Source: Planctomycetaceae bacterium
Lineage (GTDB): Bacteria > Planctomycetota > Planctomycetia > Pirellulales > Pirellulaceae
Length of the DNA stretch: 64,000 bases
NCBI GenBank assembly: GCA_002723275.1
Contig: PBNZ01000004.1
Span: 157,917-221,916 of the forward strand
Reading direction: 5' to 3'
The notes under the pieces were generated by a model. That model saw only the letters and a program-made list of their open reading frames with translations, was not told the origin of the DNA and did not search any database. A program made the translations under genes and the position numbers. Positions 1-64,000 of the stretch are shown here, in pieces; position 1 is the first letter of the stretch; the number at the start of each line of letters is the position of its first letter.

Positions 1-441
1 CGCGCCATTGCCGCTCTTGATCACCTTGTAGAGCAGACCGCCTGGCAGACTCTTGACTCCGTCAAGCGCCTTAAACTTGGCCATGAACTGAGGGCCCTTC
101 ACCTTGTTCTCTTCAGCGACCTGTTGCATCTTCTGCTCAAGCTTATTTCGAGCAATCTGCTGAATCTGGTTCATCGCTTCTTGCACTTCCGCCTGTTGAA
201 GGCGGGGCTCTTTCCCTGCGATCGCATCCTGAAGGCCCAGCACGAACGCTTGCAAATCAATCGTTGTCAGATCGAGTCCACCCCGTCGAAAATCATTTCC
301 AATCGTGATTCCAATCCCATAGCCAGCCTTTTGCTGGGGCGATTGGAGCGGGCTTGGGAGTTCATCTTGCGCGAAGGCGCCTTGGATCACTCCCAGTTGC
401 ATTAAACCTACGATTGCGAGTAACAGGATGCGCCCCGACAT
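1..441 (-). CDS. FKBP-type peptidyl-prolyl cis-trans isomerase, exported (partial, C-terminus beyond window)
   Basis: The minus-strand frame opens with ATG at 441 and is still open at base 1, giving the first 147 residues. Residues 1-24 form a hydrophobic leader ending in AFAQ, so the protein is exported. Residues 39-51 (AGYGIGITIGNDF) and the following Gln/Lys/Glu-rich helices match the N-terminal dimerisation domain of Mip/FkpA-type FKBPs. The last residues (GLLYKVIKSGNGA) are the start of the FKBP catalytic fold, which continues outside the window. The family speeds prolyl isomerisation of exported proteins. Family call is firm; the catalytic residues cannot be inspected. Confidence 0.88.
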   Translation of the reverse strand, partial: MSGRILLLAIVGLMQLGVIQGAFAQDELPSPLQSPQQKAGYGIGITIGNDFRRGGLDLTTIDLQAFVLGLQDAIAGKEPRLQQAEVQEAMNQIQQIARNKLEQKMQQVAEENKVKGPQFMAKFKALDGVKSLPGGLLYKVIKSGNGA

Positions 442-676
442 GACAAACCTCTCTTCAAATGAGTGAAGGCATACGAACCGACCACCAACGTTGAGGGCGG
501 GCCGTGCTAAGAACGGCAAACAACCGAGCTCTGTATTATTCACCAATCAACGCGGGCAGACTATCCCCAACCCACGAGAACATGAAGATGCAAGATTCGC
601 AGAAAAACAGCCTGCAGCCCAACCTGAGTGGATCTGAGGCGGCAAAACAGCTGGCCTCACCGCCACTTTGACTTGA

Positions 677-994
677 TCAAGTCTTGGCAGCCTCAGTTCG
701 TTCGGTTTTCTGGCGAAGGCGACTTGCGAAGAATTGAACGGGCATCTGCACCAGAATGATGAAAGCAACCAGGGAGACGACAACGCAGAGCGCTAGCAAC
801 ATAAATGTCAACAAGAATTCGGGCACCAGCACGGCACTGACCAAGAGCGCGGCCAGAATCAGGCCGTGGAAATACCGAAACCGAAAGCTGGAACGTCGCT
901 CGCACGGTCCCGTCTTGGCCTCGATCACCTGGCCACGATGTCCGTCGAAAGCGTACGTTTGTCCGTCAACGCGATTGCTAATTCTTGGCACCAA
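677..994 (-). CDS. small two-helix membrane protein, function unknown
   Basis: This is a 105-residue frame with a polar N-terminus (about residues 1-42) followed by two closely spaced hydrophobic helices (about 43-58 and 59-83) and a basic/acidic tail. I do not recognise the family. The start is TTG at 994 or GTG at 991; both sit just after a GGGGGTAGG stretch that can serve as ribosome-binding site. It lies between the divergent-facing FKBP gene and the queuosine mannosyltransferase homologue, on the same strand as both. The hydrophobic pattern makes it look like a real gene rather than a shadow frame, but no function can be inferred. Confidence 0.6.
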   Translation of the reverse strand: MVPRISNRVDGQTYAFDGHRGQVIEAKTGPCERRSSFRFRYFHGLILAALLVSAVLVPEFLLTFMLLALCVVVSLVAFIILVQMPVQFFASRLRQKTERTEAAKT

Positions 995-1071
995 TTACCT
1001 ACCCCCGTAATTAATTGAGTGCCCTCATCATAGTCGGTTGGGTACCTCTTGTGGAAGTGATTTCGGAAAGA

Positions 1072-2220
1072 TCATGACGTTGCTTTTTTCTGATTGGTAG
1101 CGAATTCGACAGCGGAATCGAGCTTTTGCGCGTGTTGAGGCCAAGTCAAAACCTCTAAACGATTCCTTAACACCCGATCGGTATCCTGCCACAAACGGCC
1201 ATTTTCCTTGCGTTCAACGAGTTTTCGCAAACGGTCGGCCAACGATTGCTCCCCCCCTTGGTAGAAATGTTCCTGCAAAATCAGGGGTTCCTGAGCCCCC
1301 AAGACTTCCGGATAGGCAAGCCGTTCCGGCAGCAGTGGAAAAGCGCCTGCCAATACAGCCTCCACGACACTCAATCCGAAAAACTCATGCACCGCGGTCG
1401 AGACCACAACGTCGGCCCAGGACAACACCTTCCCATAATCCTCACGAGATGCCTGGTGACCCCAATAGTCGATTTCCGACTCAAATTCAGAGTTCGCTTT
1501 TCCAAATACGTCGGGAACATCTCGAAACGAAGGGCCGATCACGGCTAAACGAAAGCGGGCCTGTTCCGCCTTGAGTCGGCGTAGTGCGGCAAAAAACAAT
1601 TCCGCATTTTTATCGTGCTCCCAGCGAGCACACCACAGGATCCGAAGAGGTTCAAGACTCGCCTCTCGCTCGTTGTCACGGGTCGGTTGATTCGTTGGTG
1701 GCGGTTCAAATCCCGGTGGCTGAACCGATGCCTTATTCCGAATCTTTTCGACAGCATCGAGATGTTGATAGTCCGGCATGCGTCGCAAGAACTGCTCAAT
1801 TCCCTCAAGAAACTCAACTTCGTGGAAATGAGAGTTGAACCAGACCGCGTCAGCTCGGAGCGCCGAGAGGAAGTTGGAATAGCCGTAGTGATAATCGCGA
1901 GGCTGTCGGGTGGGATAGGTCAGCTGATTTTCATGGAAGTAGACAACCGCAGGCAGCGCTGAAATTGGGCTACTGACCATTCCCATGAACTCAGGAAGAT
2001 TGAGCATATCCGAGCAGAAAAGCAGGTCCCAGGAGTGCCCTTCATCCAGTTGGCGATTGATTTCTTCGGCCAACGTCAAACTCGCATGCCGCATGCGCCA
2101 CTTCCATTTGTAGTCAGGAAGCCCCACCAGGGTCCAGGTATGCCGGCTATACCGTTCCCACCCTTCCAGGAAAGCACGATGGCTACCGCCAAAATACGGC
2201 TCAATCGCGAGGATCCTCAT
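1072..2220 (-). CDS. DUF3524 glycosyltransferase, homologue of tRNA-queuosine alpha-mannosyltransferase (QTMAN)
   Basis: The N-terminus carries the DUF3524 signature: EPYFGGSH at residues 7-14 and KWKWRMR at about 38-44, both conserved in the QTMAN (formerly GTDC1) family. The C-terminal half is a GT-B glycosyltransferase domain with ARWEHDKN near residue 200 and an acidic donor-binding loop EFFGLSVVEA near 280. QTMAN transfers mannose from a nucleotide sugar to queuosine at position 34 of tRNA-Asp in vertebrates; whether bacterial members do the same is inference. I place the start at ATG 2220 because GGAAG lies about five bases upstream; ATG 2232 is in frame but less well placed. About 382 residues, cytoplasmic, divergent from the DUF1570 gene. 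Confidence 0.85.
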   Translation of the reverse strand: MRILAIEPYFGGSHRAFLEGWERYSRHTWTLVGLPDYKWKWRMRHASLTLAEEINRQLDEGHSWDLLFCSDMLNLPEFMGMVSSPISALPAVVYFHENQLTYPTRQPRDYHYGYSNFLSALRADAVWFNSHFHEVEFLEGIEQFLRRMPDYQHLDAVEKIRNKASVQPPGFEPPPTNQPTRDNEREASLEPLRILWCARWEHDKNAELFFAALRRLKAEQARFRLAVIGPSFRDVPDVFGKANSEFESEIDYWGHQASREDYGKVLSWADVVVSTAVHEFFGLSVVEAVLAGAFPLLPERLAYPEVLGAQEPLILQEHFYQGGEQSLADRLRKLVERKENGRLWQDTDRVLRNRLEVLTWPQHAQKLDSAVEFATNQKKATS

Positions 2221-2316
2221 AGTTGCTTCCATTCCAGCTCAATTGTTCCACTCACTGTCGGGAGTCCAGTGTACACTGAAAGAAGAGGGGGATTGGAGCG
2301 ATCTGAGGACGATCAC

Positions 2317-4116
2317 TTGACGATTTACGGCAACCAAGCAGAGCAAACGGTTTCTCCGTTCTTCTTGAAGCTCGCGATCTGCGTGCTGATTTCGCTGCAC
2401 GGAAGTGCTTCGGCTGAAACGGTCATTTCAGATCGGGAAAGATTAAATCAACAGTTCACCGCCGCCGTTGAGGAGCTCGCCCGTCAAAGCGAGGATCCGT
2501 CACAGCGCAACGCACGCCTTTCGGTTATTCTGCGTCGGGATCCAAGTCGTCAGTATTTCTTCGTTCCGGCGTCAACCGTTGACACTCGACAGACGTCTAC
2601 CGACGATCCAGAACTCGCTCGGATACTTGGCATCTACGGCAACCGGCTCTTCAACCTTGCTGAAAGAGCCGCGGCGCAGGGTGACGGCAGCACCGCCTTC
2701 CGTTGGTTGCACGAGGTCTTGCGATATGCTCCCGATCACAGCGAAGCGAAACGCATCACAAGTGTCTCCACAGCAGATGCTTTTGAAATTCGCCCCAGTC
2801 GTCGCGCTCACGCGAAGTATGGCTGGCGGGCAGGAGAGTATTTACAGATAGACACACCCTCGTTTCGCATCTCGACCAACGGTAACGAGGCATCCGCCCG
2901 CTCATTGGCCGAAAGCTTGGAATTAGTGAATGCAACCTGGCGTCAGTTGTTCTTTGAATATTGGAGCAATACGGCAACGCTGCGTACAGCTCTCGGGGGT
3001 CGCCCGCTCACCAGTAAGCGCCGAGCTCGTCACCAGGTGGTGCTCTTTCGTAATCGCGAAGAATATATCGCTGAGGTGAGTCGTATCGAACCGCAGGCAG
3101 AGATGACGCTGGGATATTATCACGCACCTTCACGTACAGCCTTCTTTTTTGGAGATCGATCGAACGCTTCGACCTGGCGACATGAAGCGACTCATCAACT
3201 CTTTCATGAATCCAAGAGGACGAAAGTAGGCACGGGAGAAGCAGCGGACTTTTGGATCGTTGAAGGCATTGCCCTTTACATGGAATCTCTGCAACGTTGC
3301 CAGGGCCATATCACACTTGGAGGGCTCGAAGCGGACCGTTTGCAATTCGCTCGCTTTCGTCGCCTACGCGAGGGTTTTTATGAACCATTAGATGGTTTTA
3401 CCCAACTGGGACGGCTCGACTTACAACAACATCCTCAGATCCGAAAACTCTACAGTCAGTCAGCCGGACTAACTCATTTCTTGATGCATTACGAAAACGG
3501 CAGGTATCGTAAGGCGTTGCTGGAATATCTCAACCAAGTTTATTCACAGCGAACCAAGGCCAACTCGTTGGAGATTTTGGCAAATCGGACGCATGCTGAG
3601 TTGGATCAGGAATACCAACGTTTTCTTGACTTGAATGACACCGCTCTGCAACAAATTGACAGCGACGCTACGATTCGCCGGCTGTCTCTCGGGGGGACTC
3701 GCGTGACGGATGCTGGCCTGAGTTCACTTCGCTCGGCAGCCAACCTGCTCTGGCTTGATGTCGCTGGCCTGCAGGTGAGCGACATGGGACTGGAAATGTT
3801 GCGAGATGCCGATCTGCTGGAACAGCTGACGCTCGAGTCGACCAACATTACCAATGCGACAGTGGGCCGGCTCAGGAACTGTCAAAATCTGCAAGAATTG
3901 GATCTCTCAAATACCTCGATCGATGACCAGGCGCTGGCGACGGTTGGTGAGCTCAACGATTTGCAGTCACTCTGGTTAACGGGAACCAAGGTGACCGACG
4001 CTGGTCTGCCCCAACTGCGTGCTCTCAAAAAACTCCAGACCTTGGACGTCTCGCAAACCGCCGTGACACCGAACGGGCGAGCGGAAATCGGCAGCTCACT
4101 TCCTCAACTGGATTGA
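2317..4116 (+). CDS. exported DUF1570 gluzincin-like peptidase with C-terminal leucine-rich repeats
   Basis: Starting at TTG 2317, behind GAGGA (2304-2308), the protein has about 599 residues and a normal leader (hydrophobic FFLKLAICVLISLHG ending in ASAE). The zinc-peptidase motif HEATH is near residue 289, and WIVEGIALYME some 25 residues on supplies the third ligand Glu typical of gluzincins; this is the planctomycete DUF1570 pattern. From about residue 449 there are repeats of the type LWLTGTKVTDAGLPQLRAL, i.e. leucine-rich repeats. The frame stays open upstream to 2035 but that part overlaps the opposite-strand glycosyltransferase and lacks coding character. Substrate unknown; extracytoplasmic location inferred from the leader. 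TTG 2293 is a second possible start. Confidence 0.85.
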   Translation: MTIYGNQAEQTVSPFFLKLAICVLISLHGSASAETVISDRERLNQQFTAAVEELARQSEDPSQRNARLSVILRRDPSRQYFFVPASTVDTRQTSTDDPELARILGIYGNRLFNLAERAAAQGDGSTAFRWLHEVLRYAPDHSEAKRITSVSTADAFEIRPSRRAHAKYGWRAGEYLQIDTPSFRISTNGNEASARSLAESLELVNATWRQLFFEYWSNTATLRTALGGRPLTSKRRARHQVVLFRNREEYIAEVSRIEPQAEMTLGYYHAPSRTAFFFGDRSNASTWRHEATHQLFHESKRTKVGTGEAADFWIVEGIALYMESLQRCQGHITLGGLEADRLQFARFRRLREGFYEPLDGFTQLGRLDLQQHPQIRKLYSQSAGLTHFLMHYENGRYRKALLEYLNQVYSQRTKANSLEILANRTHAELDQEYQRFLDLNDTALQQIDSDATIRRLSLGGTRVTDAGLSSLRSAANLLWLDVAGLQVSDMGLEMLRDADLLEQLTLESTNITNATVGRLRNCQNLQELDLSNTSIDDQALATVGELNDLQSLWLTGTKVTDAGLPQLRALKKLQTLDVSQTAVTPNGRAEIGSSLPQLD

Positions 4117-4224
4117 GGGAATTGATTTACGCGAAATGGGGCTTCCCCCTCTTGGTCGCGATGCGAACAACTCCGACAATGATGATTCGATCCGATCCCT
4201 GCGATTGCCCAGACGGAGGACATC

Positions 4225-5010
4225 ATGACCTGGAATTTATTGGAAACCAGTTACGGCGAAATCAAGCAGCAGGAATACGAAGTGGCCGTGCTGCCATTGG
4301 GTGCGACGGAACCGCACAACCTGCATTTGCCCTACGGAACGGATGTGCTGGAGGGCACCATTGTCGGCGAGCATCTCTGCAAGGCCGCGCATGAACAGGG
4401 GGCCAAAGTCGTTCTGCTACCGACGATCCCCTACGGGACAGAAACGAACCTTCGCGAGTTTCCTCTGGCAATGAACCTCAATCCCCAGACGTTGTTCGCG
4501 GTGGTCGAGGATCTAGTCGAGTCACTCGTCAAGAGCGGCATTCACAAGATCGTCTTGTTGAATAGTCATGGTGGCAACGACATGAAGCCGCTTTTGCGAC
4601 AGCTCTACGGAAAAACACCGGCCCATCTGTTTCTTTGCAGTTGGTACCAGGTTCTCGCCGATGGCGCCTATGAGCAAATCTTTGACCATCCGGAAGATCA
4701 TGCGGGTGAGATGGAGACTTCGTTCGGTCTCGCCTATTTCCCAGACCTGGTACGCACGAACCCGGACGGCTCGTTGGCAGCGGATGCAGGATCGACCCGA
4801 CCGCTGCGGTTCGAAGCACTGCGAGAAGGCTGGGTTTCCTTGACCCGGCCCTGGCACCTCTTGACGACCAATTCTGGGGCCGCCGACCCTCATCAAGCGA
4901 CGGCTGAAAAAGGGCGGCAACTGATGCAGCTCGTGACGGAGCGTTTAGTGCCATTTCTCGTCGAACTGTCGGCAGCCGAAGTGGACGAGACTTTTCCATT
5001 TGAAGCATGA
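4225..5010 (+). CDS. creatininase-family amidohydrolase
   Basis: A 261-residue protein with the full set of creatininase metal ligands: LGATEPHNLHLPYGTD near residues 25-40 (Glu29, His31, His34, Asp40), LNSHGGND near residue 110 and the HAGEMETS motif near residue 160 that gives the last Glu. The family cleaves cyclic or linear amides (creatinine, formamide intermediates of riboflavin/F420 synthesis, mycofactocin precursors) with two divalent metals; the true substrate cannot be told here. GGAGGA lies directly before the ATG. It has no obvious pathway partner; a tRNA gene follows. Cytoplasmic, no leader. Confidence 0.9.
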   Translation: MTWNLLETSYGEIKQQEYEVAVLPLGATEPHNLHLPYGTDVLEGTIVGEHLCKAAHEQGAKVVLLPTIPYGTETNLREFPLAMNLNPQTLFAVVEDLVESLVKSGIHKIVLLNSHGGNDMKPLLRQLYGKTPAHLFLCSWYQVLADGAYEQIFDHPEDHAGEMETSFGLAYFPDLVRTNPDGSLAADAGSTRPLRFEALREGWVSLTRPWHLLTTNSGAADPHQATAEKGRQLMQLVTERLVPFLVELSAAEVDETFPFEA

Positions 5011-5030
5011 GTTAGGACGGGTCGGTGCCG

Positions 5031-5059
5031 TTGACCTATCGCCTCAGACCGCTTACACT
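5031..5059 (+). promoter_or_regulatory. sigma70-type promoter of the tRNA-His gene
   Basis: TTGACC at 5031-5036 and TACACT at 5054-5059 are separated by exactly 17 bases, and transcription would start about 9 bases before the tRNA. Both hexamers are close to the vegetative consensus. Confidence 0.7.
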
Positions 5060-5074
5060 CCGGGCTTAACTTAC

Positions 5075-5149
5075 GGTGGCTGTAGCTCAGTTGGCTAGAG
5101 CACCAGATTGTGGCTCTGGAAGTCGCGGGTTCGAGCCCCGTCAGCCACC
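5075..5149 (+). tRNA. tRNA-His (anticodon GTG)
   Basis: A full cloverleaf can be drawn. The acceptor strand GTGGCTG (5076-5082) pairs perfectly with CAGCCAC (5142-5148); G at 5075 is the extra G-1 found in tRNA-His, opposite discriminator C at 5149. The D-arm AGCTCAG...GAGC, the anticodon stem CCAGA/TCTGG with loop TTGTGGC, and the T-arm GGGTTCGAGCCC are all present. The CCA end is not encoded. Anticodon GTG belongs to the class that carries queuosine in many bacteria. Confidence 0.97.
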
Positions 5150-5151
5150 CT

Positions 5152-5183
5152 AGCTCGACGGCTAACCCCGTCGAGCTTCTTTG
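5152..5183 (+). terminator. rho-independent terminator after tRNA-His
   Basis: A perfect 10-bp stem (5152-5161 with 5168-5177) closes a six-base loop and is followed by TCTTT. It lies three bases after the tRNA, so it most likely ends that transcript. Confidence 0.75.
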
Positions 5184-5210
5184 TGCGCGGACAAGAGAAC
5201 CGCTGTGCGC

Positions 5211-5358
5211 TGAATCAGGAACGGCAGAGAGGTGAGTAGAAAGATGGACGTCCGGCCGGTCCCGCAACTGTGACGAGGAATTGCAGCCTGATTTGGCTTC
5301 AATGAAAACGGCTCACGCGGGGCGGTACGGGATTTAGACTGCCAACTTATCCGAGGTT
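5211..5358 (+). promoter_or_regulatory. structured leader with a cobalamin-riboswitch-like core (tentative)
   Basis: The leader of the FAH/aldehyde dehydrogenase unit contains GGTCCCGCAACTGTGAC at 5259-5275, which closely matches the most conserved segment of cobalamin riboswitches (CCCGCNACTGT). Upstream AGGAACGG and GGTGAG, and downstream AGACTGCC followed by a GAGG at the ribosome-binding site, lie where other conserved boxes would fall, but they match poorly. The length (about 145 nt) suits an aptamer. The downstream genes have no known B12 link. A chance match to one box cannot be excluded. Confidence 0.35.
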
Positions 5359-5364
5359 TCTCCC

Positions 5365-6225
5365 ATGCAGCTCTACAAATTCAAAGACCAAGATGGTCAC
5401 GAAAAGGTCGGAGTGTCCGATGGAGATCATCTTCAACCGCTCCGATTCGAATCGGGTGACATCAACTCACTTGCCGAACTTCTCGAGTCGGAAGAGCCGC
5501 ACTCGTTGATCGATTTCTTACGGGACGAGTCGGAAACGTTCGACCTGCAGGATGTAACATTACTACCGCCGATTGACGAACAAGAAGTCTGGGCGGCTGG
5601 AGTGACGTACAAGCGAAGCAAAGCGGCTCGGATGGAAGAATCCGAGGCAGCAGCGTCCTGTTACGACCGCGTCTACGTTTCAGACCGCCCCGAATTGTTC
5701 ATGAAGGCCACGCCCCATCGAGTGGTGGGTCCACACGAGGCCTTACGAATCCGAAAAGATTCAGCTTGGAACGTTCCCGAACCCGAGGTCACGCTCGTCC
5801 TCAATTCGCGACTCGAATTAGTGGGCTACACCATCGGGAACGATATGAGCAGCCGTGACATTGAAGGCGAAAATCCACTGTACCTGCCCCAAGCCAAGGT
5901 GTACGATCACTGCTGCAGCCTCGGCCCTTGCATCACGCTTCCCGACGCAATGCCAACGCGAGCAGAGATTGGGATTCGCTTGCAGGTCCACCGGGATACT
6001 GCGACGGTCTTCGACAGTTCGACGACCATCGATGAAATGGCGCGATCCTTCGAAGATCTCATCCATTGGCTGGGCCGGGACAATTCGTTTCCCAATGGCG
6101 CCTTCCTGCTGACCGGAACGGGCATCGTTCCTGACAGCTCATTTACACTCCAAATAGGCGATCAGGTCGAGATAACAGTCGACGGAATCGGTACACTATC
6201 GAATTCTGTTGTCCAGTCTCTCTGA
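5365..6225 (+). CDS. fumarylacetoacetate hydrolase (FAH) family protein, probable 2-keto-3-deoxy-sugar-acid dehydratase
   Basis: The 286-residue protein has the FAH fold signature. The metal-binding segment PEPEVTLVLN near residue 133, GYTIGNDMSSRDIEG near 155 and the Lys in LPQAKVYDHC near 172 are all visible. FAH-family enzymes hydrolyse or dehydrate 2-keto acids. The next gene encodes a ketoglutarate-semialdehyde-type dehydrogenase, the pairing seen in non-phosphorylating pentose or hexarate breakdown, where an FAH-family 2-keto-3-deoxy-acid dehydratase yields the semialdehyde. Role is therefore inferred from context. GAGG lies eight bases before the ATG. Fifty-two bases separate it from the dehydrogenase, so co-transcription is likely. 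Cytoplasmic. Confidence 0.85.
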   Translation: MQLYKFKDQDGHEKVGVSDGDHLQPLRFESGDINSLAELLESEEPHSLIDFLRDESETFDLQDVTLLPPIDEQEVWAAGVTYKRSKAARMEESEAAASCYDRVYVSDRPELFMKATPHRVVGPHEALRIRKDSAWNVPEPEVTLVLNSRLELVGYTIGNDMSSRDIEGENPLYLPQAKVYDHCCSLGPCITLPDAMPTRAEIGIRLQVHRDTATVFDSSTTIDEMARSFEDLIHWLGRDNSFPNGAFLLTGTGIVPDSSFTLQIGDQVEITVDGIGTLSNSVVQSL

Positions 6226-6277
6226 ATTCGTCTCGATTGAATTGAATCGATACCCCTCAGCTAACAGGTAATCAAGC

Positions 6278-7858
6278 ATGAGTTGTCATCCCGTTCTCAT
6301 CGATGGCCAATGGCGGCCAGCTGTCAGTTCTTCCTCCTTTTACGCGAGCAATCCTCAAACCGGCGCGAGTCTGGATGAAAGTTACCCGGTGAGCGACTGG
6401 GCCGACTGCGATGCGGCTCTTAAGGCGGCCACGGTAGCCGCCCGCCAACTGCGGTCGATGGCTCCGGAACGCATTGCAGATTTCCTGGAAGCGTTTGCCG
6501 ATGAGATTGAAAAGCGAGCCGAGGCATTGGTCGAGATGGCCCACCTGGAAACCGCTCTGCCCACGTCGCCACGGCTGGCGGATGTCGAGTTACCTCGGAC
6601 GACCAATCAATTGCGTTTGGCTGCTGCGGCTGCTCGGGAAGGCTCCTGGATGGCAGCCAACATCGATACGCAAGCGGGGCTCCGCTCCCACTTCGCACCC
6701 ATTGGCCCGGTGTGTGTATTTGGCCCTAACAATTTCCCCTTCGCCTTTGGAAGTGTTTCAGGCGGAGACGCGGCTGCTGCACTTGCCGCAGGCAACCCGA
6801 TCATCGGCAAGGCCAATTCGTCTCACCCAGGAACGACTCGCCTCTTTGCCGAGGCTGCCATCGCTGCCATCGAGGCGACCGACATGCCACGTGCAACCGT
6901 TCAACTCCTCTACCGAACCTCCCACAGCGACGGTGAACGACTCGTTGCCGACCCGCGTTTAGGAGCGACAGGCTACACCGGCAGTCGAGGTGCCGGGCTC
7001 AAACTGAAGGCTGCCGCCGATGCCGTCGGGAAACCGATCTACCTGGAGTTATCCAGCATCAATCCGGTCGTCATTCTTCCCGGTGCCTTGCGAGAACAGG
7101 GCGATGACATCGCTCAGGATTTTGTTGTCAGCGGGCTCATGGGTACCGGGCAATTCTGTACTAATCCTGGCGTCACAATCCTGCTTGAAGGCTCTGAGAG
7201 TGAAACTTTTGTTGAACAGGTGCGGAGCAAGTATACAGAAGCTCCGGCCGGCATCCTACTTTCCAAGAGCGTTGAGTCGAGTCTTACTGCGGGAATTGAA
7301 ACATTGGTGGCTGCCGGGGCAAACTCACTGACCTCCGGAACCGCTGCGGCAAGTGGTTTCAGCTGTCCGAATACTCTGCTCAGTGTCTCTGGCTCTGAGT
7401 TTTTAAGGGCACCAGAAACATTTCAGACCGAGGCGTTCGGAAATTGCTCGCTCATCGTTGTTGCACAGGATGTCGACGAGGCAGTCGAGATCGCAGCCTC
7501 ATTGGAGGGCAATTTGACCGGTTGCATCTACAGCGACACGCAGGGCTCGGATGATGATGCCTACGATCGCATCGCCCCCGAACTCCGAACGAAGGTGGGT
7601 CGACTCCTGAACGACAAAATGCCCACAGGTGTCGCCGTTTCACCGGCGATGAATCATGGGGGCCCCTTCCCTGCGACAGGACATCCCGGTTTCACCGCGG
7701 TAGGAATCCCGGCGGCGATTCACCGATTCGCTGCCCTCCATTCTTACGACGGAGTCCGGCCGAATCGGCTGCCACCGTCTCTCCAAGATGCGAATCCAAA
7801 TGGCAAGATGTGGCGTCTCGTGGACGGTTGCTGGACACAATCCGACGTTTCTGCCTAA
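6278..7858 (+). CDS. aldehyde dehydrogenase (NADP+), alpha-ketoglutarate semialdehyde dehydrogenase type
   Basis: A 526-residue aldehyde dehydrogenase. The catalytic Cys294 lies in TGQFCTNPG, the general base Glu257 in LELSSINPV, and the Rossmann-domain segment FGPNNFPFAFG near residue 148. Length and the NPG-type active-site loop match the 2,5-dioxovalerate (ketoglutarate semialdehyde) dehydrogenase group rather than betaine- or succinate-semialdehyde enzymes. With the preceding FAH protein it would convert a 2-keto-3-deoxy-sugar acid to 2-oxoglutarate. No transporter or earlier pathway enzyme is adjacent. An AGGT sequence precedes the ATG. Substrate assignment is inference from family and neighbour. 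Confidence 0.87.
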   Translation: MSCHPVLIDGQWRPAVSSSSFYASNPQTGASLDESYPVSDWADCDAALKAATVAARQLRSMAPERIADFLEAFADEIEKRAEALVEMAHLETALPTSPRLADVELPRTTNQLRLAAAAAREGSWMAANIDTQAGLRSHFAPIGPVCVFGPNNFPFAFGSVSGGDAAAALAAGNPIIGKANSSHPGTTRLFAEAAIAAIEATDMPRATVQLLYRTSHSDGERLVADPRLGATGYTGSRGAGLKLKAAADAVGKPIYLELSSINPVVILPGALREQGDDIAQDFVVSGLMGTGQFCTNPGVTILLEGSESETFVEQVRSKYTEAPAGILLSKSVESSLTAGIETLVAAGANSLTSGTAAASGFSCPNTLLSVSGSEFLRAPETFQTEAFGNCSLIVVAQDVDEAVEIAASLEGNLTGCIYSDTQGSDDDAYDRIAPELRTKVGRLLNDKMPTGVAVSPAMNHGGPFPATGHPGFTAVGIPAAIHRFAALHSYDGVRPNRLPPSLQDANPNGKMWRLVDGCWTQSDVSA

Positions 7859-7894
7859 ATGCAGTGGAATTATGCGAGTACGGACTTCGCGTCA

Positions 7895-7915
7895 ACCACG
7901 CATATTTAGTGTGGT
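7895..7915 (+). terminator. hairpin after the aldehyde dehydrogenase gene (weak)
   Basis: ACCACGC (7895-7901) can pair with GTGTGGT (7909-7915) with one G-U pair. No T-run follows, so termination is uncertain. The rest of the 224-base gap to the next gene shows nothing clear. Confidence 0.25.
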
Positions 7916-8082
7916 CTTGCGGGCGGTAGTGCACCATAATGTGCAGGAACACTTCGATGTGTGCGGAAAACCCTTGTTTTCCGCGTGACAAAAGCGGTCA
8001 CGGACTCTGCCAGACACGACGTCGGCCATGCGCGGTCGCGGGCAGACGACCCCGCCGATCGCAGTATTTCCTGGAGCATTCT

Positions 8083-9843
8083 ATGCCTCTCTTGCAAGTC
8101 GTACGATCAAGCCGGCCATTTTCCTGGATTGGCTCCACTCCCAATTATCTTGCCATTCTAGCAAGCCTGATTTTGTTGCTGGTGGCGGCAGGCCATCCCG
8201 CCTACGCCGACGGCCCAGGTCAGGCGGATCTGGACGAGGCGACTCTGAAGAAGCTAACCGCTCAGAATATGGCCGACCTTGAGAAAGCAATTGAACTCTG
8301 TGAATCGGCGCTCGAAAAAGGATTAGACGACGAAAACACCAAGTATGCGGAAGGTTTATTAACCGCATGTCTTTATGAACACGCATCGCGTCTGAGTCGA
8401 TTGATCTTCGACCAGCGCCCTCTTGATCCAAGATGGCCAGCTGCTCGCCGTGTCGCGCTGAAGCATCTCGAACGCGCCGTTGAAGTTGACCCACAAATGG
8501 GAAGCGCACAGCTTCTGATCGCTCGTTTACAGGCGTTAACCGGTGGCGATCTCGAAAAAGCACAGACGGCTATTACGACGGCCATTGAACTGCTGACCGA
8601 AGAGCCAACGGAGCTTTCCAAGGCTTACGTTATTCGCGGAGGCATCTCAAAAGATCCCGAGAAGATGCTCGCTGATTTCGATCAAGCGATCGAACTTGAT
8701 CCCCGCAACATGGATGCTTGGCGTGTCAGGGGATTGTACTACATGAGTCAGCAGCAGAATGAAAAGGCCCTCGACGACTTCCAACGCCTGTTGGAGTCCG
8801 ACCCAAATGATCTTGCGGCACATCAAGCGGTGGCACAGACGCTGCAACAGATGAAGCAGTTCGACAAGGCACTTGAACATTTGGAAGAGGTGATCCAAAC
8901 CAAGCCGAATTCATCGATTCCTTACAAGCTGAAGGCCCAAATCCTTGAAGAGAACGGCAAGCTTTCCGCAGCGATCGACAGTTTGAATCAGGCAATTCGT
9001 GTTTCGTCCCAAGATCTCGGAGCGTTGATTACGCGAGCCCGACTCCTCACAGCCGAGGGTCAATTCGATTTGGCCGAGAATGACATCGACCGGGTTCTGC
9101 AGTTGAACCCGCAGATGCCACAAGCCATTCTGCTTCGCAGCCTGATCGCCGCAGCTCAGGAAAAATACGATGAAGCGATCGGTGACTTGCAGCAATTGCT
9201 GCGTCTCGACCCCGACAACGCCGACATCAAGGTGCAGATGGGGACCTATTACGAGTTCGATAAACAACCCTCCCGCGCTATCGCGCTTTACGATGAGGTG
9301 CTTGAAAACAAGCCTGATCAGTGGGGTGTCCTACGTCGGCGTGGTGATGCCTATCTGAGCCTGGGTCAACAAGCCAAAGCGGTTGAAAATTATGAAGCGG
9401 CTTTAAAGTTACGACCGGAAGACAGCGGAATCCTCAATAACCTCGCCTGGGTGCTGGCCACTTCTCCTAACGATGATTTGCGCAATGGCGATCGCGCGAT
9501 TGAGCTCGCGGAACGTGCTTGCGAAGCGACCGATTACAAACAAGCTCATATCCTCAGCACGCTTGCCGCGGGCTATGCCGAACTCGGTAACTTCGATGAA
9601 GCCGTAAAGTGGTCGGAGAAGGCCGTTGAAATGGATTCTGACGAGGAGCAACTGGCCAACGAGCTCGAAAGTTATCGTGAAAAGAAACCCTGGCGTGAAC
9701 GGCAAAACGTGGAAACGGAGAACCCGACTAATGATCAGACCGAAACGGCTGATCCGCAGCAGGATGATTCTGCACTGAAGGATGCGGGCCTCGAGGATGA
9801 ATTGCCGGCTGAGGAAGAAACTTCGACGGAGACCAACGAATAA
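8083..9843 (+). CDS. exported TPR-repeat protein
   Basis: From ATG 8083 (GGAG eight bases upstream) the protein has 586 residues. Residues 1-40 include a hydrophobic stretch (LAILASLILLLVAAG) ending in AYADG, a typical signal peptide. From about residue 60 to 540 there are repeated 34-residue helical pairs, for example AIELDPRNMDAWRVRGLYYM and VLENKPDQWGVLRRRGDAYL, i.e. at least ten tetratricopeptide repeats. The last 60 residues are acidic and Thr/Glu-rich, with no fold visible. TPRs form protein-binding scaffolds; the partner is unknown. The frame extends upstream to 7939, but that part lacks an SD and lies before the leader. Single gene by spacing. Confidence 0.85.
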   Translation: MPLLQVVRSSRPFSWIGSTPNYLAILASLILLLVAAGHPAYADGPGQADLDEATLKKLTAQNMADLEKAIELCESALEKGLDDENTKYAEGLLTACLYEHASRLSRLIFDQRPLDPRWPAARRVALKHLERAVEVDPQMGSAQLLIARLQALTGGDLEKAQTAITTAIELLTEEPTELSKAYVIRGGISKDPEKMLADFDQAIELDPRNMDAWRVRGLYYMSQQQNEKALDDFQRLLESDPNDLAAHQAVAQTLQQMKQFDKALEHLEEVIQTKPNSSIPYKLKAQILEENGKLSAAIDSLNQAIRVSSQDLGALITRARLLTAEGQFDLAENDIDRVLQLNPQMPQAILLRSLIAAAQEKYDEAIGDLQQLLRLDPDNADIKVQMGTYYEFDKQPSRAIALYDEVLENKPDQWGVLRRRGDAYLSLGQQAKAVENYEAALKLRPEDSGILNNLAWVLATSPNDDLRNGDRAIELAERACEATDYKQAHILSTLAAGYAELGNFDEAVKWSEKAVEMDSDEEQLANELESYREKKPWRERQNVETENPTNDQTETADPQQDDSALKDAGLEDELPAEEETSTETNE

Positions 9844-9844
9844 T

Positions 9845-9895
9845 CCACGTCTTCCACGTGGAGGTAGAAGCGTGAATTAACGCGTTCTTTTTCTA
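9845..9895 (+). terminator. two small hairpins after the TPR gene, possible terminator
   Basis: CCACGT pairs with ACGTGG (9845-9861), then GCGT pairs with ACGC (about 9870-9883), followed by GTTCTTTTTC. The second stem is short, so this is a weak candidate. Confidence 0.3.
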
Positions 9896-9923
9896 TGACT
9901 TCAAACTCGTCGAATGTGCCTCC

Positions 9924-10502
9924 ATGAATCGACAAGACGCCCTGAACCTGGTCCACGAATATACCGCCAGCGAATCTCTGCGGCGACATATGCTCGCCGT
10001 CGAAGCAGCGATGCGGGCCTATGCTCGAAAATATGGCGAAGACGAAAATCGCTGGGGCATCGTCGGACTGCTCCACGATTTCGACTACGAACGTTGGCCT
10101 GATCCGCCCGATCACCCCCTGAAGGGTGCGGAGATTCTCGAGGGCCTCGGCTATCCGAAGGAAGTGATCTACGCCATCAAATCGCACGCCGATTATCTTC
10201 CCGACTGCCCCCGAGTTTCAAAACTTGACAAAACGCTTTATGCCTGCGACGAGCTGGCCGGCTTCATCATGGCAACCGCCAAGGTCCGTCCCGAAGGACT
10301 TACGGGTATGCGTGCCAAAAGCGTCAAGAAGAAGATGAAACAGAAGAGTTTCGCAGCTGCTGTCAGTCGCGAAGATATCATTCATGGTGCCGAGGATTTA
10401 GGCGAACCGCTTGATGACCACATTCAATTCGTGATCGACGCGATGATCGAGATTTCGGCTCCCCTGGGCTTTGAAAACAATGCGTCCGAATCGTCTGATT
10501 GA
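9924..10502 (+). CDS. HD-domain hydrolase
   Basis: A 192-residue protein with the metal-binding order of an HD phosphohydrolase: His22 (RRHM), His51-Asp52 in LLHDFDYE, a further His in IKSHADYL near residue 90 and an Asp in YACDELAGF near 110. Small HD proteins of this type hydrolyse phosphate esters or nucleotides; the substrate is not evident. No leader or membrane segment. There is no good Shine-Dalgarno before the ATG. It stands 75 bases ahead of the pterin dehydratase gene, perhaps in the same transcript. Confidence 0.85.
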   Translation: MNRQDALNLVHEYTASESLRRHMLAVEAAMRAYARKYGEDENRWGIVGLLHDFDYERWPDPPDHPLKGAEILEGLGYPKEVIYAIKSHADYLPDCPRVSKLDKTLYACDELAGFIMATAKVRPEGLTGMRAKSVKKKMKQKSFAAAVSREDIIHGAEDLGEPLDDHIQFVIDAMIEISAPLGFENNASESSD

Positions 10503-10577
10503 CATTCCAGGCAGTCCGGAAATAATGCTTGGCGCAATTCACCACTATCCCCAATCTGATCTGAGGAGAAACTGACT

Positions 10578-10928
10578 GTGGAAATCCAAGCTCCCGAACA
10601 ACTCATCGGCAAAAAATGTAAGCCTTGCGAAGGCGGTGTTGAACCCTGCACAACGCCCCAAGCCCAGCAACAACTCGAAAGGCTGGATGGCTGGTATTTG
10701 ACCGAAGGTGGTCAACGCATCCGTAAGGACTGGACGGTCAAGAATTTCATGGAAGGCATGGACTTTTTCAACCGTGTGGCAGAGATCGCGGAAGATGACG
10801 GCCACCACCCAGACCTGCATATCGCGGGATACCGCAATATATCCATCGAATTGTGGACTCACGCCATTGGCGGCCTGAGTGAAAACGATTTCATCCTGGC
10901 TGCGAAGATCGATAAGACTGCCCCCTGA
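10578..10928 (+). CDS. pterin-4-alpha-carbinolamine dehydratase
   Basis: A 116-residue member of the PCD/DCoH family. The conserved EDDGHHPDLHIAGY segment (about residues 74-87) contains the His-His-Pro of the active site, followed by the usual W/T/HAIGGLSENDF end. The enzyme dehydrates 4a-hydroxytetrahydrobiopterin, recycling the pterin cofactor of aromatic amino-acid hydroxylases; no such hydroxylase is in the window. The start is GTG 10578, fixed by GAGGAGA at 10563-10569. It lies between the HD hydrolase and pgpA. Confidence 0.92.
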   Translation: MEIQAPEQLIGKKCKPCEGGVEPCTTPQAQQQLERLDGWYLTEGGQRIRKDWTVKNFMEGMDFFNRVAEIAEDDGHHPDLHIAGYRNISIELWTHAIGGLSENDFILAAKIDKTAP

Positions 10929-10979
10929 CCGATCACATCGCCTACCACGAACCTCGAACCTTGACACGTACGCAAACCT

Positions 10980-11477
10980 ATGGAAAGCACGGAAGCAAAT
11001 CCTCGAAAAAGTTGGGTGCTGTGGATCGCAACGGGATTCGGCTTCGGGTTTTCCCCGTTTGCTCCTGGAACTGTAGGGACTCTATGGGGCTTGCCGTTAG
11101 CTTGGGCCATCAGCCTGGTTCCTTCAATCATCGGCCAGGCGATCATCATCGCGGGACTCATTGCCATTGGAATTCCAATGTGCACTCGAGCAGCTCGTGA
11201 ACTCCAGAAAAAGGACCCGGGATCGGTCGTGTGGGACGAGATTGCGACGGTTCCCATTACCTTTTTCCTGGTTCCCACGGAGTTGCTGACGCGTCCTTCG
11301 GTGTTGATCGTGGGTTTTATCCTGCACCGCATCTTCGATATCTCGAAGGTTCCACCCGCACGGCAACTTGAAAAACTCCCAGATGGCACTGGGATCATGC
11401 TGGACGATGTCGTTGCGGGCGTCTACTCGTGCCTCGCCCTGCATTTACTCTTGCAACTCGATTTTCTTGGTGGGTGA
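10980..11477 (+). CDS. pgpA: phosphatidylglycerophosphatase A
   Basis: The 165-residue membrane protein shows the PgpA pattern: GFSPFAPGTVGTLWG near residue 25, VVWDEIATVP near 85, FDISKVPPARQLE near 122 and the GIMLDDVVAGVYS end. Several hydrophobic helices are visible. PgpA dephosphorylates phosphatidylglycerophosphate to phosphatidylglycerol at the inner membrane. The ATG at 10980 has no clear Shine-Dalgarno but begins just before the first conserved block, as in other members. It follows the pterin dehydratase by 51 bases. Confidence 0.92.
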   Translation: MESTEANPRKSWVLWIATGFGFGFSPFAPGTVGTLWGLPLAWAISLVPSIIGQAIIIAGLIAIGIPMCTRAARELQKKDPGSVVWDEIATVPITFFLVPTELLTRPSVLIVGFILHRIFDISKVPPARQLEKLPDGTGIMLDDVVAGVYSCLALHLLLQLDFLGG

Positions 11478-11593
11478 CGTGGATCACATCTCTTCGATAA
11501 GATGATCAACAGTCGCACTCTTCAAGGCTTGCGAAATCAAACTCGGCGAAAACAAGATTCCTAGAAACAACGCCCGCGATAAGGAAGAACAAC

Positions 11594-12478
11594 GTGAGTG
11601 CTGAATTACTCGATGGAAAAGCGATTGCGAACGAGATCAAGCAGGAACTCGGCAAAGAGGTCGCGAAGTTCATTGAGGACACCTCAGTCGTCCCCTGCTT
11701 GGCCGCAGTTTTGGTGGGTGAGGATCCGGCCAGTCAGGTCTATGTAAGAAACAAACAACGTGCATGTGAACGTGTGGGAATCGACAGTCAATTGCACCGG
11801 CTTCCTGCCGAAACGACCCAAGCAGAGCTTCTCGATCTGGTCGATCAACTGAACGCATCGTCGGAAGTTCACGGCATCTTGGTACAGCTGCCTCTACCCG
11901 GCCATATCGACGCCACCAAAGTCCTCGACGCCATCGATCCCGCGAAGGATGTAGACGCCTTCCATCCCGATAACGTCGGCCGAATTGCCCAAGGTCGACC
12001 TCGTTTTCTCCCCTGCACTCCCCACGGTGTTCAGCAGATTCTGCACCGCAGCAACATTCCCGTCAGCGGTCAGCACGTGGTGGTCGTAGGTCGCAGTGAC
12101 ATCGTCGGAAAACCCTTGGCGATGATGCTCGTCCAACGAGACTCAACACTCGGTTCTGCGGCTGCCAACGCAACCGTGACCGTCTGTCACAGTCGCTCCA
12201 AAGAGCTATCGTCAATCACTCGCGAGGCCGATATTCTCGTCGCCGCAGTGGGGCAGCCTAAGCTGATCACTGCCGACATGGTCAAGCCTGGCGCGGCGGT
12301 CATTGACGTCGGAATCAATCGCACGGACGAAGGTTTGGTCGGCGACGTTGATTTTGATGACGTGCGTGAGGTAGCGGGCCATCTAACACCCGTCCCAGGT
12401 GGCGTGGGACCGCTGACCATTGCGATGCTTTTGCGGAACACACTAACCGCAGCCGCAACACAAAACGACGCTCGCTAA
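11594..12478 (+). CDS. folD: bifunctional methylenetetrahydrofolate dehydrogenase / methenyltetrahydrofolate cyclohydrolase
   Basis: A 294-residue FolD. The active-site Lys lies in YVRNKQRACE near residue 56, the substrate loop HGILVQLPLPGH near 96, DVDAFHPDNVG near 120, the Rossmann motif VVGRSDIVGKP near 160, and the C-terminal PVPGGVGPLTIAMLL. It interconverts 5,10-methylene- and 10-formyl-tetrahydrofolate in one-carbon metabolism. Start is GTG 11594 with GGAAG eight bases upstream. The stop overlaps the stop of the convergent rRNA methyltransferase gene by four bases. Confidence 0.97.
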   Translation: MSAELLDGKAIANEIKQELGKEVAKFIEDTSVVPCLAAVLVGEDPASQVYVRNKQRACERVGIDSQLHRLPAETTQAELLDLVDQLNASSEVHGILVQLPLPGHIDATKVLDAIDPAKDVDAFHPDNVGRIAQGRPRFLPCTPHGVQQILHRSNIPVSGQHVVVVGRSDIVGKPLAMMLVQRDSTLGSAAANATVTVCHSRSKELSSITREADILVAAVGQPKLITADMVKPGAAVIDVGINRTDEGLVGDVDFDDVREVAGHLTPVPGGVGPLTIAMLLRNTLTAAATQNDAR

Positions 12479-13287
12479 GGTTTGAGGGCGCGGCGTTGAC
12501 GACTTGCTTCATAGCAAAACACCGCGGCCGTCGCCGAAACATTGAGACTGTCGGCAATCCCAAGCATCGGTAGTTTCGCGGCCTGATAGGCAGCTGATTT
12601 CCAGCACTCCGTAACGCCGTCGGCCTCACTTCCTAACACAATCGCCGTACCACGACAGTAGTCAAACTGATCGTACCAATCAGCTCCATCGACACGGGTC
12701 ACGATCACCTGCAATGACCTCTCCGCCAACCACGGTTGAATTTCATCCAGGTCAGCGGCACAGATTGCCATGGAAAAGAGTGTCCCGAGACTTGCGCGAA
12801 TCGCATTTGGATTGAATAAGTCGGTGCCCGCATCCACGACGATCACCGCGTCGATTCCAGCAGCATCGGCGGTGCGAATAACAGCACCCACATTGCCAGG
12901 TTTTTCGACTCCTTCCAAGATGAGCACCAACGGGTCCGGTGGCAACGAGAGACCAGAAAGCGAAGTGGCCGGAGGCACCGCTACAGCCACCACACCCTCG
13001 TTTCGATCTCCATAAGCAATGCGATCCAAGAGATCGGCTGAGACAAGGCTGACTCGTACGTTGGAATCCAAAGTTGTCCGCCAGCCTGCGGTCTCTGTCG
13101 CCTGCCAAAACGCATCGGTCACGTACAGCTCTTGGATGTCGACGCCCGCTTCGATTGCGCGACAGACTTCGCGACTGCCGTCGATCAGAATACTCTGTCG
13201 CCGGTCGCGATGACGCCGTTTACGAAGTCGGAGTACTTCCTTCAGGCGAGCATTTTGCGAGCTTGTGATCCGCTCCGGATTCGTCAC
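12475..13287 (-). CDS. TrmH/SpoU-family RNA 2'-O-methyltransferase
   Basis: A 270-residue protein. The N-terminal part (SSQNARLKEVLRLRKRR) is the substrate-binding domain of the TsnR/RlmB-like group. The C-terminal SPOUT domain shows LEGVEKPGNVGAVIRTADA near residue 125, NPNAIRASLGTLF near 160, VLGSEADGV near 220 and SLNVSATAAV near 244, the three knot motifs. It should methylate a ribose 2'-OH in rRNA or tRNA using S-adenosylmethionine. The exact nucleotide cannot be told. Convergent with folD, four-base overlap at the stops. Confidence 0.93.
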   Translation of the reverse strand: MTNPERITSSQNARLKEVLRLRKRRHRDRRQSILIDGSREVCRAIEAGVDIQELYVTDAFWQATETAGWRTTLDSNVRVSLVSADLLDRIAYGDRNEGVVAVAVPPATSLSGLSLPPDPLVLILEGVEKPGNVGAVIRTADAAGIDAVIVVDAGTDLFNPNAIRASLGTLFSMAICAADLDEIQPWLAERSLQVIVTRVDGADWYDQFDYCRGTAIVLGSEADGVTECWKSAAYQAAKLPMLGIADSLNVSATAAVFCYEASRQRRALKP

Positions 13288-13332
13288 GCTTGTGCCTTCT
13301 CGCTCAGGAGAGATAAATCATCGAATGTCTTG

Positions 13333-14517
13333 TTATTTTTCATCCAACAACTCAACGGCGGCAAACGGCTTGCCTTCGAGCATTGCCAGACTCGCACCAC
13401 CACCGGTACTAACGTGGGTCACCTGATCGGCGTAACCCAACTGCTGGATGGCGGCCGCGCTATCCCCACCACCGATAATGCTTGTTCCGTCACCTTCAGC
13501 GATAGCCTGCGCCACAGCCTTGGTGCCTTCATCAAAAGGCGGCATTTCAAAAACGCCCATAGGTCCATTCCAAACGACGGTTTTAGCCGAACGAACGATG
13601 TCCGCGTAAGCGGCTGCGGTTTTCGGTCCGATATCCAACCCCTCGAAGCCGTCGGAAATATGACCTGCGTCAACGACTTGTTTGTTGCAACTACCCGAGA
13701 AGTCGTCGCCACAATGAGTGTCAATCGGGAGCACCAATTTATCGCCCCCGCTTTCCATCAGTTGTTTTGCAAGTTCCACCTTATCCGGCTCGACAAGACT
13801 CTCACCAACTGCTCCACCTTTGGCCAAAGAGAAGGTGTAGGCCATCGCACCACCGATCAGAACTTGATCACAGATTCCCAACAGATTTTGAATCACGTTG
13901 ATCTTGTCGGAAACCTTTGCCCCACCAAGAATCGCCACGAAGGGGCGTTCTGGATTGGCAATCACTTCACTCAAATACTGAATCTCTTTGGAAACGAGAA
14001 AACCGACGACTTTCGGTTTCCCCTCCATCGCACTCGGCACAGCAAACATGGAGCCATCTTTGCGATGGCAGGTTCCAAAAGCATCGTTGCAATAAATGTC
14101 AGCCATTTCCGCAAGAGCCTGCGCGTAGTCGGCATCACCACTCTTCTCGCCGGCGTTGAACCGCACGTTTTCGAGAACGACGACCTCGCCCGCTTGTAAA
14201 GCTGCGACCTTAGCACGAGCATCGTCACCAACCGTGTCTGTCGCAAAACTGACCTTCGCGTCCAGCATTTCGCCGAGTCGAGTTGCCACCGGTTGCAGAC
14301 TGAATTCAGGCTGTGGCTCACCTTTTGGCCTCCCCAGATGACTCATCAGCACCAGCTTCCCACCTCGGTCCAAGACGGATTGAATCGAAGGCAAAGCCAT
14401 CCGAATGCGCCGATCATCCGTAATCTGCAAGCTGTCATCTAAAGGCACATTGAAATCCACTCGCATCAATACGGTCTGCCCGGAAACATCGACATCTGCA
14501 ATCGTCTTCTTAGCCAT
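13333..14517 (-). CDS. pgk: phosphoglycerate kinase
   Basis: The protein has 394 residues from ATG 14517, the usual length. Diagnostic segments are VDFNVPLDD near residue 18, [10 protein letters not shown] near 60, the nucleotide-binding GGAKVSDKI near 200, GPMGVFEM near 330 and GGGDSAAA / [13 protein letters not shown] near the end. It carries out the ATP-forming step of glycolysis in the cytoplasm. ATG 14535 is in frame, but the conserved N-terminus ([10 protein letters not shown]) starts at 14517, preceded by AGGA. The gene stands alone, divergent from the DUF1501 unit. Confidence 0.97.
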
Positions 14518-14702
14518 CGTCCTGAAATGCCCCATCTCGAGAATTGGTTAGGTCGGAAAACGCCTTATCCTAGCAAGTCCACCCCGGTCCATGAACGGGC
14601 CAACCAACCGGCGCTAAACCAACACTTTTGCGAATCCATCGTTACGGTTTTGCGAAGTGCAAGCAGACAACAGGCTTGAGGCTCCAAGAAGGATGTATTT
14701 CG

Positions 14703-14731
14703 TTGTACCAATCGGCCTATTTTGATATATT
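14703..14731 (+). promoter_or_regulatory. sigma70-like promoter of the DUF1501 unit
   Basis: TTGTAC (14703-14708) and TATATT (14726-14731) are separated by 17 bases, in the 268-base gap between divergent pgk and the DUF1501 gene. A start near 14738 would give a leader of about 48 bases containing the AAGGAG ribosome-binding site. Confidence 0.6.
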
Positions 14732-14785
14732 TTTTCTTGCTGAACCTCTCAGCGAATCGCCGTTCAAACACAAGGAGTACCAGAG

Positions 14786-16132
14786 ATGCTCAATATCTTG
14801 GGAACCCCCAGTCGACGATCAGCGTTTTGCGATGGCGTGTCGCGCCGCGGTTTTTTGAAAATCGGAGGTTTGGCCATGGGAGGACTCTCGTTGCCCCAGC
14901 TGCTGCAGGCCGAAGCACGAGCGGGAGTGCGGAAATCACACAAGGCCGTGATCATGGTCTTTCTACCAGGTGGCCCACCCCATCAGGATATGTGGGAGAT
15001 CAAAACCGAGGCACCGTCGGAGATTCGCGGACCGTTACAGCCGATCTCAACGAGTGTTCCGGGCATTCAGATTTGCGAGCTGTTCCCCAAGATTGCTCAG
15101 CGAATGGATCGGTTCGTTCCCATTCGATCCATCGTCGGCGCATCGGGAAGTCATGCTGCCTTCCAATGCATGACAGGTCGCCGTGAGACACCAGCGCCAT
15201 CAGGCGGTTGGCCCTCCATGGGATCAACCCTTGCACAACTTTATGGACCCGTCGATCCAAACGTACCGCCGTATGTGAGCTTGTGCTATAAGACGAGTCA
15301 TGCTCCGTGGGGCGATCCAGGACGAGCAGGTTTCCTGGGAATAGCGAATGAACCGTTTCGTCCAATGGCCGACGGTGCAGAAGACATGGTCCTCAATGGC
15401 GTATCGCTTGAGCGATTACAAGACCGTAAGGGGCTGCTCACTGCATTCGATCGCTTGCGTCGAGACGTCGACCGATCGGGGATGGTTTCAGGTCTCGACG
15501 CCTTCCAGCGTCAGGCCCTAGGCGTGCTAACTTCATCGAAGCTGATCGATGCTCTCGATCTATCCCGAGAGAATTCTGGGATTGTGGAACGGTACGGCCA
15601 AGGCGATCCCAAGCCCCGCGCCGACGGCGCCCCGAAAATGGTCGAGAACTTCCTGATCGCTCGTCGATTAGTTGAGGCGGGCGCTCGCTGCGTCACGTTG
15701 AACTTCAGTCGCTGGGATTGGCACGGTGGCAATTTCAAGCGAGCGAAGGAAGATATGCCGATGCTCGACAACGCAGTTTCGGCATTGATCGATGATCTCT
15801 ACGAACGCGATCTGCACCAAGACGTTTCGGTGGTCGTGTGGGGTGAATTCGGACGAACCCCGAAGATCAACAACAACGCAGGTCGCGACCATTGGCCGAA
15901 CGTTTCGTGTGCTCTGCTCGCCGGTGGCGGCATGAAAACAGGTCAGGTGATCGGTGCCACGGATCGCATTGGTGGTGAGGCTTCCGAGCGTCCCGTCACG
16001 TTCCAAGAGGTGATGGCCACTTTGTATCACAACATGGGGATCGATCTGAATTCAACGACCGTCGAAGATTTGACGGGACGTCCGCGTTTCTTGATCGATG
16101 ATGGGGTTGAGCCGATCTCGGAACTGGTCTAG
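14786..16132 (+). CDS. DUF1501 family protein with twin-arginine leader
   Basis: The 448-residue protein begins with [15 protein letters not shown] (about residues 20-34), a twin-arginine signal followed by the conserved LPQLLQAEA block. [34 protein letters not shown] and [14 protein letters not shown] are hallmarks of DUF1501, a sulfatase/alkaline-phosphatase-like family abundant in planctomycetes. Its reaction is not established. Export in folded form through Tat is inferred from the leader. AAGGAG lies eight bases upstream of ATG. A second DUF1501 gene sits 3 kb downstream beside a DUF1549 gene. Confidence 0.92.
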
Positions 16133-16218
16133 CAGATCTATCGATCGCGAGTTCGCTCGGTAAAGGCTGCCTACTGCAAAATCTGATTACACAGGTCGTC
16201 TCCGCATACAGAGATTCA

Positions 16219-16635
16219 ATGGTCGTTCAGGAACGGATTCGCATCAGGACACGTGGGCATCGGGACATGCACGACATCACGGATCAGGTGGTGGCGATTG
16301 TCGAACGAAGCAAGATCAAATCAGGCACAGTTCACGTCTTTAACATCGGCAGCACGGGAGCCATCGGAACGATCGAATTCGAACCCGGTCTCGAACAAGA
16401 TCTTCCTGAGATTCTTGATCAGCTGATTCCGCCTAGCCCAACCTACGGCCATGAACAAGCCTGGCATGATGGCAATGGCCACTCTCACTTGCAGGCCACT
16501 TGGCTAGGCCCTTCGGTCACGGTACCCGTCGGCAGCTCCCGCCCCATTCTCGGTACCTGGCAACAGATCTTTCACTTGGAATGCGACGTCAAACCACGAG
16601 ATCGAGAAATCGTAGTCACCGTCTCGGGTGAATAA
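16219..16635 (+). CDS. YjbQ/UPF0047 family protein (secondary thiamine-phosphate synthase type)
   Basis: A 138-residue protein typical of the family in length. IEFEPGLEQDL near residue 54, the HEQAWHDGNGHSHLQATWLG block near 74-93 and the PVGSSRPILGTWQQIF segment near 98-113 hold the conserved His, Asp and Gln residues. Members form a trimeric beta barrel; one has been reported to have weak thiamine phosphate synthase activity, but the true role is unknown. It lies 86 bases after the first DUF1501 gene and may be co-transcribed, though no functional link is evident. Confidence 0.9.
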   Translation: MVVQERIRIRTRGHRDMHDITDQVVAIVERSKIKSGTVHVFNIGSTGAIGTIEFEPGLEQDLPEILDQLIPPSPTYGHEQAWHDGNGHSHLQATWLGPSVTVPVGSSRPILGTWQQIFHLECDVKPRDREIVVTVSGE

Positions 16636-16825
16636 ATCGTGTACCGAAAGATAAGCCTGCCGACGTGATCCACGCCCTCAATTATTCCTCAATCAACACA
16701 GATCGCCGCGTTAATTTGAGAGTTCCCTGACGATCTGTCAGAATGGGATCCGAATGGTTTACGGCAACGGCCGGATTCATTTGTCGGTCGAAGGTACGAA
16801 GTCATTGAAAAAGTCTTTCATCACC

Positions 16826-19066
16826 ATGCAGTCGATAGTTTCTTCCTACCGAACGATATCTTTCTTAACCGTTTGTTGTGTGGCGTTCCTTCTTTCCGCC
16901 CGCGGCACGATCGCGGCGGATGAATTCGTTTTTGAGAGGGACGTGATGGCGGTGCTTTCCAAGGCTGGTTGCAACCTTGGAACCTGTCACGGTAATCTCC
17001 GTGGTAAGGGTGGACTGAGCTTGAGTCTACGAGGCCAGGATGCCGCGGGGGATTTCCTCGCGTTAACCCATGACTTGGCGGGGCGACGCATCAACCGCAA
17101 CGCGGCTGACGAGAGCTTGATGCTGCTGAAGCCTGTTGCCGGGGTGCCTCATGAAGGTGGACAACGTTTTCAGGTCGGCAGCCTTGAATACACGATCTTA
17201 AGAGACTGGATTCGGGCAGGTTCACCGGGTCCCGCTTCGACTTCGCCACCGGTTACGCAACTTCAAGTAACCCCTCAACATAAAAATATTTTCCTGCCCG
17301 AGGATTCCGTCCAACTGGAAGTGATTGCGACCTTCGACGACGGCACGACTCGCGACGTCACGCGTCTAGCGACCTATGAGGCGGAAAATCTGGCGACACG
17401 AACCTCTGCCAATGGTTTGGTCGAACAGGATGAATTCGGCGAGACGACGATTGCCGTACGTTTTCTGAATGAGCAACTGGCAGTACGACTGGCATTTTTA
17501 CCACCGAGTCGTAGCGCTTCTATGGCCCTTCCCGAGCCGCAAAACTACATCGATCGTCATGTCTTCGGCAAGCTCCAAGAACTTCAGATCGAACCGGCCG
17601 AGTTAGTCAGCGATTCGGTCTTCGTCCGGCGTGCCTATTTCGACCTTCTGGGAATTCCCCCGACCGGTCAAGAAGCGCAGGCCTTTGCCAACGATCTTCA
17701 CCAGGACAAGCGTGCCAGGCTCATTGATGAATTGATGAATCGTCCCGAGTTCGCCGACCAATGGGCACTCAAATGGTCAGATCTATTGCGGAATGAGGAA
17801 AAGGTCATGGATGCTCGTGGCGTCGAGTTATTCCATAGCTGGATCCGTCGCAGTTTTGCCGAAGGACAACCGCTCGATGAGTTTGTGCGAGAGTTAGTAG
17901 CGGGTCAGGGAAGCACTTACGAGAATCCTCCTTCCAACTACTACCGACCGTTGCGAGACCCACTCAGTCGTGGCGAGACGACGGCACGACTCTTTCTCGG
18001 CGTGCGTCTTCAGTGTGCAAAATGCCACAATCATCCCTTCGACCATTGGACACAGGATGACTACTACTCCTGGGCCGGCGTATTTGCTCGAGTCGACTAT
18101 GAAGTGCCGGAAAACAAGCGTCAGGATCGACTCGACAAGAATGAATTTGTCGGTGAACAGCAGGTCATCGAAAAGATGGAGGGAGAGGTCACCAACGCTC
18201 GCACGGGTGAGGCGGCCACGCCTCAGTTTCTCGGCGGTGAAGCGAGCGCTGTTACCCCGGACGCGAGTCGTCTAGAGCAGTTGGCAAACTGGCTTACCTC
18301 CCCTGCGAACAAATCATTTTCACAAGCTCAGGTTAATCGCATCTGGTTTCACCTGCTGGGTCGTGGTCTCGTCGAACCGGTGGATGATTTTCGCGTCACA
18401 AATCCTGCAAGTCATCCGGAATTGCTGGAAGCTCTGGCCGACGACTTCGTCCGTCACCGATATGACGTACGCCATTTAATTCGCAGGATCATGATGTCCA
18501 AAACCTACCAGTTGGCATCTCATGGCAGTAACGACGAATTCGCCACAACCAATTACGCTCGAACGATGGTTCGTCGTCACTCCGCAGAACAATTGCTCGA
18601 TGCTCAATGTCAACTTCTCGGCATGCCAAGTCAATTCAACGGCTACGCTGAGGGAATTCGAGCCGGACAACTGCCGGGAGTATTGCGGGTTCGCTTGCGG
18701 GAAAAAGCACCGTCACCTGACGATCGCTTTCTGACCGTTTTCGGCAAGCCTAAACGTTTAATGTCCTGTGAATGTGAGCGTTCGGACGAGACAACCCTGA
18801 CCCAGGCGTTTTACCTGTTGGGCGGCGAGAGTCTCCACGGACGTTTGGCGAATTCAGCTCGGCTTAAGAAACTGGCAGAGCCCACCAACAGTTCCTTAGA
18901 AATCATCCGTGAACTGTATTGGTCGGCATTATCGCGTGCACCGGCGAACGAAGAGATGAATCTTTTTCGTCGCCAACTCGAGACTCAACCGGAAGAACGT
19001 GAGCAGATCATTCAGGATCTCGCCTGGGCTCTCATCAACTCCAAAGAATTCATGTTTCGGCATTAA
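16826..19066 (+). CDS. exported DUF1549/DUF1553 (planctomycete cytochrome-like) protein with Ig-like domain
   Basis: From ATG 16826 there are about 746 residues, beginning with a leader (ISFLTVCCVAFLLSARG ending in TIAAD). Near residue 49 is CNLGTCHG, a haem-type or structural Cys pair with His. Residues about 150-225 resemble a bacterial Ig-like (BIG2) domain (LEVIATFDDGTTRDVT). The DUF1549 domain follows with LQCAKCHNHPFDHWTQDDYY near 397, then DUF1553 with the VNRIWFHLLGRGLVEP block. Such proteins are usually encoded next to DUF1501 genes, as here (18 bases before the next). ATG 16754, with GGGA upstream, is an alternative start that would give a long N-terminal extension. Function unknown. 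Confidence 0.9.
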   Translation: MQSIVSSYRTISFLTVCCVAFLLSARGTIAADEFVFERDVMAVLSKAGCNLGTCHGNLRGKGGLSLSLRGQDAAGDFLALTHDLAGRRINRNAADESLMLLKPVAGVPHEGGQRFQVGSLEYTILRDWIRAGSPGPASTSPPVTQLQVTPQHKNIFLPEDSVQLEVIATFDDGTTRDVTRLATYEAENLATRTSANGLVEQDEFGETTIAVRFLNEQLAVRLAFLPPSRSASMALPEPQNYIDRHVFGKLQELQIEPAELVSDSVFVRRAYFDLLGIPPTGQEAQAFANDLHQDKRARLIDELMNRPEFADQWALKWSDLLRNEEKVMDARGVELFHSWIRRSFAEGQPLDEFVRELVAGQGSTYENPPSNYYRPLRDPLSRGETTARLFLGVRLQCAKCHNHPFDHWTQDDYYSWAGVFARVDYEVPENKRQDRLDKNEFVGEQQVIEKMEGEVTNARTGEAATPQFLGGEASAVTPDASRLEQLANWLTSPANKSFSQAQVNRIWFHLLGRGLVEPVDDFRVTNPASHPELLEALADDFVRHRYDVRHLIRRIMMSKTYQLASHGSNDEFATTNYARTMVRRHSAEQLLDAQCQLLGMPSQFNGYAEGIRAGQLPGVLRVRLREKAPSPDDRFLTVFGKPKRLMSCECERSDETTLTQAFYLLGGESLHGRLANSARLKKLAEPTNSSLEIIRELYWSALSRAPANEEMNLFRRQLETQPEEREQIIQDLAWALINSKEFMFRH

Positions 19067-19084
19067 CACCGAGGGTCCCCATCG

Positions 19085-20443
19085 ATGATGAAACTTCCGC
19101 GACGTAGCGTCCTGAAGATCGGCGGCACAGGCCTGTTGGGCCTCACGCTTCCGAAGTTGTTACAGGCGAGCGAGGTTTCGCATCATCGCCCGCGGGCGAA
19201 GTCGGTGATTTTCTTGTTTCAATGGGGTGGTCCAAGTCAACTCGACACGTTCGACATGAAACCGGATGCCCCCGACGGAATTCGCAGCCCCTATCGGCCA
19301 ATCTCGAGCACCGTACCGGGGATGCCGGTCTGCGAATTACTGCCCCGCATGTCTCAACAGATGCATAAGGTAACGTTGATTCGCACGCTAACGCATAAGA
19401 TGAAAAACCATGCATCGGCGGGATATTATGCGATCACGGGTCACGAACCTCCTTCCGACGATCAACGACTGCGAGATTCATTGAGTCTTTATCCAGCCTA
19501 TGGGAGCGTCGTCGATCGGCTGGCAGTATCCAATCCAGGTGTACCAGCCTTCGTCGCTTATCCGCATGTCATCCGTGACGGCTCGATTGTCCCCGGACAA
19601 CATGCCAGCTTTCTTGGAAAATCCCACGACCCACTTTTCTTTCAGGAAGATCCGAACGCTACTGGCTTTCGTTTGCCAGAACTTAGCCTACCCGCGGATT
19701 TATCGGTCGATCGTTTACAGCGGCGCCGATCGCTACAACAGTTGATCGACCAACAAACGCGTTACCTTGATCGCTCCGAGAAAGCCATTGGTTTCGATCA
19801 GTATTATGACAAGGCACTTTCCATGCTGACGTCAGATCGCGTGCGCAAAGCGTTCGATCTGTCTCACGAGCCGGAAGTTTTGCGTGATGCTTATGGCCAC
19901 ACGACTTACGGTCAGAGTTGCTTATTGGCTCGACGATTAGTGGAAGCCGGTGTCAAGTTCGTGACCGTTTACTTTTCGAATAGTATTGGCGGAAGAAAAA
20001 TAGGATCCGGAGGCTGGGATACACACGGATTTGACAACTCACGCATGTATAAGATCGTCAATAAGTATCAGCTTCCGATGACCGACCAAACGCTTCCAAC
20101 CTTGTTGATCGACCTGGAAAATCGCGGACTCCTGGACGAAACACTGATCGTTTGGATGGGAGAATTCGGGCGGACACCAAAGATCAATAAGAACGAAAGT
20201 CGGGACCACTGGCCGCAATGCTATACGGCGTTGCTTGCGGGTGGAGGCGTCAAGCAAGGTCACGTTCACGGAAGTTCGGATCGTTACGCTATGTATCCTG
20301 CGGAACACCCTGTGCGACCTGACGATCTAGCAGCCACGATGTTTCATCTTCTGGGCATTGACCCGAAGACCGAAGTCTACGATCGAGCCAACCGACCTCT
20401 TCCGATTGCTGAAGGTGAAACGATCCGAGACATCTTGGCGTAG
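19085..20443 (+). CDS. DUF1501 family protein with twin-arginine leader (second copy)
   Basis: A 452-residue homologue of the protein at 14786. The leader is PRRSVLKIGGTGLLGLTLPK (about residues 5-24), followed by FLFQWGGPSQLDTFDMKP, GGWDTHGFDN and [18 protein letters not shown], the DUF1501 blocks. It follows the DUF1549/DUF1553 gene by 18 bases, the commonest arrangement of this pair in planctomycetes, so both proteins probably act together outside the cytoplasm. The order of conserved blocks matches the first copy, though overall similarity looks moderate by eye. Confidence 0.93.
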   Translation: MMKLPRRSVLKIGGTGLLGLTLPKLLQASEVSHHRPRAKSVIFLFQWGGPSQLDTFDMKPDAPDGIRSPYRPISSTVPGMPVCELLPRMSQQMHKVTLIRTLTHKMKNHASAGYYAITGHEPPSDDQRLRDSLSLYPAYGSVVDRLAVSNPGVPAFVAYPHVIRDGSIVPGQHASFLGKSHDPLFFQEDPNATGFRLPELSLPADLSVDRLQRRRSLQQLIDQQTRYLDRSEKAIGFDQYYDKALSMLTSDRVRKAFDLSHEPEVLRDAYGHTTYGQSCLLARRLVEAGVKFVTVYFSNSIGGRKIGSGGWDTHGFDNSRMYKIVNKYQLPMTDQTLPTLLIDLENRGLLDETLIVWMGEFGRTPKINKNESRDHWPQCYTALLAGGGVKQGHVHGSSDRYAMYPAEHPVRPDDLAATMFHLLGIDPKTEVYDRANRPLPIAEGETIRDILA

Positions 20444-20507
20444 GAAACAGCGTTAGCAAGATCCTTCCTACATATCTTTTGAGAAGACCAAAACGGGAGC
20501 CCATTAA

Positions 20508-21377
20508 ATGATAACACGACGAATCGCTGCCGCGAGCATGACAATTTTGATGATGACTTCACTGACACTACATGCTGAAGAGCGCATCAAAGTGCTGATT
20601 ATCGACGGTCAAAACAATCACAATTGGAAAGCGACCACCCCGGTCATGGTGCGTGGATTCGGAGATGGCAAGATGTTTGATGTCGACGTCACCACCTCTC
20701 CACCTCGAGGCCAGGACATGAGCGGCTTTGCTCCTGACTTCGCTCAATACGACGCAGTGGTCTCAAACTACAATGGCGATAGCTGGTCTCCTAAGACTCA
20801 ACAGGCATTAATTGATTATGTGAACAATGGCGGTGGCCTGGTCATCGTTCATGCAGCGGATAATTCATTTCCCAATTGGAAAGAGTACAACGAAATGATC
20901 GGCCTCGGCGGTTGGGGCGGACGCTCTGAAAAGTCTGGACCCTACGTCTATTTCAAGGATGGAAGCATCGTTCGTGATGAGAGCAAAGGACCGGGCGGGA
21001 GTCATGGCCCTCAACACCCATTCCAGGTGATCATTCGAGATGCGAATCATCCGATCACAAACGGGATGCCGCTGGCCTGGATGCACGCCAAAGATGAACT
21101 CTATGATTCGCTACGTGGTCCGGCGGTCAACATGCGAGTTCTCGCCACGGCGTTTTCGCCAAAGTCAGGACGTCACGAACCGATGATGATGACGATCCAA
21201 TATGGTGACGGCCGAGTTTTCCACACGCCGATGGGCCACTCTGACCTCTCCATGAAATGTGTCGGTTTCATCAATACCCTGCAGCGAGGTACCGAATGGG
21301 CTGCCACCGGAAAAGTTACGGCCCCGATCGAACAAGATTTCCCATCGGACAACGACGTATCCATTCGTGACTATTAA
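20508..21377 (+). CDS. exported ThuA-like domain protein
   Basis: A 289-residue protein with a leader (MTILMMTSLTLHAEE) and then the ThuA glutamine-amidotransferase-like fold: VLIIDGQNNHNWKATTP near residue 28, YDAVVSNYNG near 83, VNNGGGLVIVHAADNSFPNW near 105 and GRVFHTPMGHS near 235. ThuA proteins are linked to trehalose-like disaccharide use; planctomycete members are usually exported and uncharacterised. GGGAG precedes the ATG, and the gene follows DUF1501 by 64 bases, so it likely ends that transcript. Confidence 0.9.
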   Translation: MITRRIAAASMTILMMTSLTLHAEERIKVLIIDGQNNHNWKATTPVMVRGFGDGKMFDVDVTTSPPRGQDMSGFAPDFAQYDAVVSNYNGDSWSPKTQQALIDYVNNGGGLVIVHAADNSFPNWKEYNEMIGLGGWGGRSEKSGPYVYFKDGSIVRDESKGPGGSHGPQHPFQVIIRDANHPITNGMPLAWMHAKDELYDSLRGPAVNMRVLATAFSPKSGRHEPMMMTIQYGDGRVFHTPMGHSDLSMKCVGFINTLQRGTEWAATGKVTAPIEQDFPSDNDVSIRDY

Positions 21378-21397
21378 TCGTCACATTTCTTTTCACG

Positions 21398-21425
21398 GCG
21401 AGAGGGGCGATGTTGCCCTTCTCGC
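21398..21425. terminator. hairpin between convergent ThuA and giant membrane protein genes
   Basis: An 11-bp stem with one G-U pair (21398-21408 with 21415-21425) and a six-base loop lies between two convergent stop codons. Neither side has a long T-run, but position and stem strength suit a shared terminator. Confidence 0.5.
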
Positions 21426-21433
21426 ATCTTGGG

Positions 21434-24400
21434 TCAGTCCCAACTCTTAAGCTTGGTGACGACGTCAATCACTTCGTTCCGTTTTTTCTCAAAGACGGCG
21501 AATACGGCAATGATGATGACGCCCGTTACGATCCCCGTCACATACCAGAGCCAGGTTTGTTCGAGATCGACTGCGGCATACCAGATGACGGTCATCAATG
21601 AGATTACGAGAAACGACAATCCCATAAACAAGAACGCTCGAACACGCATCAGGATACCGACAAATATCCCAGCGATTGAAAACGCTGCCAGAATCGCCGG
21701 TAACCAGGGAGCGTTACCGACTCCATTGATAAAGATATCCCCCGTCGAGGATGCATAGATCACGGAGACAGACAAATATCGAAGGGTATTCATCTGAGTC
21801 GGACTGAGACTTTCACGATTCAAATAGGCAGCAATCAATACGCAGATCGCTCCGGGAATGAGCCACAACTGAGGATGTAAGAAGAAACTGATCTGCACGG
21901 TGTCATGCAGGAAGAACCAAAGGGCTCCGTTCGCGGCCAGGGTTGCGAGGATGCCAAAACCAAATGACTTCCTTATCACGGACAAACCGGCATACAGACA
22001 TCCGACGGTGAGCATGATCACCGAATAGTTCACACTCTGGTCGGTCAACCAAAAGCCGATGACGGGCAAAAGCGGAAGTAAAGCCCCGGTTTTTTCGAGT
22101 GGGTTTGCCAGGTATTCAATCTGACGCCGCTTGAACCATTCGCTCATACCGACGCCTGCAAAGGCGATGACCATCACGATTATCGTCCAGTATTGCTGGA
22201 AGAGGCCCGTGAAGAGATACGGCATCGTAACTCGTAAGTGCAAAAACAGCAGAGCGATCAGTCCTTCTGCACCATAGATGTAAATCGCCCTCCTGCTTTC
22301 CTGAAGATTGAGAGGATCGCGCCCTGGCACGATGGCTGCCACCAGACACGATGCCACCGCCATCAACAGAGCCGCTGCGACAGCAAGGACGCCCGGCAGC
22401 GACAGATCGACAGCACCAAGCGACAGGTACAACCACACCTCCAGCACCAGGATGACCGCAACCGAGGAAACTCCGACAACGATCAACGCCGGAACAAACT
22501 GATACCCAGCTCGAGTCCAAGCATTTTCACGCCGCAGAATCTTGGACAATCCGATTCCATAAAAAGCAGCCATCCCCATCACCGCACTCGCAAATACAAC
22601 CGCGCGATTCAAACCGGTAGCATGCGGTCCATCTGGATCAATCCAACACCATCCAAATCCTACGGCCGCAACGGTGCCGAGCAAAAGAGACGTCATTCGG
22701 AGTTGCGTCTCACGCGTTCCACGAGCAAGCATTCCAATCGAAAATGCCATCGCCGCAATCGCCTGACTACAAGCCAATCTCAAACTTAAGACTTCACAAG
22801 TAAACTGCGTGAGCAATGCAAATATGGTCACGAAAGTCGCCAAGAGCCCATTCAACGGGATGAGCCATGTCTGCGTTCGTTGCTGCAAATCATCATTCGC
22901 CGGAATTCGCAAGGGAGCAAGTAATTGTCCGATCCCTTGTCTGCGACTCCACAAATAGCTCGTCGCAAAACCGTAAGACGCCAGGACAAGCGTGCCATTC
23001 CAAACCATCGGCTCTAGCGTGAGGTTGAACGAGTCCAGCAGTGAGGCCGAAGCCAGCAAACCAGCGAAATAAACTCCAATCACCGCAAGAGAGTTACGGG
23101 GATGCCATAAACAAGACAGGTTCGCGATGGCAAGACTGATCAATGCGACAATTTGAACCAACCCATTGGTTCCCCTTTGCCAATTGTCGATATCCTGAAG
23201 CAGGTTGATGCTGATCATTAACGTCATGATCAACATCGACATAAGAATTGAAATGAATTGAATACTGGGAAACCTTCGTTTGACGGTTGCCGATCTGTAG
23301 AACAGCCACGACCAAAGCACAACCATGGCATTCATCACGATGGCATTCCCCAACATGAACTCGAAGAACACCCCATAATCAGACGAATTGAAAAGCGAAT
23401 TCCCTTCTTCAGTCCACCACAGAGAAAAGGTCAAATTAGCAAAGAGTGTTGCCAAATAAGCATTTCGATGCTTTTGAGTGTGCCATGCTCGAATAGCCCA
23501 AAGGCCACTTGCGGAGAGCCAAGCCATGATTGGCCACCAAGGAAAATTCGGCTGCGTATCGTATCCGAAGACTCCTCGGATTCCGAGATAGGCGAGTGTA
23601 ACCGCAGTCAACCAACCCCAACGAGAAACCAGTGGGAATGACGCATCTGAAGTTTTTTGGTTCCGGACCACATCGAGAACAACACAGACAATGGCCCCGA
23701 CAACGATCGCGACTTGGAGCAGTCCAAACGAAAACCAATGGTTAGAAGTGACGGGGTCGAAGGCATTGCTCTGTAAACTGACCATCGCCACGAACCCGAT
23801 CGCGGCGAACTGCCAAAATCGATCTGACAGATCCATCCCGCGCGTCCGCAATAGCGCCATGACGCCGCCGACGGCAAGCAGGAACGCGGTCCAACCAAGC
23901 CATCCGGTCACAATATCAATCTGAATGTTGTGGTCGGGCACGATCAGCAACGCCAACGTAAAGAAGGCAAGCGGCAACGCAATGAAACCAACGCCAATTC
24001 CAACCTGCGCGGTCAGCCAAGCTCCTTCTCGATCTGCCCATCGACGAATGCGTTGATAAATCATCCATCCCAGTGCATAGACCGAGGTCACAATCGAGTT
24101 AATCTGTGCGAGTTGAATACACTGTTCGGGTCCGAGCTTGCCTTTTAATGTGAGCATAAACCCTGCCGTAGCCGAAAACGTCAACAACAATCCCGCCGTA
24201 AAGCTGACTGCCTCAGAACGAAGACTGATGGCATTTCCAATCATTCCGATACTCATGCATACCAAGGGAACGGCATACGAACCGGCGAGGCCAATTTGAA
24301 AAAAGAAGGAATCGTGATCTGGCCCAATGATCGGATGGGATCCTAAAGATCGACCCACGACAAACAAGGTGAGGGCAAACACCGGCATCGAAGCCAATAC

Positions 24401-27400
24401 CGCTGCACTCCTCGTCAAAACCTGCAACCCTCGGGCATTTGAATTCCATCGTGGAATGATCAGCGCAGCTCCCACCGCAACCAGACCCATAACTGCGAGA
24501 GTTATCAACCAGTTTGTTTCCTCACTATCCGGCGGTTCGTTAGACACTGCGGAAATCGCGACAAAAATCGCCATGCCAATTAAGGGAATGGCAGCAAAAA
24601 AGGCGAGCACTCCAAAACTGAACCACTCGATACGAGGGAATTGTCTTTGCTTCAACCAGAATTGCCTGGCGATCCATCTGCCAATTGGGTGACGGAACCA
24701 AATCAAGGCTGAGCCGATCAAAAAGTAAATCGCATAGGCCCACCGCGTTGCCGATGCCACTGAAACGGTGTCATACCAGTTCGCGGCAACGAGAAGCGGC
24801 GAAGCAGAGACTACAACGGCCAATGCAGCCAAGTTCCACCGCCGAGGATTCTCGGCAAATGAGACAACCTGACTGACAGCCACAGCCGCTAACAGCAGCC
24901 AGGTGTAACCGTTATGCGCCAGATTGATCAGTGAGTCTCCCAGTTGAAAGCTGGATAAATCAGGAACAAGCCGCTCACCGTTGGTTTGCGACGAAAGTTC
25001 TTGAGCGATCCCGGGAATAGCCCCGTACAACACCAGATAGATCACCACCACCGTTGGTACGGTCAAGAGTGCCTGGTTGAAGTATCGCACCGCAACGGAA
25101 TCAAAAGGCCAGAATGTGACGTTCTCGTCATCCTTGGAGCGCTTGTTCGCGAATGCTCGTATCAGAATCCATGCGATGCCGTAGATCGATAAGAGTAAGC
25201 CCTGGAATTGCAGCCGAGTTGGTTGCAACCAGCCTAAATCTCCTAACTCGTACCATCCTCGAGAACGCAGGTAGGAGTCAACCAAAACCATCAAGAGCAG
25301 CCCAAAGACCACCTGAAATGCGACGAAGATTCCTTCTATTTTTTCAATGAACGCCATGGCGAGCCAAACACCCGCTAGCCACAACAGGAACCCTATCGAG
25401 AGCGGTGTTCCAACGACGAACACTTGAATGACCGACCATAGCAGACTACAAGCCACAATCGCCGAAACGACCATGGCGATGACACTGGATGTGATCCGTA
25501 CTGACTTATTCGTCTGTGGCTTAACGCGTGTTGCAGTAACTGCGATCAGCGCCATCACTGATGCATGTGTCAAGAACATCACATAGGACAGCTGCGCTGA
25601 ATCAAATCTCCAGGGCCCCATGAAGAATCCCTGATAACAGCTTCCCATCAAGAATAGCGCACCGAAAGCAACAGCCCACGGAATGGACGTCAGTAAACTA
25701 ACGGCGAACAGGATTAACGCATAAACCGCAAAGATCCACGTCAGGTGATAGGGATCGCCTTCAACATTGAAACCAAAGTATGCCAATAAGCCGGTACTCA
25801 GAATCACGCAACCCGCACTGACTCCAGCATAACGGAGGGCCGTTGCGACTACGCCAAAATGCCGCAAGCCTGCAACGGTCACTGCGCCGAGCAGCGAGAT
25901 CACCGACAAATACTGCCCTGTGGTCCCTGAGAACAAGACGCTAACGGTTTGCTTGGATTCCGACACCGTCCAGGTCAGGTCGCCCATCAGCACGTGGGCG
26001 AGCAATACAAGTGCCACGGAAAACATGGCGGCCGAAACAAGATGGGCATCGACGACCCGCAGAGCTTGTGCCACGTAGGTAATCAGAACGCCGCCGAGAA
26101 CTGCCAGAGCGATCATGAGTACAGGTTGCGGCCAGGCGGCAACGCAACCTGCTCCAATGATGATGGTCCCAGCAACGAGCAACCCGCTACCCACAAATCG
26201 CTGACTTGCGAGAGAAGAGCCTGGCCGTTTCCAGAGCAACAAACCTAACGACATAATCGGAAGCGCCCAGAGAATGGACAGAGGGGAAAGCTGCTGCAGC
26301 ACCCACCTGGGATCTGTTGAACGTGCAAGCAACAAACCGCCAGCAGTGATCACAGGGAAGGCAACAAGTCCCATCTGCCGAAGTAGCTCGTTGCCATACC
26401 GCTCGGGAATCGATGCTTTGTGACGATATCGACGTATCGGATTCAAACAAGCAATCCCGTATACCAACAAACAGGGAACTGCCATCGCGTAAACCACGAC
26501 GGCAGACCCCGTATCATCAGCAAAACGCTTGATCAACAACTGCAGGGCAGACGTCACGAGCACGCCGATCGTCAACCAGAGAGGCCACCGCGGCGTCAGC
26601 ACTTGACCAGCAGCAAAGACAAAGAATGAGAAAATGCCAACCGAGATCACTTCACCGGCGACGGAAATTGGATCAATCGTTCCGGCAGTATCCGCGAATG
26701 CAGCGATCGCCAAAAAGTTCAAAGGCACCAACAGTGTGGCGATCGTCAGAATCCCCTGACTGGTCGTTGGCAATCTCCAATGTTTTGCCGCATGTAAACC
26801 GACACCAAAGAGAGCAGCGATCACTCCATTCAAGACGCCAAACTTCAAAAAGCGATTCTCGGCGATGTTTGCCCAGAACGTGACAACCAGTGCGATGGTA
26901 CACGAAACAATCAGCAAGCCACCGACCAGTTCGCCCCAACGAATATTCTTCTCTTCCATAAAAGCAGCAAACCACACACTCCAGGGAACTTTCGGCTTGG
27001 GAGGTTTGATTTCCGGCTGTTGCGCCGCAGCTGCCTGGCGACTCGCTTGGTAAGCCTGCGCGCGATCCTGCACCGATGTCGTGGCAGCCGGCTCAAGCTT
27101 GTCACTGCCCGGCTTTGCCTGGGGTGGATCCTTGGGGGACGTTAGAGGCTTGGGTTGATCAGACGAGATGCCTCGTTCCCGAGCAAGCTCCTGATCAGTG
27201 GTCGCGTTGGAAACAGGCCGTTCCGACTGAGGTTGATCCTCCTCCCGCACGACCGTCTCGGCAATGATGAGGGAATCTTTTGCAGCTTCTGGAGATTTTA
27301 CCATCTGCCCGAACGCTGCCAGCATCACCTGGCGAAGCTCAGAATCAATCTTGCCTTCCCGCTTCAGTCCCTCGATCACCCGTCTGATCCCCTGTCGCTG

Positions 27401-27577
27401 GATTCGACCGCCGAGATCCCATCCGCAATGACCACATCGTTGAGCAGGATTCATCGAGGTTCCGCAGCGCAGACAGGACTCAGTTTCCGCGCTGTCATCC
27501 ACGCTTTTGCGCCGGTTTAAAATGGAAAACGCAAGTAAAAAACCGGCGATGAAGGCAATTAAGATCGATATTTCCAT
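21434..27577 (-). CDS. giant polytopic membrane protein (2047 aa) with N-terminal zinc ribbon
   Basis: Residues 1-20 form a first hydrophobic helix. A zinc ribbon follows with Cys35, Cys38, Cys48 and Cys51 (CLRCG...CGHCGW), then a charged helical stretch (about 55-120) and a Pro/Gln/Ala-rich linker to about 200. From about 215 to 2030 hydrophobic helices succeed each other with short loops; by eye there are several dozen. GELVGGLLIVSCTIALVV and TTSQGILTIATLLVPLNFLA near the start of the membrane part recall DUF2157-like membrane proteins. I recognise no enzyme motif. AGGGAAACCG precedes the ATG. It is downstream of the ECF sigma factor and kinase on the same strand. Function unknown. Confidence 0.85.
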   Translation of the reverse strand: MEISILIAFIAGFLLAFSILNRRKSVDDSAETESCLRCGTSMNPAQRCGHCGWDLGGRIQRQGIRRVIEGLKREGKIDSELRQVMLAAFGQMVKSPEAAKDSLIIAETVVREEDQPQSERPVSNATTDQELARERGISSDQPKPLTSPKDPPQAKPGSDKLEPAATTSVQDRAQAYQASRQAAAAQQPEIKPPKPKVPWSVWFAAFMEEKNIRWGELVGGLLIVSCTIALVVTFWANIAENRFLKFGVLNGVIAALFGVGLHAAKHWRLPTTSQGILTIATLLVPLNFLAIAAFADTAGTIDPISVAGEVISVGIFSFFVFAAGQVLTPRWPLWLTIGVLVTSALQLLIKRFADDTGSAVVVYAMAVPCLLVYGIACLNPIRRYRHKASIPERYGNELLRQMGLVAFPVITAGGLLLARSTDPRWVLQQLSPLSILWALPIMSLGLLLWKRPGSSLASQRFVGSGLLVAGTIIIGAGCVAAWPQPVLMIALAVLGGVLITYVAQALRVVDAHLVSAAMFSVALVLLAHVLMGDLTWTVSESKQTVSVLFSGTTGQYLSVISLLGAVTVAGLRHFGVVATALRYAGVSAGCVILSTGLLAYFGFNVEGDPYHLTWIFAVYALILFAVSLLTSIPWAVAFGALFLMGSCYQGFFMGPWRFDSAQLSYVMFLTHASVMALIAVTATRVKPQTNKSVRITSSVIAMVVSAIVACSLLWSVIQVFVVGTPLSIGFLLWLAGVWLAMAFIEKIEGIFVAFQVVFGLLLMVLVDSYLRSRGWYELGDLGWLQPTRLQFQGLLLSIYGIAWILIRAFANKRSKDDENVTFWPFDSVAVRYFNQALLTVPTVVVIYLVLYGAIPGIAQELSSQTNGERLVPDLSSFQLGDSLINLAHNGYTWLLLAAVAVSQVVSFAENPRRWNLAALAVVVSASPLLVAANWYDTVSVASATRWAYAIYFLIGSALIWFRHPIGRWIARQFWLKQRQFPRIEWFSFGVLAFFAAIPLIGMAIFVAISAVSNEPPDSEETNWLITLAVMGLVAVGAALIIPRWNSNARGLQVLTRSAAVLASMPVFALTLFVVGRSLGSHPIIGPDHDSFFFQIGLAGSYAVPLVCMSIGMIGNAISLRSEAVSFTAGLLLTFSATAGFMLTLKGKLGPEQCIQLAQINSIVTSVYALGWMIYQRIRRWADREGAWLTAQVGIGVGFIALPLAFFTLALLIVPDHNIQIDIVTGWLGWTAFLLAVGGVMALLRTRGMDLSDRFWQFAAIGFVAMVSLQSNAFDPVTSNHWFSFGLLQVAIVVGAIVCVVLDVVRNQKTSDASFPLVSRWGWLTAVTLAYLGIRGVFGYDTQPNFPWWPIMAWLSASGLWAIRAWHTQKHRNAYLATLFANLTFSLWWTEEGNSLFNSSDYGVFFEFMLGNAIVMNAMVVLWSWLFYRSATVKRRFPSIQFISILMSMLIMTLMISINLLQDIDNWQRGTNGLVQIVALISLAIANLSCLWHPRNSLAVIGVYFAGLLASASLLDSFNLTLEPMVWNGTLVLASYGFATSYLWSRRQGIGQLLAPLRIPANDDLQQRTQTWLIPLNGLLATFVTIFALLTQFTCEVLSLRLACSQAIAAMAFSIGMLARGTRETQLRMTSLLLGTVAAVGFGWCWIDPDGPHATGLNRAVVFASAVMGMAAFYGIGLSKILRRENAWTRAGYQFVPALIVVGVSSVAVILVLEVWLYLSLGAVDLSLPGVLAVAAALLMAVASCLVAAIVPGRDPLNLQESRRAIYIYGAEGLIALLFLHLRVTMPYLFTGLFQQYWTIIVMVIAFAGVGMSEWFKRRQIEYLANPLEKTGALLPLLPVIGFWLTDQSVNYSVIMLTVGCLYAGLSVIRKSFGFGILATLAANGALWFFLHDTVQISFFLHPQLWLIPGAICVLIAAYLNRESLSPTQMNTLRYLSVSVIYASSTGDIFINGVGNAPWLPAILAAFSIAGIFVGILMRVRAFLFMGLSFLVISLMTVIWYAAVDLEQTWLWYVTGIVTGVIIIAVFAVFEKKRNEVIDVVTKLKSWD

Positions 27578-27720
27578 CGGTTTCCCTGTCGCTTCGCAGT
27601 CATCGGATCACTTCAGTGGCGGATGCTGACGCCCATTACCGAGAGCCCATAGCTGAAGCAAGCGCGCGCTTTTTTCAATCATTTTCCTGCTGAGGGAAAA
27701 TAGAGCGATTCCCAGAGCCG

Positions 27721-29397
27721 CTAATCGGAAGGGGGAATTAACTGCGACTTCTTTCCAGCCTCGTAGAAGCGGCTCAATGCACGTATTCTGCGCACATGGG
27801 TCCACACGATGCACCCCACAATCGTCAATCCCAGGACAAAAAATAGGTGATCGTGTGTTTCAATTTTCGAATCCGGCACGAACCAAGTCATAAAACCATA
27901 ACCCACGACCGACGTGACGGTGGTGTAGGCGACGAGACGGGACCGCATCAAGGTCCCGGAAGCGGCAATCAAGATTGAGTATCCGATCAACAAGCTGCCC
28001 CTCGGTGGGTCTGCCATGACGAGGATCAGCGTAAGCAACACGACATCAACCGTTACCCAGAGAAACCGAGCTATGTTTGCGAGCCGCGCGTTATTCAGCA
28101 TTTTTTGCAACGCAAATGAAAGCGATAACCACAAACAGAGCGCCGAGACATGTTTCATGTGATAGGCCAGGTTTTCTCCGCTAATGAGATATTTCATTTG
28201 CAGAATGACTAAGAAGGCGATGATGGCACTCAAATGCGCAAACAACGCAGGCTCTCTGCGCGTCCAACGACGTATGCCGTGCAGAGAATCCCCTGCCCGT
28301 TCTTGAATTGGTTCATCTCGCAAGAAACGCTGAAGATCTGCGGCGAGTTCACCGGCAGACGAATAACGGCGTTCCGACTTTTTCTCCAAACATTTTGCAC
28401 AAATCCGGTCCAACGCGTTGGGCACCGCAGTGACAATGCTCGATGGCAGCTGAGGTTCCTGGTAAAGCACTTGATGTAACAGATCGAGCGTCGACTCTGC
28501 CTCAAAAGGCGGCTTTCCGGCCAATGCGTTGTAGAGAATCGCACCGAGTGCATAAACATCTGAGGCTCCATCGACATCACGATCACGGCCCGATGCCTGT
28601 TCAGGCGACATGAAGGCGGGTGTTCCAAGGATCTGGCCAGTCGCGGTCAAGTTGCTGTTTTTCGCAACGCGCTTTGCAAGTCCGAAATCAGCCAAGTGCG
28701 GCTCTCCATGGTTATCCAGAAGAACATTTGCTGGCTTGAGATCCCGATGAATCACTCCCTTGGAATGGGCGTACTCAACGGCATTGGCAAGTTTCATCAC
28801 TAAGTCGGCAGCATCTCGCACCGCCAAGGGTCCCTTGCTCAACTCAGAAGAGAGACTCGTACCCTGGATATAGGGCATTGAGAAGAAGTGGATCCCACCG
28901 AGCTCACCGACCTCGTAAACCGAAATGATCGCCGGGTGCTCGAGATTCGCCGCGGCCTCGGCCTCGATTCGAAAACGAGCGATCTCTTCTTCATTGGCCA
29001 GCTGGCCCGACTTGACCATTTTGATCGCCACGGGTCGGTCTAAAGAAATCTGATGCGCCTCGAAGATGACCCCCATTCCGCCGCGACCAATTTCGCCGAG
29101 CAACTCAAAATCATTGCCGAATCGACAGGGTAGTTGAAAGGCATCGACTGCGGATGGTGTGTATCCTCCGACAGAGGTATGTACTTCGTTGCCGTCCGAT
29201 TTCGACCGAGAGTCGGAGTACCCGCCCGTCATCGCGTCGTGATCTCGCCAGAAATCCTGCAAGGCATCGGCAAAGTCTGCATGCCGCGTCAAAATCTGGG
29301 CACGATCTGGAGCATCCCCGGACGCAACCGCCAACAAATACTCGGCCAAAATCTCATTTAGTTTCAGATCTTGAGAATCATCTGAATTGGATTTCAT
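27721..29397 (-). CDS. membrane-anchored Ser/Thr protein kinase
   Basis: The 558-residue protein has a short N-terminal helical region, then a complete Hanks-type kinase domain from about residue 92 to 360: GEIGRGGMGVIFEA (P-loop), VAIKMVKSG (catalytic Lys), VIHRDLKPANVLLDN near 212 and HLADFGLAKR (DFG) and MSPEQASGRD further on. After about residue 390 there are several hydrophobic helices, so the kinase faces the cytoplasm and is held by a C-terminal membrane domain. The ECF sigma factor gene lies 101 bases upstream, a common planctomycete pairing, and the giant membrane protein 143 bases downstream. Targets are unknown. Confidence 0.94.
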   Translation of the reverse strand: MKSNSDDSQDLKLNEILAEYLLAVASGDAPDRAQILTRHADFADALQDFWRDHDAMTGGYSDSRSKSDGNEVHTSVGGYTPSAVDAFQLPCRFGNDFELLGEIGRGGMGVIFEAHQISLDRPVAIKMVKSGQLANEEEIARFRIEAEAAANLEHPAIISVYEVGELGGIHFFSMPYIQGTSLSSELSKGPLAVRDAADLVMKLANAVEYAHSKGVIHRDLKPANVLLDNHGEPHLADFGLAKRVAKNSNLTATGQILGTPAFMSPEQASGRDRDVDGASDVYALGAILYNALAGKPPFEAESTLDLLHQVLYQEPQLPSSIVTAVPNALDRICAKCLEKKSERRYSSAGELAADLQRFLRDEPIQERAGDSLHGIRRWTRREPALFAHLSAIIAFLVILQMKYLISGENLAYHMKHVSALCLWLSLSFALQKMLNNARLANIARFLWVTVDVVLLTLILVMADPPRGSLLIGYSILIAASGTLMRSRLVAYTTVTSVVGYGFMTWFVPDSKIETHDHLFFVLGLTIVGCIVWTHVRRIRALSRFYEAGKKSQLIPPSD

Positions 29398-29498
29398 AAC
29401 AACGCCTGTTCCGAAGACTAATCACACGCACGAGTCTGCAATCCGCCTGATCGCGAACCGCTCAGCTCCTACCGTAACCTTCACTCAATTAGAATCGC

Positions 29499-30068
29499 TT
29501 ACTCCTCGCGCAAATGTAAATGCTCTCGCAGCTTTTTGAGACCACGATGCAGGAGTCCCGCCACCGCCGATGGACTTTTCCCCAAACCGTCCGCGACCTC
29601 TGTCAGCGACTTCTGCTGAAGGTAATGTTGGATGACTGCTTCGCGTTGGTGTTCCGGCAAACTTTCGATCGCCTGACTCAGTTGCAAGATTTGCTCAGCC
29701 CGCACAACTTTAACACTCGGGGAAGAATCCTCATTCGAGAGTGATCGTTCCAAACACAATGACGAATTCGCGAGCCCCGCTTCGAGTGAGCGTTCACGCT
29801 TGATGTCTCGTTTATCCCGATTGTAATCTCGTGCAGCATGCGCAAAGTTGCGTGCCAAAATCTGTCGTAGCCAGGCAGCCATCGCAGCAGGTGATTCCCC
29901 GCGAAACTGATCGATCGCGCGATGTGCCTGCATCAAGGTCTGCTGAACCATATCCGATGCGTCAACCTTACGAGCCAGGTGCGGATTAAGCTGCATTCGA
30001 GCCAGGACACAGAGATATGAGCGAAATTCTTCGAGCTCGAGATCGTCACTCGGAGATTCGGCATCCAT
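29499..30068 (-). CDS. ECF-type RNA polymerase sigma factor (planctomycete group)
   Basis: About 189 residues from ATG 30068. Region 2 is seen in KVDASDMVQQTLMQAHRAID and WLRQILARNFAHAARDY; region 4 in LPEHQREAVIQHYLQQKSL and EVADGLGKSPSAVAGLLHRG, a helix-turn-helix for the -35 element. The form matches the planctomycete-specific sigma-70 subgroup that is typically encoded with Ser/Thr kinases. No anti-sigma gene is adjacent; the kinase may control activity instead (inference). TTG 30074 is in frame, but AAAGG is better spaced for ATG 30068. Confidence 0.92.
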   Translation of the reverse strand: MDAESPSDDLELEEFRSYLCVLARMQLNPHLARKVDASDMVQQTLMQAHRAIDQFRGESPAAMAAWLRQILARNFAHAARDYNRDKRDIKRERSLEAGLANSSLCLERSLSNEDSSPSVKVVRAEQILQLSQAIESLPEHQREAVIQHYLQQKSLTEVADGLGKSPSAVAGLLHRGLKKLREHLHLREE

Positions 30069-30176
30069 CGACAATCGCCTTTCAGGGGTTAGCTAGTTTC
30101 TCAAGGCCGTTATTGTCGCACAAACTCGCTGGCAAAGCCAACCGACAGCGGTAGATCGCAACCGGCCGTGGATCAT

Positions 30177-30209
30177 AAAAAAACCACAGCGACGTTACCA
30201 TCGCTGCGG
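30177..30209 (-). terminator. rho-independent terminator of the CAP-domain gene
   Basis: On the minus strand a nine-pair stem with one G-U (30209-30201 with 30192-30184) closes an eight-base loop and is followed by seven T. It lies 32 bases after the stop codon of the CAP-domain gene and separates it from the sigma factor gene. Confidence 0.85.
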
Positions 30210-30241
30210 TCATTTTCTGATTCGCGGATTCAGCCTACCGC

Positions 30242-30670
30242 TTATCGCAGAAACTGCTGACACCAGTAGACGCGACCATCTGGTCCTCGGTACGCAGCGA
30301 CACCAATACGAGAGTAACTCGAGGAAAGAATATTCGCTCGATGTCCGGACGAATTCATCCAGGCTCGAACCGCCTGAGTTGGAGTCTCCTGGCCCTTCGC
30401 AATATTTTCGGCCACGGGATCGGATGTATGCCGCAGTGCCGTCCGCTGCGCCATCCAGACAGTATGTGACCGAGCCGACTTCATCAAATCAACATCGGTC
30501 GCCAAGACTGGCAAACCGTGTCGCAATCGCTCGGCATTGGTACGTTTGATAATCTGCTGTTCTACCTCGATTAAATCCATTTGTTGATCGGTTGTTGTGT
30601 CACCGTTCGATTGGCATGAAAACGCAAAGACCAAACAAACTGACAACAGCGTGCCCCTCACTCTACTCAT
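30242..30670 (-). CDS. exported CAP (SCP/PR1) domain protein
   Basis: A 142-residue protein with a leader (LLSVCLVFAFSCQS) that may be a lipoprotein signal with Cys near residue 19, although Phe before the Ser is unusual for a lipobox. The CAP domain shows TNAERLRHGLPVL near residue 45, SARSHTVWMAQ near 66, HTSDPVAENIAKG near 81, and WMNSSGHRANILSS near 103, the conserved blocks of bacterial SCP/YkwD-like proteins. It is secreted or lipid-anchored; activity unknown. AAGGA lies seven bases before the ATG, and a strong terminator follows. Confidence 0.92.
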   Translation of the reverse strand: MSRVRGTLLSVCLVFAFSCQSNGDTTTDQQMDLIEVEQQIIKRTNAERLRHGLPVLATDVDLMKSARSHTVWMAQRTALRHTSDPVAENIAKGQETPTQAVRAWMNSSGHRANILSSSYSRIGVAAYRGPDGRVYWCQQFLR

Positions 30671-31062
30671 CCTGATTCCTTTATCCCGGTTTATCTTGCA
30701 ACGACGTTGTTAACGAACTCAACGTCTAACATTGAGCGGCAAAGTCTACCGAAGACGACGCTCAGCACAAGGGGCGCAAGGAAAATGATGAATGACTCAG
30801 GGTAGCGACGCGAAGACTCAGATACTCTCTACCGCTTGCTGAATGCGAGATCTGTTTGGTAATCCTTGATCGCAACAGACTTTCGAGATGATTCAACCCT
30901 TCGAAGTTCATCCCTACCAACTCTTATCTCTTCGATGAAAATCATCTTTTTCAACCTTAGATTTCTTTTTTCTTACAGCGACCCAACAGACCATCGACTC
31001 CATCGGTGGGGGTTGCGTTATTTCAAAGGGACGTTCCTTCCCTAAACCCGCCGACTTCGGAA
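30671..31062. other. 392-base intergenic region
   Basis: This gap lies between the CAP gene start and the last gene of the polysaccharide cluster. It contains a 7-bp inverted repeat, GACGTTG/CAACGTC (30703-30726), in the probable leader of the CAP gene. I see no convincing gene, no clear promoter pair and no strong terminator for the cluster. Confidence 0.5.
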
Positions 31063-32031
31063 TCAGACTTTCGAAAAGTGAGACTTGCCCATGGCGTTCG
31101 TTCCATCGTCTGGCGAGAGAGCTGCATTCCACGGTGCGAGCAATGCACCTGGCAAGATGAAGCAGACAACTTCAATGAGCCGCTGCAAAAGTGAGATCGC
31201 AACTCCGGCGGCGGGATTGAAGCCACCCACGCTAAGTACATATGCCAGCGCCCCCTCTTGGAATCCTAATCCATGAATGGAAATCGGAAGACGCAACAGC
31301 AAATAGACGGTCGGCATGGCGCAAACCAGGAAACCAAGAGACACGTCAGCTCCAATTGCATGGGCAGCCAGATAATTAATCCAAATGTAGGAAAGCAATT
31401 CCACAATGGTGAGCAAAAAGAACACAAGGAGCAAAGCACGTTTATTTCGATAGCAGGCTAATTTATCGACGAGTCGCGTAAGGTGCCGTCGCCAACCGCG
31501 ATTGTTCCGTTGGTAAGGCGAACGGACCATCAAGAGCGACAGTGCCAACACGCAAACTCCACACACAATCGATAAGAGCAGCGTGATTTCAGGTGATGCT
31601 GTCCAGAGATATCTGAATGTCAGCGGCACCGTCAGGACCCAGAAGAGTCCCACGCTGAGTAGTCCGAAATAACGTTCAATCACGAGCGTTGAGATAACGG
31701 CCGGGGTTCGCCGTTGAGCGCGAAGTGCCATCACACGGTACGCATCACTCCCTAGGCCTGCCGGCGTCCAAAAGGCGAGAAAACTGCCAGTCCAATTGAG
31801 TCGAATCGCGTACCATGTCGAGATTCGGATTCCCTGCGAACGCAAAAGTAGATTCCACTTTAGGGATCGCAAAACTCGACTACCGATCGCCACAGCAGCG
31901 AGCGAGACCACCGAGACAATATCAACGGTTCGAAGCAATGCCAAAGAGCGCGAAATATCGACAAACCACAACACACTTCCAACACAAACGAGTGTTAACA
32001 GTATGGGGGCAAGGCGGAACGACTTCATCAT
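31063..32031 (-). CDS. LPG-synthase-type integral membrane protein (UPF0104 flippase-like)
   Basis: The 322-residue protein has about eight hydrophobic helices. GSRVLRSLKWNLLLRSQGI near residue 52, FLAFWTPAGLGSDAYRV near 90 and PISIHGLGFQEGALAY near 252 match the LPG_synthase_TM (UPF0104/AglD) family, which in polysaccharide and lipid-linked-sugar loci is thought to move or modify lipid carriers. It is the last gene of the exopolysaccharide cluster, 21 bases after the beta-propeller gene. AGGTGA precedes the ATG. The exact transport or transferase role is unknown. Confidence 0.85.
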   Translation of the reverse strand: MMKSFRLAPILLTLVCVGSVLWFVDISRSLALLRTVDIVSVVSLAAVAIGSRVLRSLKWNLLLRSQGIRISTWYAIRLNWTGSFLAFWTPAGLGSDAYRVMALRAQRRTPAVISTLVIERYFGLLSVGLFWVLTVPLTFRYLWTASPEITLLLSIVCGVCVLALSLLMVRSPYQRNNRGWRRHLTRLVDKLACYRNKRALLLVFFLLTIVELLSYIWINYLAAHAIGADVSLGFLVCAMPTVYLLLRLPISIHGLGFQEGALAYVLSVGGFNPAAGVAISLLQRLIEVVCFILPGALLAPWNAALSPDDGTNAMGKSHFSKV

Positions 32032-32052
32032 GATTTCACCTGGATTCCTGTA

Positions 32053-33030
32053 TTAGGGTAAACCGAACTTCAGGATCCAACGTTTTTGATGTCCATCAAC
32101 AGCAGCGACCCAACGGCCATTGTCGAGCTGGTAGAGATCAGCATGGTGCATTCCCGCTGAATTCCAGCCGGCATCGCCCGCGGAAAGAATGTGTTGACCA
32201 GGCAATTCTCGATAACAACTCTCGTCGATTTCTTCAATTTCAAAGGCGTTCAATGCTCGGCCGTACTTTGGCGAGCAATCTTGCCCCAGCCGATACTGCT
32301 TTCCCTGCCATTGAAAAACGGACCCACCTGGTCTTGCCAGATCGGGGCTCGATTCACGTAACGGGCTCTCAACATGCTCCACCCAGGGGCCTTCAAGTTG
32401 TTCGGCATGGTACAAGCGAAGACGATCATGCGTATGGCTTTCACCAGCGAACATCCACCAACGACCTTCGTGACGGAACAAGGTTGGGTCAGCTAGACGG
32501 TGTTGCCGAACCAAAGTACGAACAAACTCCCATTGATAGGGAAACTGAGCAGCTCGATAGAGACGCACTTCATTCGTAGCGGCGGATTCGGGAACCATAT
32601 AGATCTCGCCCTCCCACGCAAAGACGCGTGGATACGAAAGATGAAACGATTCATCGAGCACAATTTGTTCGTAGTGCCACTGACCGTCATCTGTTTGTCG
32701 TGCAACGCCAATGTCGCCCTGCGAGGTGGATTGATTCAGCAACTCAAAAAACATCCACTGCTGACCCTTGTATTGGTACAGGAAGGGATCAGCCACAAAC
32801 AGTGCTGGCACATCGTCTACCTGTTCAGCCGTCAAAGCAAGGATCTCATGAGTCGGATGCAAATCGAAGGGTGACTTACCTTCATAAATCGCAATGGACC
32901 ATACATTCACGCGGTGGAGAAAGGGTAGCTGGCCGGTCAGACCGATGTGAACAGCGATCGCCAACACGATCATCGAGCCGACTGCGAGCGCGAGGCGCAG
33001 TTTTGACGGACTTAAGTTCCGTCTCAACAT
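32053..33030 (-). CDS. membrane-anchored beta-propeller protein (GH43/GIPC-transferase N-domain-like)
   Basis: A 325-residue protein with one N-terminal membrane helix (LALAVGSMIVLAIAVHIGL) followed by repeated four-stranded blades: VADPFLYQYKGQQWMFFEL, LSYPRVFAWEGEIYMVPE, LADPTLFRHEGRWWMFAG and SVFQWQGKQYRLGQD. These resemble the five-bladed propeller of glycosyl hydrolase family 43 and the domain found in glucosamine inositolphosphorylceramide transferase-like proteins. The propeller would lie outside the membrane. It may bind or trim the polysaccharide; activity is not shown. The start overlaps the stop of the upstream methyltransferase gene by seven bases (ATGTTGA). Confidence 0.75.
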   Translation of the reverse strand: MLRRNLSPSKLRLALAVGSMIVLAIAVHIGLTGQLPFLHRVNVWSIAIYEGKSPFDLHPTHEILALTAEQVDDVPALFVADPFLYQYKGQQWMFFELLNQSTSQGDIGVARQTDDGQWHYEQIVLDESFHLSYPRVFAWEGEIYMVPESAATNEVRLYRAAQFPYQWEFVRTLVRQHRLADPTLFRHEGRWWMFAGESHTHDRLRLYHAEQLEGPWVEHVESPLRESSPDLARPGGSVFQWQGKQYRLGQDCSPKYGRALNAFEIEEIDESCYRELPGQHILSAGDAGWNSAGMHHADLYQLDNGRWVAAVDGHQKRWILKFGLP

Positions 33031-34025
33031 TTCACACCTCTACCTTCAATGCCGTTGTATCCATAATGCACATCCACCTCCTCCATTTCACACTCTGAAA
33101 ACCATTTACGAAGAGTGCTCAACGTCTGGCGTTGGTCGAATTTGGGTGCCAGGTTATCGAAGGTATCGAGAATCGCCCATTCTTTCAGCTGCTTCTCTGT
33201 CAATTCGTATCGTTGTCGATAATCATGAACCAATAGCATTCGATTGATCATTCGTCCAACGCGTGGAATCCGTCCAATCTGTCGAGTGAGTGGCCAAACC
33301 ATCGAGATATATTTTTCGACAAGTCGATAGAGTCGCTCCGTCTCCATCTTCGTCGTGATCGGACGCAACCAGTAATAGGTACGATAGACCGGTTCAAGCC
33401 ATCTCCAGAACCCTTCGCGTTTATCGTAAACGTCGACGGTCAATTGGCCGCCGATTCGGAGAAACCGAGGCAAACTTTTGAAGGCGTCTTCCACGTTCGG
33501 CGTATGTTGTAGAACTCCAAAGCAAAACAGTCGATCAAACGTCGCAACTCGCAGAGGCAGGGATCGCAGGTCTGCCTGTATCACCAGCAGCTTGTCAGCA
33601 GTGCGATGCAGTTGACGATTCATTTCAACGGCTCCGCTCATATCGACTGAAACGACCGTTGCGCCCGTCGACAAGGCGTGCGTCGTAAAACGTCCTGACC
33701 CGCATCCAATCTCCAGAATCGTCTCACCGCTCAATCGTGTTGGCCAGCGAGTTTCGTGGAAGAATCGTTCTCGCGAGATGGAAACGCCAGAATAACTATC
33801 ATGTTGAGTGGTTGCATGTTGGTTCCACTGAAAGGAAAACCCATCCGTATAGTTTTCAAGATCGACGAAGCGGGGAACACCTTTCACGATCGGATAGATC
33901 GCCTGGCACTCAACACACCGCAACTCTCCTCGGTCGATCTGTTCAGAATCGCCGCAATCGTTGTCCAAGACCAGTTCATCCTGGCAGGTCGGGCACACCA
34001 GCAGCGAAAGGTGCTGTCGATGCAT
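33024..34025 (-). CDS. SAM-dependent methyltransferase with N-terminal zinc ribbon
   Basis: From ATG 34025 the protein has about 333 residues. Near the start CPTC...CVEC forms a Trm112-like zinc ribbon followed by GVPRFVD, the common preface of methyltransferases in sugar loci. Motif I is ILEIGCGSGRFTTHAL near residue 100, and LFCFGVLQHTPN near 160 is motif IV. It probably methylates a sugar or a lipid-linked glycan. An in-frame GTG at 34076 would overlap the upstream gene; ATG 34025 begins four bases after that gene's stop, so I prefer it. The product overlaps the beta-propeller gene start. Confidence 0.87.
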   Translation of the reverse strand: MHRQHLSLLVCPTCQDELVLDNDCGDSEQIDRGELRCVECQAIYPIVKGVPRFVDLENYTDGFSFQWNQHATTQHDSYSGVSISRERFFHETRWPTRLSGETILEIGCGSGRFTTHALSTGATVVSVDMSGAVEMNRQLHRTADKLLVIQADLRSLPLRVATFDRLFCFGVLQHTPNVEDAFKSLPRFLRIGGQLTVDVYDKREGFWRWLEPVYRTYYWLRPITTKMETERLYRLVEKYISMVWPLTRQIGRIPRVGRMINRMLLVHDYRQRYELTEKQLKEWAILDTFDNLAPKFDQRQTLSTLRKWFSECEMEEVDVHYGYNGIEGRGVKC

Positions 34026-34029
34026 TAGC

Positions 34030-34803
34030 TCAGCTAACCTCTTGCGTAGAAAACTCGGAATCAACCTGGGTGGCACCGACGGTGCTGAAAGTCGATCTTT
34101 GTCGCGACGTCTTCAAGGTGCAGACCACGACGATGCCATCAGACAACTGGGGGCGGATTGCCAGTGCAGGCCAGATCAGGCGATCAAACAGCCGCTCCAG
34201 AGGATGTGTCGACACAAAGGAGGACGTATACCAGGCAACTTGATCAACCTGCAATCCAGCTCGCCCAACCAGTTCCTTAAGGTTCACATAAGAGAAGTAG
34301 GAAACATGATCATGAGCGACTTTTTCGTGGCCTACGCAGACTCGCAAGAAAGACTTGATTGAAAACGAATTCGGTACGGTAATCACTAACTTGGATTCAG
34401 GACCGAGTAAGCGCGAGATGTTTGTTAACGCAAGCCCTTGTTGATCCAAATGTTCCAACAACTCACCGGCCAATACGACATCGGGGATCCACGGCAACCG
34501 TTGACTAATTCCGTCGACATCCCATCGATCGAGTAGATCAGCGGCGATCAAGTGATGGAAACCATTGGATTCAAGATAGGACAACGCTTGTCGGTCGATG
34601 TCAACACCATAGATCTCAGCGGTCCGTTCTCGCATTTTATCGTGCAATAACTGCCCAGACGCATGGAGCTTACGAGTAAAGGGAGCGGACGCACAGGCGA
34701 GATGCAGGACCCGCTGTCGCTCACATTGCCCGAGTATGAACTCATCGCGATCGATAGGTAAAGACCAGGGCAAACGATGTTGTGGTGCCATCTGTTTCTT
34801 CAT
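34030..34803 (-). CDS. class I methyltransferase-like protein with altered motif I
   Basis: A 257-residue protein with class I methyltransferase layout: IYGVDIDRQALSYLES near residue 62, PDVVLAGELLEHLDQQG near 105 and KLVITVPNSFSIKS near 135. The first motif reads VLHLACASAPFT instead of the usual Asp/Glu-x-Gly-x-Gly, so cofactor binding may be changed. It sits between the amidotransferase and a second methyltransferase; its start shares one base with the upstream stop (TAATG), which implies coupled translation. The product is probably a sugar or lipid modifier of the exopolysaccharide. Confidence 0.8.
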   Translation of the reverse strand: MKKQMAPQHRLPWSLPIDRDEFILGQCERQRVLHLACASAPFTRKLHASGQLLHDKMRERTAEIYGVDIDRQALSYLESNGFHHLIAADLLDRWDVDGISQRLPWIPDVVLAGELLEHLDQQGLALTNISRLLGPESKLVITVPNSFSIKSFLRVCVGHEKVAHDHVSYFSYVNLKELVGRAGLQVDQVAWYTSSFVSTHPLERLFDRLIWPALAIRPQLSDGIVVVCTLKTSRQRSTFSTVGATQVDSEFSTQEVS

Positions 34804-36764
34804 TACAACGAAGCTCTTGTCGGTTCGAAGGAGGATACATGTGTCTGCGGAGACGGCAAATCTGAAACTGACCTACCAAAGTCGTCGATGTACATCCGCA
34901 TCCACACTTCTAGTGTCATCAGGGTCCACAGCTCGCGAGCACAATTCCTGCGAGCCTGAGTGTGGTCGTCGATCATCTTTTCAATGACGGGTTGGTGAAA
35001 CAGATGTCGATCGATAGTTCTGGAATCACAGAGGATTTCACGTAGCTTGGAATTCCAGGTTGTTCTCAGCCACCGTGCCAGCGGAATCGAAAAACCTCGT
35101 TTCGGTCGATTGAGAAATTCCTTTGGCAGAAGATCTGCAGCCACTTTACGCAGCAGAACTTTAGAACTCCGCAGGCCTCGCAACTTCACCGAATCCGGAA
35201 GACTGGCCACCCACTGCACGAGATGGTGATCGAGAAATGGGGAGCGGACCTCAAGTGAATGAGCCATGCTCATGCGATCAACTTTGACCAGCATATCACC
35301 CGCTAGTTCTCCGCGTGTCGCGACGTTCAATAGGCGGCTCAAGCGCGTAATCCCATTTCCCTCGTCGTAAAACGCTTGCAGCCGTGAAGTATCAGAAGCC
35401 AACAAGGCGGCTTTCATTTTCGAATCGCAGTAGAGTTGTTCCCGGATATCGCGCTTCATCTTCGCAGCCCAATGGGCGTATCTTGCAAGCGGATCCTGTT
35501 CGGCAACGCGAACAAATTCCTGCAGCACGCGACCGCGATTCCGATACTCGTCACCGGCAGAATTCAGGAAGCGGGCACCCCACTGGGTGAGCTTGCGGAA
35601 TGGATACGGGAATTGCCGAAACCATTCCGCTGCTTTATCGGCGGCAAAAATGTCGTATCCCGCAAATAGTTCGTCTCCTCCGTCACCTGAAAGCGCGACG
35701 GTGACTTGCTCACGAGCGATCCGTGCCAGATGGTACATCGGAAACGCTGAACTATCGAAGAACGGTCCATCATGATGTTGGATCAACGGTTCCAAACATG
35801 ATTCAATATCTGGTTTAACAATGTGTTCACGGTGATGTGTCCCGAACAATTTGGCGACCTGCCGAGCAGCTGCCAGCTCCGAATAGTCTGCCTCATCGAA
35901 TCCGATAGAAAAAGTTCTGAGTGGCGAATTACTCTCTCGACTAAGCAGCGCAACAAGGGTTGCCGAATCAAGTCCGCCACTCAAGAAAACGCCTACCGGA
36001 ACATCACTTACCATTCTCCGCATCGCGGCTGTACGGATACGATCTGTCGCCTCTTGCACAAGTCGGTCGTCAGCAGCGATACGAGTCGTTCGGTCCAATT
36101 GCCAATAAGCGCGTGTCGTTAATCGGCCATCCTCGTAAGTTAGAACAGATGCGGGAGGCAACTGCCACACACCTTCGAATACAGTCGCCGGAGCGGTCGA
36201 CGTTCCCAAGGTCAGCATTTCATCGATAGCCGAATAGTTGGGCTCTCGGCGGACGACCGGATCCTGAAGAATCGCCTTTATTTCAGATCCGAACCGAAAT
36301 GCTTCGTGGTCCGCCTGATAATACAACGGCTTTACTCCCAAACGATCGCGCACCAATAGCAAACGGTTTTGCAGATGATCCCAAAGAGCAATGGCAAACA
36401 TCCCATCGAGATGATCGACAAAAGCATCGCCGTATTCTTCGTATAGATGAACAATCACCTCGGCGTCGCCCTGCGTCCGGAAGCGATGACCCTGTCTTTT
36501 GAGCTGATCGCGCAATTCCCGATAGTTGTAAATCTCACCGTTCAGAAACGCGAAAACGGTCTCGTTCTCATTACGGATGGGTAATTGGCCTAACTGAAGA
36601 TCAATCACCGCTAACCGTCGCACCCCGAAGCTGGCAACGTCATCCTGCATCAAGCCAATCTCGTCCGGTCCGCGATGCTCAAGCGCTGCGCACATGGATT
36701 CGACCACCCGTCGTTGATTCTGGGTGATACGATGTCGCGCGACGATGCCAGCGATTCCACACAT
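34803..36764 (-). CDS. asparagine synthase-type glutamine amidotransferase of the exosortase locus
   Basis: A 653-residue protein that starts MCGIAGIV, with Cys2 as the glutaminase nucleophile. The class II amidotransferase domain (FLNGEIYNYRELR, RDRLGVKPLYY) spans about residues 2-200. The ATP-pyrophosphatase domain follows, with FLSGGLDSATLVALL near 260 and SGDGGDELFAGYD near 355. Close relatives of AsnB are common in exosortase and exopolysaccharide loci, where they are thought to amidate a sugar acid rather than make asparagine; that role is inference here. Nine bases separate it from the upstream glycosyltransferase. Confidence 0.93.
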   Translation of the reverse strand: MCGIAGIVARHRITQNQRRVVESMCAALEHRGPDEIGLMQDDVASFGVRRLAVIDLQLGQLPIRNENETVFAFLNGEIYNYRELRDQLKRQGHRFRTQGDAEVIVHLYEEYGDAFVDHLDGMFAIALWDHLQNRLLLVRDRLGVKPLYYQADHEAFRFGSEIKAILQDPVVRREPNYSAIDEMLTLGTSTAPATVFEGVWQLPPASVLTYEDGRLTTRAYWQLDRTTRIAADDRLVQEATDRIRTAAMRRMVSDVPVGVFLSGGLDSATLVALLSRESNSPLRTFSIGFDEADYSELAAARQVAKLFGTHHREHIVKPDIESCLEPLIQHHDGPFFDSSAFPMYHLARIAREQVTVALSGDGGDELFAGYDIFAADKAAEWFRQFPYPFRKLTQWGARFLNSAGDEYRNRGRVLQEFVRVAEQDPLARYAHWAAKMKRDIREQLYCDSKMKAALLASDTSRLQAFYDEGNGITRLSRLLNVATRGELAGDMLVKVDRMSMAHSLEVRSPFLDHHLVQWVASLPDSVKLRGLRSSKVLLRKVAADLLPKEFLNRPKRGFSIPLARWLRTTWNSKLREILCDSRTIDRHLFHQPVIEKMIDDHTQARRNCARELWTLMTLEVWMRMYIDDFGRSVSDLPSPQTHVSSFEPTRASL

Positions 36765-36773
36765 GACTGAGTC

Positions 36774-37868
36774 TTAGCTCGTACCGAGTTCCCCGTAGAG
36801 TTTCAAAGTTTGTTCCACGCACTTTTGCCAACTAAAGTCAGCAGCGCGAGCGATGCCGTTTTCAGACATCCGTCGCTGCAAGTCCTGATCGCCAAGCACT
36901 CGTTGAATTTCAAATACAAGCTGATCGACATCGGTGGCATCGTGATAAACCGCCGCGTTTTTCGTCGTTTCGGGAATCGAAGTCGTGTTGGCTGCAACGA
37001 TTGGCAAGCCACACGCCATGGCTTCCAGCAACGTGCTGCTGAGCCCCTCATGAAAAGATGGGTGCAAGAGCATCTGAGCGCGGTTATAGAACATCAACAG
37101 TTGCTCTGGATTCTGTCGACCGAGAAACAAAACGCGTTCGGAAATCCCGAGGGTATCCGTCAACTTTCGTATGCGGTCCGCCTCAGCCGTCAAATCATTT
37201 CCAGCAATGACGAGCTGGAGTCCATCATCAGCCAGACGTTGAAACGCTTTCACTGCTGTGATGAGGTTTTTGACAGGCAACACATTTGCAACACACAGCA
37301 GGAATGAACGATCGATACCACATCGCCTCAGTCGATTCACATCATCCTGATCCTGGGGAATGGCTCGAAAACGCGGATCCACACCGTTGTGAATTGTGTG
37401 AACTCGCTTTGCGGGTACATTCAAGTACTCGATTAAACCCCTGCGAACATATTCCGACACTGCGATGAGTGCATCGGCTTTTCGATAGACATGTTTTGCG
37501 GCCCGTCCCCAATAGATCTGGTCCATCATTTTCTGCGGATATTGCCCCACAAATTGACCGACGGCAGGCACCCGGTAAATCGATCGAATGGGGCAACGAA
37601 TTGGTCCGACATGTTTGAGACTGTGATAGATGTCATACCGACGTTCGGCCAACGTCTGAGCGAGAACCGTTTGGGACCACTGAAATTCCAACAGCCGATT
37701 TCGAAACGGCACCTTTACCCGTGGACGATTCCGATGTTGATCGCGATGGGTCACGACATCGATAGAAACTCCCCTGATTTTTTCAGGAAGATTTTCAAGA
37801 AACGCCTCGATGACGGTGCTCGCACCACTACGAGTCGTATACCGTACGTCCAAACAAATATTCATCAT
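36774..37868 (-). CDS. GT4-family glycosyltransferase
   Basis: About 364 residues from ATG 37868. The GT-B fold shows SGASTVIEAFLENLP near the start, a mid-domain VHTIHNGVDPRFRAIP near residue 165, FLGRQNPEQLLMFYNRAQ near 255 and the donor-binding HPSFHEGLSSTLLEAMACG near 280, a retaining GT4 signature. It should add one sugar to the lipid-linked repeat unit on the cytoplasmic side. A GTG at 37883 is in frame but would overlap the upstream epimerase by 10 bases. Sugar specificity cannot be read. Confidence 0.92.
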   Translation of the reverse strand: MMNICLDVRYTTRSGASTVIEAFLENLPEKIRGVSIDVVTHRDQHRNRPRVKVPFRNRLLEFQWSQTVLAQTLAERRYDIYHSLKHVGPIRCPIRSIYRVPAVGQFVGQYPQKMMDQIYWGRAAKHVYRKADALIAVSEYVRRGLIEYLNVPAKRVHTIHNGVDPRFRAIPQDQDDVNRLRRCGIDRSFLLCVANVLPVKNLITAVKAFQRLADDGLQLVIAGNDLTAEADRIRKLTDTLGISERVLFLGRQNPEQLLMFYNRAQMLLHPSFHEGLSSTLLEAMACGLPIVAANTTSIPETTKNAAVYHDATDVDQLVFEIQRVLGDQDLQRRMSENGIARAADFSWQKCVEQTLKLYGELGTS

Positions 37869-37873
37869 CGGGT

Positions 37874-38857
37874 CTAGAGCCACCCCTGCTGGCGATACCA
37901 GGTGGCGGTACGTTGCAAACCAGTTGCTAGATCAATGCGGGGTTGAAACCCCAACTCGGACACAGCCTTGGCGATATCAAAGGCACGATTCTTCACGAAA
38001 AACTCAACCCTCCTTCGATGAAGTGGAGGTTCGATGGAGAGACTGCGGCAACACGTTTCACAAAGATAAGCGGCCAGCCAAAGCGGCTGGTAGGGCCAAT
38101 GTCGTGGACGCAGTTTCACTCGTGTGACCTGCGCCACATGCCGAGTCAGCTCGTTCAAGGTGACATACCGTTCACCGGCGATAATGTAGGTCTCACCAAT
38201 GGCCGTTGCTTCTTCACCACAACGAATAAATCCGTCCACGAGGTCATCGATGTATACCAGGTGCAGCAACGTTTTGCCGCTCCCAAACATACGAAACTTT
38301 CGCGATTTGATCATTCGAAACAATTTGAGGAAGCGTCGATCACCGGGCCCGTAAATGCCGGCAGGTCGAACAATCGAGGCAGGCAAGCCCTCCTGGATAT
38401 AGCGTTGCACGATGTTTTCGCCGGCCAATTTTGTTTCTTGATAGATATCCCCGGGCTGAAGCGGCGCAGACTCATTCGCCGGCACTGCCTGCACGTCACC
38501 GTGAACACCGATCGTACTGCAGTGCACAAACCGCTCAACCTGATGACGCTGGGCCGCGGCGAGGAGGTTACGAGTTCCCTCAACATTGATTTCCCGATAC
38601 ACATCATCGCTGTGTCGAGCTGATCGATAAAGCGCCGCCAGGTGAAAAACACGATCAACGCCGGCGACTGCACCGTTCACTGCCGCCACATCACAAATAT
38701 CACCTCGTATCCATTGGATATTCGGATGTTGAAGTTGTTCAACGTTACGATGAGATCGCACTAACGCGCGTACGGAATAGCCGCGTTGAGCAAGAGTCCG
38801 GGTCAAATGACTGCCGGTAAATCCCGCTGCACCCGTGATCAATACCGTTTTACTCAT
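37874..38857 (-). CDS. NAD-dependent sugar epimerase/dehydratase (extended SDR)
   Basis: A 327-residue extended SDR. The Rossmann motif ITGAAGFTGSHL is at residues 7-18, the catalytic Tyr-Lys pair in YQETK near residue 143, and RPAGIYGPGD near 167. It likely acts on a nucleotide sugar or a lipid-linked sugar for the polysaccharide; specificity is unknown. Start ATG overlaps the upstream GT4 stop by four bases (ATGA). Confidence 0.9.
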   Translation of the reverse strand: MSKTVLITGAAGFTGSHLTRTLAQRGYSVRALVRSHRNVEQLQHPNIQWIRGDICDVAAVNGAVAGVDRVFHLAALYRSARHSDDVYREINVEGTRNLLAAAQRHQVERFVHCSTIGVHGDVQAVPANESAPLQPGDIYQETKLAGENIVQRYIQEGLPASIVRPAGIYGPGDRRFLKLFRMIKSRKFRMFGSGKTLLHLVYIDDLVDGFIRCGEEATAIGETYIIAGERYVTLNELTRHVAQVTRVKLRPRHWPYQPLWLAAYLCETCCRSLSIEPPLHRRRVEFFVKNRAFDIAKAVSELGFQPRIDLATGLQRTATWYRQQGWL

Positions 38858-40041
38858 GCCAACACCGTCTCTTCATCGGCTGTCGCAGGTCTCAACTGCA
38901 TCTTCAATTCCGCATAAAAATTATCGATGGTCTCAAGCGCCGCGTCGGGACAAAAGTGATCGCGCACGTATTGCTGAGCACGTTTCCCCATGGCAATCCC
39001 TTCTGCCGGACAATCGAGCACTTGTGAAATCGCCTCCGACATCGAATTCACATTCGGAGACACCATGACCGCAACGTTGTCCGATAACACCTGCGAATGT
39101 GAAGGGATTTGTGTCGCAACGACTGGGGTTCCGGAATCCAGGTACGAATAGATCTTCATCGGTGTATTGCGTCCGTTCAGTCGCGGTGACACCAAAACAT
39201 CCGCCCGCTTCAAATAAGACATCAACATCGACAAATCGCAGACTCCCAACAAATGAGTTCTGCGGTCGATACCCACGTATCGAGCATACTTGCGATATCG
39301 GGTAACGTCCTTTGGCGATCCTCCACAGATCACCAGACGTGCATGAGGGTGGATCACCTGAACCTTCGCAAATGAATCTAGCAAAAGGTCAATGCCCTGG
39401 TACGACTGTAGATTGCCGACATACATAATGATGGGTCCATCAAGTGACTCCAGGACTGCGGGAGCTTCCGCATTCGCGTCCGAAAGCAAACTAAAGTCTT
39501 CCACTCGAACGACGATCGCATCTTTTGCGTACCGTCGGGCGAGATCTTCTAAAGACTTGCACATCGTCATGACACCATGACTGCCGGCAATCATGACAGC
39601 CTCAAATCTCTGCGCGAGGGGGATCAGCGATCGCGCGACTGGAACGGTGTCCGCAAGTTGTTCCGGCAAGGAAGAATCCATATCGTAGACGTAGGGAATG
39701 CCAAACCGTTTTTTGAGGAGCCACGCGATAAAGACAGATTCCTCAATCGCGTGAATCACATCCCAATTTTGCTTCCGACAAAGTTGCCAAGCCGTCACGA
39801 GCATCACCACATCACAGATAAGCTTCTTAATGGAAAATCCAGGTGGTATACCCTTGACCCATGGTATTCGTGGAATCCGATGGATTTGACAGCGGGGCAA
39901 GTCCACATCTGTACCTTCATGCAGGGTAAGCAAGTCAACCTGATATCCTCCCTCAGACAATCTTTCCAATAGCAACTTCGTTGCTATTGGAGTGCCTCTA
40001 AGTTGAAAGAACGGCTGAGGAGCCAGTACCAGAACTCTCAA
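38854..40041 (-). CDS. GT4-family glycosyltransferase
   Basis: I set the start at TTG 40041, where GAGGAG lies eight bases upstream and TTGA overlaps the upstream methyltransferase stop; the frame stays open to 40143 but that extension lacks an SD. The 395-residue protein then begins with RVLVLAPQPFFQLRGTP, a typical GT4 acceptor-domain start. Further marks are WDVIHAIEESVFIA near 105, VLVSPRLNGRNTPMKIYSYL near 310 and a SGTPVVAT segment near 330. It should transfer a sugar to the growing repeat unit in the cytoplasm. Confidence 0.9.
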   Translation of the reverse strand: MRVLVLAPQPFFQLRGTPIATKLLLERLSEGGYQVDLLTLHEGTDVDLPRCQIHRIPRIPWVKGIPPGFSIKKLICDVVMLVTAWQLCRKQNWDVIHAIEESVFIAWLLKKRFGIPYVYDMDSSLPEQLADTVPVARSLIPLAQRFEAVMIAGSHGVMTMCKSLEDLARRYAKDAIVVRVEDFSLLSDANAEAPAVLESLDGPIIMYVGNLQSYQGIDLLLDSFAKVQVIHPHARLVICGGSPKDVTRYRKYARYVGIDRRTHLLGVCDLSMLMSYLKRADVLVSPRLNGRNTPMKIYSYLDSGTPVVATQIPSHSQVLSDNVAVMVSPNVNSMSEAISQVLDCPAEGIAMGKRAQQYVRDHFCPDAALETIDNFYAELKMQLRPATADEETVLA

Positions 40042-40811
40042 GAGTCGTCTCCTCGGTTGCGGTGTGAAGTTGCGTATCGTCGGGCAAGCAGAAACCCAGG
40101 GGATCCCCATCGCGAGGTGAGTCCGAGTTTTCGAAAAGTCCATTCAGATAGCGAGGAGAACAATCTAGTTTTCAAGGCGCGATGAATGGCCATTGGCAAG
40201 AAGAATTGCTTTGTCCGACTAGAAATATCAAATCCGTTCGCGCCAAAGCTTTGCACAAGTTCTTCGCAGGACAATGTCTGAAACGGCCTCGCATCCTTTT
40301 CGATCGCCTGCTTCACGCCAAATAATTGACGATGACATCGATTGAAACTGTTGTTTTCGGGATAGTCGATGATCACGCCATAGCGTGAGACACGGCAAAG
40401 TTCCTTAATCAATAACGGCCATTGCTTCAGGTGTGCCATTAAACGTAGCGCCACGACAACATCGAATGTTTCATCAGGAAACGGCAAATTCAAGAGATCA
40501 CTTTGCACAAAAGCATATTCCGAGGCGCGGAGCGATTGTTGCAGCAACAGTTCGCAAGATGCGTCACTTCCGACAACGGTTACTTCGTATCCTTGACGAA
40601 CGAGTGGAATTGCCGCCTGGCCATGGCCACCGCCAACATCGAGCACGGTGTTCGGCTCACACTGCGACATATAATCCAACAGATGCAACGTTTGACGTTC
40701 AAGAAAGTAACGGCCTACCGACCCCGAAAAGCGACGACGGTACTCAATGGTCGACGACGCGATATCCGGTGCGCCGCGTTGTACACCGCGAATTTGTTTC
40801 GTGAGATTCAT
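40038..40811 (-). CDS. SAM-dependent class I methyltransferase
   Basis: A 257-residue protein with an intact motif I (VLDVGGGHGQAAIPLV near residue 57), motif II acid GSDAS near 80, and FPDETFDVVVALRLMAHLK near 110. It probably methylates a sugar, lipid or phosphate of the polysaccharide. Its ATG overlaps the stop of the FAD oxidoreductase gene by four bases (ATGA), and its own stop overlaps the TTG start of the following GT4 gene by four. No membrane segment is seen. Confidence 0.88.
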   Translation of the reverse strand: MNLTKQIRGVQRGAPDIASSTIEYRRRFSGSVGRYFLERQTLHLLDYMSQCEPNTVLDVGGGHGQAAIPLVRQGYEVTVVGSDASCELLLQQSLRASEYAFVQSDLLNLPFPDETFDVVVALRLMAHLKQWPLLIKELCRVSRYGVIIDYPENNSFNRCHRQLFGVKQAIEKDARPFQTLSCEELVQSFGANGFDISSRTKQFFLPMAIHRALKTRLFSSLSEWTFRKLGLTSRWGSPGFLLARRYATSHRNRGDDS

Positions 40812-42310
40812 GATGTTTGAATGGGCGATTCGCCAGATGCAGCGACCGTTGTCGCCTCAGATAACGATCCCATGACTGCTCCGGCGGCGGACAATGATTC
40901 CCCGCAGAAACTCAAGCCAGTCAGGTCGGCAACTTCGACCAAATCTTGTCGTCGAAAACTTGCCTCCCTACCCCACTCTGTTCTGCGTAGCGTCAAATCG
41001 GATAGCTGTCGGACAGCCTCTTGCCGGCAAAGCGTTTTAAGGGTTTCCGCGAGTCGCTGCCTTGGAATCACTCGATTCGGGTGATAGGCAGACCAGTCAA
41101 AATTCTCATACTCAACGGGGCCGGGATCACGTCGGCGTGTCGCCTGGGGTGCAATTCGGTGAAGCGTCTTCCGAGCGAGCCGATGCGCTGTGGTGTACTT
41201 CATATTTCTCACCGTGATCAGTCCACTCTTACCATCGCGGGTCATCTGCGTATGGATCTGATCAGGGAGCCTTGGAATACGCTCTCCGCGACGACTCACA
41301 GGGAGTGCGCCCGACTCGACGCCCACAATGTTATCTCGTTCAAATTCAGCCTGCGGAAAGATTCGATTAAGCTGTTGAACACACTCGATCAACTGATTTG
41401 ACGAGGGCTGGGAAGACCTGTCGGAATGTTCCGTGGCAAAGTGAAACGTGCCCGCGACAAGGTGACCGTTTCGAGGGGTTAGCAGAATAGTGTTATCGCC
41501 CGCTTGTCTTCCTCGACCCACCAAGATCACATCTTCTAACACGGGTTTTCGAAGAACGAGATTCACCGCCAGCGATTGAGGACTCCGCGGTAGCCGTGAC
41601 TGCACAACTTCGCAGCCCGGTATCCGTGCCGCTCCGCAATTCACGACGAATGGTGCTTCAAAGTGATACTCAGTCCCGTGTTCCACGTCGTGTGCGTAGA
41701 CTCCTCGTATTCGACCGTCTCGATGATCCAGGCGATCGACTTGCGTGTAATTCACACAGGCGTTACCGAGCAGGCAGGATTGTTTCAACAACTGAATGAG
41801 AATCCGCGCCGGACTCATCATTACAACCTCTTCCCAGTCGACGAAATTAGCGGCATCAGTCCCGGTCATTTCCCGATAAGCACGGTGATAGTTCGCTCGT
41901 CTGCTGTCCATCTCAGTAGTCTCGGTTCCACCCCTGGTGAGTCCCCATGTCGAAACGCGATAGACTCCCTTTAGCGCACGTGCGGCAAGGTAATCACCCA
42001 GGCTGTTTTCAATCGGGTAAAGACAACGCACGCTCCGCGTATAGCGTGGAAAACGTCGTGCGAACCAGGCCTGTTCCGCACAGGACTGTCGACAGGCCCG
42101 CAGTTGCAGGCGAGACAGATATCGGATTCCGCCGTGCAGTATTCGCAAAGAGTTAGAGCTATTTGCATGGCCAAAGTCACCAGCCTCTAGCAGGATAGCA
42201 TTGAGGCCGTATAGCGTAGCTTCGTGCACCATACAGGCACCGCTGATGCCACCACCAATGACGATCAGATCAAAGCGATGTTTTTCGGGAATGCGGCCGA
42301 GGCCTGTCAT
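40808..42310 (-). CDS. GlpD-like FAD-dependent oxidoreductase
   Basis: A 500-residue flavoprotein. The N-terminal dinucleotide motif VIGGGISGACMVHEA is followed by LLEAGDFGHANSSNS and LRILHGGIRYL, the signature of glycerol-3-phosphate dehydrogenase (GlpD). The C-terminal part has GLITVRNMKYTTAHRLA and further FAD-contact residues. In an exopolysaccharide cluster it may oxidise a glycerol-phosphate or sugar-alcohol substituent; that is inference. The ATG at 42310 shares one base with the stop of the upstream gene (TGATG) and is preceded by GGAGA. TTG 42313 is less likely. Confidence 0.85.
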   Translation of the reverse strand: MTGLGRIPEKHRFDLIVIGGGISGACMVHEATLYGLNAILLEAGDFGHANSSNSLRILHGGIRYLSRLQLRACRQSCAEQAWFARRFPRYTRSVRCLYPIENSLGDYLAARALKGVYRVSTWGLTRGGTETTEMDSRRANYHRAYREMTGTDAANFVDWEEVVMMSPARILIQLLKQSCLLGNACVNYTQVDRLDHRDGRIRGVYAHDVEHGTEYHFEAPFVVNCGAARIPGCEVVQSRLPRSPQSLAVNLVLRKPVLEDVILVGRGRQAGDNTILLTPRNGHLVAGTFHFATEHSDRSSQPSSNQLIECVQQLNRIFPQAEFERDNIVGVESGALPVSRRGERIPRLPDQIHTQMTRDGKSGLITVRNMKYTTAHRLARKTLHRIAPQATRRRDPGPVEYENFDWSAYHPNRVIPRQRLAETLKTLCRQEAVRQLSDLTLRRTEWGREASFRRQDLVEVADLTGLSFCGESLSAAGAVMGSLSEATTVAASGESPIQTS

Positions 42311-43098
42311 CAAGGTCTCCGAGTACGAAGTTTGAATTGCTGTGTAATCATGGTGACGAGCGAGTCATATTGACCCCATCGCCTGGGTGAAGACTTGAGA
42401 TTCTGTAGCGCTCTGATCAGAGACGATTTGGGACGATCCAGATAAAACGGCTCATCTAATTGCGACCCGAGGCGACCGACGGTACGTTCAGCACCTCGAA
42501 TCGGTAGCGGATCGCTGCCGTGCAACCAACGAGCGTTTTCTCGAATCCCCTCTGACAACCCGGATGACAGCCACTGAGTTCGTCCCGCAATGTCTCCTAA
42601 GAACACATCGTCGCTTTGGCTATCATCACGAAGAAAACGATGCAACGCTTGCCGGCGTGAAAAACACCACTTGCCAACTCCCCATGGAATTACGGGAATG
42701 GCGTTAGACGACAGCACGTCGTCGACTGTTTGGGAAAGTGTTCTTTTGTGTTGTAACGGGACATCCGTACCCAACGCGAGAAGTTCAAGCCCTTCGGCAG
42801 TCGTGACCTGACGCGACGCCAGAAGAATTAACGGAAGCCGACCTTCTCCTCGCACCATGAGAGATTCACTCTCACCGGATTCAACCAACTCCCAGGATCT
42901 CGTCTTTGATTCGGCGGCATCTCGAAATGGCTTGAGAGGATGTCGCACAGCATGACATGAAGCAATACACAAGCATCCTATGGATCGAGCCGTTGTTGTT
43001 GACAACCTGCGAAATGCTGTCCTGACAAAGTTGTCAACATCGAACAACGAATAAAAATGTCCGTGGGTATCGATGGTGATCGTATCGGCAGCAGCCAT
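42310..43098 (-). CDS. protein of unknown function with THGH motif (PHP/amidohydrolase-like start)
   Basis: From ATG 43098 the protein has about 262 residues. It begins ADTITIDTHGHFYSLFDVD, a beta strand followed by Thr-His-Gly-His, as in metal-dependent PHP or amidohydrolase folds. Later, VIPWGVGKWCFSRRQALH (near 155) and FLGDIAGRTQWL (near 185) are distinctive but unfamiliar to me. The longer frame to 43218 would overlap the upstream GT39 gene, so I use 43098, 20 bases after that stop. It is followed, with a one-base overlap, by the GlpD-like gene, so the two products may act on the same substrate. Confidence 0.7.
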   Translation of the reverse strand: MAAADTITIDTHGHFYSLFDVDNFVRTAFRRLSTTTARSIGCLCIASCHAVRHPLKPFRDAAESKTRSWELVESGESESLMVRGEGRLPLILLASRQVTTAEGLELLALGTDVPLQHKRTLSQTVDDVLSSNAIPVIPWGVGKWCFSRRQALHRFLRDDSQSDDVFLGDIAGRTQWLSSGLSEGIRENARWLHGSDPLPIRGAERTVGRLGSQLDEPFYLDRPKSSLIRALQNLKSSPRRWGQYDSLVTMITQQFKLRTRRP

Positions 43099-43118
43099 TA
43101 TTGGAGTGGAAACTCGCA

Positions 43119-44600
43119 CTATCGGGGACAGTATGTGTAAATCGCGACTTGATTGCGGCGATGGTCGTATCGAGGTGTTTCGATCGTCCGCATCAACCGG
43201 AAGTTTTGAGCGATCCATCGTTGGACATCGTCTTGAAACTGCCGACGATCCTCACGAGACACGAGAAAGAGTTCACGTCCTGTCTGTTCGGCAATCTTGA
43301 GTTGATCCAACAGCTCGTTCTGAATTGGTCCCGCCGAACGGCTTGGCGGCGTCGACCAATCGGCCAACGTATGCAATTCGTATAGCTCGGAATTCTGATT
43401 GGCGTAGTAGCGATACAACTCGTGCGCCGTGCAGAAGACAATGGGATTGTCCGCGTCACAATTCTCCACGAACGCAACGGCCGATCGGTAATCACAATGG
43501 TTACCATCGCTCAAAGTCGAAAGAGCCATGGGCACGTTCATGACCAGGATGACAGCGGCCAACACAACACGTTGTGCCCAGAATGCCAACTGTGAGTTGA
43601 TCTGGTACCAGCCGAATCCAGCTAAGACAAACAGCGATGGTGTCGCCGCCAACAGGTATCTTGGTGCAACTCCTCCTCCGATCGGCGAGAGCACGAGCAA
43701 GGGGGTCATTGCGAAGAATAATAACGAAGCAAAAAAGCATTCGGTCGTTTGCCACTCGCGTAAGGGTTTCATTAAGGGCAACAGGCCAAGCGCCCAGACT
43801 TGTAAGCCAGTGAAAATCAAAAATCCCATGACCAAATGGGACAACGAATAATTTCCATATCTTCCGTGGGGCGCCTGATACCACCCCAGAAATGCATCTC
43901 GCACCAAGAATACGAGCAGACAAATCGCGGCTCCGCCCAGCAGACAGATGGGCAACCAGAACCGCCGCAAGATTTGCAACGACTGTCGGGGATGACGTCG
44001 GACGGCAGCCATGAAAAAGGCGACAGCCCCGGCCGGGAAGAGGACGACAGCTGTCGTATGAGCGGCTGTCGCAAGTCCGGCTGATCCGATCGCCGCCCAC
44101 AACCATCGCCAGCGACCTTCCTGCAGGAAACCGTACAAGAACAAAGTGGCCGCCAGAGATAACAAGACGACCAGTGAGTAAAAACGTCCAAATTGTGACA
44201 GCTGAAAATACCAAGGATTGGCGGCCACCAGTATCGCCGTACAGACCGCAATCTGGCGACTTATATAGCGACGGACCAATCCATAGGTCACTGGAGCAAG
44301 CAGCCCAGCGGCGATTGCCGCCGGCAAACGAATTGCCAGCAGATCGGGGAGCCCGCTCTTCAATAGACCATGGCAGATCAAATAATACAGCGGCTTCTCA
44401 TACCCGAAGATCTGCAGGAGGGTTTGCGAAGAATCTCGGAGTGTGTAGATCTCATCCAGGTCCAGCGACCAACGCGGTGCGAGGAGCACATAGATGACCG
44501 CGGGCAAGCCAAGCAATAGGTACCACGCGACCCCAAACAACTGAGGCGTACCTACCTTGCTCGACACCGGCTGTTCGACTTTTTGCAGGGGCTTCAGCAT
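43119..44600 (-). CDS. GT39/PMT-2 type membrane glycosyltransferase
   Basis: A 493-residue protein with about ten or more membrane helices. After the first helix comes SLDLDEIYTLRDS near residue 48, the acidic Asp-Glu motif of the first periplasmic loop of the PMT_2/ArnT-like family, and then EKPLYYLICHGLL. These enzymes use polyprenyl-phosphate sugars on the outer face of the membrane. The two GT2 proteins encoded just upstream are polyprenyl-phosphate-sugar synthase-like and may supply the donor (inference). Its ATG overlaps the upstream stop by seven bases. A soluble-looking C-terminal part follows from about residue 385. Confidence 0.88.
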   Translation of the reverse strand: MLKPLQKVEQPVSSKVGTPQLFGVAWYLLLGLPAVIYVLLAPRWSLDLDEIYTLRDSSQTLLQIFGYEKPLYYLICHGLLKSGLPDLLAIRLPAAIAAGLLAPVTYGLVRRYISRQIAVCTAILVAANPWYFQLSQFGRFYSLVVLLSLAATLFLYGFLQEGRWRWLWAAIGSAGLATAAHTTAVVLFPAGAVAFFMAAVRRHPRQSLQILRRFWLPICLLGGAAICLLVFLVRDAFLGWYQAPHGRYGNYSLSHLVMGFLIFTGLQVWALGLLPLMKPLREWQTTECFFASLLFFAMTPLLVLSPIGGGVAPRYLLAATPSLFVLAGFGWYQINSQLAFWAQRVVLAAVILVMNVPMALSTLSDGNHCDYRSAVAFVENCDADNPIVFCTAHELYRYYANQNSELYELHTLADWSTPPSRSAGPIQNELLDQLKIAEQTGRELFLVSREDRRQFQDDVQRWIAQNFRLMRTIETPRYDHRRNQVAIYTYCPR

Positions 44601-45622
44601 TCCGTTTTTGTTTCTTTCAAAACCTCTTCCCTTTTCGAGGCGGACCGCAGATCCAAGACCTCATGTAACTTGTAGTCCTTAAGGCCGCCCGCCTGCACAA
44701 AAATAATCAACTCACCCAACAACCCGAGAGAAAACAGTTGCAGGCCGAGGGCCATGAGAAGTGTGCCGAGTACGAGCGCAGGACGATCTGCAAGCGATTT
44801 ATCCAGAACTAATCGCTGAAAGGCCAGGACAGTATTGATGGTCGCACCAGTAAGGAACGAGACCGATCCCACTCCACCAAAGAATCGGAACGGCTTTCTT
44901 GTAAATCGCATCAAGAAGAAGAGAGTCAGCAGATCGAGAAGCCGTCGCAAATAAAGCCTTAGATGCTTTTCTCCAGTGCGTTCGGAAAGATGGGCTGCAG
45001 CAACTTCACTCACTCGGTAACCCTGGTTCGCAGCAAGCACCGGCAGATAGACGTGCAGTTCGCCGTGCACTGGAACACTTTCAGCAAGCTCTTTCCGCAG
45101 CATCTTTAATCCCGAGTTGACATCCGTCAGTTTTACTCCTGATGCACGTCGCACCAAATAATTGAACCATCGAGATCGAAAGCGATCTCGATGTCGATCA
45201 ACTCGTCCCGTCCGATAGGTGGCGATGTAATCTGCTCCAGCATCGAGTTCCTTGAGCATCTTCACCAAACATTCCGGATCAACCTGCAGGTATTCGGGCA
45301 TAATCGCAATGGCATCACCCGTGGCACAACCAAAGGCCGATGACAAGGCACCGGCGTAGGGACTGATGCCCTTGGAAACAATGACGCTTGTCGGGATGTC
45401 TACGGCGCGTGCCTGTTCAGCCAATCGATGCGCAACGTCATCCTCAATCCCACGATTGACGATCAATAGGTCCTTGGATATTTCCAATTCACGAAACACG
45501 GCGAGGTACCTCTGCAGTACCTCCGTCGGGTCAGGTACACGTCCAGACACCAACCAAACCAGGGTCAGATGCTGTACCTGCAACTCAGTTTCTTGGAGAT
45601 TTGTTTCCGGTGTCTTTAACAC
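44594..45622 (-). CDS. GT2-like membrane protein with degenerate catalytic motifs (possible pseudoenzyme)
   Basis: A 342-residue homologue of the DPM/ArnC-type GT2 family. The overall plan matches the upstream gene: GT-A domain, NSGLKMLRKELAESVP segment and two C-terminal membrane helices (SVSFLTGATINTVL and LVLGTLLMALGLQLFSLG). However the residues that bind nucleotide and metal are missing: VDDGS is VNRGI (residues 55-59) and the DGDLQ block is MPEYLQ (108-113). It may act as a partner of the neighbouring intact enzyme. GTG 45622 is used as start, which overlaps the upstream gene by 38 bases; a later start would shorten the domain. Confidence 0.85.
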   Translation of the reverse strand: MLKTPETNLQETELQVQHLTLVWLVSGRVPDPTEVLQRYLAVFRELEISKDLLIVNRGIEDDVAHRLAEQARAVDIPTSVIVSKGISPYAGALSSAFGCATGDAIAIMPEYLQVDPECLVKMLKELDAGADYIATYRTGRVDRHRDRFRSRWFNYLVRRASGVKLTDVNSGLKMLRKELAESVPVHGELHVYLPVLAANQGYRVSEVAAAHLSERTGEKHLRLYLRRLLDLLTLFFLMRFTRKPFRFFGGVGSVSFLTGATINTVLAFQRLVLDKSLADRPALVLGTLLMALGLQLFSLGLLGELIIFVQAGGLKDYKLHEVLDLRSASKREEVLKETKTEC

Positions 45623-46526
45623 GACTACAACTCGATCTAATGACTAATTCACCTAACAAACCAACAAACAGCAGATGCATCGCGATATAGATCAACAAAA
45701 GAAAGGCCAACGAAGTCACAACAAGCGGCACATGAACTGACGACATTGCCCACGTAATCCCACAACCCATCAGCGTTATGAATGCCGCGAGGAAAAAGGG
45801 TATCGACAGGACACCAAACCACTGCAAAGGCCGCTGCGCAAACGACACTAACATTTTGATTGCAAACACATCCAGGAGAACTCGGCCGACACGAGTCAAG
45901 CCGTATTTGGATTCTCCATGTCGACGCGCGTGATGCATGACCACCACCTCGGTGACACGCGCACCTACAAGTTGACTCAATGCTGGGATGAACCGATGCA
46001 TTTCCGAATAGAGTGGCACCTGCTTGATCATCTGACTACGGTACGCCTTCAAGGAACAGCCGTTATCATGAACAGGCAATCCAGTAATCCAGCCAATCAG
46101 GAGATTGGCGACGCGTGACGGCATGGTTCTCAACCACAGTGAATCCTTCCGATCCCTCCTCCACCCAACAACAAGATCAAAACCTTCGTCCATCTTGTCC
46201 AGCAACCGTGGAATATCTCGAGGGTCATTTTGGAGATCGCCATCCATCGTGACGATACGAGATCCCCGAGCGTGTTCAATCCCAGCTCGCATCGCTGCAG
46301 TCTGGCCGAAGTTCCGCGCAAAACGAATTGCGCAAACTTGTTCGTTATCGCGATACAACTCTCTTAAAACATTCCAAGTATCGTCGTGACTCCCATCGTC
46401 AACGAAGATGACTTCATAGCGACATTCTAGAGTCGCCAACACTGGCTCCAATTGCTGAAACAGCCGCCGTACATTCCCTGATTCATTGAAGACGGGAACA
46501 ACAATGGAAAGCTCAACACGATTCAT
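45585..46526 (-). CDS. GT2 polyprenyl-phosphate sugar synthase-like glycosyltransferase
   Basis: A 313-residue GT2 from ATG 46526. The start LSIVVPVFNESGNVRRL, VDDGSHDDT at 42-50 and MDGDLQNDP at 94-102 are intact donor and metal sites. RRHGESKYGLTRVGRVLLD near 210 and two C-terminal membrane helices match ArnC/DPM1-like enzymes, which transfer a sugar to undecaprenyl phosphate. The product would feed the GT39 enzyme encoded nearby. A GTG at 46535 is also in frame. It follows the fused dehydrogenase by 37 bases and overlaps the degenerate GT2. Confidence 0.92.
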   Translation of the reverse strand: MNRVELSIVVPVFNESGNVRRLFQQLEPVLATLECRYEVIFVDDGSHDDTWNVLRELYRDNEQVCAIRFARNFGQTAAMRAGIEHARGSRIVTMDGDLQNDPRDIPRLLDKMDEGFDLVVGWRRDRKDSLWLRTMPSRVANLLIGWITGLPVHDNGCSLKAYRSQMIKQVPLYSEMHRFIPALSQLVGARVTEVVVMHHARRHGESKYGLTRVGRVLLDVFAIKMLVSFAQRPLQWFGVLSIPFFLAAFITLMGCGITWAMSSVHVPLVVTSLAFLLLIYIAMHLLFVGLLGELVIRSSCSRVKDTGNKSPRN

Positions 46527-46563
46527 ACAAGTCACGCACTCAAACTCAGGCAGACATCAACGA

Positions 46564-48705
46564 TTAGGCATCGGTTGCAGAATAAGCCTCCTCAACAATC
46601 GTCGTCGTGAGTGGTGCCACGAGTGCAGCATCATCTTCATCCGAAACGGCTTCTTGAGCATTCAACGAAGCGATCATTCCTCCGGACAAGCCTCTTCGAG
46701 GTGTCCATCCCAATCGATGCTTCGCGATCGAGACATCGTACGACCGCGGTGCAAGTGCCGAACGAAATCGATAAACCGAGAAAGACCCTCTGCGCCCCAA
46801 AATCTTCAGCGTTTTTTCAAGACACCAGGCAGCCGCAAAAATTGCGATCTTGGGAACATGTATCGTTCGCAGCGATTCACCTGTGATTTCGCTATACCGA
46901 CGCGCCATCTCATTTTGATCGGTCGAGTCGGGGTCGACGAGGTGAATAATGGAGCCATCGCGGATGCCTTCTCGTTCCGCTGCAACGATCGCATCCACGA
47001 GATCCTGCACATCGATGAGGGGCATTTCCAGGCTGCCATCACCAAACATAATGAGCCAGTTTCCTTTTCTCTGCCCAACGCCGGATGACATCAGCGGTCC
47101 CCCTTCACCGATCACCTCTCCCGGTCGAAGAATCACCGCGGGCAGACCAAACTGATGAACAGCTCGGGTCACCACACGTTCCGCTTGCAATTTCGTCTGC
47201 GTATACATTCCACGCAGCTCTGGAAACGACTCGAGTTCACCCTGTTCATCAATCGGCGTTTTCTCAGATCGCAACGCCTGCAAGACACTTAACGAGCTGA
47301 CATAAATGAACTGGTCGACGGCATGACGGAGCGCACTGTTCACGATATTTTCAGTGCCGACCACATTGCCTCGCACGAAATCAGCGGGCTCTCCATGAAT
47401 GACTCCACCGACGTGGTAGACCGTTTTGATGCCTGCTACTGCGCGATCGACGACATCACGATCACCGAGGTCACCAAGTACGAACTCGATCTGATCATGA
47501 TTCCGTAGTTCCTGACTGAGCGGCTTGCGAGCAAGAACGCGAACTCTTTCCCCTCGGTCAAGCAATCGACGGAGTAATTGGCTGCCGATTCGCCCCGTCG
47601 CGCCGGTGATCAAGGTTGTCGCTGACAACTCTTGGATATGCTGTTGAAGATATTCTTCTTTCTGTCGATCCGCGTCTGCGGCGACAGTTTCGCACCAACG
47701 ACCGATGCGTTTCGCTTGTTCTGGCCCAGCCAAGGCAGATTCATTTCGCGCCAGCCGTTCGTAAAAGTCAATCACCATTTCCTGCAGGCCGTGATAACGT
47801 CGCAGTTTTTTGGTTGCCATACGAGCGAGGTTCCAGGGAACCTGCATACATGTACTGATCGACTCCGACACCGCATTGATCGCGCGACGAGGATGTTCAG
47901 GTAAAGGCAACTGCCGCCGGACGGTGGTGGAAAGTCCAAAACGATCAATCCGGATGGATCCACAGGTCCCCTGAACGAACAGCACATCTTGGGGCGGACG
48001 GTTTTGCCAGGACATCTGAACCACTGCTGACCCACGTTCGCAACGGACCATGGCTTGCCACTCATCAAAGTGCAAACAGGGATCGTTACCACGATGTTCA
48101 AACATCCATTTCAGATCGACAATGGGTCCGAGAAAGGCCTCGATTTGGTAGAGCGAGTGAATACCCAAATCGCGAAACGGAAATCCTCCCACACGAAACA
48201 TTTCAGGCATCTCTCCACCTTCATAAAGTGGATAGTCTTGTGCACGAATGCATTGAACTGAGTTGACCTCTCCAATCATCCCAGCGGCGATGATCTGCTG
48301 TGCCTTGAGCGTGAAGGGATCGAGGAGTAACGAGTGATCGACACCCACTGTTTTTCCGCAGCGATTAGAGGCTTCGATAATCGCGTCGTACTCTTCAACA
48401 CAATTCGCCAGTGGTTTTTCAACAAATACATGGCAACCGCGCTCCAAAGCACGAATCACCAAGGATGCATGGCTTGCCGGCGGAGTCAGGACATGCACCA
48501 CGTCGACATCGGCGAGCATTTGGTCAACGTCTTGATAGACACTGCCAATTCGGAACTGTTTCGCCAGTCGTTCGGCATTTTCCGAGACCAGATCCGTAAT
48601 CCCAACCAACTCAGCGGTCTGCACACGTTTTAACGCCTGAATATGAAACGGACAGATATGTCCCGCACCGATCAGACCTACCTTCAACTTATTACGACGA
48701 ATCAT
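46564..48705 (-). CDS. fused Gfo/Idh/MocA oxidoreductase - NAD-dependent epimerase (SDR)
   Basis: A 713-residue two-domain protein. Residues about 1-340 are a Gfo/Idh/MocA oxidoreductase: KVGLIGAGHICPFHIQAL at 8-25 binds NAD(P), and CHVFVEKPLANCVEEYD near 95 contains the catalytic Lys. Residues from about 361 are an extended SDR with TLITGATGRIGSQLLRRL, YVSSLSVLQ, MYTQTKLQAE (Tyr-Lys pair) and LRPGEVIGEGG. Fusion of the two suggests two successive redox or epimerisation steps on one sugar. The substrate cannot be named. The ATG overlaps the upstream stop by four bases. Length and continuous frame argue against an assembly artefact. Confidence 0.92.
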   Translation of the reverse strand: MIRRNKLKVGLIGAGHICPFHIQALKRVQTAELVGITDLVSENAERLAKQFRIGSVYQDVDQMLADVDVVHVLTPPASHASLVIRALERGCHVFVEKPLANCVEEYDAIIEASNRCGKTVGVDHSLLLDPFTLKAQQIIAAGMIGEVNSVQCIRAQDYPLYEGGEMPEMFRVGGFPFRDLGIHSLYQIEAFLGPIVDLKWMFEHRGNDPCLHFDEWQAMVRCERGSAVVQMSWQNRPPQDVLFVQGTCGSIRIDRFGLSTTVRRQLPLPEHPRRAINAVSESISTCMQVPWNLARMATKKLRRYHGLQEMVIDFYERLARNESALAGPEQAKRIGRWCETVAADADRQKEEYLQQHIQELSATTLITGATGRIGSQLLRRLLDRGERVRVLARKPLSQELRNHDQIEFVLGDLGDRDVVDRAVAGIKTVYHVGGVIHGEPADFVRGNVVGTENIVNSALRHAVDQFIYVSSLSVLQALRSEKTPIDEQGELESFPELRGMYTQTKLQAERVVTRAVHQFGLPAVILRPGEVIGEGGPLMSSGVGQRKGNWLIMFGDGSLEMPLIDVQDLVDAIVAAEREGIRDGSIIHLVDPDSTDQNEMARRYSEITGESLRTIHVPKIAIFAAAWCLEKTLKILGRRGSFSVYRFRSALAPRSYDVSIAKHRLGWTPRRGLSGGMIASLNAQEAVSDEDDAALVAPLTTTIVEEAYSATDA

Positions 48706-49790
48706 TGTTTCCTTCTTTTCAAATCAAAACTATCGGTTTTTGTATTCATGTCGCGGGTCGTTGAATCACCGAGCAGCCACTCAACTTGTTCATGGATCGT
48801 TTTTGCGAGGCGAAAGCGATTACCCCAATGCCGCCCTCGTTCCATCAGGCAGTCATGTAGGCGACGCAGCCGTTGTTCGGCCTCACAGATCTGAATCACT
48901 TGGGGTGGAACTTCAAAATCCAAGTCGTATCCAGCCAGAAAGGCCTGCTGAAGTCGCTCGATCCTACGTGCGCTGAATGAAGGCGCATGGCGTTGGGATT
49001 CGAGATAGGTCAACATGCTAATCGGATCAATCAGTCGGCAATCGATTCGATAGGAGAAAAAATCGAGTACGGTGAGGCGCGTCCCATCAAACATTTGATT
49101 CCACGGTCCAAAATCGCCATGGCACGCCGCCAACGGAACTGGCCCATCAACCTCTGAAATCCAAGCCGTCAGCTTTTTCAGGCAATCTGATCTCAGCTCG
49201 TCGGGAACCGATGGATGGGATATTTTTTCGATTTGCTGTAGACGATCGTCACAGTGATTCAATGTTGAAGTCAAACAGGCTGAAGAGTCCGAGGTACCGA
49301 GTTCAAGCTGTTGAAACTTGCTGAGCCACATTCCTGCACCGTGAAAAGCATCGATCGCGATCTGCATCGTCGCTTTTCTCGCAGTCACACGAGCCGCTGG
49401 CAGCAAGGTCTCCAGACTTGCGCCAGGTTCCTGACTCATTAATAGCGCATCATGTTGTGGCACGACACAGTGGGCCAGAGGGACTCGAAAACAATCGGTG
49501 CTTGTCATATGAGGAGCAACAGACTGTAGCGCTTCAAATTCGAAATTTGCGGCCGAGCCTCGTTCACGATAAACACGGTTCTCTTCGTGATCGACGTTTT
49601 GTTTAAGGACAAACGTCTTGGGTTCCGCTGCCCCACCGAAGTTAACTCGACAAACGCGGGAAAATCGCCGCTCGTCCATTTCTTCAACTTGGATACTCGT
49701 TGGCTTTTGCGAAAACCGTGTCTCATACCAGGATCGTAATTGCCGAATGAGGTCTGGATGAAGGCGGTTAGCTGTCGCACAATCATTCAT
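48702..49790 (-). CDS. APH-family (aminoglycoside phosphotransferase-like) kinase
   Basis: A 362-residue member of the APH/choline kinase fold. TFVLKQNVDHEE near residue 58 contains the ATP-binding Lys, LAACHGDFGPWNQMF near 222 is the catalytic His-Gly-Asp loop with Asn, and LTVLDFFSYRIDCRLIDP the metal-binding Asp. It should phosphorylate a small hydroxylated molecule. In this cluster a sugar, choline-like or inositol-like group is plausible, but not shown. Antibiotic resistance is unlikely from context. Overlaps the O-antigen ligase stop by four bases. Confidence 0.88.
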   Translation of the reverse strand: MNDCATANRLHPDLIRQLRSWYETRFSQKPTSIQVEEMDERRFSRVCRVNFGGAAEPKTFVLKQNVDHEENRVYRERGSAANFEFEALQSVAPHMTSTDCFRVPLAHCVVPQHDALLMSQEPGASLETLLPAARVTARKATMQIAIDAFHGAGMWLSKFQQLELGTSDSSACLTSTLNHCDDRLQQIEKISHPSVPDELRSDCLKKLTAWISEVDGPVPLAACHGDFGPWNQMFDGTRLTVLDFFSYRIDCRLIDPISMLTYLESQRHAPSFSARRIERLQQAFLAGYDLDFEVPPQVIQICEAEQRLRRLHDCLMERGRHWGNRFRLAKTIHEQVEWLLGDSTTRDMNTKTDSFDLKRRKQ

Positions 49791-51232
49791 GGCGATTCAC
49801 CTCCTTCAGCAATCATCTCCTCTTCGTCAAGTTCACTCACGGTTTGTCGACAAAACTGCAGTGCCAATCCTGCAAAGGCTGCAATCCAGAGCCAGTTGTA
49901 TCGCACGCCATTATGCAAAGACGCTCCGAACAGAAGACTCAATGCAATCGCCAAGAAGCACATCTGCGCAAGATTTGAATAGACACGAAAATCAGCTTCC
50001 GGCTGTGCTCGGGACAAACGCAACAGTGAATAACTGTTTAAGCACATTGCGATCAACATGATCGTGAATGCAACGCCGCCCAATAACCCCATCTCTCCCA
50101 TGATTTGGCCTGGCAGATTATGGGCGACCAATGGGATCCCATCGACGAACAAGGCACGATAATCCTTAAAGTTCCCGATTCCCACTCCCAACAGCGGCCT
50201 GGACTTCACCATCTCGGTTGCTGCCAAAAATCCTTCCCACCGTCCGGCGGCTGATGCATGGGCATTCTCTGGCCCAGCATTGCGGTCCCAAAGCGTGCTT
50301 AGTCGTTCTTTCTGAGTAGAGGGAGTAATCACCCACAGGGAAGCCAGTGCGATCGCACCGATGGCAATCGCCTTCGACCACCGGATTGGCTGCTGTTGTA
50401 ACAGCACCGCCCCCAAAGCGAAGGCAGCCATTCCCAGCATGCCGGCCCGACTGTTCGTCTCCCAGACGGAAACGATCGCGAGGCATGGATATCCTACGAG
50501 CAAAAGGAAATAGGCTGATTTCCACAACGATTGCCACTGCCATGTCAAAGCATGTCGAGATCGAACGAGAAACAACCAGAACGGCAACGACAGAACAACC
50601 GACATGGCGAGGGAATTCGGCTCACCATACGTTTCCTCAATACCAAGTAGCCGAGTGACGCTCTGGGCATGTTCATGCCGATCGTGAATAAAGAACTCCC
50701 AAAGAGACTTGGCCAGGTAGACGAACATCGTTGCGATGTAAGTCAAGATAAGCAGAAACAGATCGCGAGGTGCCCGACAGATTGCAAGGATCAGGAAATA
50801 GACAATGACAATCGTGACGTACTGATACAACCAATGCCAGGCCAACTGTGACTGCCAGGCATATACCGCCGACAAAGACACAACTGCCGTAAACGCCAGG
50901 ACCGACGCCGTCTGCAGATTCCATCTTGGCATCCGGCCCATCGCAACCACCACACAGATCATGCTGATGGCATACATTCTTTCAAACCGAAAACTTGCGA
51001 GCCACGGTGAGAGAATCTCCCACGGCCTGATCAAGAACAAGACGATATAGATCGCGACCATCCAAAGGCCTAAAGACCTCGACCAATGTCGGTTATCGAC
51101 GAGTTCATAATCCTCGTGGTTTGCATCGTTCTGTTGATCGGTTCGCACATCAGCATTTCCATCAGAGTCGACGAAAATGGTCTGGCGTCCACCGAAATCT
51201 GCGGAACGATAGGGGCCACAACTTCCGGTCAT
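49787..51232 (-). CDS. O-antigen ligase/polymerase family membrane protein
   Basis: A 481-residue protein with about ten to twelve hydrophobic helices after a polar N-terminus of roughly 50 residues. The long periplasmic loop between late helices contains the conserved WEGFLAATEMVKSRPLLGVG and NFKDYRALF, and the VAHNLPGQIMGEMGLLGGV end is typical of the Wzy_C/WaaL family. It polymerises or ligates the undecaprenyl-linked repeat unit on the outer face of the inner membrane. ATG overlaps the flippase stop (ATGA). Polymerase versus ligase cannot be distinguished. Confidence 0.9.
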   Translation of the reverse strand: MTGSCGPYRSADFGGRQTIFVDSDGNADVRTDQQNDANHEDYELVDNRHWSRSLGLWMVAIYIVLFLIRPWEILSPWLASFRFERMYAISMICVVVAMGRMPRWNLQTASVLAFTAVVSLSAVYAWQSQLAWHWLYQYVTIVIVYFLILAICRAPRDLFLLILTYIATMFVYLAKSLWEFFIHDRHEHAQSVTRLLGIEETYGEPNSLAMSVVLSLPFWLFLVRSRHALTWQWQSLWKSAYFLLLVGYPCLAIVSVWETNSRAGMLGMAAFALGAVLLQQQPIRWSKAIAIGAIALASLWVITPSTQKERLSTLWDRNAGPENAHASAAGRWEGFLAATEMVKSRPLLGVGIGNFKDYRALFVDGIPLVAHNLPGQIMGEMGLLGGVAFTIMLIAMCLNSYSLLRLSRAQPEADFRVYSNLAQMCFLAIALSLLFGASLHNGVRYNWLWIAAFAGLALQFCRQTVSELDEEEMIAEGGESP

Positions 51233-52764
51233 CGGTCACAATCCGCCGGCGATTGCCGATACGGCCCCAAAAATGCAACGTGCTTTGCGAGTGCCTCCCA
51301 GACTGTCGCCCGTTCCGAAGCGTGAAAGAAGCCGCAGACCCACAGCGTGGGTAGTAATAGCAATCCGCAGCCAGTACGAGCGGCGAGTGACATCTCTGTG
51401 GCATCGATGTACACCCACTGACTCATGCTGTAAAGAGCCACCGCCGCGATCCCCAGAATAACGAGCCGTTTTATTTCAAAGGGGATCGAGTAAGCTTTTT
51501 GACTCACGGCATAGATCATTCCGACACGTAGACTAATGGCGAGCAGCGAGGAAAAGGCGGCCCCCACCATGCCGGTGCGCGGCAACAAAACGATGTTTGC
51601 AACCACCATCGTCAGAAGTGAAATGAGCCCGATCCAAGTGGCCCAGATCGTCCGACGCGAGCGATACATTCCAGTTGAAAAATGATGTTCCAAACCGAGA
51701 ACCACGTAGGCCATCGCGATCAACGGCACAACTTGATACGCGGACCAATATCTCTCGTCGACGCAGAGCCGCAAACCATCCTCGACTGAAACACTGATCA
51801 ACAAGGCAACCTGTGCTGACACAAGTGTTGAATAGGTACAGATACGCGCCAGGATCTTGCGGACTTCCGGGCCATCCTGCATCGCTAATTCCATGCGACG
51901 CGGCCTCCAGAACGCATTGAAAGGAACGGTCACAAAGCGATTCACAACAACGCCGATCTTTTGGCCTGCTGAAAACAACCCAACCTGTGCTAACACCGAG
52001 ATCGGGTCTCCTATAACACACCATCGGATCATTAATGGGTTCAAGTAGTTACTCAGTTGAAGGGTCACCACGGATGGAACAAGAGGGAGTCCGAACGCGA
52101 GCAAATGTCGCAAGTGGTGTATTGCGGGACGAGCATGATTAACCCAAAGAATCCCGACCGTCAAAGCGACAGCCAAAATGGCTTGGACAATCAACGTGGA
52201 ATACAGGATGCCCCAAATCCCTTGCTGCCAGACAACAACAAACATCAGGTTGAGACTAACGGTCGCAACAATCTGTGCAGTAACCACCGCAACAAAAGTT
52301 TTGGCAAAGTACTGCATGCGCAAATAGGCCATCCCGACTTCGGTTAACATTGAACACCAGGCGGCCAGCATGGCGATTCGCAAATAGGGTTCATACTGCG
52401 GCCCTACACCAAGCCATGGGCAAGCGGCACCTGCCAACCATACAATGAGCAGGATCAAGGGAAGACTTATCAGGCTCGGTCCCAGCAAAACGGTCGAGAC
52501 CAGCCGACGTCGTTCAAGAGGACAAGTTTCGGCATAATAGAAGCGGGCCATACTGTCACCGATCCCCATCGACAGCAGCATCATCGTGAGCGTCATGGCC
52601 ACATCGACGATGGACATCACACCAAACTCATCCGGTGCAATGAAGCGGGTGTAGACGGGTATCAGAATAAAACCGACAATCTTCGAAAGCGCCGGCCCCA
52701 CCAAGTAAATAAGGGAATGGCGTCCGACCGACTTTACTTCTGATTTTAGGCTCTGGTTACTCAT
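51229..52764 (-). CDS. Wzx-type polysaccharide flippase
   Basis: A 511-residue protein with about 12-14 membrane helices in MATE-like/MOP order. The start SLIYLVGPALSKIVGFILIP with VYTRFIAPDEFGVMS is the classic first block of the polysaccharide synthase (Wzx/RfbX) family, and MARFYYAETCPLERRRLVST near residue 68 is also family-like. It moves the undecaprenyl-linked repeat unit across the inner membrane for the adjacent ligase/polymerase. Four-base overlaps with both neighbours imply coupled translation. Confidence 0.94.
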   Translation of the reverse strand: MSNQSLKSEVKSVGRHSLIYLVGPALSKIVGFILIPVYTRFIAPDEFGVMSIVDVAMTLTMMLLSMGIGDSMARFYYAETCPLERRRLVSTVLLGPSLISLPLILLIVWLAGAACPWLGVGPQYEPYLRIAMLAAWCSMLTEVGMAYLRMQYFAKTFVAVVTAQIVATVSLNLMFVVVWQQGIWGILYSTLIVQAILAVALTVGILWVNHARPAIHHLRHLLAFGLPLVPSVVTLQLSNYLNPLMIRWCVIGDPISVLAQVGLFSAGQKIGVVVNRFVTVPFNAFWRPRRMELAMQDGPEVRKILARICTYSTLVSAQVALLISVSVEDGLRLCVDERYWSAYQVVPLIAMAYVVLGLEHHFSTGMYRSRRTIWATWIGLISLLTMVVANIVLLPRTGMVGAAFSSLLAISLRVGMIYAVSQKAYSIPFEIKRLVILGIAAVALYSMSQWVYIDATEMSLAARTGCGLLLLPTLWVCGFFHASERATVWEALAKHVAFLGPYRQSPADCDR

Positions 52765-53879
52765 GAGCTAAGGCTGACCGTTTGACGTGGATCAACAATT
52801 CGATCGTAAAAGTCTTCGAACCGTCGGGTCATCGGTTCCAGGCCAAATCGGGAGATCACACTTTGACGAGCGGCCATTCCCATCTGGACCAATCGCGTTG
52901 GATTGTGAAGTAGTTGATTGATTGCCGTTGCGATTGCTTCTGGGTTTCGAGGCGGCACAAGCCAACCCGTATCGCCGTTTCGAACCACCTCGGAATTCCC
53001 ACCGACATCGGTCGCAACAACCGGCCTTCCAGCCGCCATGAATTCGAGCAGCGCATGCGGAAGTCCTTCTGAAAGTGAACACAAGACTCCGATCGAAAGC
53101 GACTGAATCACCTCGGCTGGTCGTTCAACGCGACCGTGAAATACAACATGCTGATCAATATCAAGTTCGACCGCCAACCGCTCAAGCTCGCCACGTTCCG
53201 GTCCGTCACCCAGCAAGTGGAAGGTCAAGCCTTGATCGGTACGCAACAGAATTTCAGCGGCACGAAGGTAAGTGGCTGCGTCCTTTACGGATCGCAGGTT
53301 TGCCAACATCCCAATCTGGTGTGGACGCCCCGAAACTGGTTCGATGGGAGCAATTTTCTCTAACGGCTCTAATTCAATACCATTATCGACAACCTCAACG
53401 GTATCCTGAGGCGACCACTCTTGCTCAATCGACGCCTGTCGGCATGCCTGACAATTGGCGACGGTAACATCGACCCAAGGTCGCAGCATGCGATGCAGCC
53501 ACAGATCGGTTCCTTGCAACCAGTAGCCGATGTCATATTTTGTTTGGACGATCTTCGGAACACGGGCCAGCCGAGCAATCGGAATCCCCAAATAGGAGGA
53601 ATCCGCATGGTGTACCTGAACGACGTCGACCTTATGTTGCTTCAAAAACCGATAAAGCTGAGCAGCAGCTCCGAAGGTGCGATGCGTTTTTAGGCCGGGC
53701 AAATTCAAACGGAGCACAGGGCAATCAACCGGCTCTAAAGCTTGTGACTGAGCACCGCTTCCGTTGATCAAGCAAAGCAGGGGTTGAACGCGATTACGAT
53801 CCATTCTCTCAATCAACCGCAGAATCCACAGCTCGGTTCCAGCGGCGATGAGGTTTTCGATAACGAAACAGACTTTCAC
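52761..53879 (-). CDS. GT4-family glycosyltransferase
   Basis: A 372-residue GT-B enzyme. KVCFVIENLIAAGTELWILR at the N-terminus, VDVVQVHHADSSYLGIP near 84, IGMLANLRSVKDAATYLRA near 188, and SLSEGLPHALLEFMAAGRPV near 265 are GT4 blocks, with the donor-binding Glu in the last. It follows the GT2 gene by 25 bases and overlaps the flippase gene start by four. It should add one residue to the lipid-linked repeat on the cytoplasmic face. Confidence 0.94.
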   Translation of the reverse strand: MKVCFVIENLIAAGTELWILRLIERMDRNRVQPLLCLINGSGAQSQALEPVDCPVLRLNLPGLKTHRTFGAAAQLYRFLKQHKVDVVQVHHADSSYLGIPIARLARVPKIVQTKYDIGYWLQGTDLWLHRMLRPWVDVTVANCQACRQASIEQEWSPQDTVEVVDNGIELEPLEKIAPIEPVSGRPHQIGMLANLRSVKDAATYLRAAEILLRTDQGLTFHLLGDGPERGELERLAVELDIDQHVVFHGRVERPAEVIQSLSIGVLCSLSEGLPHALLEFMAAGRPVVATDVGGNSEVVRNGDTGWLVPPRNPEAIATAINQLLHNPTRLVQMGMAARQSVISRFGLEPMTRRFEDFYDRIVDPRQTVSLSS

Positions 53880-53904
53880 GGATCCAGGAGAGTGAATACT
53901 TGAC

Positions 53905-55026
53905 TTAAATTCGATCTGAACGTTCCACGACCATCGTCCGGTGCGTTCTTGCGGCGGGACTTGACCACCAAGATTTCAATCCGCCCAAGAGTGTTTCCTG
54001 AAGAATCCCGAAACCGGCGGATATGTGAATCGTGGCAAATACCAGTGGCAACATGAAGGCCAATTTCCAGTCACGTCGACGGAACGCGATCGACAACGAT
54101 GCACCAATCACCACTCCAACATAAAAGAGCAGGCACAACCAATAGACCCAAATCAAACGAGTATCGATCCAAGGCAAAATAGGCCCGGCAAGAATCCCGG
54201 TCACAAAAACACCTGGCAAGAGTGTCTTAAGACTAAAGGTTTCTGGATGTTTTCGTCCGAGACGAATTCTTCCTCGTCCATAACGGGCGAGTTGATGAAA
54301 AAGTCCGGTCAGACTACTGCGAGGTGCATAGCAGACGGCAACTTTCGAGGAGAAAAAGCATTTCAACTCAGCCTGATCCGCTCGATGATTGAAGTCGACA
54401 TCCTCACAGGCATCAAACGTTTCGTCAAAGAACCCAATGGCATCAAAAACATTTCGACGATAAGCGGCACCCACGCTGATGGCCGGCACAAAGCGATCCA
54501 CTTGCGTATAGACGAACGAGTCAGGATGATGACCGAGCAACGAGGCTCTTGCTTCCGAAATCGCCTGCTGCAACTTCGAAGCGTTGGCCACACGGAGCGG
54601 TTGAGGTCGGCCCACAATATCTGCTCCACTGCGAGTAAAGGCGTCCACCAGATCGCGTAGATGCGTCGTAGATTCCAGCTCACAGTGCCCATCAATGACA
54701 AGAATAATGTCGCCTCTGGCGTGTTCTACACCAACATTGCGCCCAGCACTTGACCAGATACGAGGATTATCAACCAATCTTACATTGGTATGAATACGAG
54801 CAATGCGTTTCACGATATCTCGTGTCGCATCATCGGATCGGCCGTCAACGACTAAAATCTCGAACCCTTCCTCGGGATATTCCTGTCGCAATAACATTTC
54901 GAGCGTCGCCTTGATATAGCGCTGCTCATTGCGAACCGGGACCACAATGGAAACGAATTCAAGAGAAGATTCGCCCCTATGATCCGAGGTGGTGGTCAGA
55001 ATGTCAGTGGGTTTCAAGCGTCTCAC
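53905..55026 (-). CDS. GT2-family membrane glycosyltransferase
   Basis: A 373-residue GT2 with FVSIVVPVRNEQRYIKATL near residue 24, ILVVDGRSDDATRDIV near 57, GDIILVIDGHCELES near 108 (metal-binding Asp) and a FDACEDVDFNHRAD block near 205. Three hydrophobic helices follow (about 265-345). The plan is that of succinoglycan-type ExoA enzymes. Start is GTG 55026, supported by TTAGGAAA six bases upstream. An 86-base gap separates it from the EpsI-like gene, one of the longest in the cluster. Confidence 0.92.
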   Translation of the reverse strand: MRRLKPTDILTTTSDHRGESSLEFVSIVVPVRNEQRYIKATLEMLLRQEYPEEGFEILVVDGRSDDATRDIVKRIARIHTNVRLVDNPRIWSSAGRNVGVEHARGDIILVIDGHCELESTTHLRDLVDAFTRSGADIVGRPQPLRVANASKLQQAISEARASLLGHHPDSFVYTQVDRFVPAISVGAAYRRNVFDAIGFFDETFDACEDVDFNHRADQAELKCFFSSKVAVCYAPRSSLTGLFHQLARYGRGRIRLGRKHPETFSLKTLLPGVFVTGILAGPILPWIDTRLIWVYWLCLLFYVGVVIGASLSIAFRRRDWKLAFMLPLVFATIHISAGFGILQETLLGGLKSWWSSPAARTHRTMVVERSDRI

Positions 55027-55112
55027 TGATTTCCTAACTGGCTGTTCGATAAAACGGACAAGGTGACATCATGAAATTCAGCTGAGTTCTTTTTACAAAG
55101 ATCATGGGCTCG

Positions 55113-55847
55113 TCAGTCCAGATCGGTCTGATCCGCCGACAATGCTTTTTCATCTTCCTTTGCATCAATCTGATGCAAGCTTGCAAGTTGCGTATTGGAT
55201 TCAACCGAGACCTGATCCAGTTGCTCATTGAGCAACGGAAGAAAGTGAGTCAAAAAGTCGCGAGCCCCACCTTCATCCTGCCCGGCAGTGGACACGTGTT
55301 CGGACAGTTGCAGCTTGTACAACACGGGTTGCCCAGCAACCGCCCAGCGAGGCATTTTGGGAGCGACCCATTCGTCTTCCACCTTCCAGCCGTAATAGAC
55401 ATTCAACTTTCGCTCGGAAACATCGTTCAACTGAAAACCAACATGCCAAAAGCAATCGCGATCAACCTGTTCAGGCTGCCGTTCTTGAATCAAACGAAAG
55501 TTTCGAGCTTCAAAACAGATTTCGGGAACGTGAATCGACATTTTTGCACCCGGGCCAACCATAACGGCCAGGTTAACAACTTGCCCCGACTCTCGGTTCC
55601 GATAGCTGTGATGAATGAATGCGCCACATTCGAGTAATTCCAAGGCGGAATCGCTCAGCCCGTGTTCGTCTTCCAGATACCAGTCACCAAATTTCTCCGG
55701 CAGGTTTGAAAATGCCAATTCAGTATTCCGGTAGGCCTGCTCCAAGGTCGAATGCTTAGCAGACCGCCCATGAATTGCACCGGAAACAACGGTCAGGACA
55801 ATCGCCGCAACGACCGCGAGGGAAATCGTCGATTTAATCTGGTTCAC
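55113..55847 (-). CDS. exosortase-associated EpsI family (DUF3485) protein
   Basis: About 244 residues from GTG 55847, chosen because AAGGAG lies nine bases upstream; ATG 55877 is inside the upstream gene. One N-terminal membrane helix (ISLAVVAAIVLTVVSG) is followed by the DUF3485 domain: LPEKFGDWYLEDE near 51, MSIHVPEICFEARNF near 103 with the conserved Pro-Glu-x-Cys, and CFWHVGFQLNDVS near 135. EpsI proteins accompany exosortases, either fused or in the same operon, and function in exopolysaccharide or sorting in an unclear manner. The C-terminus is acidic. Confidence 0.9.
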   Translation of the reverse strand: MNQIKSTISLAVVAAIVLTVVSGAIHGRSAKHSTLEQAYRNTELAFSNLPEKFGDWYLEDEHGLSDSALELLECGAFIHHSYRNRESGQVVNLAVMVGPGAKMSIHVPEICFEARNFRLIQERQPEQVDRDCFWHVGFQLNDVSERKLNVYYGWKVEDEWVAPKMPRWAVAGQPVLYKLQLSEHVSTAGQDEGGARDFLTHFLPLLNEQLDQVSVESNTQLASLHQIDAKEDEKALSADQTDLD

Positions 55848-55860
55848 TTGTCGTCGCTCC

Positions 55861-58800
55861 TTAGGATGTTTCGTCAACGGCAGTTGCTTCCACCGACTGC
55901 GTCATCGCGTGATCCAACTCCAACATCCACTCACGTTCATAATCGGTCAGGAATGCTTCGGCGATGCCTCCCTCCCTTGCCTGCTTCCATACCTGTTCGG
56001 CAAGAGTGAGATTACCACTTCGCAAAGCGGCCAAAGCCAGATGAAGTCGAAATCGTGTATCTGTACCATCCGGCAGAGCAATTGCCTGCTGGAGAAGATT
56101 CGTCGCAGCTTGATAGTCGTCTTGTTGAATCAACAGGACAGCCTTCGTATCAAGCAAGATTGCGATCGGACGCCCCGCAACAACCATCGCTTGATTGATG
56201 GAACTCATTGCTTCTTCTTGATAACCCGGTTGGTTTGCAAGCAGAGCGGCCAAGTTATTCCAGGCGAGCACGTGATCGGGAAACACGTGTGTCAGATGTC
56301 GTAGATTGTCGATCGCATCCTGGGTTCGTCCCTGCTTCAACCTCAAATTCGCCATCGCGAACAGAAGCTGTCGATCATCTGACTCGTTTTGTTGAATCGT
56401 GGTAAGCAGATCATTGGCTCGTTCCACGTTTGCTGTATTGTCGTTACTGTGAACGAGGACTTTGGCCAGCAACGTTCCGTTTTCCGCAGTTGGGTAATCG
56501 GTGGCCACGCGATAACACACTTCAAACGCGTGCTCGGCACGTTGGTTCCGCACCCAGAACATTGCCAAAGATTCTCGTTCATCGGGATGTCGATCGAACA
56601 ATTGTTGAAGTCGCATTTCGGCCGCCACATTTTGCCCAAATTCTTCGAGCATTTCCGCCACCTGTCGAAGCATTCGCTTCTCTGCAGCAGGAGTTTCAAT
56701 TGAGGCTAATCGACGCCGCACATAGTCTTCAACGATTCCGTCAACCTCTGACGGTTGCTGTTTGAGCAGATGAAAACGAACCCGCAACCGAAGCGTGCTG
56801 AAGCTATTCGGAGCTACCGAATCAAGTCGTTCCAGCAACAACTCAGCTGCCTCCGAATCGGCATTCCCCAGCAGAAATTCGATATAGGAGAGAAGATTCC
56901 TGGTATTTGATCCTGGCTGATCCACTAGCCATTGCCAGCGTTCACGAGCAAGTTCATCGAGGCCATCCTGTTGATAGAGTCTGGCCAACATTTCGTGATC
57001 TTCTAGGCGCGCATCGTCAGATACGATCAAAGACTCCAGAATACCTCTCGCGACCCTGCGATCTTCATCACGGCCGCTTTGTAAGCGAACAAGCAATTCG
57101 ACTCGTTGATCCGCTGGATTCTTCTCCACATCCAGTAAACTTTCAGCATCGTCGTTCACGTTATCGGATTTCAGGTGCAACCAACTCGCCAACAGGCTTT
57201 TTGCAGCGATGTTGTCAGGCTCTCGTTCCAGGAGTTGGCGGACCATTTGCTCCGCTCGATCGGGACGGTTCGGTTGCAAAAACCTTGCATAATCGAAGAT
57301 CAATTCGGTTCGATGAGGCGTAATCTGCAGTGCTCGTTCAAAAGCATCGTCAGCCTGTTGGATCTCTCCAAGTTGTCGGAACGTTTGGGCCGTCAGCCAA
57401 TGTCGTTGACCTTCGGAGATGTCAGGATGTTCATTGAGAATATTCAGTGCTTCAAGAGCTTTCTCACGATTGCCAACGCGAAGGTAAAAAGACAGCAAGC
57501 CCGTCCAAGAAGCCGTGTCTTCGGGATTTAGATTTAGTGCCTCTCCGATCATTCTGCTGGCTTCTTCATTTCGGCCAGACAACGAAAGCAGTTGAGCGAG
57601 CCAAATTCGGGCGACCGCTTCACTTGGATGCAACATAACATTCCGTCTTCCAACTCGCAGGGCGAGTTGGAGCCGGTTTCGATCGGGTGCCAATGACGAG
57701 GCAAGATCCAAGAACTGCGGATCGATCGGCTGCTGCTGTTGCAGATCGACCATCCAGCGGTCCGCCTCTGCAAAACGACCTTGCTGATGAAGCAAACGCA
57801 CCAGACTCAAATAAACGCCGGCTTGTTTCAGGCCGGATCGCACAACGTCGACATAGCGGTCAATCGCTTCCGAATCCTTCCCTTGAAGTTCAAACAGGCG
57901 AGCCTCTAAGAGGTTGGTACCCGACCACCATGGTCTCTTCCGTTTGATCTGAGTCATCAGCCTTTTTGCACGGGTTACCTCTGGCGAGTCCGCCTCGACA
58001 GCTGTCTCGAGTAGTTGTTGAGCCTGGAAGAACCTCCACAAAGCACCATCGGGTCCCTCAATCGCCTGCAGTTTTTTCGTCAGTTGTTCAACCTGCTCCC
58101 AATCCTGCTCAAACACGGCCAATTCAGCCAGTTGTGACAGGGATTCGATCTGCTGAATACCATCTTCAAGCCGCTTCATGAGAACGTGTCGAGCAGCCTG
58201 TTCGTCGCCTTTTCGATAAGCAATCATCAGCTTGATTCGTTCGACGGATGGGCGCAGATCTGTTCCATTCAAATCCACCTGGTCGATGGCCTCCAACGCT
58301 GCAACGTGGTCACCTCGACGAGCGTAGACGGCAGATTCGTACAAATGAGCGAGTGATTCATCATCGCTGAGAATGGCAACTTTTTGGAGTGCTCGATCAG
58401 CTTCACTGCCCTCCTGAATAGCGTCATACAAGAAGATGGCTCGCGTCCACATGGGCAGGGAATCGGGCGCGATGCTCTCGGCATTGGCAAGTGCTCTCAA
58501 AATGATCGGCTTCGCATCCAGCTCGCCAGCGGCAATCAGTTGTGTCGCAATCAGAAGTTGGATTTCCCACGAATCAGGCAGGGCAACTTCGGCTTGTTGT
58601 AAGACTACGGCAACGCTACTCCAGTCCTGTTGTGACGGCGGCAATCGCAGTTGCTCGCGCATCTTCAATTCAGCCAACATCAACCAGACGGGTTCAGGAA
58701 CTGGTGGGTGGCGGAGAGCTTGCTCACAAAGAATAATCGATTGTTGTGGACGGCCCACGACACTCCAAGCACGAGCAGCCCACAGGCGAGCGGTATTGGA

Positions 58801-60204
58801 CTGAGGTGCGGCGTGCAGTGCTTTTTCAAACGCATCGGCAGCAAGTTGCCAACGCTGCGAATTCCAGTAAGTCTTGCCAAGCAGTAACCAGGCCTGGTAT
58901 TCGGGAGACATTTCCGCAATTTGTCCGCTTTGAGCAGTCGCTGTGGCAGCAACTCGCTTCAGCACAGTAATGGCGGCATCGTTTTCATTGCGAGCAAAGA
59001 GCAATTGCCCCTTGAGTAAGCCGTGAGATGACACGGCCCAATTTCGTTGTGCCTCTTGACCCTTAACCGCAAGCCGCTTGATCGCTTCTTCAACCTGTGT
59101 CAAAGAAGCGTCCGCTCGGTTGAGTTGACCTGTTGCAATCTGGACCTCCGCCAGTCGAATCAAGATTGGCAAACGCCCGGCGTTAATGTATTCCAGCGAA
59201 TCCTGCCAGGTTTTCGCAGCTTCGCGTTTACGCCCCAGTCGCACAAGTACCTCACCAAGCCCCAATTGAGCTCGATAGTTTTGCGGCTCATCCTCGATCA
59301 AGAATCGATATTTTTGTTCAGCATCAAGATACTTACCTTGACGCTGAACAAACTGTGCAGACGCCAAGAGAGTTTCTAGATTATCGGGATCCGCCAGCAA
59401 GGCACGATTAAGATCTTCTTCTGCTCCCGGAAGTCCATATTGGATGCGGTAACGATATCTTGCGAGAAACGCCTTGGAGCGATCGGGATGATTGTCGACA
59501 ACGGTGTTCATGATCGTGTCGGCTTGGAGATCTTGATCATCGGTCGTGACATGATTGCGATACATCGAAGCGAGTTGATCTGCCACACGTAGATTCGCGG
59601 GATCCGCGTTATGCGCTGCTTGTAAATCTTCAAGCACTCTACTGAGCGGCAGAGGCCGACCTTCGTCATATTGCCCCGCTCGCGCGAGTGCGCGATTACG
59701 AAGTGCCGACTCGTCATCTGGCGAACTCTGTAACACCTTGTCAGCTTCCTCTTGAGCCAGGACAAACTGCCCTGTCTCCCAGAAGATTTCAGAGAGTCGA
59801 TTTCGCAGATCCGTACGTTCTGGTGCCGTACCCAGCGCGCGATAGTACCACTGAATAACCGTCCCGATATCCGTTGCTGAATACTCTGAACGATCATAAT
59901 TCTCCGCAATTCGGATCAGCACGTCTGTCTGATCAAGTTCCGCGGGCATCATTTGCAAATAACGATAGAGGTAGGAAGCGGCCTCACTGAACCGACCTAC
60001 ATCCTCAGCCTCCTCCGCCTTTGCCAACATGGCGGTCGAAACTCGTTGCAATTGAAACTGATGCCACACATAGGTCGCGGGTATCAACCCGGAGAGGACG
60101 AGGAGTGTAATCAGCGCAAGTCGACGATTGAGTTGCCAGCGGTAACGTACCGGAAGCAACGTCGGTGAACTGGCTTTTTTTTTGACAGGTGTTTTAACCG
60201 TCAT
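55861..60204 (-). CDS. very large TPR-repeat protein of the exosortase/exopolysaccharide locus
   Basis: A 1447-residue protein with a basic N-terminus, one membrane helix near residues 29-48 (RRLALITLLVLSGLIPATY) and then almost continuous tetratricopeptide-like helix pairs to the end, for example AALLADPDNLETLLASAQFV-type and AFEKALHAAPQSNTARLWAA units. The location between the tyrosine autokinase and the EpsI gene matches the long TPR proteins (PrsT-like) that accompany exosortase systems. It is likely an inner-membrane-anchored periplasmic scaffold for polysaccharide assembly. The ATG lacks a strong SD. Twenty-nine bases separate it from the autokinase gene. Confidence 0.87.
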   Translation of the reverse strand: MTVKTPVKKKASSPTLLPVRYRWQLNRRLALITLLVLSGLIPATYVWHQFQLQRVSTAMLAKAEEAEDVGRFSEAASYLYRYLQMMPAELDQTDVLIRIAENYDRSEYSATDIGTVIQWYYRALGTAPERTDLRNRLSEIFWETGQFVLAQEEADKVLQSSPDDESALRNRALARAGQYDEGRPLPLSRVLEDLQAAHNADPANLRVADQLASMYRNHVTTDDQDLQADTIMNTVVDNHPDRSKAFLARYRYRIQYGLPGAEEDLNRALLADPDNLETLLASAQFVQRQGKYLDAEQKYRFLIEDEPQNYRAQLGLGEVLVRLGRKREAAKTWQDSLEYINAGRLPILIRLAEVQIATGQLNRADASLTQVEEAIKRLAVKGQEAQRNWAVSSHGLLKGQLLFARNENDAAITVLKRVAATATAQSGQIAEMSPEYQAWLLLGKTYWNSQRWQLAADAFEKALHAAPQSNTARLWAARAWSVVGRPQQSIILCEQALRHPPVPEPVWLMLAELKMREQLRLPPSQQDWSSVAVVLQQAEVALPDSWEIQLLIATQLIAAGELDAKPIILRALANAESIAPDSLPMWTRAIFLYDAIQEGSEADRALQKVAILSDDESLAHLYESAVYARRGDHVAALEAIDQVDLNGTDLRPSVERIKLMIAYRKGDEQAARHVLMKRLEDGIQQIESLSQLAELAVFEQDWEQVEQLTKKLQAIEGPDGALWRFFQAQQLLETAVEADSPEVTRAKRLMTQIKRKRPWWSGTNLLEARLFELQGKDSEAIDRYVDVVRSGLKQAGVYLSLVRLLHQQGRFAEADRWMVDLQQQQPIDPQFLDLASSLAPDRNRLQLALRVGRRNVMLHPSEAVARIWLAQLLSLSGRNEEASRMIGEALNLNPEDTASWTGLLSFYLRVGNREKALEALNILNEHPDISEGQRHWLTAQTFRQLGEIQQADDAFERALQITPHRTELIFDYARFLQPNRPDRAEQMVRQLLEREPDNIAAKSLLASWLHLKSDNVNDDAESLLDVEKNPADQRVELLVRLQSGRDEDRRVARGILESLIVSDDARLEDHEMLARLYQQDGLDELARERWQWLVDQPGSNTRNLLSYIEFLLGNADSEAAELLLERLDSVAPNSFSTLRLRVRFHLLKQQPSEVDGIVEDYVRRRLASIETPAAEKRMLRQVAEMLEEFGQNVAAEMRLQQLFDRHPDERESLAMFWVRNQRAEHAFEVCYRVATDYPTAENGTLLAKVLVHSNDNTANVERANDLLTTIQQNESDDRQLLFAMANLRLKQGRTQDAIDNLRHLTHVFPDHVLAWNNLAALLANQPGYQEEAMSSINQAMVVAGRPIAILLDTKAVLLIQQDDYQAATNLLQQAIALPDGTDTRFRLHLALAALRSGNLTLAEQVWKQAREGGIAEAFLTDYEREWMLELDHAMTQSVEATAVDETS

Positions 60205-60233
60205 GGATGTAAACCATTGGATTCAGGACTGGT

Positions 60234-62441
60234 TTAAGTAACCTCTTCTTGATCGGCAGAGTATGACGATGCCGTTTCGTATCCATAGGTGCCGTAGCGG
60301 CGAGCGTATTGGCGAGTGGGCACGCCGTTGAGCACGGTACCCACGGGTCGTGCACCAACTGACAAGAGACGATGGTAGGTCATACGAACATGATTCTCTC
60401 GACTCACATCTCGCATCGCACATACGAGCGTCGCATCTGCATCTCGCGCCATCACGAGTGATTCGCTGGCCGCAAGAACAGGCGGTGTGTCGACCACGAT
60501 GTATCGATACGAATCCCTTGCTTTGGCGATCAATTGCTTAAATCCTTCATTGGCCATCAGCTTATGCGGACTCCGATCCAGATAACCGGCGGGCAAAACG
60601 TGAACATGCTCACTCCACTCTCGATTAACGGCGTCCTCAAAATCGCACTCACCCGACAAAACCCCGACGAGTCCGGGCTTGTTTTCAACTTTAAAAATCC
60701 GATGAATATCGGGAGACCGCATATCACCGTCGATGAGCAATGTGGGCATTCCTGACGACCGAGCGAGACTGACCGCTAATTGCGAGGCAACGCTGCTCTT
60801 TCCTTCACCGGCAACAGAACTCGACACCACTACGACTTGAATGGATTCGTTCTTTTGCGATAGCACGAGTCCCGTGCGGAGGCTATCGATGCTTTCTTCA
60901 AACAAACCAAGTTGATCGATATCATCATCGAGTTCATGCGTGATACTCTTCTCCGGCAGGCATGCGATCTCGCCCACCACTGGAAGATTGTTATCCACTT
61001 GTAGCTGCTCAGAACTGGTAACCCGCTTGAGGGTTCGCTCCCAAATCAAAAACAGTCCGAACGGAAGAGAGATGCTGGCGAGCACGGAAACGAGCAACAT
61101 CTTCCACGGCAAGTTTTGAACCGGTACCTCAGGCGTTGTCGCCTTCTGGACCAGCTCAACTCGGGATGGAGCATACATTTCTGTTGCAATTTGAGCAGCT
61201 CGTTCGGAAATACTGTCGAAAACTTGCTGCTTACGATTTAGTTCCGCTTGCTTGAACTTCAAATCCAACGTCTGGCCACCAGATTGACTGATGTCCTCGA
61301 CCATTGCGTCGTAATTAGACCGCATGCTCTGCACAATTAGTTTTTGAGTTTCGAGCTGTGTTTTGAGCATGGCCAGTTCTTGCTGTCGCTGAAGTCCAGA
61401 CATCGCCTTCATTTCTTCCCGGATGCGAGGGCGATTGGTATCCCGCAATGACTCCAACGTTGACTCGAGCGATTCAATATCTTGATTCAGTTTGATGATC
61501 CGCGGATCAGTACCACCCCGACTGGATGCATTCAGGGCCTGATCTCGGAGAGCCTTCTTTTGGTTGAGGGCGACCAAGACACGTTGAACCTCCTCACGTC
61601 CCGCGATTTCCCGTTCAATGAGAACGTCAGGGACGGCCGGTCCTGTTTGAACTGAATCTTCGAGTGCTTGAACTTGAGCCGCCAGGACTTTGTGTTCAAT
61701 CTGCGCCTTCGCAAGATTTTCCTGCATGCTTTTCAGCGGACTCTCGCTGATCACGACATCACTACCAATCAAGGAGGTACTCGTGAGACTCGGGTCATTC
61801 GCGACTAACTGCTTCTGCAGTTGTCTGACTTCGGCTTGAAGCAGCTTAATCTCTTCCGATCGACGTGCTCGTTCATCCTCAAGTAGGCTGATGACCGACT
61901 GCGCACGTTGCCCTCTCTTTTCCTGCCGCATGGTGAAATAGGCATCGATGATTGCATTCACAAGCAAAGCGGAGTTTTCGGGATTCACTCCTTCGAACGC
62001 GACTTCAAGCAGTTCGGAACTTCCTTTGGGCGCAATCAATAAACCTTGCGTGGAAAGCCAATCAATCGGGTCTCGCCGACTGCGGATCTCCGGCATCGCT
62101 GTAATCTCAGGTTGACTAAGAACTCTTCCGAGAATGAGTGGACTGCGAAGCAACTCAACTTGCGTATGGACAAACTTCCGATTGCTGTCACGATCTCGGA
62201 CCTCGCGATCCGGAAAAGCGACATAAGGCTGAACTCCGTTGATCTGCAACCAGGCAGAGGCTCGGTATTGAGGGCGAAACGACCAGAACACGAACACGGT
62301 CGAGATCAACAGAGCGAACAAGGTGACGGGGATCAGAATCCTCCACCATTGAATCAATACGGAGGTGAACATCCGTAAAGAAAAATCATGTTCAAACTGC
62401 GTCAGATTCTCGATGCGACGGCGTTTAGTTGATGCAGACAT
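60234..62441 (-). CDS. Wzc-like polysaccharide co-polymerase / tyrosine autokinase
   Basis: A 735-residue protein. Residues about 30-60 and 445-465 are membrane helices that frame a Wzz domain with long coiled coils (about 170-420). The C-terminal BY-kinase has Walker A in SSSVAGEGKSSVAS with Lys548, Walker A' in LLIDGDMRSPDI and Walker B in IVVDTPPVLA. The tail (YARRYGTYGYETASSYS) holds a tyrosine cluster for autophosphorylation. Such proteins set chain length and drive export. It follows the exosortase gene by 45 bases. No separate outer-membrane export protein is seen in the window. Confidence 0.95.
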   Translation of the reverse strand: MSASTKRRRIENLTQFEHDFSLRMFTSVLIQWWRILIPVTLFALLISTVFVFWSFRPQYRASAWLQINGVQPYVAFPDREVRDRDSNRKFVHTQVELLRSPLILGRVLSQPEITAMPEIRSRRDPIDWLSTQGLLIAPKGSSELLEVAFEGVNPENSALLVNAIIDAYFTMRQEKRGQRAQSVISLLEDERARRSEEIKLLQAEVRQLQKQLVANDPSLTSTSLIGSDVVISESPLKSMQENLAKAQIEHKVLAAQVQALEDSVQTGPAVPDVLIEREIAGREEVQRVLVALNQKKALRDQALNASSRGGTDPRIIKLNQDIESLESTLESLRDTNRPRIREEMKAMSGLQRQQELAMLKTQLETQKLIVQSMRSNYDAMVEDISQSGGQTLDLKFKQAELNRKQQVFDSISERAAQIATEMYAPSRVELVQKATTPEVPVQNLPWKMLLVSVLASISLPFGLFLIWERTLKRVTSSEQLQVDNNLPVVGEIACLPEKSITHELDDDIDQLGLFEESIDSLRTGLVLSQKNESIQVVVVSSSVAGEGKSSVASQLAVSLARSSGMPTLLIDGDMRSPDIHRIFKVENKPGLVGVLSGECDFEDAVNREWSEHVHVLPAGYLDRSPHKLMANEGFKQLIAKARDSYRYIVVDTPPVLAASESLVMARDADATLVCAMRDVSRENHVRMTYHRLLSVGARPVGTVLNGVPTRQYARRYGTYGYETASSYSADQEEVT

Positions 62442-62486
62442 TCGATGAAACTCGTAGTGGACTAAAGTTCTTTCGTTTCTCTTGTA

Positions 62487-63368
62487 TTAAGCCTCAGCAC
62501 GACTGCGACTAAGCAGGTCATCCATTCGCATAACCTCAACCCGGCGTATCAGACAGGTCAGAAAGATTTGCGTGATTGCAAAGAGCGTGGCGGCGACGAG
62601 GATCATGAACCATCCAGCCGAGTCATGACAGAAACGCTGAATGGCCTCATCGTTTCCAACAAAGCGATACAGCAAACCGGTCACGACAATCCTCAGAGCG
62701 TTGGCAACCAAAGCAATGGGAATGACGCTAAACAACAGGATCGTTTGTTCCCATAACTCTCGACGAGAAGCGATCAGGTAGGCGAAAGCCAGGGCAATGG
62801 TTCCGAGAAAGATCCGCAACCCTGAACAGGCTCGTTCGACATGGAGCTCCTGATTTCCTAACAGAATCGTTGTTCCCTCGGCGAACGCGGGTTGCCCCAA
62901 ACATTGCAGGACAAAGCAACTCACCTCAGTCGCAACGCGTTGGAGAGGAACACTGAGTAGGCGTTCGACCTGAAATGGAAGTGGCACCATAAAGATCAGG
63001 AAACCGATGGCGGGCAGTGCCCACAAGAGGAATTGCCGACCTGCGATTAACCAGGTGGCTCCGGCCAGCCAAAGGATCATTGAATAACCATCGAGTGAAT
63101 CGAATGCATACCGGTGCCCCACCCAACGCACCAACAAGCTGACGATAATCAGAGAGAGAGCCCAGGCGCTTGGCTGTATCTCGACCTGTTTCAGATCGGC
63201 ACGACGCAGCCAGAGGAACCCTAAAGCGAAGGGGATCACCAGGAAACCGTGGGAATAATCCGGTTCCCGTTCCCAGCTGATCACGAGATCACGAAGGGTT
63301 GCCGAATAGGCCCAGACAAACGATGCCGCGAGGGCAGCAATAGTGAAGTAAGCGTTTCGACGATTCAT
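62487..63368 (-). CDS. exosortase
   Basis: About 293 residues from ATG 63368, with seven or eight membrane helices. The catalytic triad of the exosortase/archaeosortase family is present: Cys181 in ERACSGLRI, Arg226 in VANALRIVVTG and His248 in CHDSAGW. Exosortases cut C-terminal PEP-CTERM-like tails and probably join the protein to a surface glycan; no target protein with such a tail was found here. It is the first gene of the cluster. TTG 63395 is in frame upstream. I cannot assign the subtype with certainty; several planctomycete exosortases exist. Confidence 0.95.
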   Translation of the reverse strand: MNRRNAYFTIAALAASFVWAYSATLRDLVISWEREPDYSHGFLVIPFALGFLWLRRADLKQVEIQPSAWALSLIIVSLLVRWVGHRYAFDSLDGYSMILWLAGATWLIAGRQFLLWALPAIGFLIFMVPLPFQVERLLSVPLQRVATEVSCFVLQCLGQPAFAEGTTILLGNQELHVERACSGLRIFLGTIALAFAYLIASRRELWEQTILLFSVIPIALVANALRIVVTGLLYRFVGNDEAIQRFCHDSAGWFMILVAATLFAITQIFLTCLIRRVEVMRMDDLLSRSRAEA

Positions 63369-63395
63369 TTCAAAAGGTGTCAATCGGGGTGGCAA

Positions 63396-64000
63396 TGGTT
63401 CGAGCCTTACATACTCCGTCCTCCTCGGTTGTCATTTTTGCACGACGCAAGTTGCACCGTGCGTGAAATGACCCGAACATCCGCAAAAGCCGGAGACAGA
63501 CGAAAGACTCGCTTCGCAGGCAAGTGAATTGACATTGCCAAGTCACTCATCCTCACGAAAAATCGACATTCACTCTCTACTGTTACGGAAGACTCCGCCG
63601 CTGTGTTTCCTTGGCAAATCAACGTTGCAAATGGTTGACGTACCTCAAAGGCATTCGGAATCGGTCCGTTGAAGTATAAGACGCGGTAACGGCAAGACTT
63701 TGAATCTGTGGACGGAGTAGAAAGTTCTGCTAGATCCAGCAAACTTTTTTATTGAGCAGACGTACTATCTGTATGAATTGTGCGGACCAGACATAGCATC
63801 AAGTTTCTTGACTTGCTATGGGCACGTGTAATACTCGAAACATCCCTTTCGCAGGTATTTTTGCGCAAGTCATGGGTCAATACGGTGGCGATCAAACGCC
63901 GGTTTCCCGCAGCGATCCTTGGATTGCTAACGCCTGAAAAATCGTACGAGACTGAAGCGATGCCAATCCTAAAAGCTGAAACAGCGATCCATCCGGAAAA
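63396..64000. other. 605-base region without a recognised gene; probable leader of the exopolysaccharide cluster
   Basis: On the minus strand one frame is open from the window edge (64000) to a TAA at 63751-63749 and then again, from TTG 63742, to a TAA at 63409-63407 (111 codons). Neither part resembles a known protein and no Shine-Dalgarno precedes 63742, so I do not call a gene. The second part ends in ATG TAA directly behind AGGAGG. An inverted repeat lies at 63792-63820. A TTGACC near 63878 on the minus strand has only a poor -10 partner. Confidence 0.45.
63792..63820. repeat. inverted repeat upstream of the exosortase cluster
   Basis: CATAGCA-TCAAG (63792-63803) pairs with CTTGA-CT-TGCTATG (63807-63820), giving a 12-bp stem with a two-base bulge and a three-base loop. 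It could be an operator or an RNA hairpin in the leader of the 24-gene cluster. No binding protein can be named. Confidence 0.45.

Follow-up and report, generated by a model that had tools for sequence, protein, structure and literature searches.

The window analyzed here is a stretch of 64,000 nucleotides from a Planctomycetaceae bacterium (contig PBNZ01000004.1), in which positions 21434..27577 of the minus strand form one open reading frame, starting with ATG and encoding a giant membrane protein of 2047 aa with 59 predicted transmembrane helices. The gene is present in a single copy within its own genome. Relatives aligned along the full length (22 sequences) share 19-46% identity with the window protein, and 44 extracted family frames span 1,799-2,750 aa, both indicating that this ORF is genuinely coding and did not arise by chance. 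A giant single-chain polytopic protein had been proposed in an earlier note on this DNA, and the ORF, the relatives, and the comparable frames bear this out; the strand, absent from that note, is minus.

Directly upstream, on the same strand, lie a Ser/Thr protein kinase (27721..29397, minus strand), 144 bases away, and a sigma-70 factor of the Planctomycetaceae-specific subfamily 1 (29499..30074, minus strand; TIGR02984, over cutoff), in agreement with the gene order previously noted. Among the 44 loci tabulated, the kinase and the sigma factor recur jointly upstream and on the same strand only in L046, the sampled congener, so the neighborhood says little about function. Within the flanking DNA retrieved, four other loci (L052, L074, L077, and L082) have a kinase that clusters by BLAST with that of the window, and one further locus (L065) has, on the opposite strand, an adjacent sigma factor that clusters with the window's sigma factor. 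Across the tabulated loci, no neighbor is generally conserved, no lipid gene generally stands beside the giant, and the gene is mostly alone; gene neighborhood was dropped as a functional clue for lack of a general neighbor.

The chain begins with a helix that had been overlooked (approximately residues 1-19; 27521..27577, minus strand), whose N-terminus is placed outside by the positive-inside rule and which precedes the zinc ribbon. The latter, already recognized as a Cys4 ribbon, is read from the sequence as C35-x2-C38-x9-C48-x2-C51 (27425..27475, minus strand); a loose Cys4 pattern occurs in 28 of the 45 aligned family members, a few of which chance possibly explains. A low-complexity and poorly conserved linker (residues ~90-200; 26978..27310, minus strand) is followed by a conserved N-core (residues ~200-600; 25778..26980, minus strand), and the chain ends with a conserved C-core (residues 1740-2047; 21437..22360, minus strand). 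The C-core is the richest part in near-invariant polar residues, with R1763, H1780, E1813, H1901, Q1903, R1933, Y1934, Y1941, S1944, and E2030 being charged or polar residues in or at predicted helices. The long run of hydrophobic helices described before does exist, extending from residue 217 to approximately residue 2029 (~1,810 residues). Family-averaged hydropathy yields the 59 membrane helices, and the net charge of the loops alternates along the chain, all 30 odd loops being positive and the 29 even loops ranging from -1.6 to 0.8 (p = 6.8e-11 for the family, p = 1.9e-8 for the window protein taken alone), which places the zinc ribbon and the C-terminus in the cytoplasm. Structures predicted from two-sequence alignments (the window protein and its relative L017) were all-helical, with mean pLDDT values of 48.3 and 45.6, too poor for use.

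Between the two cores, we observe diverged units of ~250-280 residues with approximately eight helices each, namely units B (residues ~677-1000; 24578..25549), C (residues ~1050-1303; 23669..24430), and D (residues ~1304-1640; 22658..23668), all on the minus strand. A putative unit A (residues ~441-676; 25550..26257, minus strand), the weakest, overlaps the end of the N-core and scores 44-47 against unit B, which is under the worst reversed window (50.3). This middle region diverges faster and varies in length across relatives, six of which are longer and contain one extra unit, a clear tandem duplicate of C inserted near residue 1152 (99.1%), which supports growth by duplication. The earlier note had suggested growth by duplication of DUF2157-like segments; internal duplication holds, from both the unit comparison and the tandem copy, but the repeats are not DUF2157, whose sole resemblance is to a single N-terminal stretch (residues 217-291, within the N-core), the repeats lying further along the chain, and DUF2157 is thus ruled out as the repeat unit. 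Even there, the DUF2157 profile (PF09925) scores 17.1 bits in the protein scan and 23.6 in the genome scan, under the cutoff of 32.4, and it matched one of 23 family members at E <= 0.1; relatives L157 and L164 reach 27.1 and 24.5 bits. In profile comparison, DUF2157 matches the giants at 43.7% with the linker and at 6.0% after its removal. DUF2157 and SCO7613-type proteins show a weak likeness where they end at the C-terminus (66.8%), and the ten extracted DUF2157 proteins differ from the giant in being only 287-651 aa long.

No enzyme or transporter family of Pfam or NCBIfam matched the window protein over its curated cutoff. The 23 family members gave stray matches only, either short of 1e-3 in significance or confined to single members (for example DUF6768, E 0.0006; AceI-type PACE transporter, E 0.0091; LpxE, E 0.079; each in one member), and the family profile gave three weak matches to PDB chains at E <= 1 (E 0.09-0.23), none of them a Piezo. 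This is consistent with the absence of a recognized enzymatic motif stated previously, as no known transporter or enzyme family gives a good match to the membrane part in Pfam, NCBIfam, or PDB.

A resemblance below the curated cutoff is to the SCO7613_CTERM profile (NF047321), which aligns over positions 3-185 of 188 with residues 1853-2044 (21446..22021, minus strand). It scores 25.9 bits with the window protein and 28.2 bits in the genome scan, where it is the sole match listed (cutoff 45), and it is not listed in the whole-protein scans; two relatives score higher, at 38.9 (G069) and 38.0 bits (G048), and the profile matches the C-cores of 9 of 23 giants at E <= 0.01. In profile comparison, the C-core matches the C-parts of 14 SCO7613-type sequences (5 over cutoff) at 97.6% (reversed control 0.2%), and the N-part matches 8 SCO7613-type sequences at 97.9% (reversed control 1.2%). 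The sequences of both alignments were hand-picked as clear members from 22 extracted ORFs, with mild circularity as they include L164 and L166, found earlier with the giant C-core profile. As a control, 22 unrelated polytopic families gave 32.7% at best, for a family which itself has DUF2157-like and SCO7613-like matches, and at most 3.4% for the rest.

These comparisons identify the conserved C-terminal module as a divergent SCO7613_CTERM domain. SCO7613_CTERM proteins resemble the giant in their many helices, in C-core homology along almost the entire profile, in a homologous N-core and, in some members, in an N-terminal zinc ribbon, whereas the six over-cutoff open frames are shorter, with 1,410-1,582 aa compared to 1,799-2,750 aa for the extracted giants. 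Judged from sequence, the giant is very probably a repeat-expanded member of the SCO7613_CTERM superfamily, with an optional cytoplasmic zinc ribbon, an N-core, approximately three to four units, and a C-core that is strongly conserved; the chain has 59 predicted helices and ends in the cytoplasm. A previously unannotated giant gene is thereby tied to a superfamily that has a name but is poorly understood in function, and the longer relatives show how such giants grow, by tandem copying of a block of approximately eight helices. According to the excerpted text of one study, deletion of SCO7613 lowered polyhydroxyalkanoate content, with glycerol transport brought up by the authors (PMC8313934).

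Relatives are present in 82 of the 296 sampled genomes of the window's order. The planctomycete relatives L157-L162, of 1,215-1,240 aa, have both cores homologous to those of the giant, but are ~800 residues shorter in the middle and show no zinc ribbon in the starts shown. Profile comparison with these ~1,215-aa relatives gives 98.5% for the N-part (6 sequences; reversed 1.6%) and 99.8% for the C-part (7 sequences; reversed 0.3%). An apparent short member of 928 aa, L167, used solely in the C-part alignment of the profile comparison, was rejected as a fragment, since it begins at the edge of a contig and repeats the end of L010, on another contig of the same genome. No relative of the giant was found in viral contigs, and plasmids gave no match to a 206-aa C-terminal piece of the SCO7613 type.

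A further relationship was examined with DUF2339 (PF10101, cutoff 33.6), for which the window genome contains no Pfam match. An initial comparison at 97.9% was discarded, its reversed control reaching 94.3% in the linker region. The membrane part of the giant then matches 37 DUF2339 sequences at 87.6% (reversed 24.1% and 10.3%), with several competing registers, and the giant without its linker matches 9 DUF2339 sequences at 77.6% (reversed 8.8% and 15.7%). DUF2339 proteins resemble the giant in having a linker and then dense helices, a variable TM number and, in some frames, repeated matches to one profile part; they differ in that most full frames here have ~640-1,365 aa and the register is ambiguous. 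We consider a distant relationship between the giant and DUF2339 probable, although the link is weak.

Arc3A of Pseudomonas is a DUF2339 protein with 35 helices that prevents lysophospholipid build-up, and the excerpted report suggests that its helices may sequester lysophospholipids (PMC8926400); protection against lipase effectors is also described in PMC12663445, and the excerpts of PMC11047544 and PMC11760712 include DUF2339 in mutant lists with no mechanism given. The giants are thus tentatively linked to Arc3A, whose lysophospholipid defense has no known mechanism. The N-terminal lipidation predicted in the excerpted description of Arc3A (PMC8926400) is not seen in the giant.

By analogy, we tentatively propose that the giant might handle single-chain amphiphiles within the membrane, lysophospholipids being the likeliest, like the probably related Arc3A. 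The two cores would fold together into the working unit, with the conserved polar residues lining a site, the repeat array would offer a large in-membrane surface binding or spreading lysolipids until their repair or removal, and the zinc ribbon would serve, where present, for docking on the cytoplasmic side. Giant and DUF2339 are found together in fewer genomes than expected (2 of 148 compared to 9.8 in the class; 9 of 296 compared to 22.4 in the order), which fits alternatives doing one job. Nevertheless, these counts are confounded by phylogeny, the deficit shrinks to 7 compared to 12.6 when counting all C-core matches (p 0.03) and, within the window's own family, the giant is also present in 6 of 10 DUF2339-bearing genomes, so that the exclusion is held as weak. 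Other observations also speak against a lysolipid role: the DUF2339 link is weak, with its competing registers and 0.3% (no match) against the ~1,215-aa relatives, whose own relationship to the giants is certain; no lipid gene generally accompanies the giant; loss of Arc3A without attack leaves both LPE stability and PE regeneration unchanged in the excerpted report (PMC8926400); and the polymer phenotype of SCO7613, the only member of the named family for which a deletion phenotype was found, does not point to lysolipids.

A transporter, flippase, or chaperone for another bulky lipid-linked or hydrophobic substrate, such as a glycan precursor, a polymer precursor, or a hopanoid, is a rather doubtful alternative, to which the near-invariant charged and polar residues of the C-core and the SCO7613 phenotype point, against which stand the lack of a transporter family over cutoff beyond stray matches in single relatives and the lack of a generally conserved neighbor. 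These same strictly conserved polar residues suggest a specific site and thus argue against a substrate-free scaffold or filler, whose array would organize or crowd the membrane while the cores bind partners; we regard this reading as unlikely, even if the fast divergence and variable length of the middle region and the mostly solitary gene agree with it. An artefact, i.e., several ORFs fused by misassembly or a decaying gene, can be practically dismissed: a few relatives (G487, G497, and G340) have one in-frame stop each, nothing in the window supports it, and comparable uninterrupted frames in many genomes of different families, single-contig ones included, already refute it.

It also seems improbable that the giant is a Piezo-like sensor of membrane tension or envelope stress, in which the array would bend or sense the membrane, the C-core would be the effector, and the zinc ribbon would relay the signal to a partner in the cytoplasm, which might be the adjacent kinase. 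In the excerpted description (PMC10969519), Piezo1 has repeated helical units that make up 38 TM domains, with a C-terminal pore, a design like that of the giant in its very many repeated helices and conserved C-terminal module. The excerpt of PMC11237479 assigns DUF2157 to the N-terminal helices of LiaF, which belongs to an envelope-stress system, and the kinase and sigma factor adjoin the gene in the genus. Nevertheless, the likeness is in design only, as no Piezo chain is matched in sequence, the giant has 59 helices compared to 38, and its conserved cores stand at both ends; the DUF2157 link is sub-threshold, and the kinase and sigma factor pair is not conserved outside the genus.

Returning to lysolipid handling, a bolder version, which we consider a long shot, is that extremely helix-rich bacterial single chains, in which an eight-helix block was duplicated in tandem and in frame between two fixed cores, might act within the membrane as a lysolipid sink or conveyor whose repeat number would set capacity. 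A simple count gives ~70 hydrophobic segments in the 2,700-aa relatives, and the size series from ~1,215 to 2,750 aa offers natural variants for probing the role of the extra helices.

The giant membrane protein is encoded on the minus strand (27577 to 21434) by an intact ORF of 2047 codons with an ATG start, the single match in its genome. The host is a planctomycete: the upstream sigma factor exceeds the cutoff of TIGR02984, a Planctomycetaceae-specific family, and the sole relative in a scan of named-species genomes, which detects close relatives only, belongs to a Pirellulales MAG (L017; best segment 42% identical). As to phylogenetic spread, which the earlier note had left to be established, a single-protein query matched 11 of 294 phylum genomes and 82 of 296 order genomes (window genome included in both), and a profile of the conserved C-terminal end, or C-core (residues 1740-2047), found matches in 30 of 392 phylum genomes and 49 of 148 class genomes, with E < 1e-60 in 38 of the 49, some being contig-end fragments. 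The fetched loci contained 47 matching ORFs of at least 900 aa, 44 of which exceed 1,500 aa (1,799-2,750 aa). Alignment A1 comprises the window protein and 22 of these long ORFs (23 sequences); tree, topology and repeat analyses used 45 sequences, i.e. 43 of the 44 long ORFs, L168 and L169, leaving out L060 (1,799 aa), which has a stop upstream in its reading frame.

Six of these relatives (2,297-2,496 aa) carry an insertion of 265-287 residues after window-protein residue 1152. In these six the extra block duplicates the adjacent one in tandem, the two copies lying about 270-280 columns apart (score 145.8, probability 99.1%; reversed-sequence controls, at most 28.8), which supports the earlier suggestion of growth by repeat duplication. 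Together with its flanks, the insert matches relatives without the insertion at about 1041-1400 (99.6%), 750-1160 (97.2%) and 1285-1642 (91.2%), compared to 1.3% for the reversed control. The 45-sequence tree unites the six with L083, a relative without the insertion, at a support of 1.0, and the six excluding L083 at only 0.28; a single duplication within one lineage would fit and may explain the insertion. Two longer relatives, L079 and L080 (2,700 and 2,750 aa, in which a simple count gives 71 and 68 hydrophobic segments), carry a different set of insertions, suggesting that the giants were perhaps lengthened on more than one occasion.

Conservation peaks in the two cores (0.62-0.66 at 201-300 and 0.54-0.66 at 1751-2047) and is 0.18-0.47 between them. 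The internal repeats anticipated in the earlier note appear in a windowed self-comparison as mutually consistent registers starting at about 441, 677, 1050 and 1304 (units A to D), with a top score of 65.9 (probability 94.4%) and a mean best score of 46.6 versus 33.3 reversed, one reversed window reaching 50.3. The A-B pairing is insecure, because its scores (44-47) fall below this worst reversed window; units B, C and D rest on better matches, and C and D contain eight predicted helices each.

The long series of hydrophobic helices noticed earlier resolves into 59 hydrophobic segments by family-averaged hydropathy, identically with 23 and with 45 sequences, and into 50 for the window protein alone at a stricter threshold. 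With 45 sequences, every one of the 30 loops that follow odd-numbered helices carries a net positive charge, and the 29 that follow even-numbered ones span -1.6 to 0.8, mostly at or below zero; with 23 sequences, the long zinc-ribbon loop is the only odd one whose charges sum to a negative value (-1.8). This alternation has p = 6.8e-11 (45 sequences, zinc-ribbon loop omitted), or 1.9e-8 for the window protein alone. A prediction of about 59 membrane helices is well supported, because one missed or extra helix would disrupt the alternation from there onward, the test being blind to an even number of such errors close together. The same pattern places the zinc ribbon and the C-terminus on the predicted cytoplasmic side. 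A loose zinc-ribbon pattern occurs in 28 of the 45 members, a few perhaps by chance, and the ribbon is therefore optional in the family.

In agreement with the earlier reading that no enzymatic motif is recognisable, scans of the whole protein against Pfam and NCBIfam gave no match above cutoff. SCO7613_CTERM (NF047321) scores 25.9 bits against the C-core alone, under its cutoff of 45, and matches 9 of 23 giant C-cores at E ≤ 0.01; among 199 genomes it has matches in 34, over cutoff in 6, and in the window genome the giant's C-core is the only match listed. L164, a 1,367-aa zinc-ribbon relative, is over cutoff (51.4 bits) and is matched weakly, at both ends, by the giant-family profile. Profile-profile comparison of the giants gave probabilities of 97.6% with 14 SCO7613-type C-parts (5 from over-cutoff proteins), 97.9% with 8 SCO7613-type N-parts, and, with shorter planctomycete homologues of about 1,215 aa, 98.5% for the N-part (6 sequences) and 99.8% for the C-part (7 sequences). 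Reversed controls for these pairs gave 0.2-1.6%; the figure rose to as much as 4.0% when SCO7613 C-parts were compared with the entire membrane part in reverse. Twenty-two unrelated polytopic families (31 ORFs left after discarding any with BLAST similarity to the test sets), many of them single sequences and hence less sensitive than the test alignments, gave at most 3.4% in all but one, and that one (32.7%) itself bears DUF2157-like and SCO7613-like matches.

The tie to experimental work runs through DUF2339, a probable distant relative: profile comparison with the giants' membrane part gave 77.6% for 9 planctomycete sequences (reversed, 8.8% and 15.7%) and 87.6% for 37 sequences (reversed, 24.1% and 10.3%), and DUF2339 C-terminal ends align with the C-core at 59.6%. 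Weighing against the relation, the alignment has competing registers, and profile comparison of DUF2339 with the homologues of about 1,215 aa gave no match (0.3%). According to one paper, Arc3A of Pseudomonas aeruginosa, a DUF2339 (PF10101) protein with 35 predicted TM domains, blocks the build-up of LPE and monolysocardiolipin under phospholipase attack, its loss leaving LPE stability and PE regeneration unchanged when attack is absent; the authors regard its exact mode of action as unknown and propose that lysophospholipids may be sequestered by the helices, or that these may interfere with the phospholipase (PMC8926400). A second paper likewise describes protection from lipase effectors by Arc3A (PMC12663445). 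Giant and DUF2339 occur together in 2 of 148 class genomes versus 9.8 expected (p 0.0005) and, by the less sensitive single-protein search, in 9 of 296 order genomes versus 22.4 expected (p 7e-5), both uncorrected for relatedness. If all C-core hits are counted, the figures are 7 observed and 12.6 expected (p 0.03); of the 10 DUF2339-bearing genomes in the family of the window's host, 6 also have the giant. On this evidence, for and against, a lipid-handling role of the giants is put forward only tentatively. The sole deletion phenotype found for a SCO7613_CTERM gene is that of SCO7613, whose loss lowers polyhydroxyalkanoate, possibly indirectly, as stated in one study (PMC8313934). Searches of open-licence papers brought up none recognised as describing the giant family. 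DUF2339 proteins seem likewise to enlarge through internal repetition: at loci in four order genomes (G524, G551, G554, G581) one part of the profile is matched several times over, a part that in three of the four lies at about 508-632.

Among 44 tabulated loci, the upstream sigma factor and kinase pointed out earlier recur jointly, at similar spacing, only at L046, from the sampled congener; no neighbour gene is general to the giants. Four further loci (L052, L074, L077, L082) have a kinase from the same cluster in their flanks, a sigma factor adjoins L065 on the opposite strand, and five loci of one genus (L018-L022) have their own, different common neighbours. In the window, a PSCyt2/PSD1 (DUF1549/DUF1553) gene (16754-19066, plus strand) is followed by a DUF1501 gene (19085-20443, plus strand) and a ThuA protein gene, and genes of the same BLAST clusters adjoin the giant gene at L046.

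Further along, a mostly minus-strand run (31063-62441), six genes of which were scanned, looks like a surface polysaccharide cluster; it holds an LPG-synthase-TM-like protein, a GINT1_N protein, an asparagine synthase, a 1447-aa TPR protein and a Wzz/ParA-like protein. Within it, a 713-aa ORF (46564-48705, minus strand) matches GFO_IDH_MocA in its N-part and NAD-dependent epimerase in its C-part, and so appears to be two sugar enzymes fused, an oxidoreductase and an epimerase.
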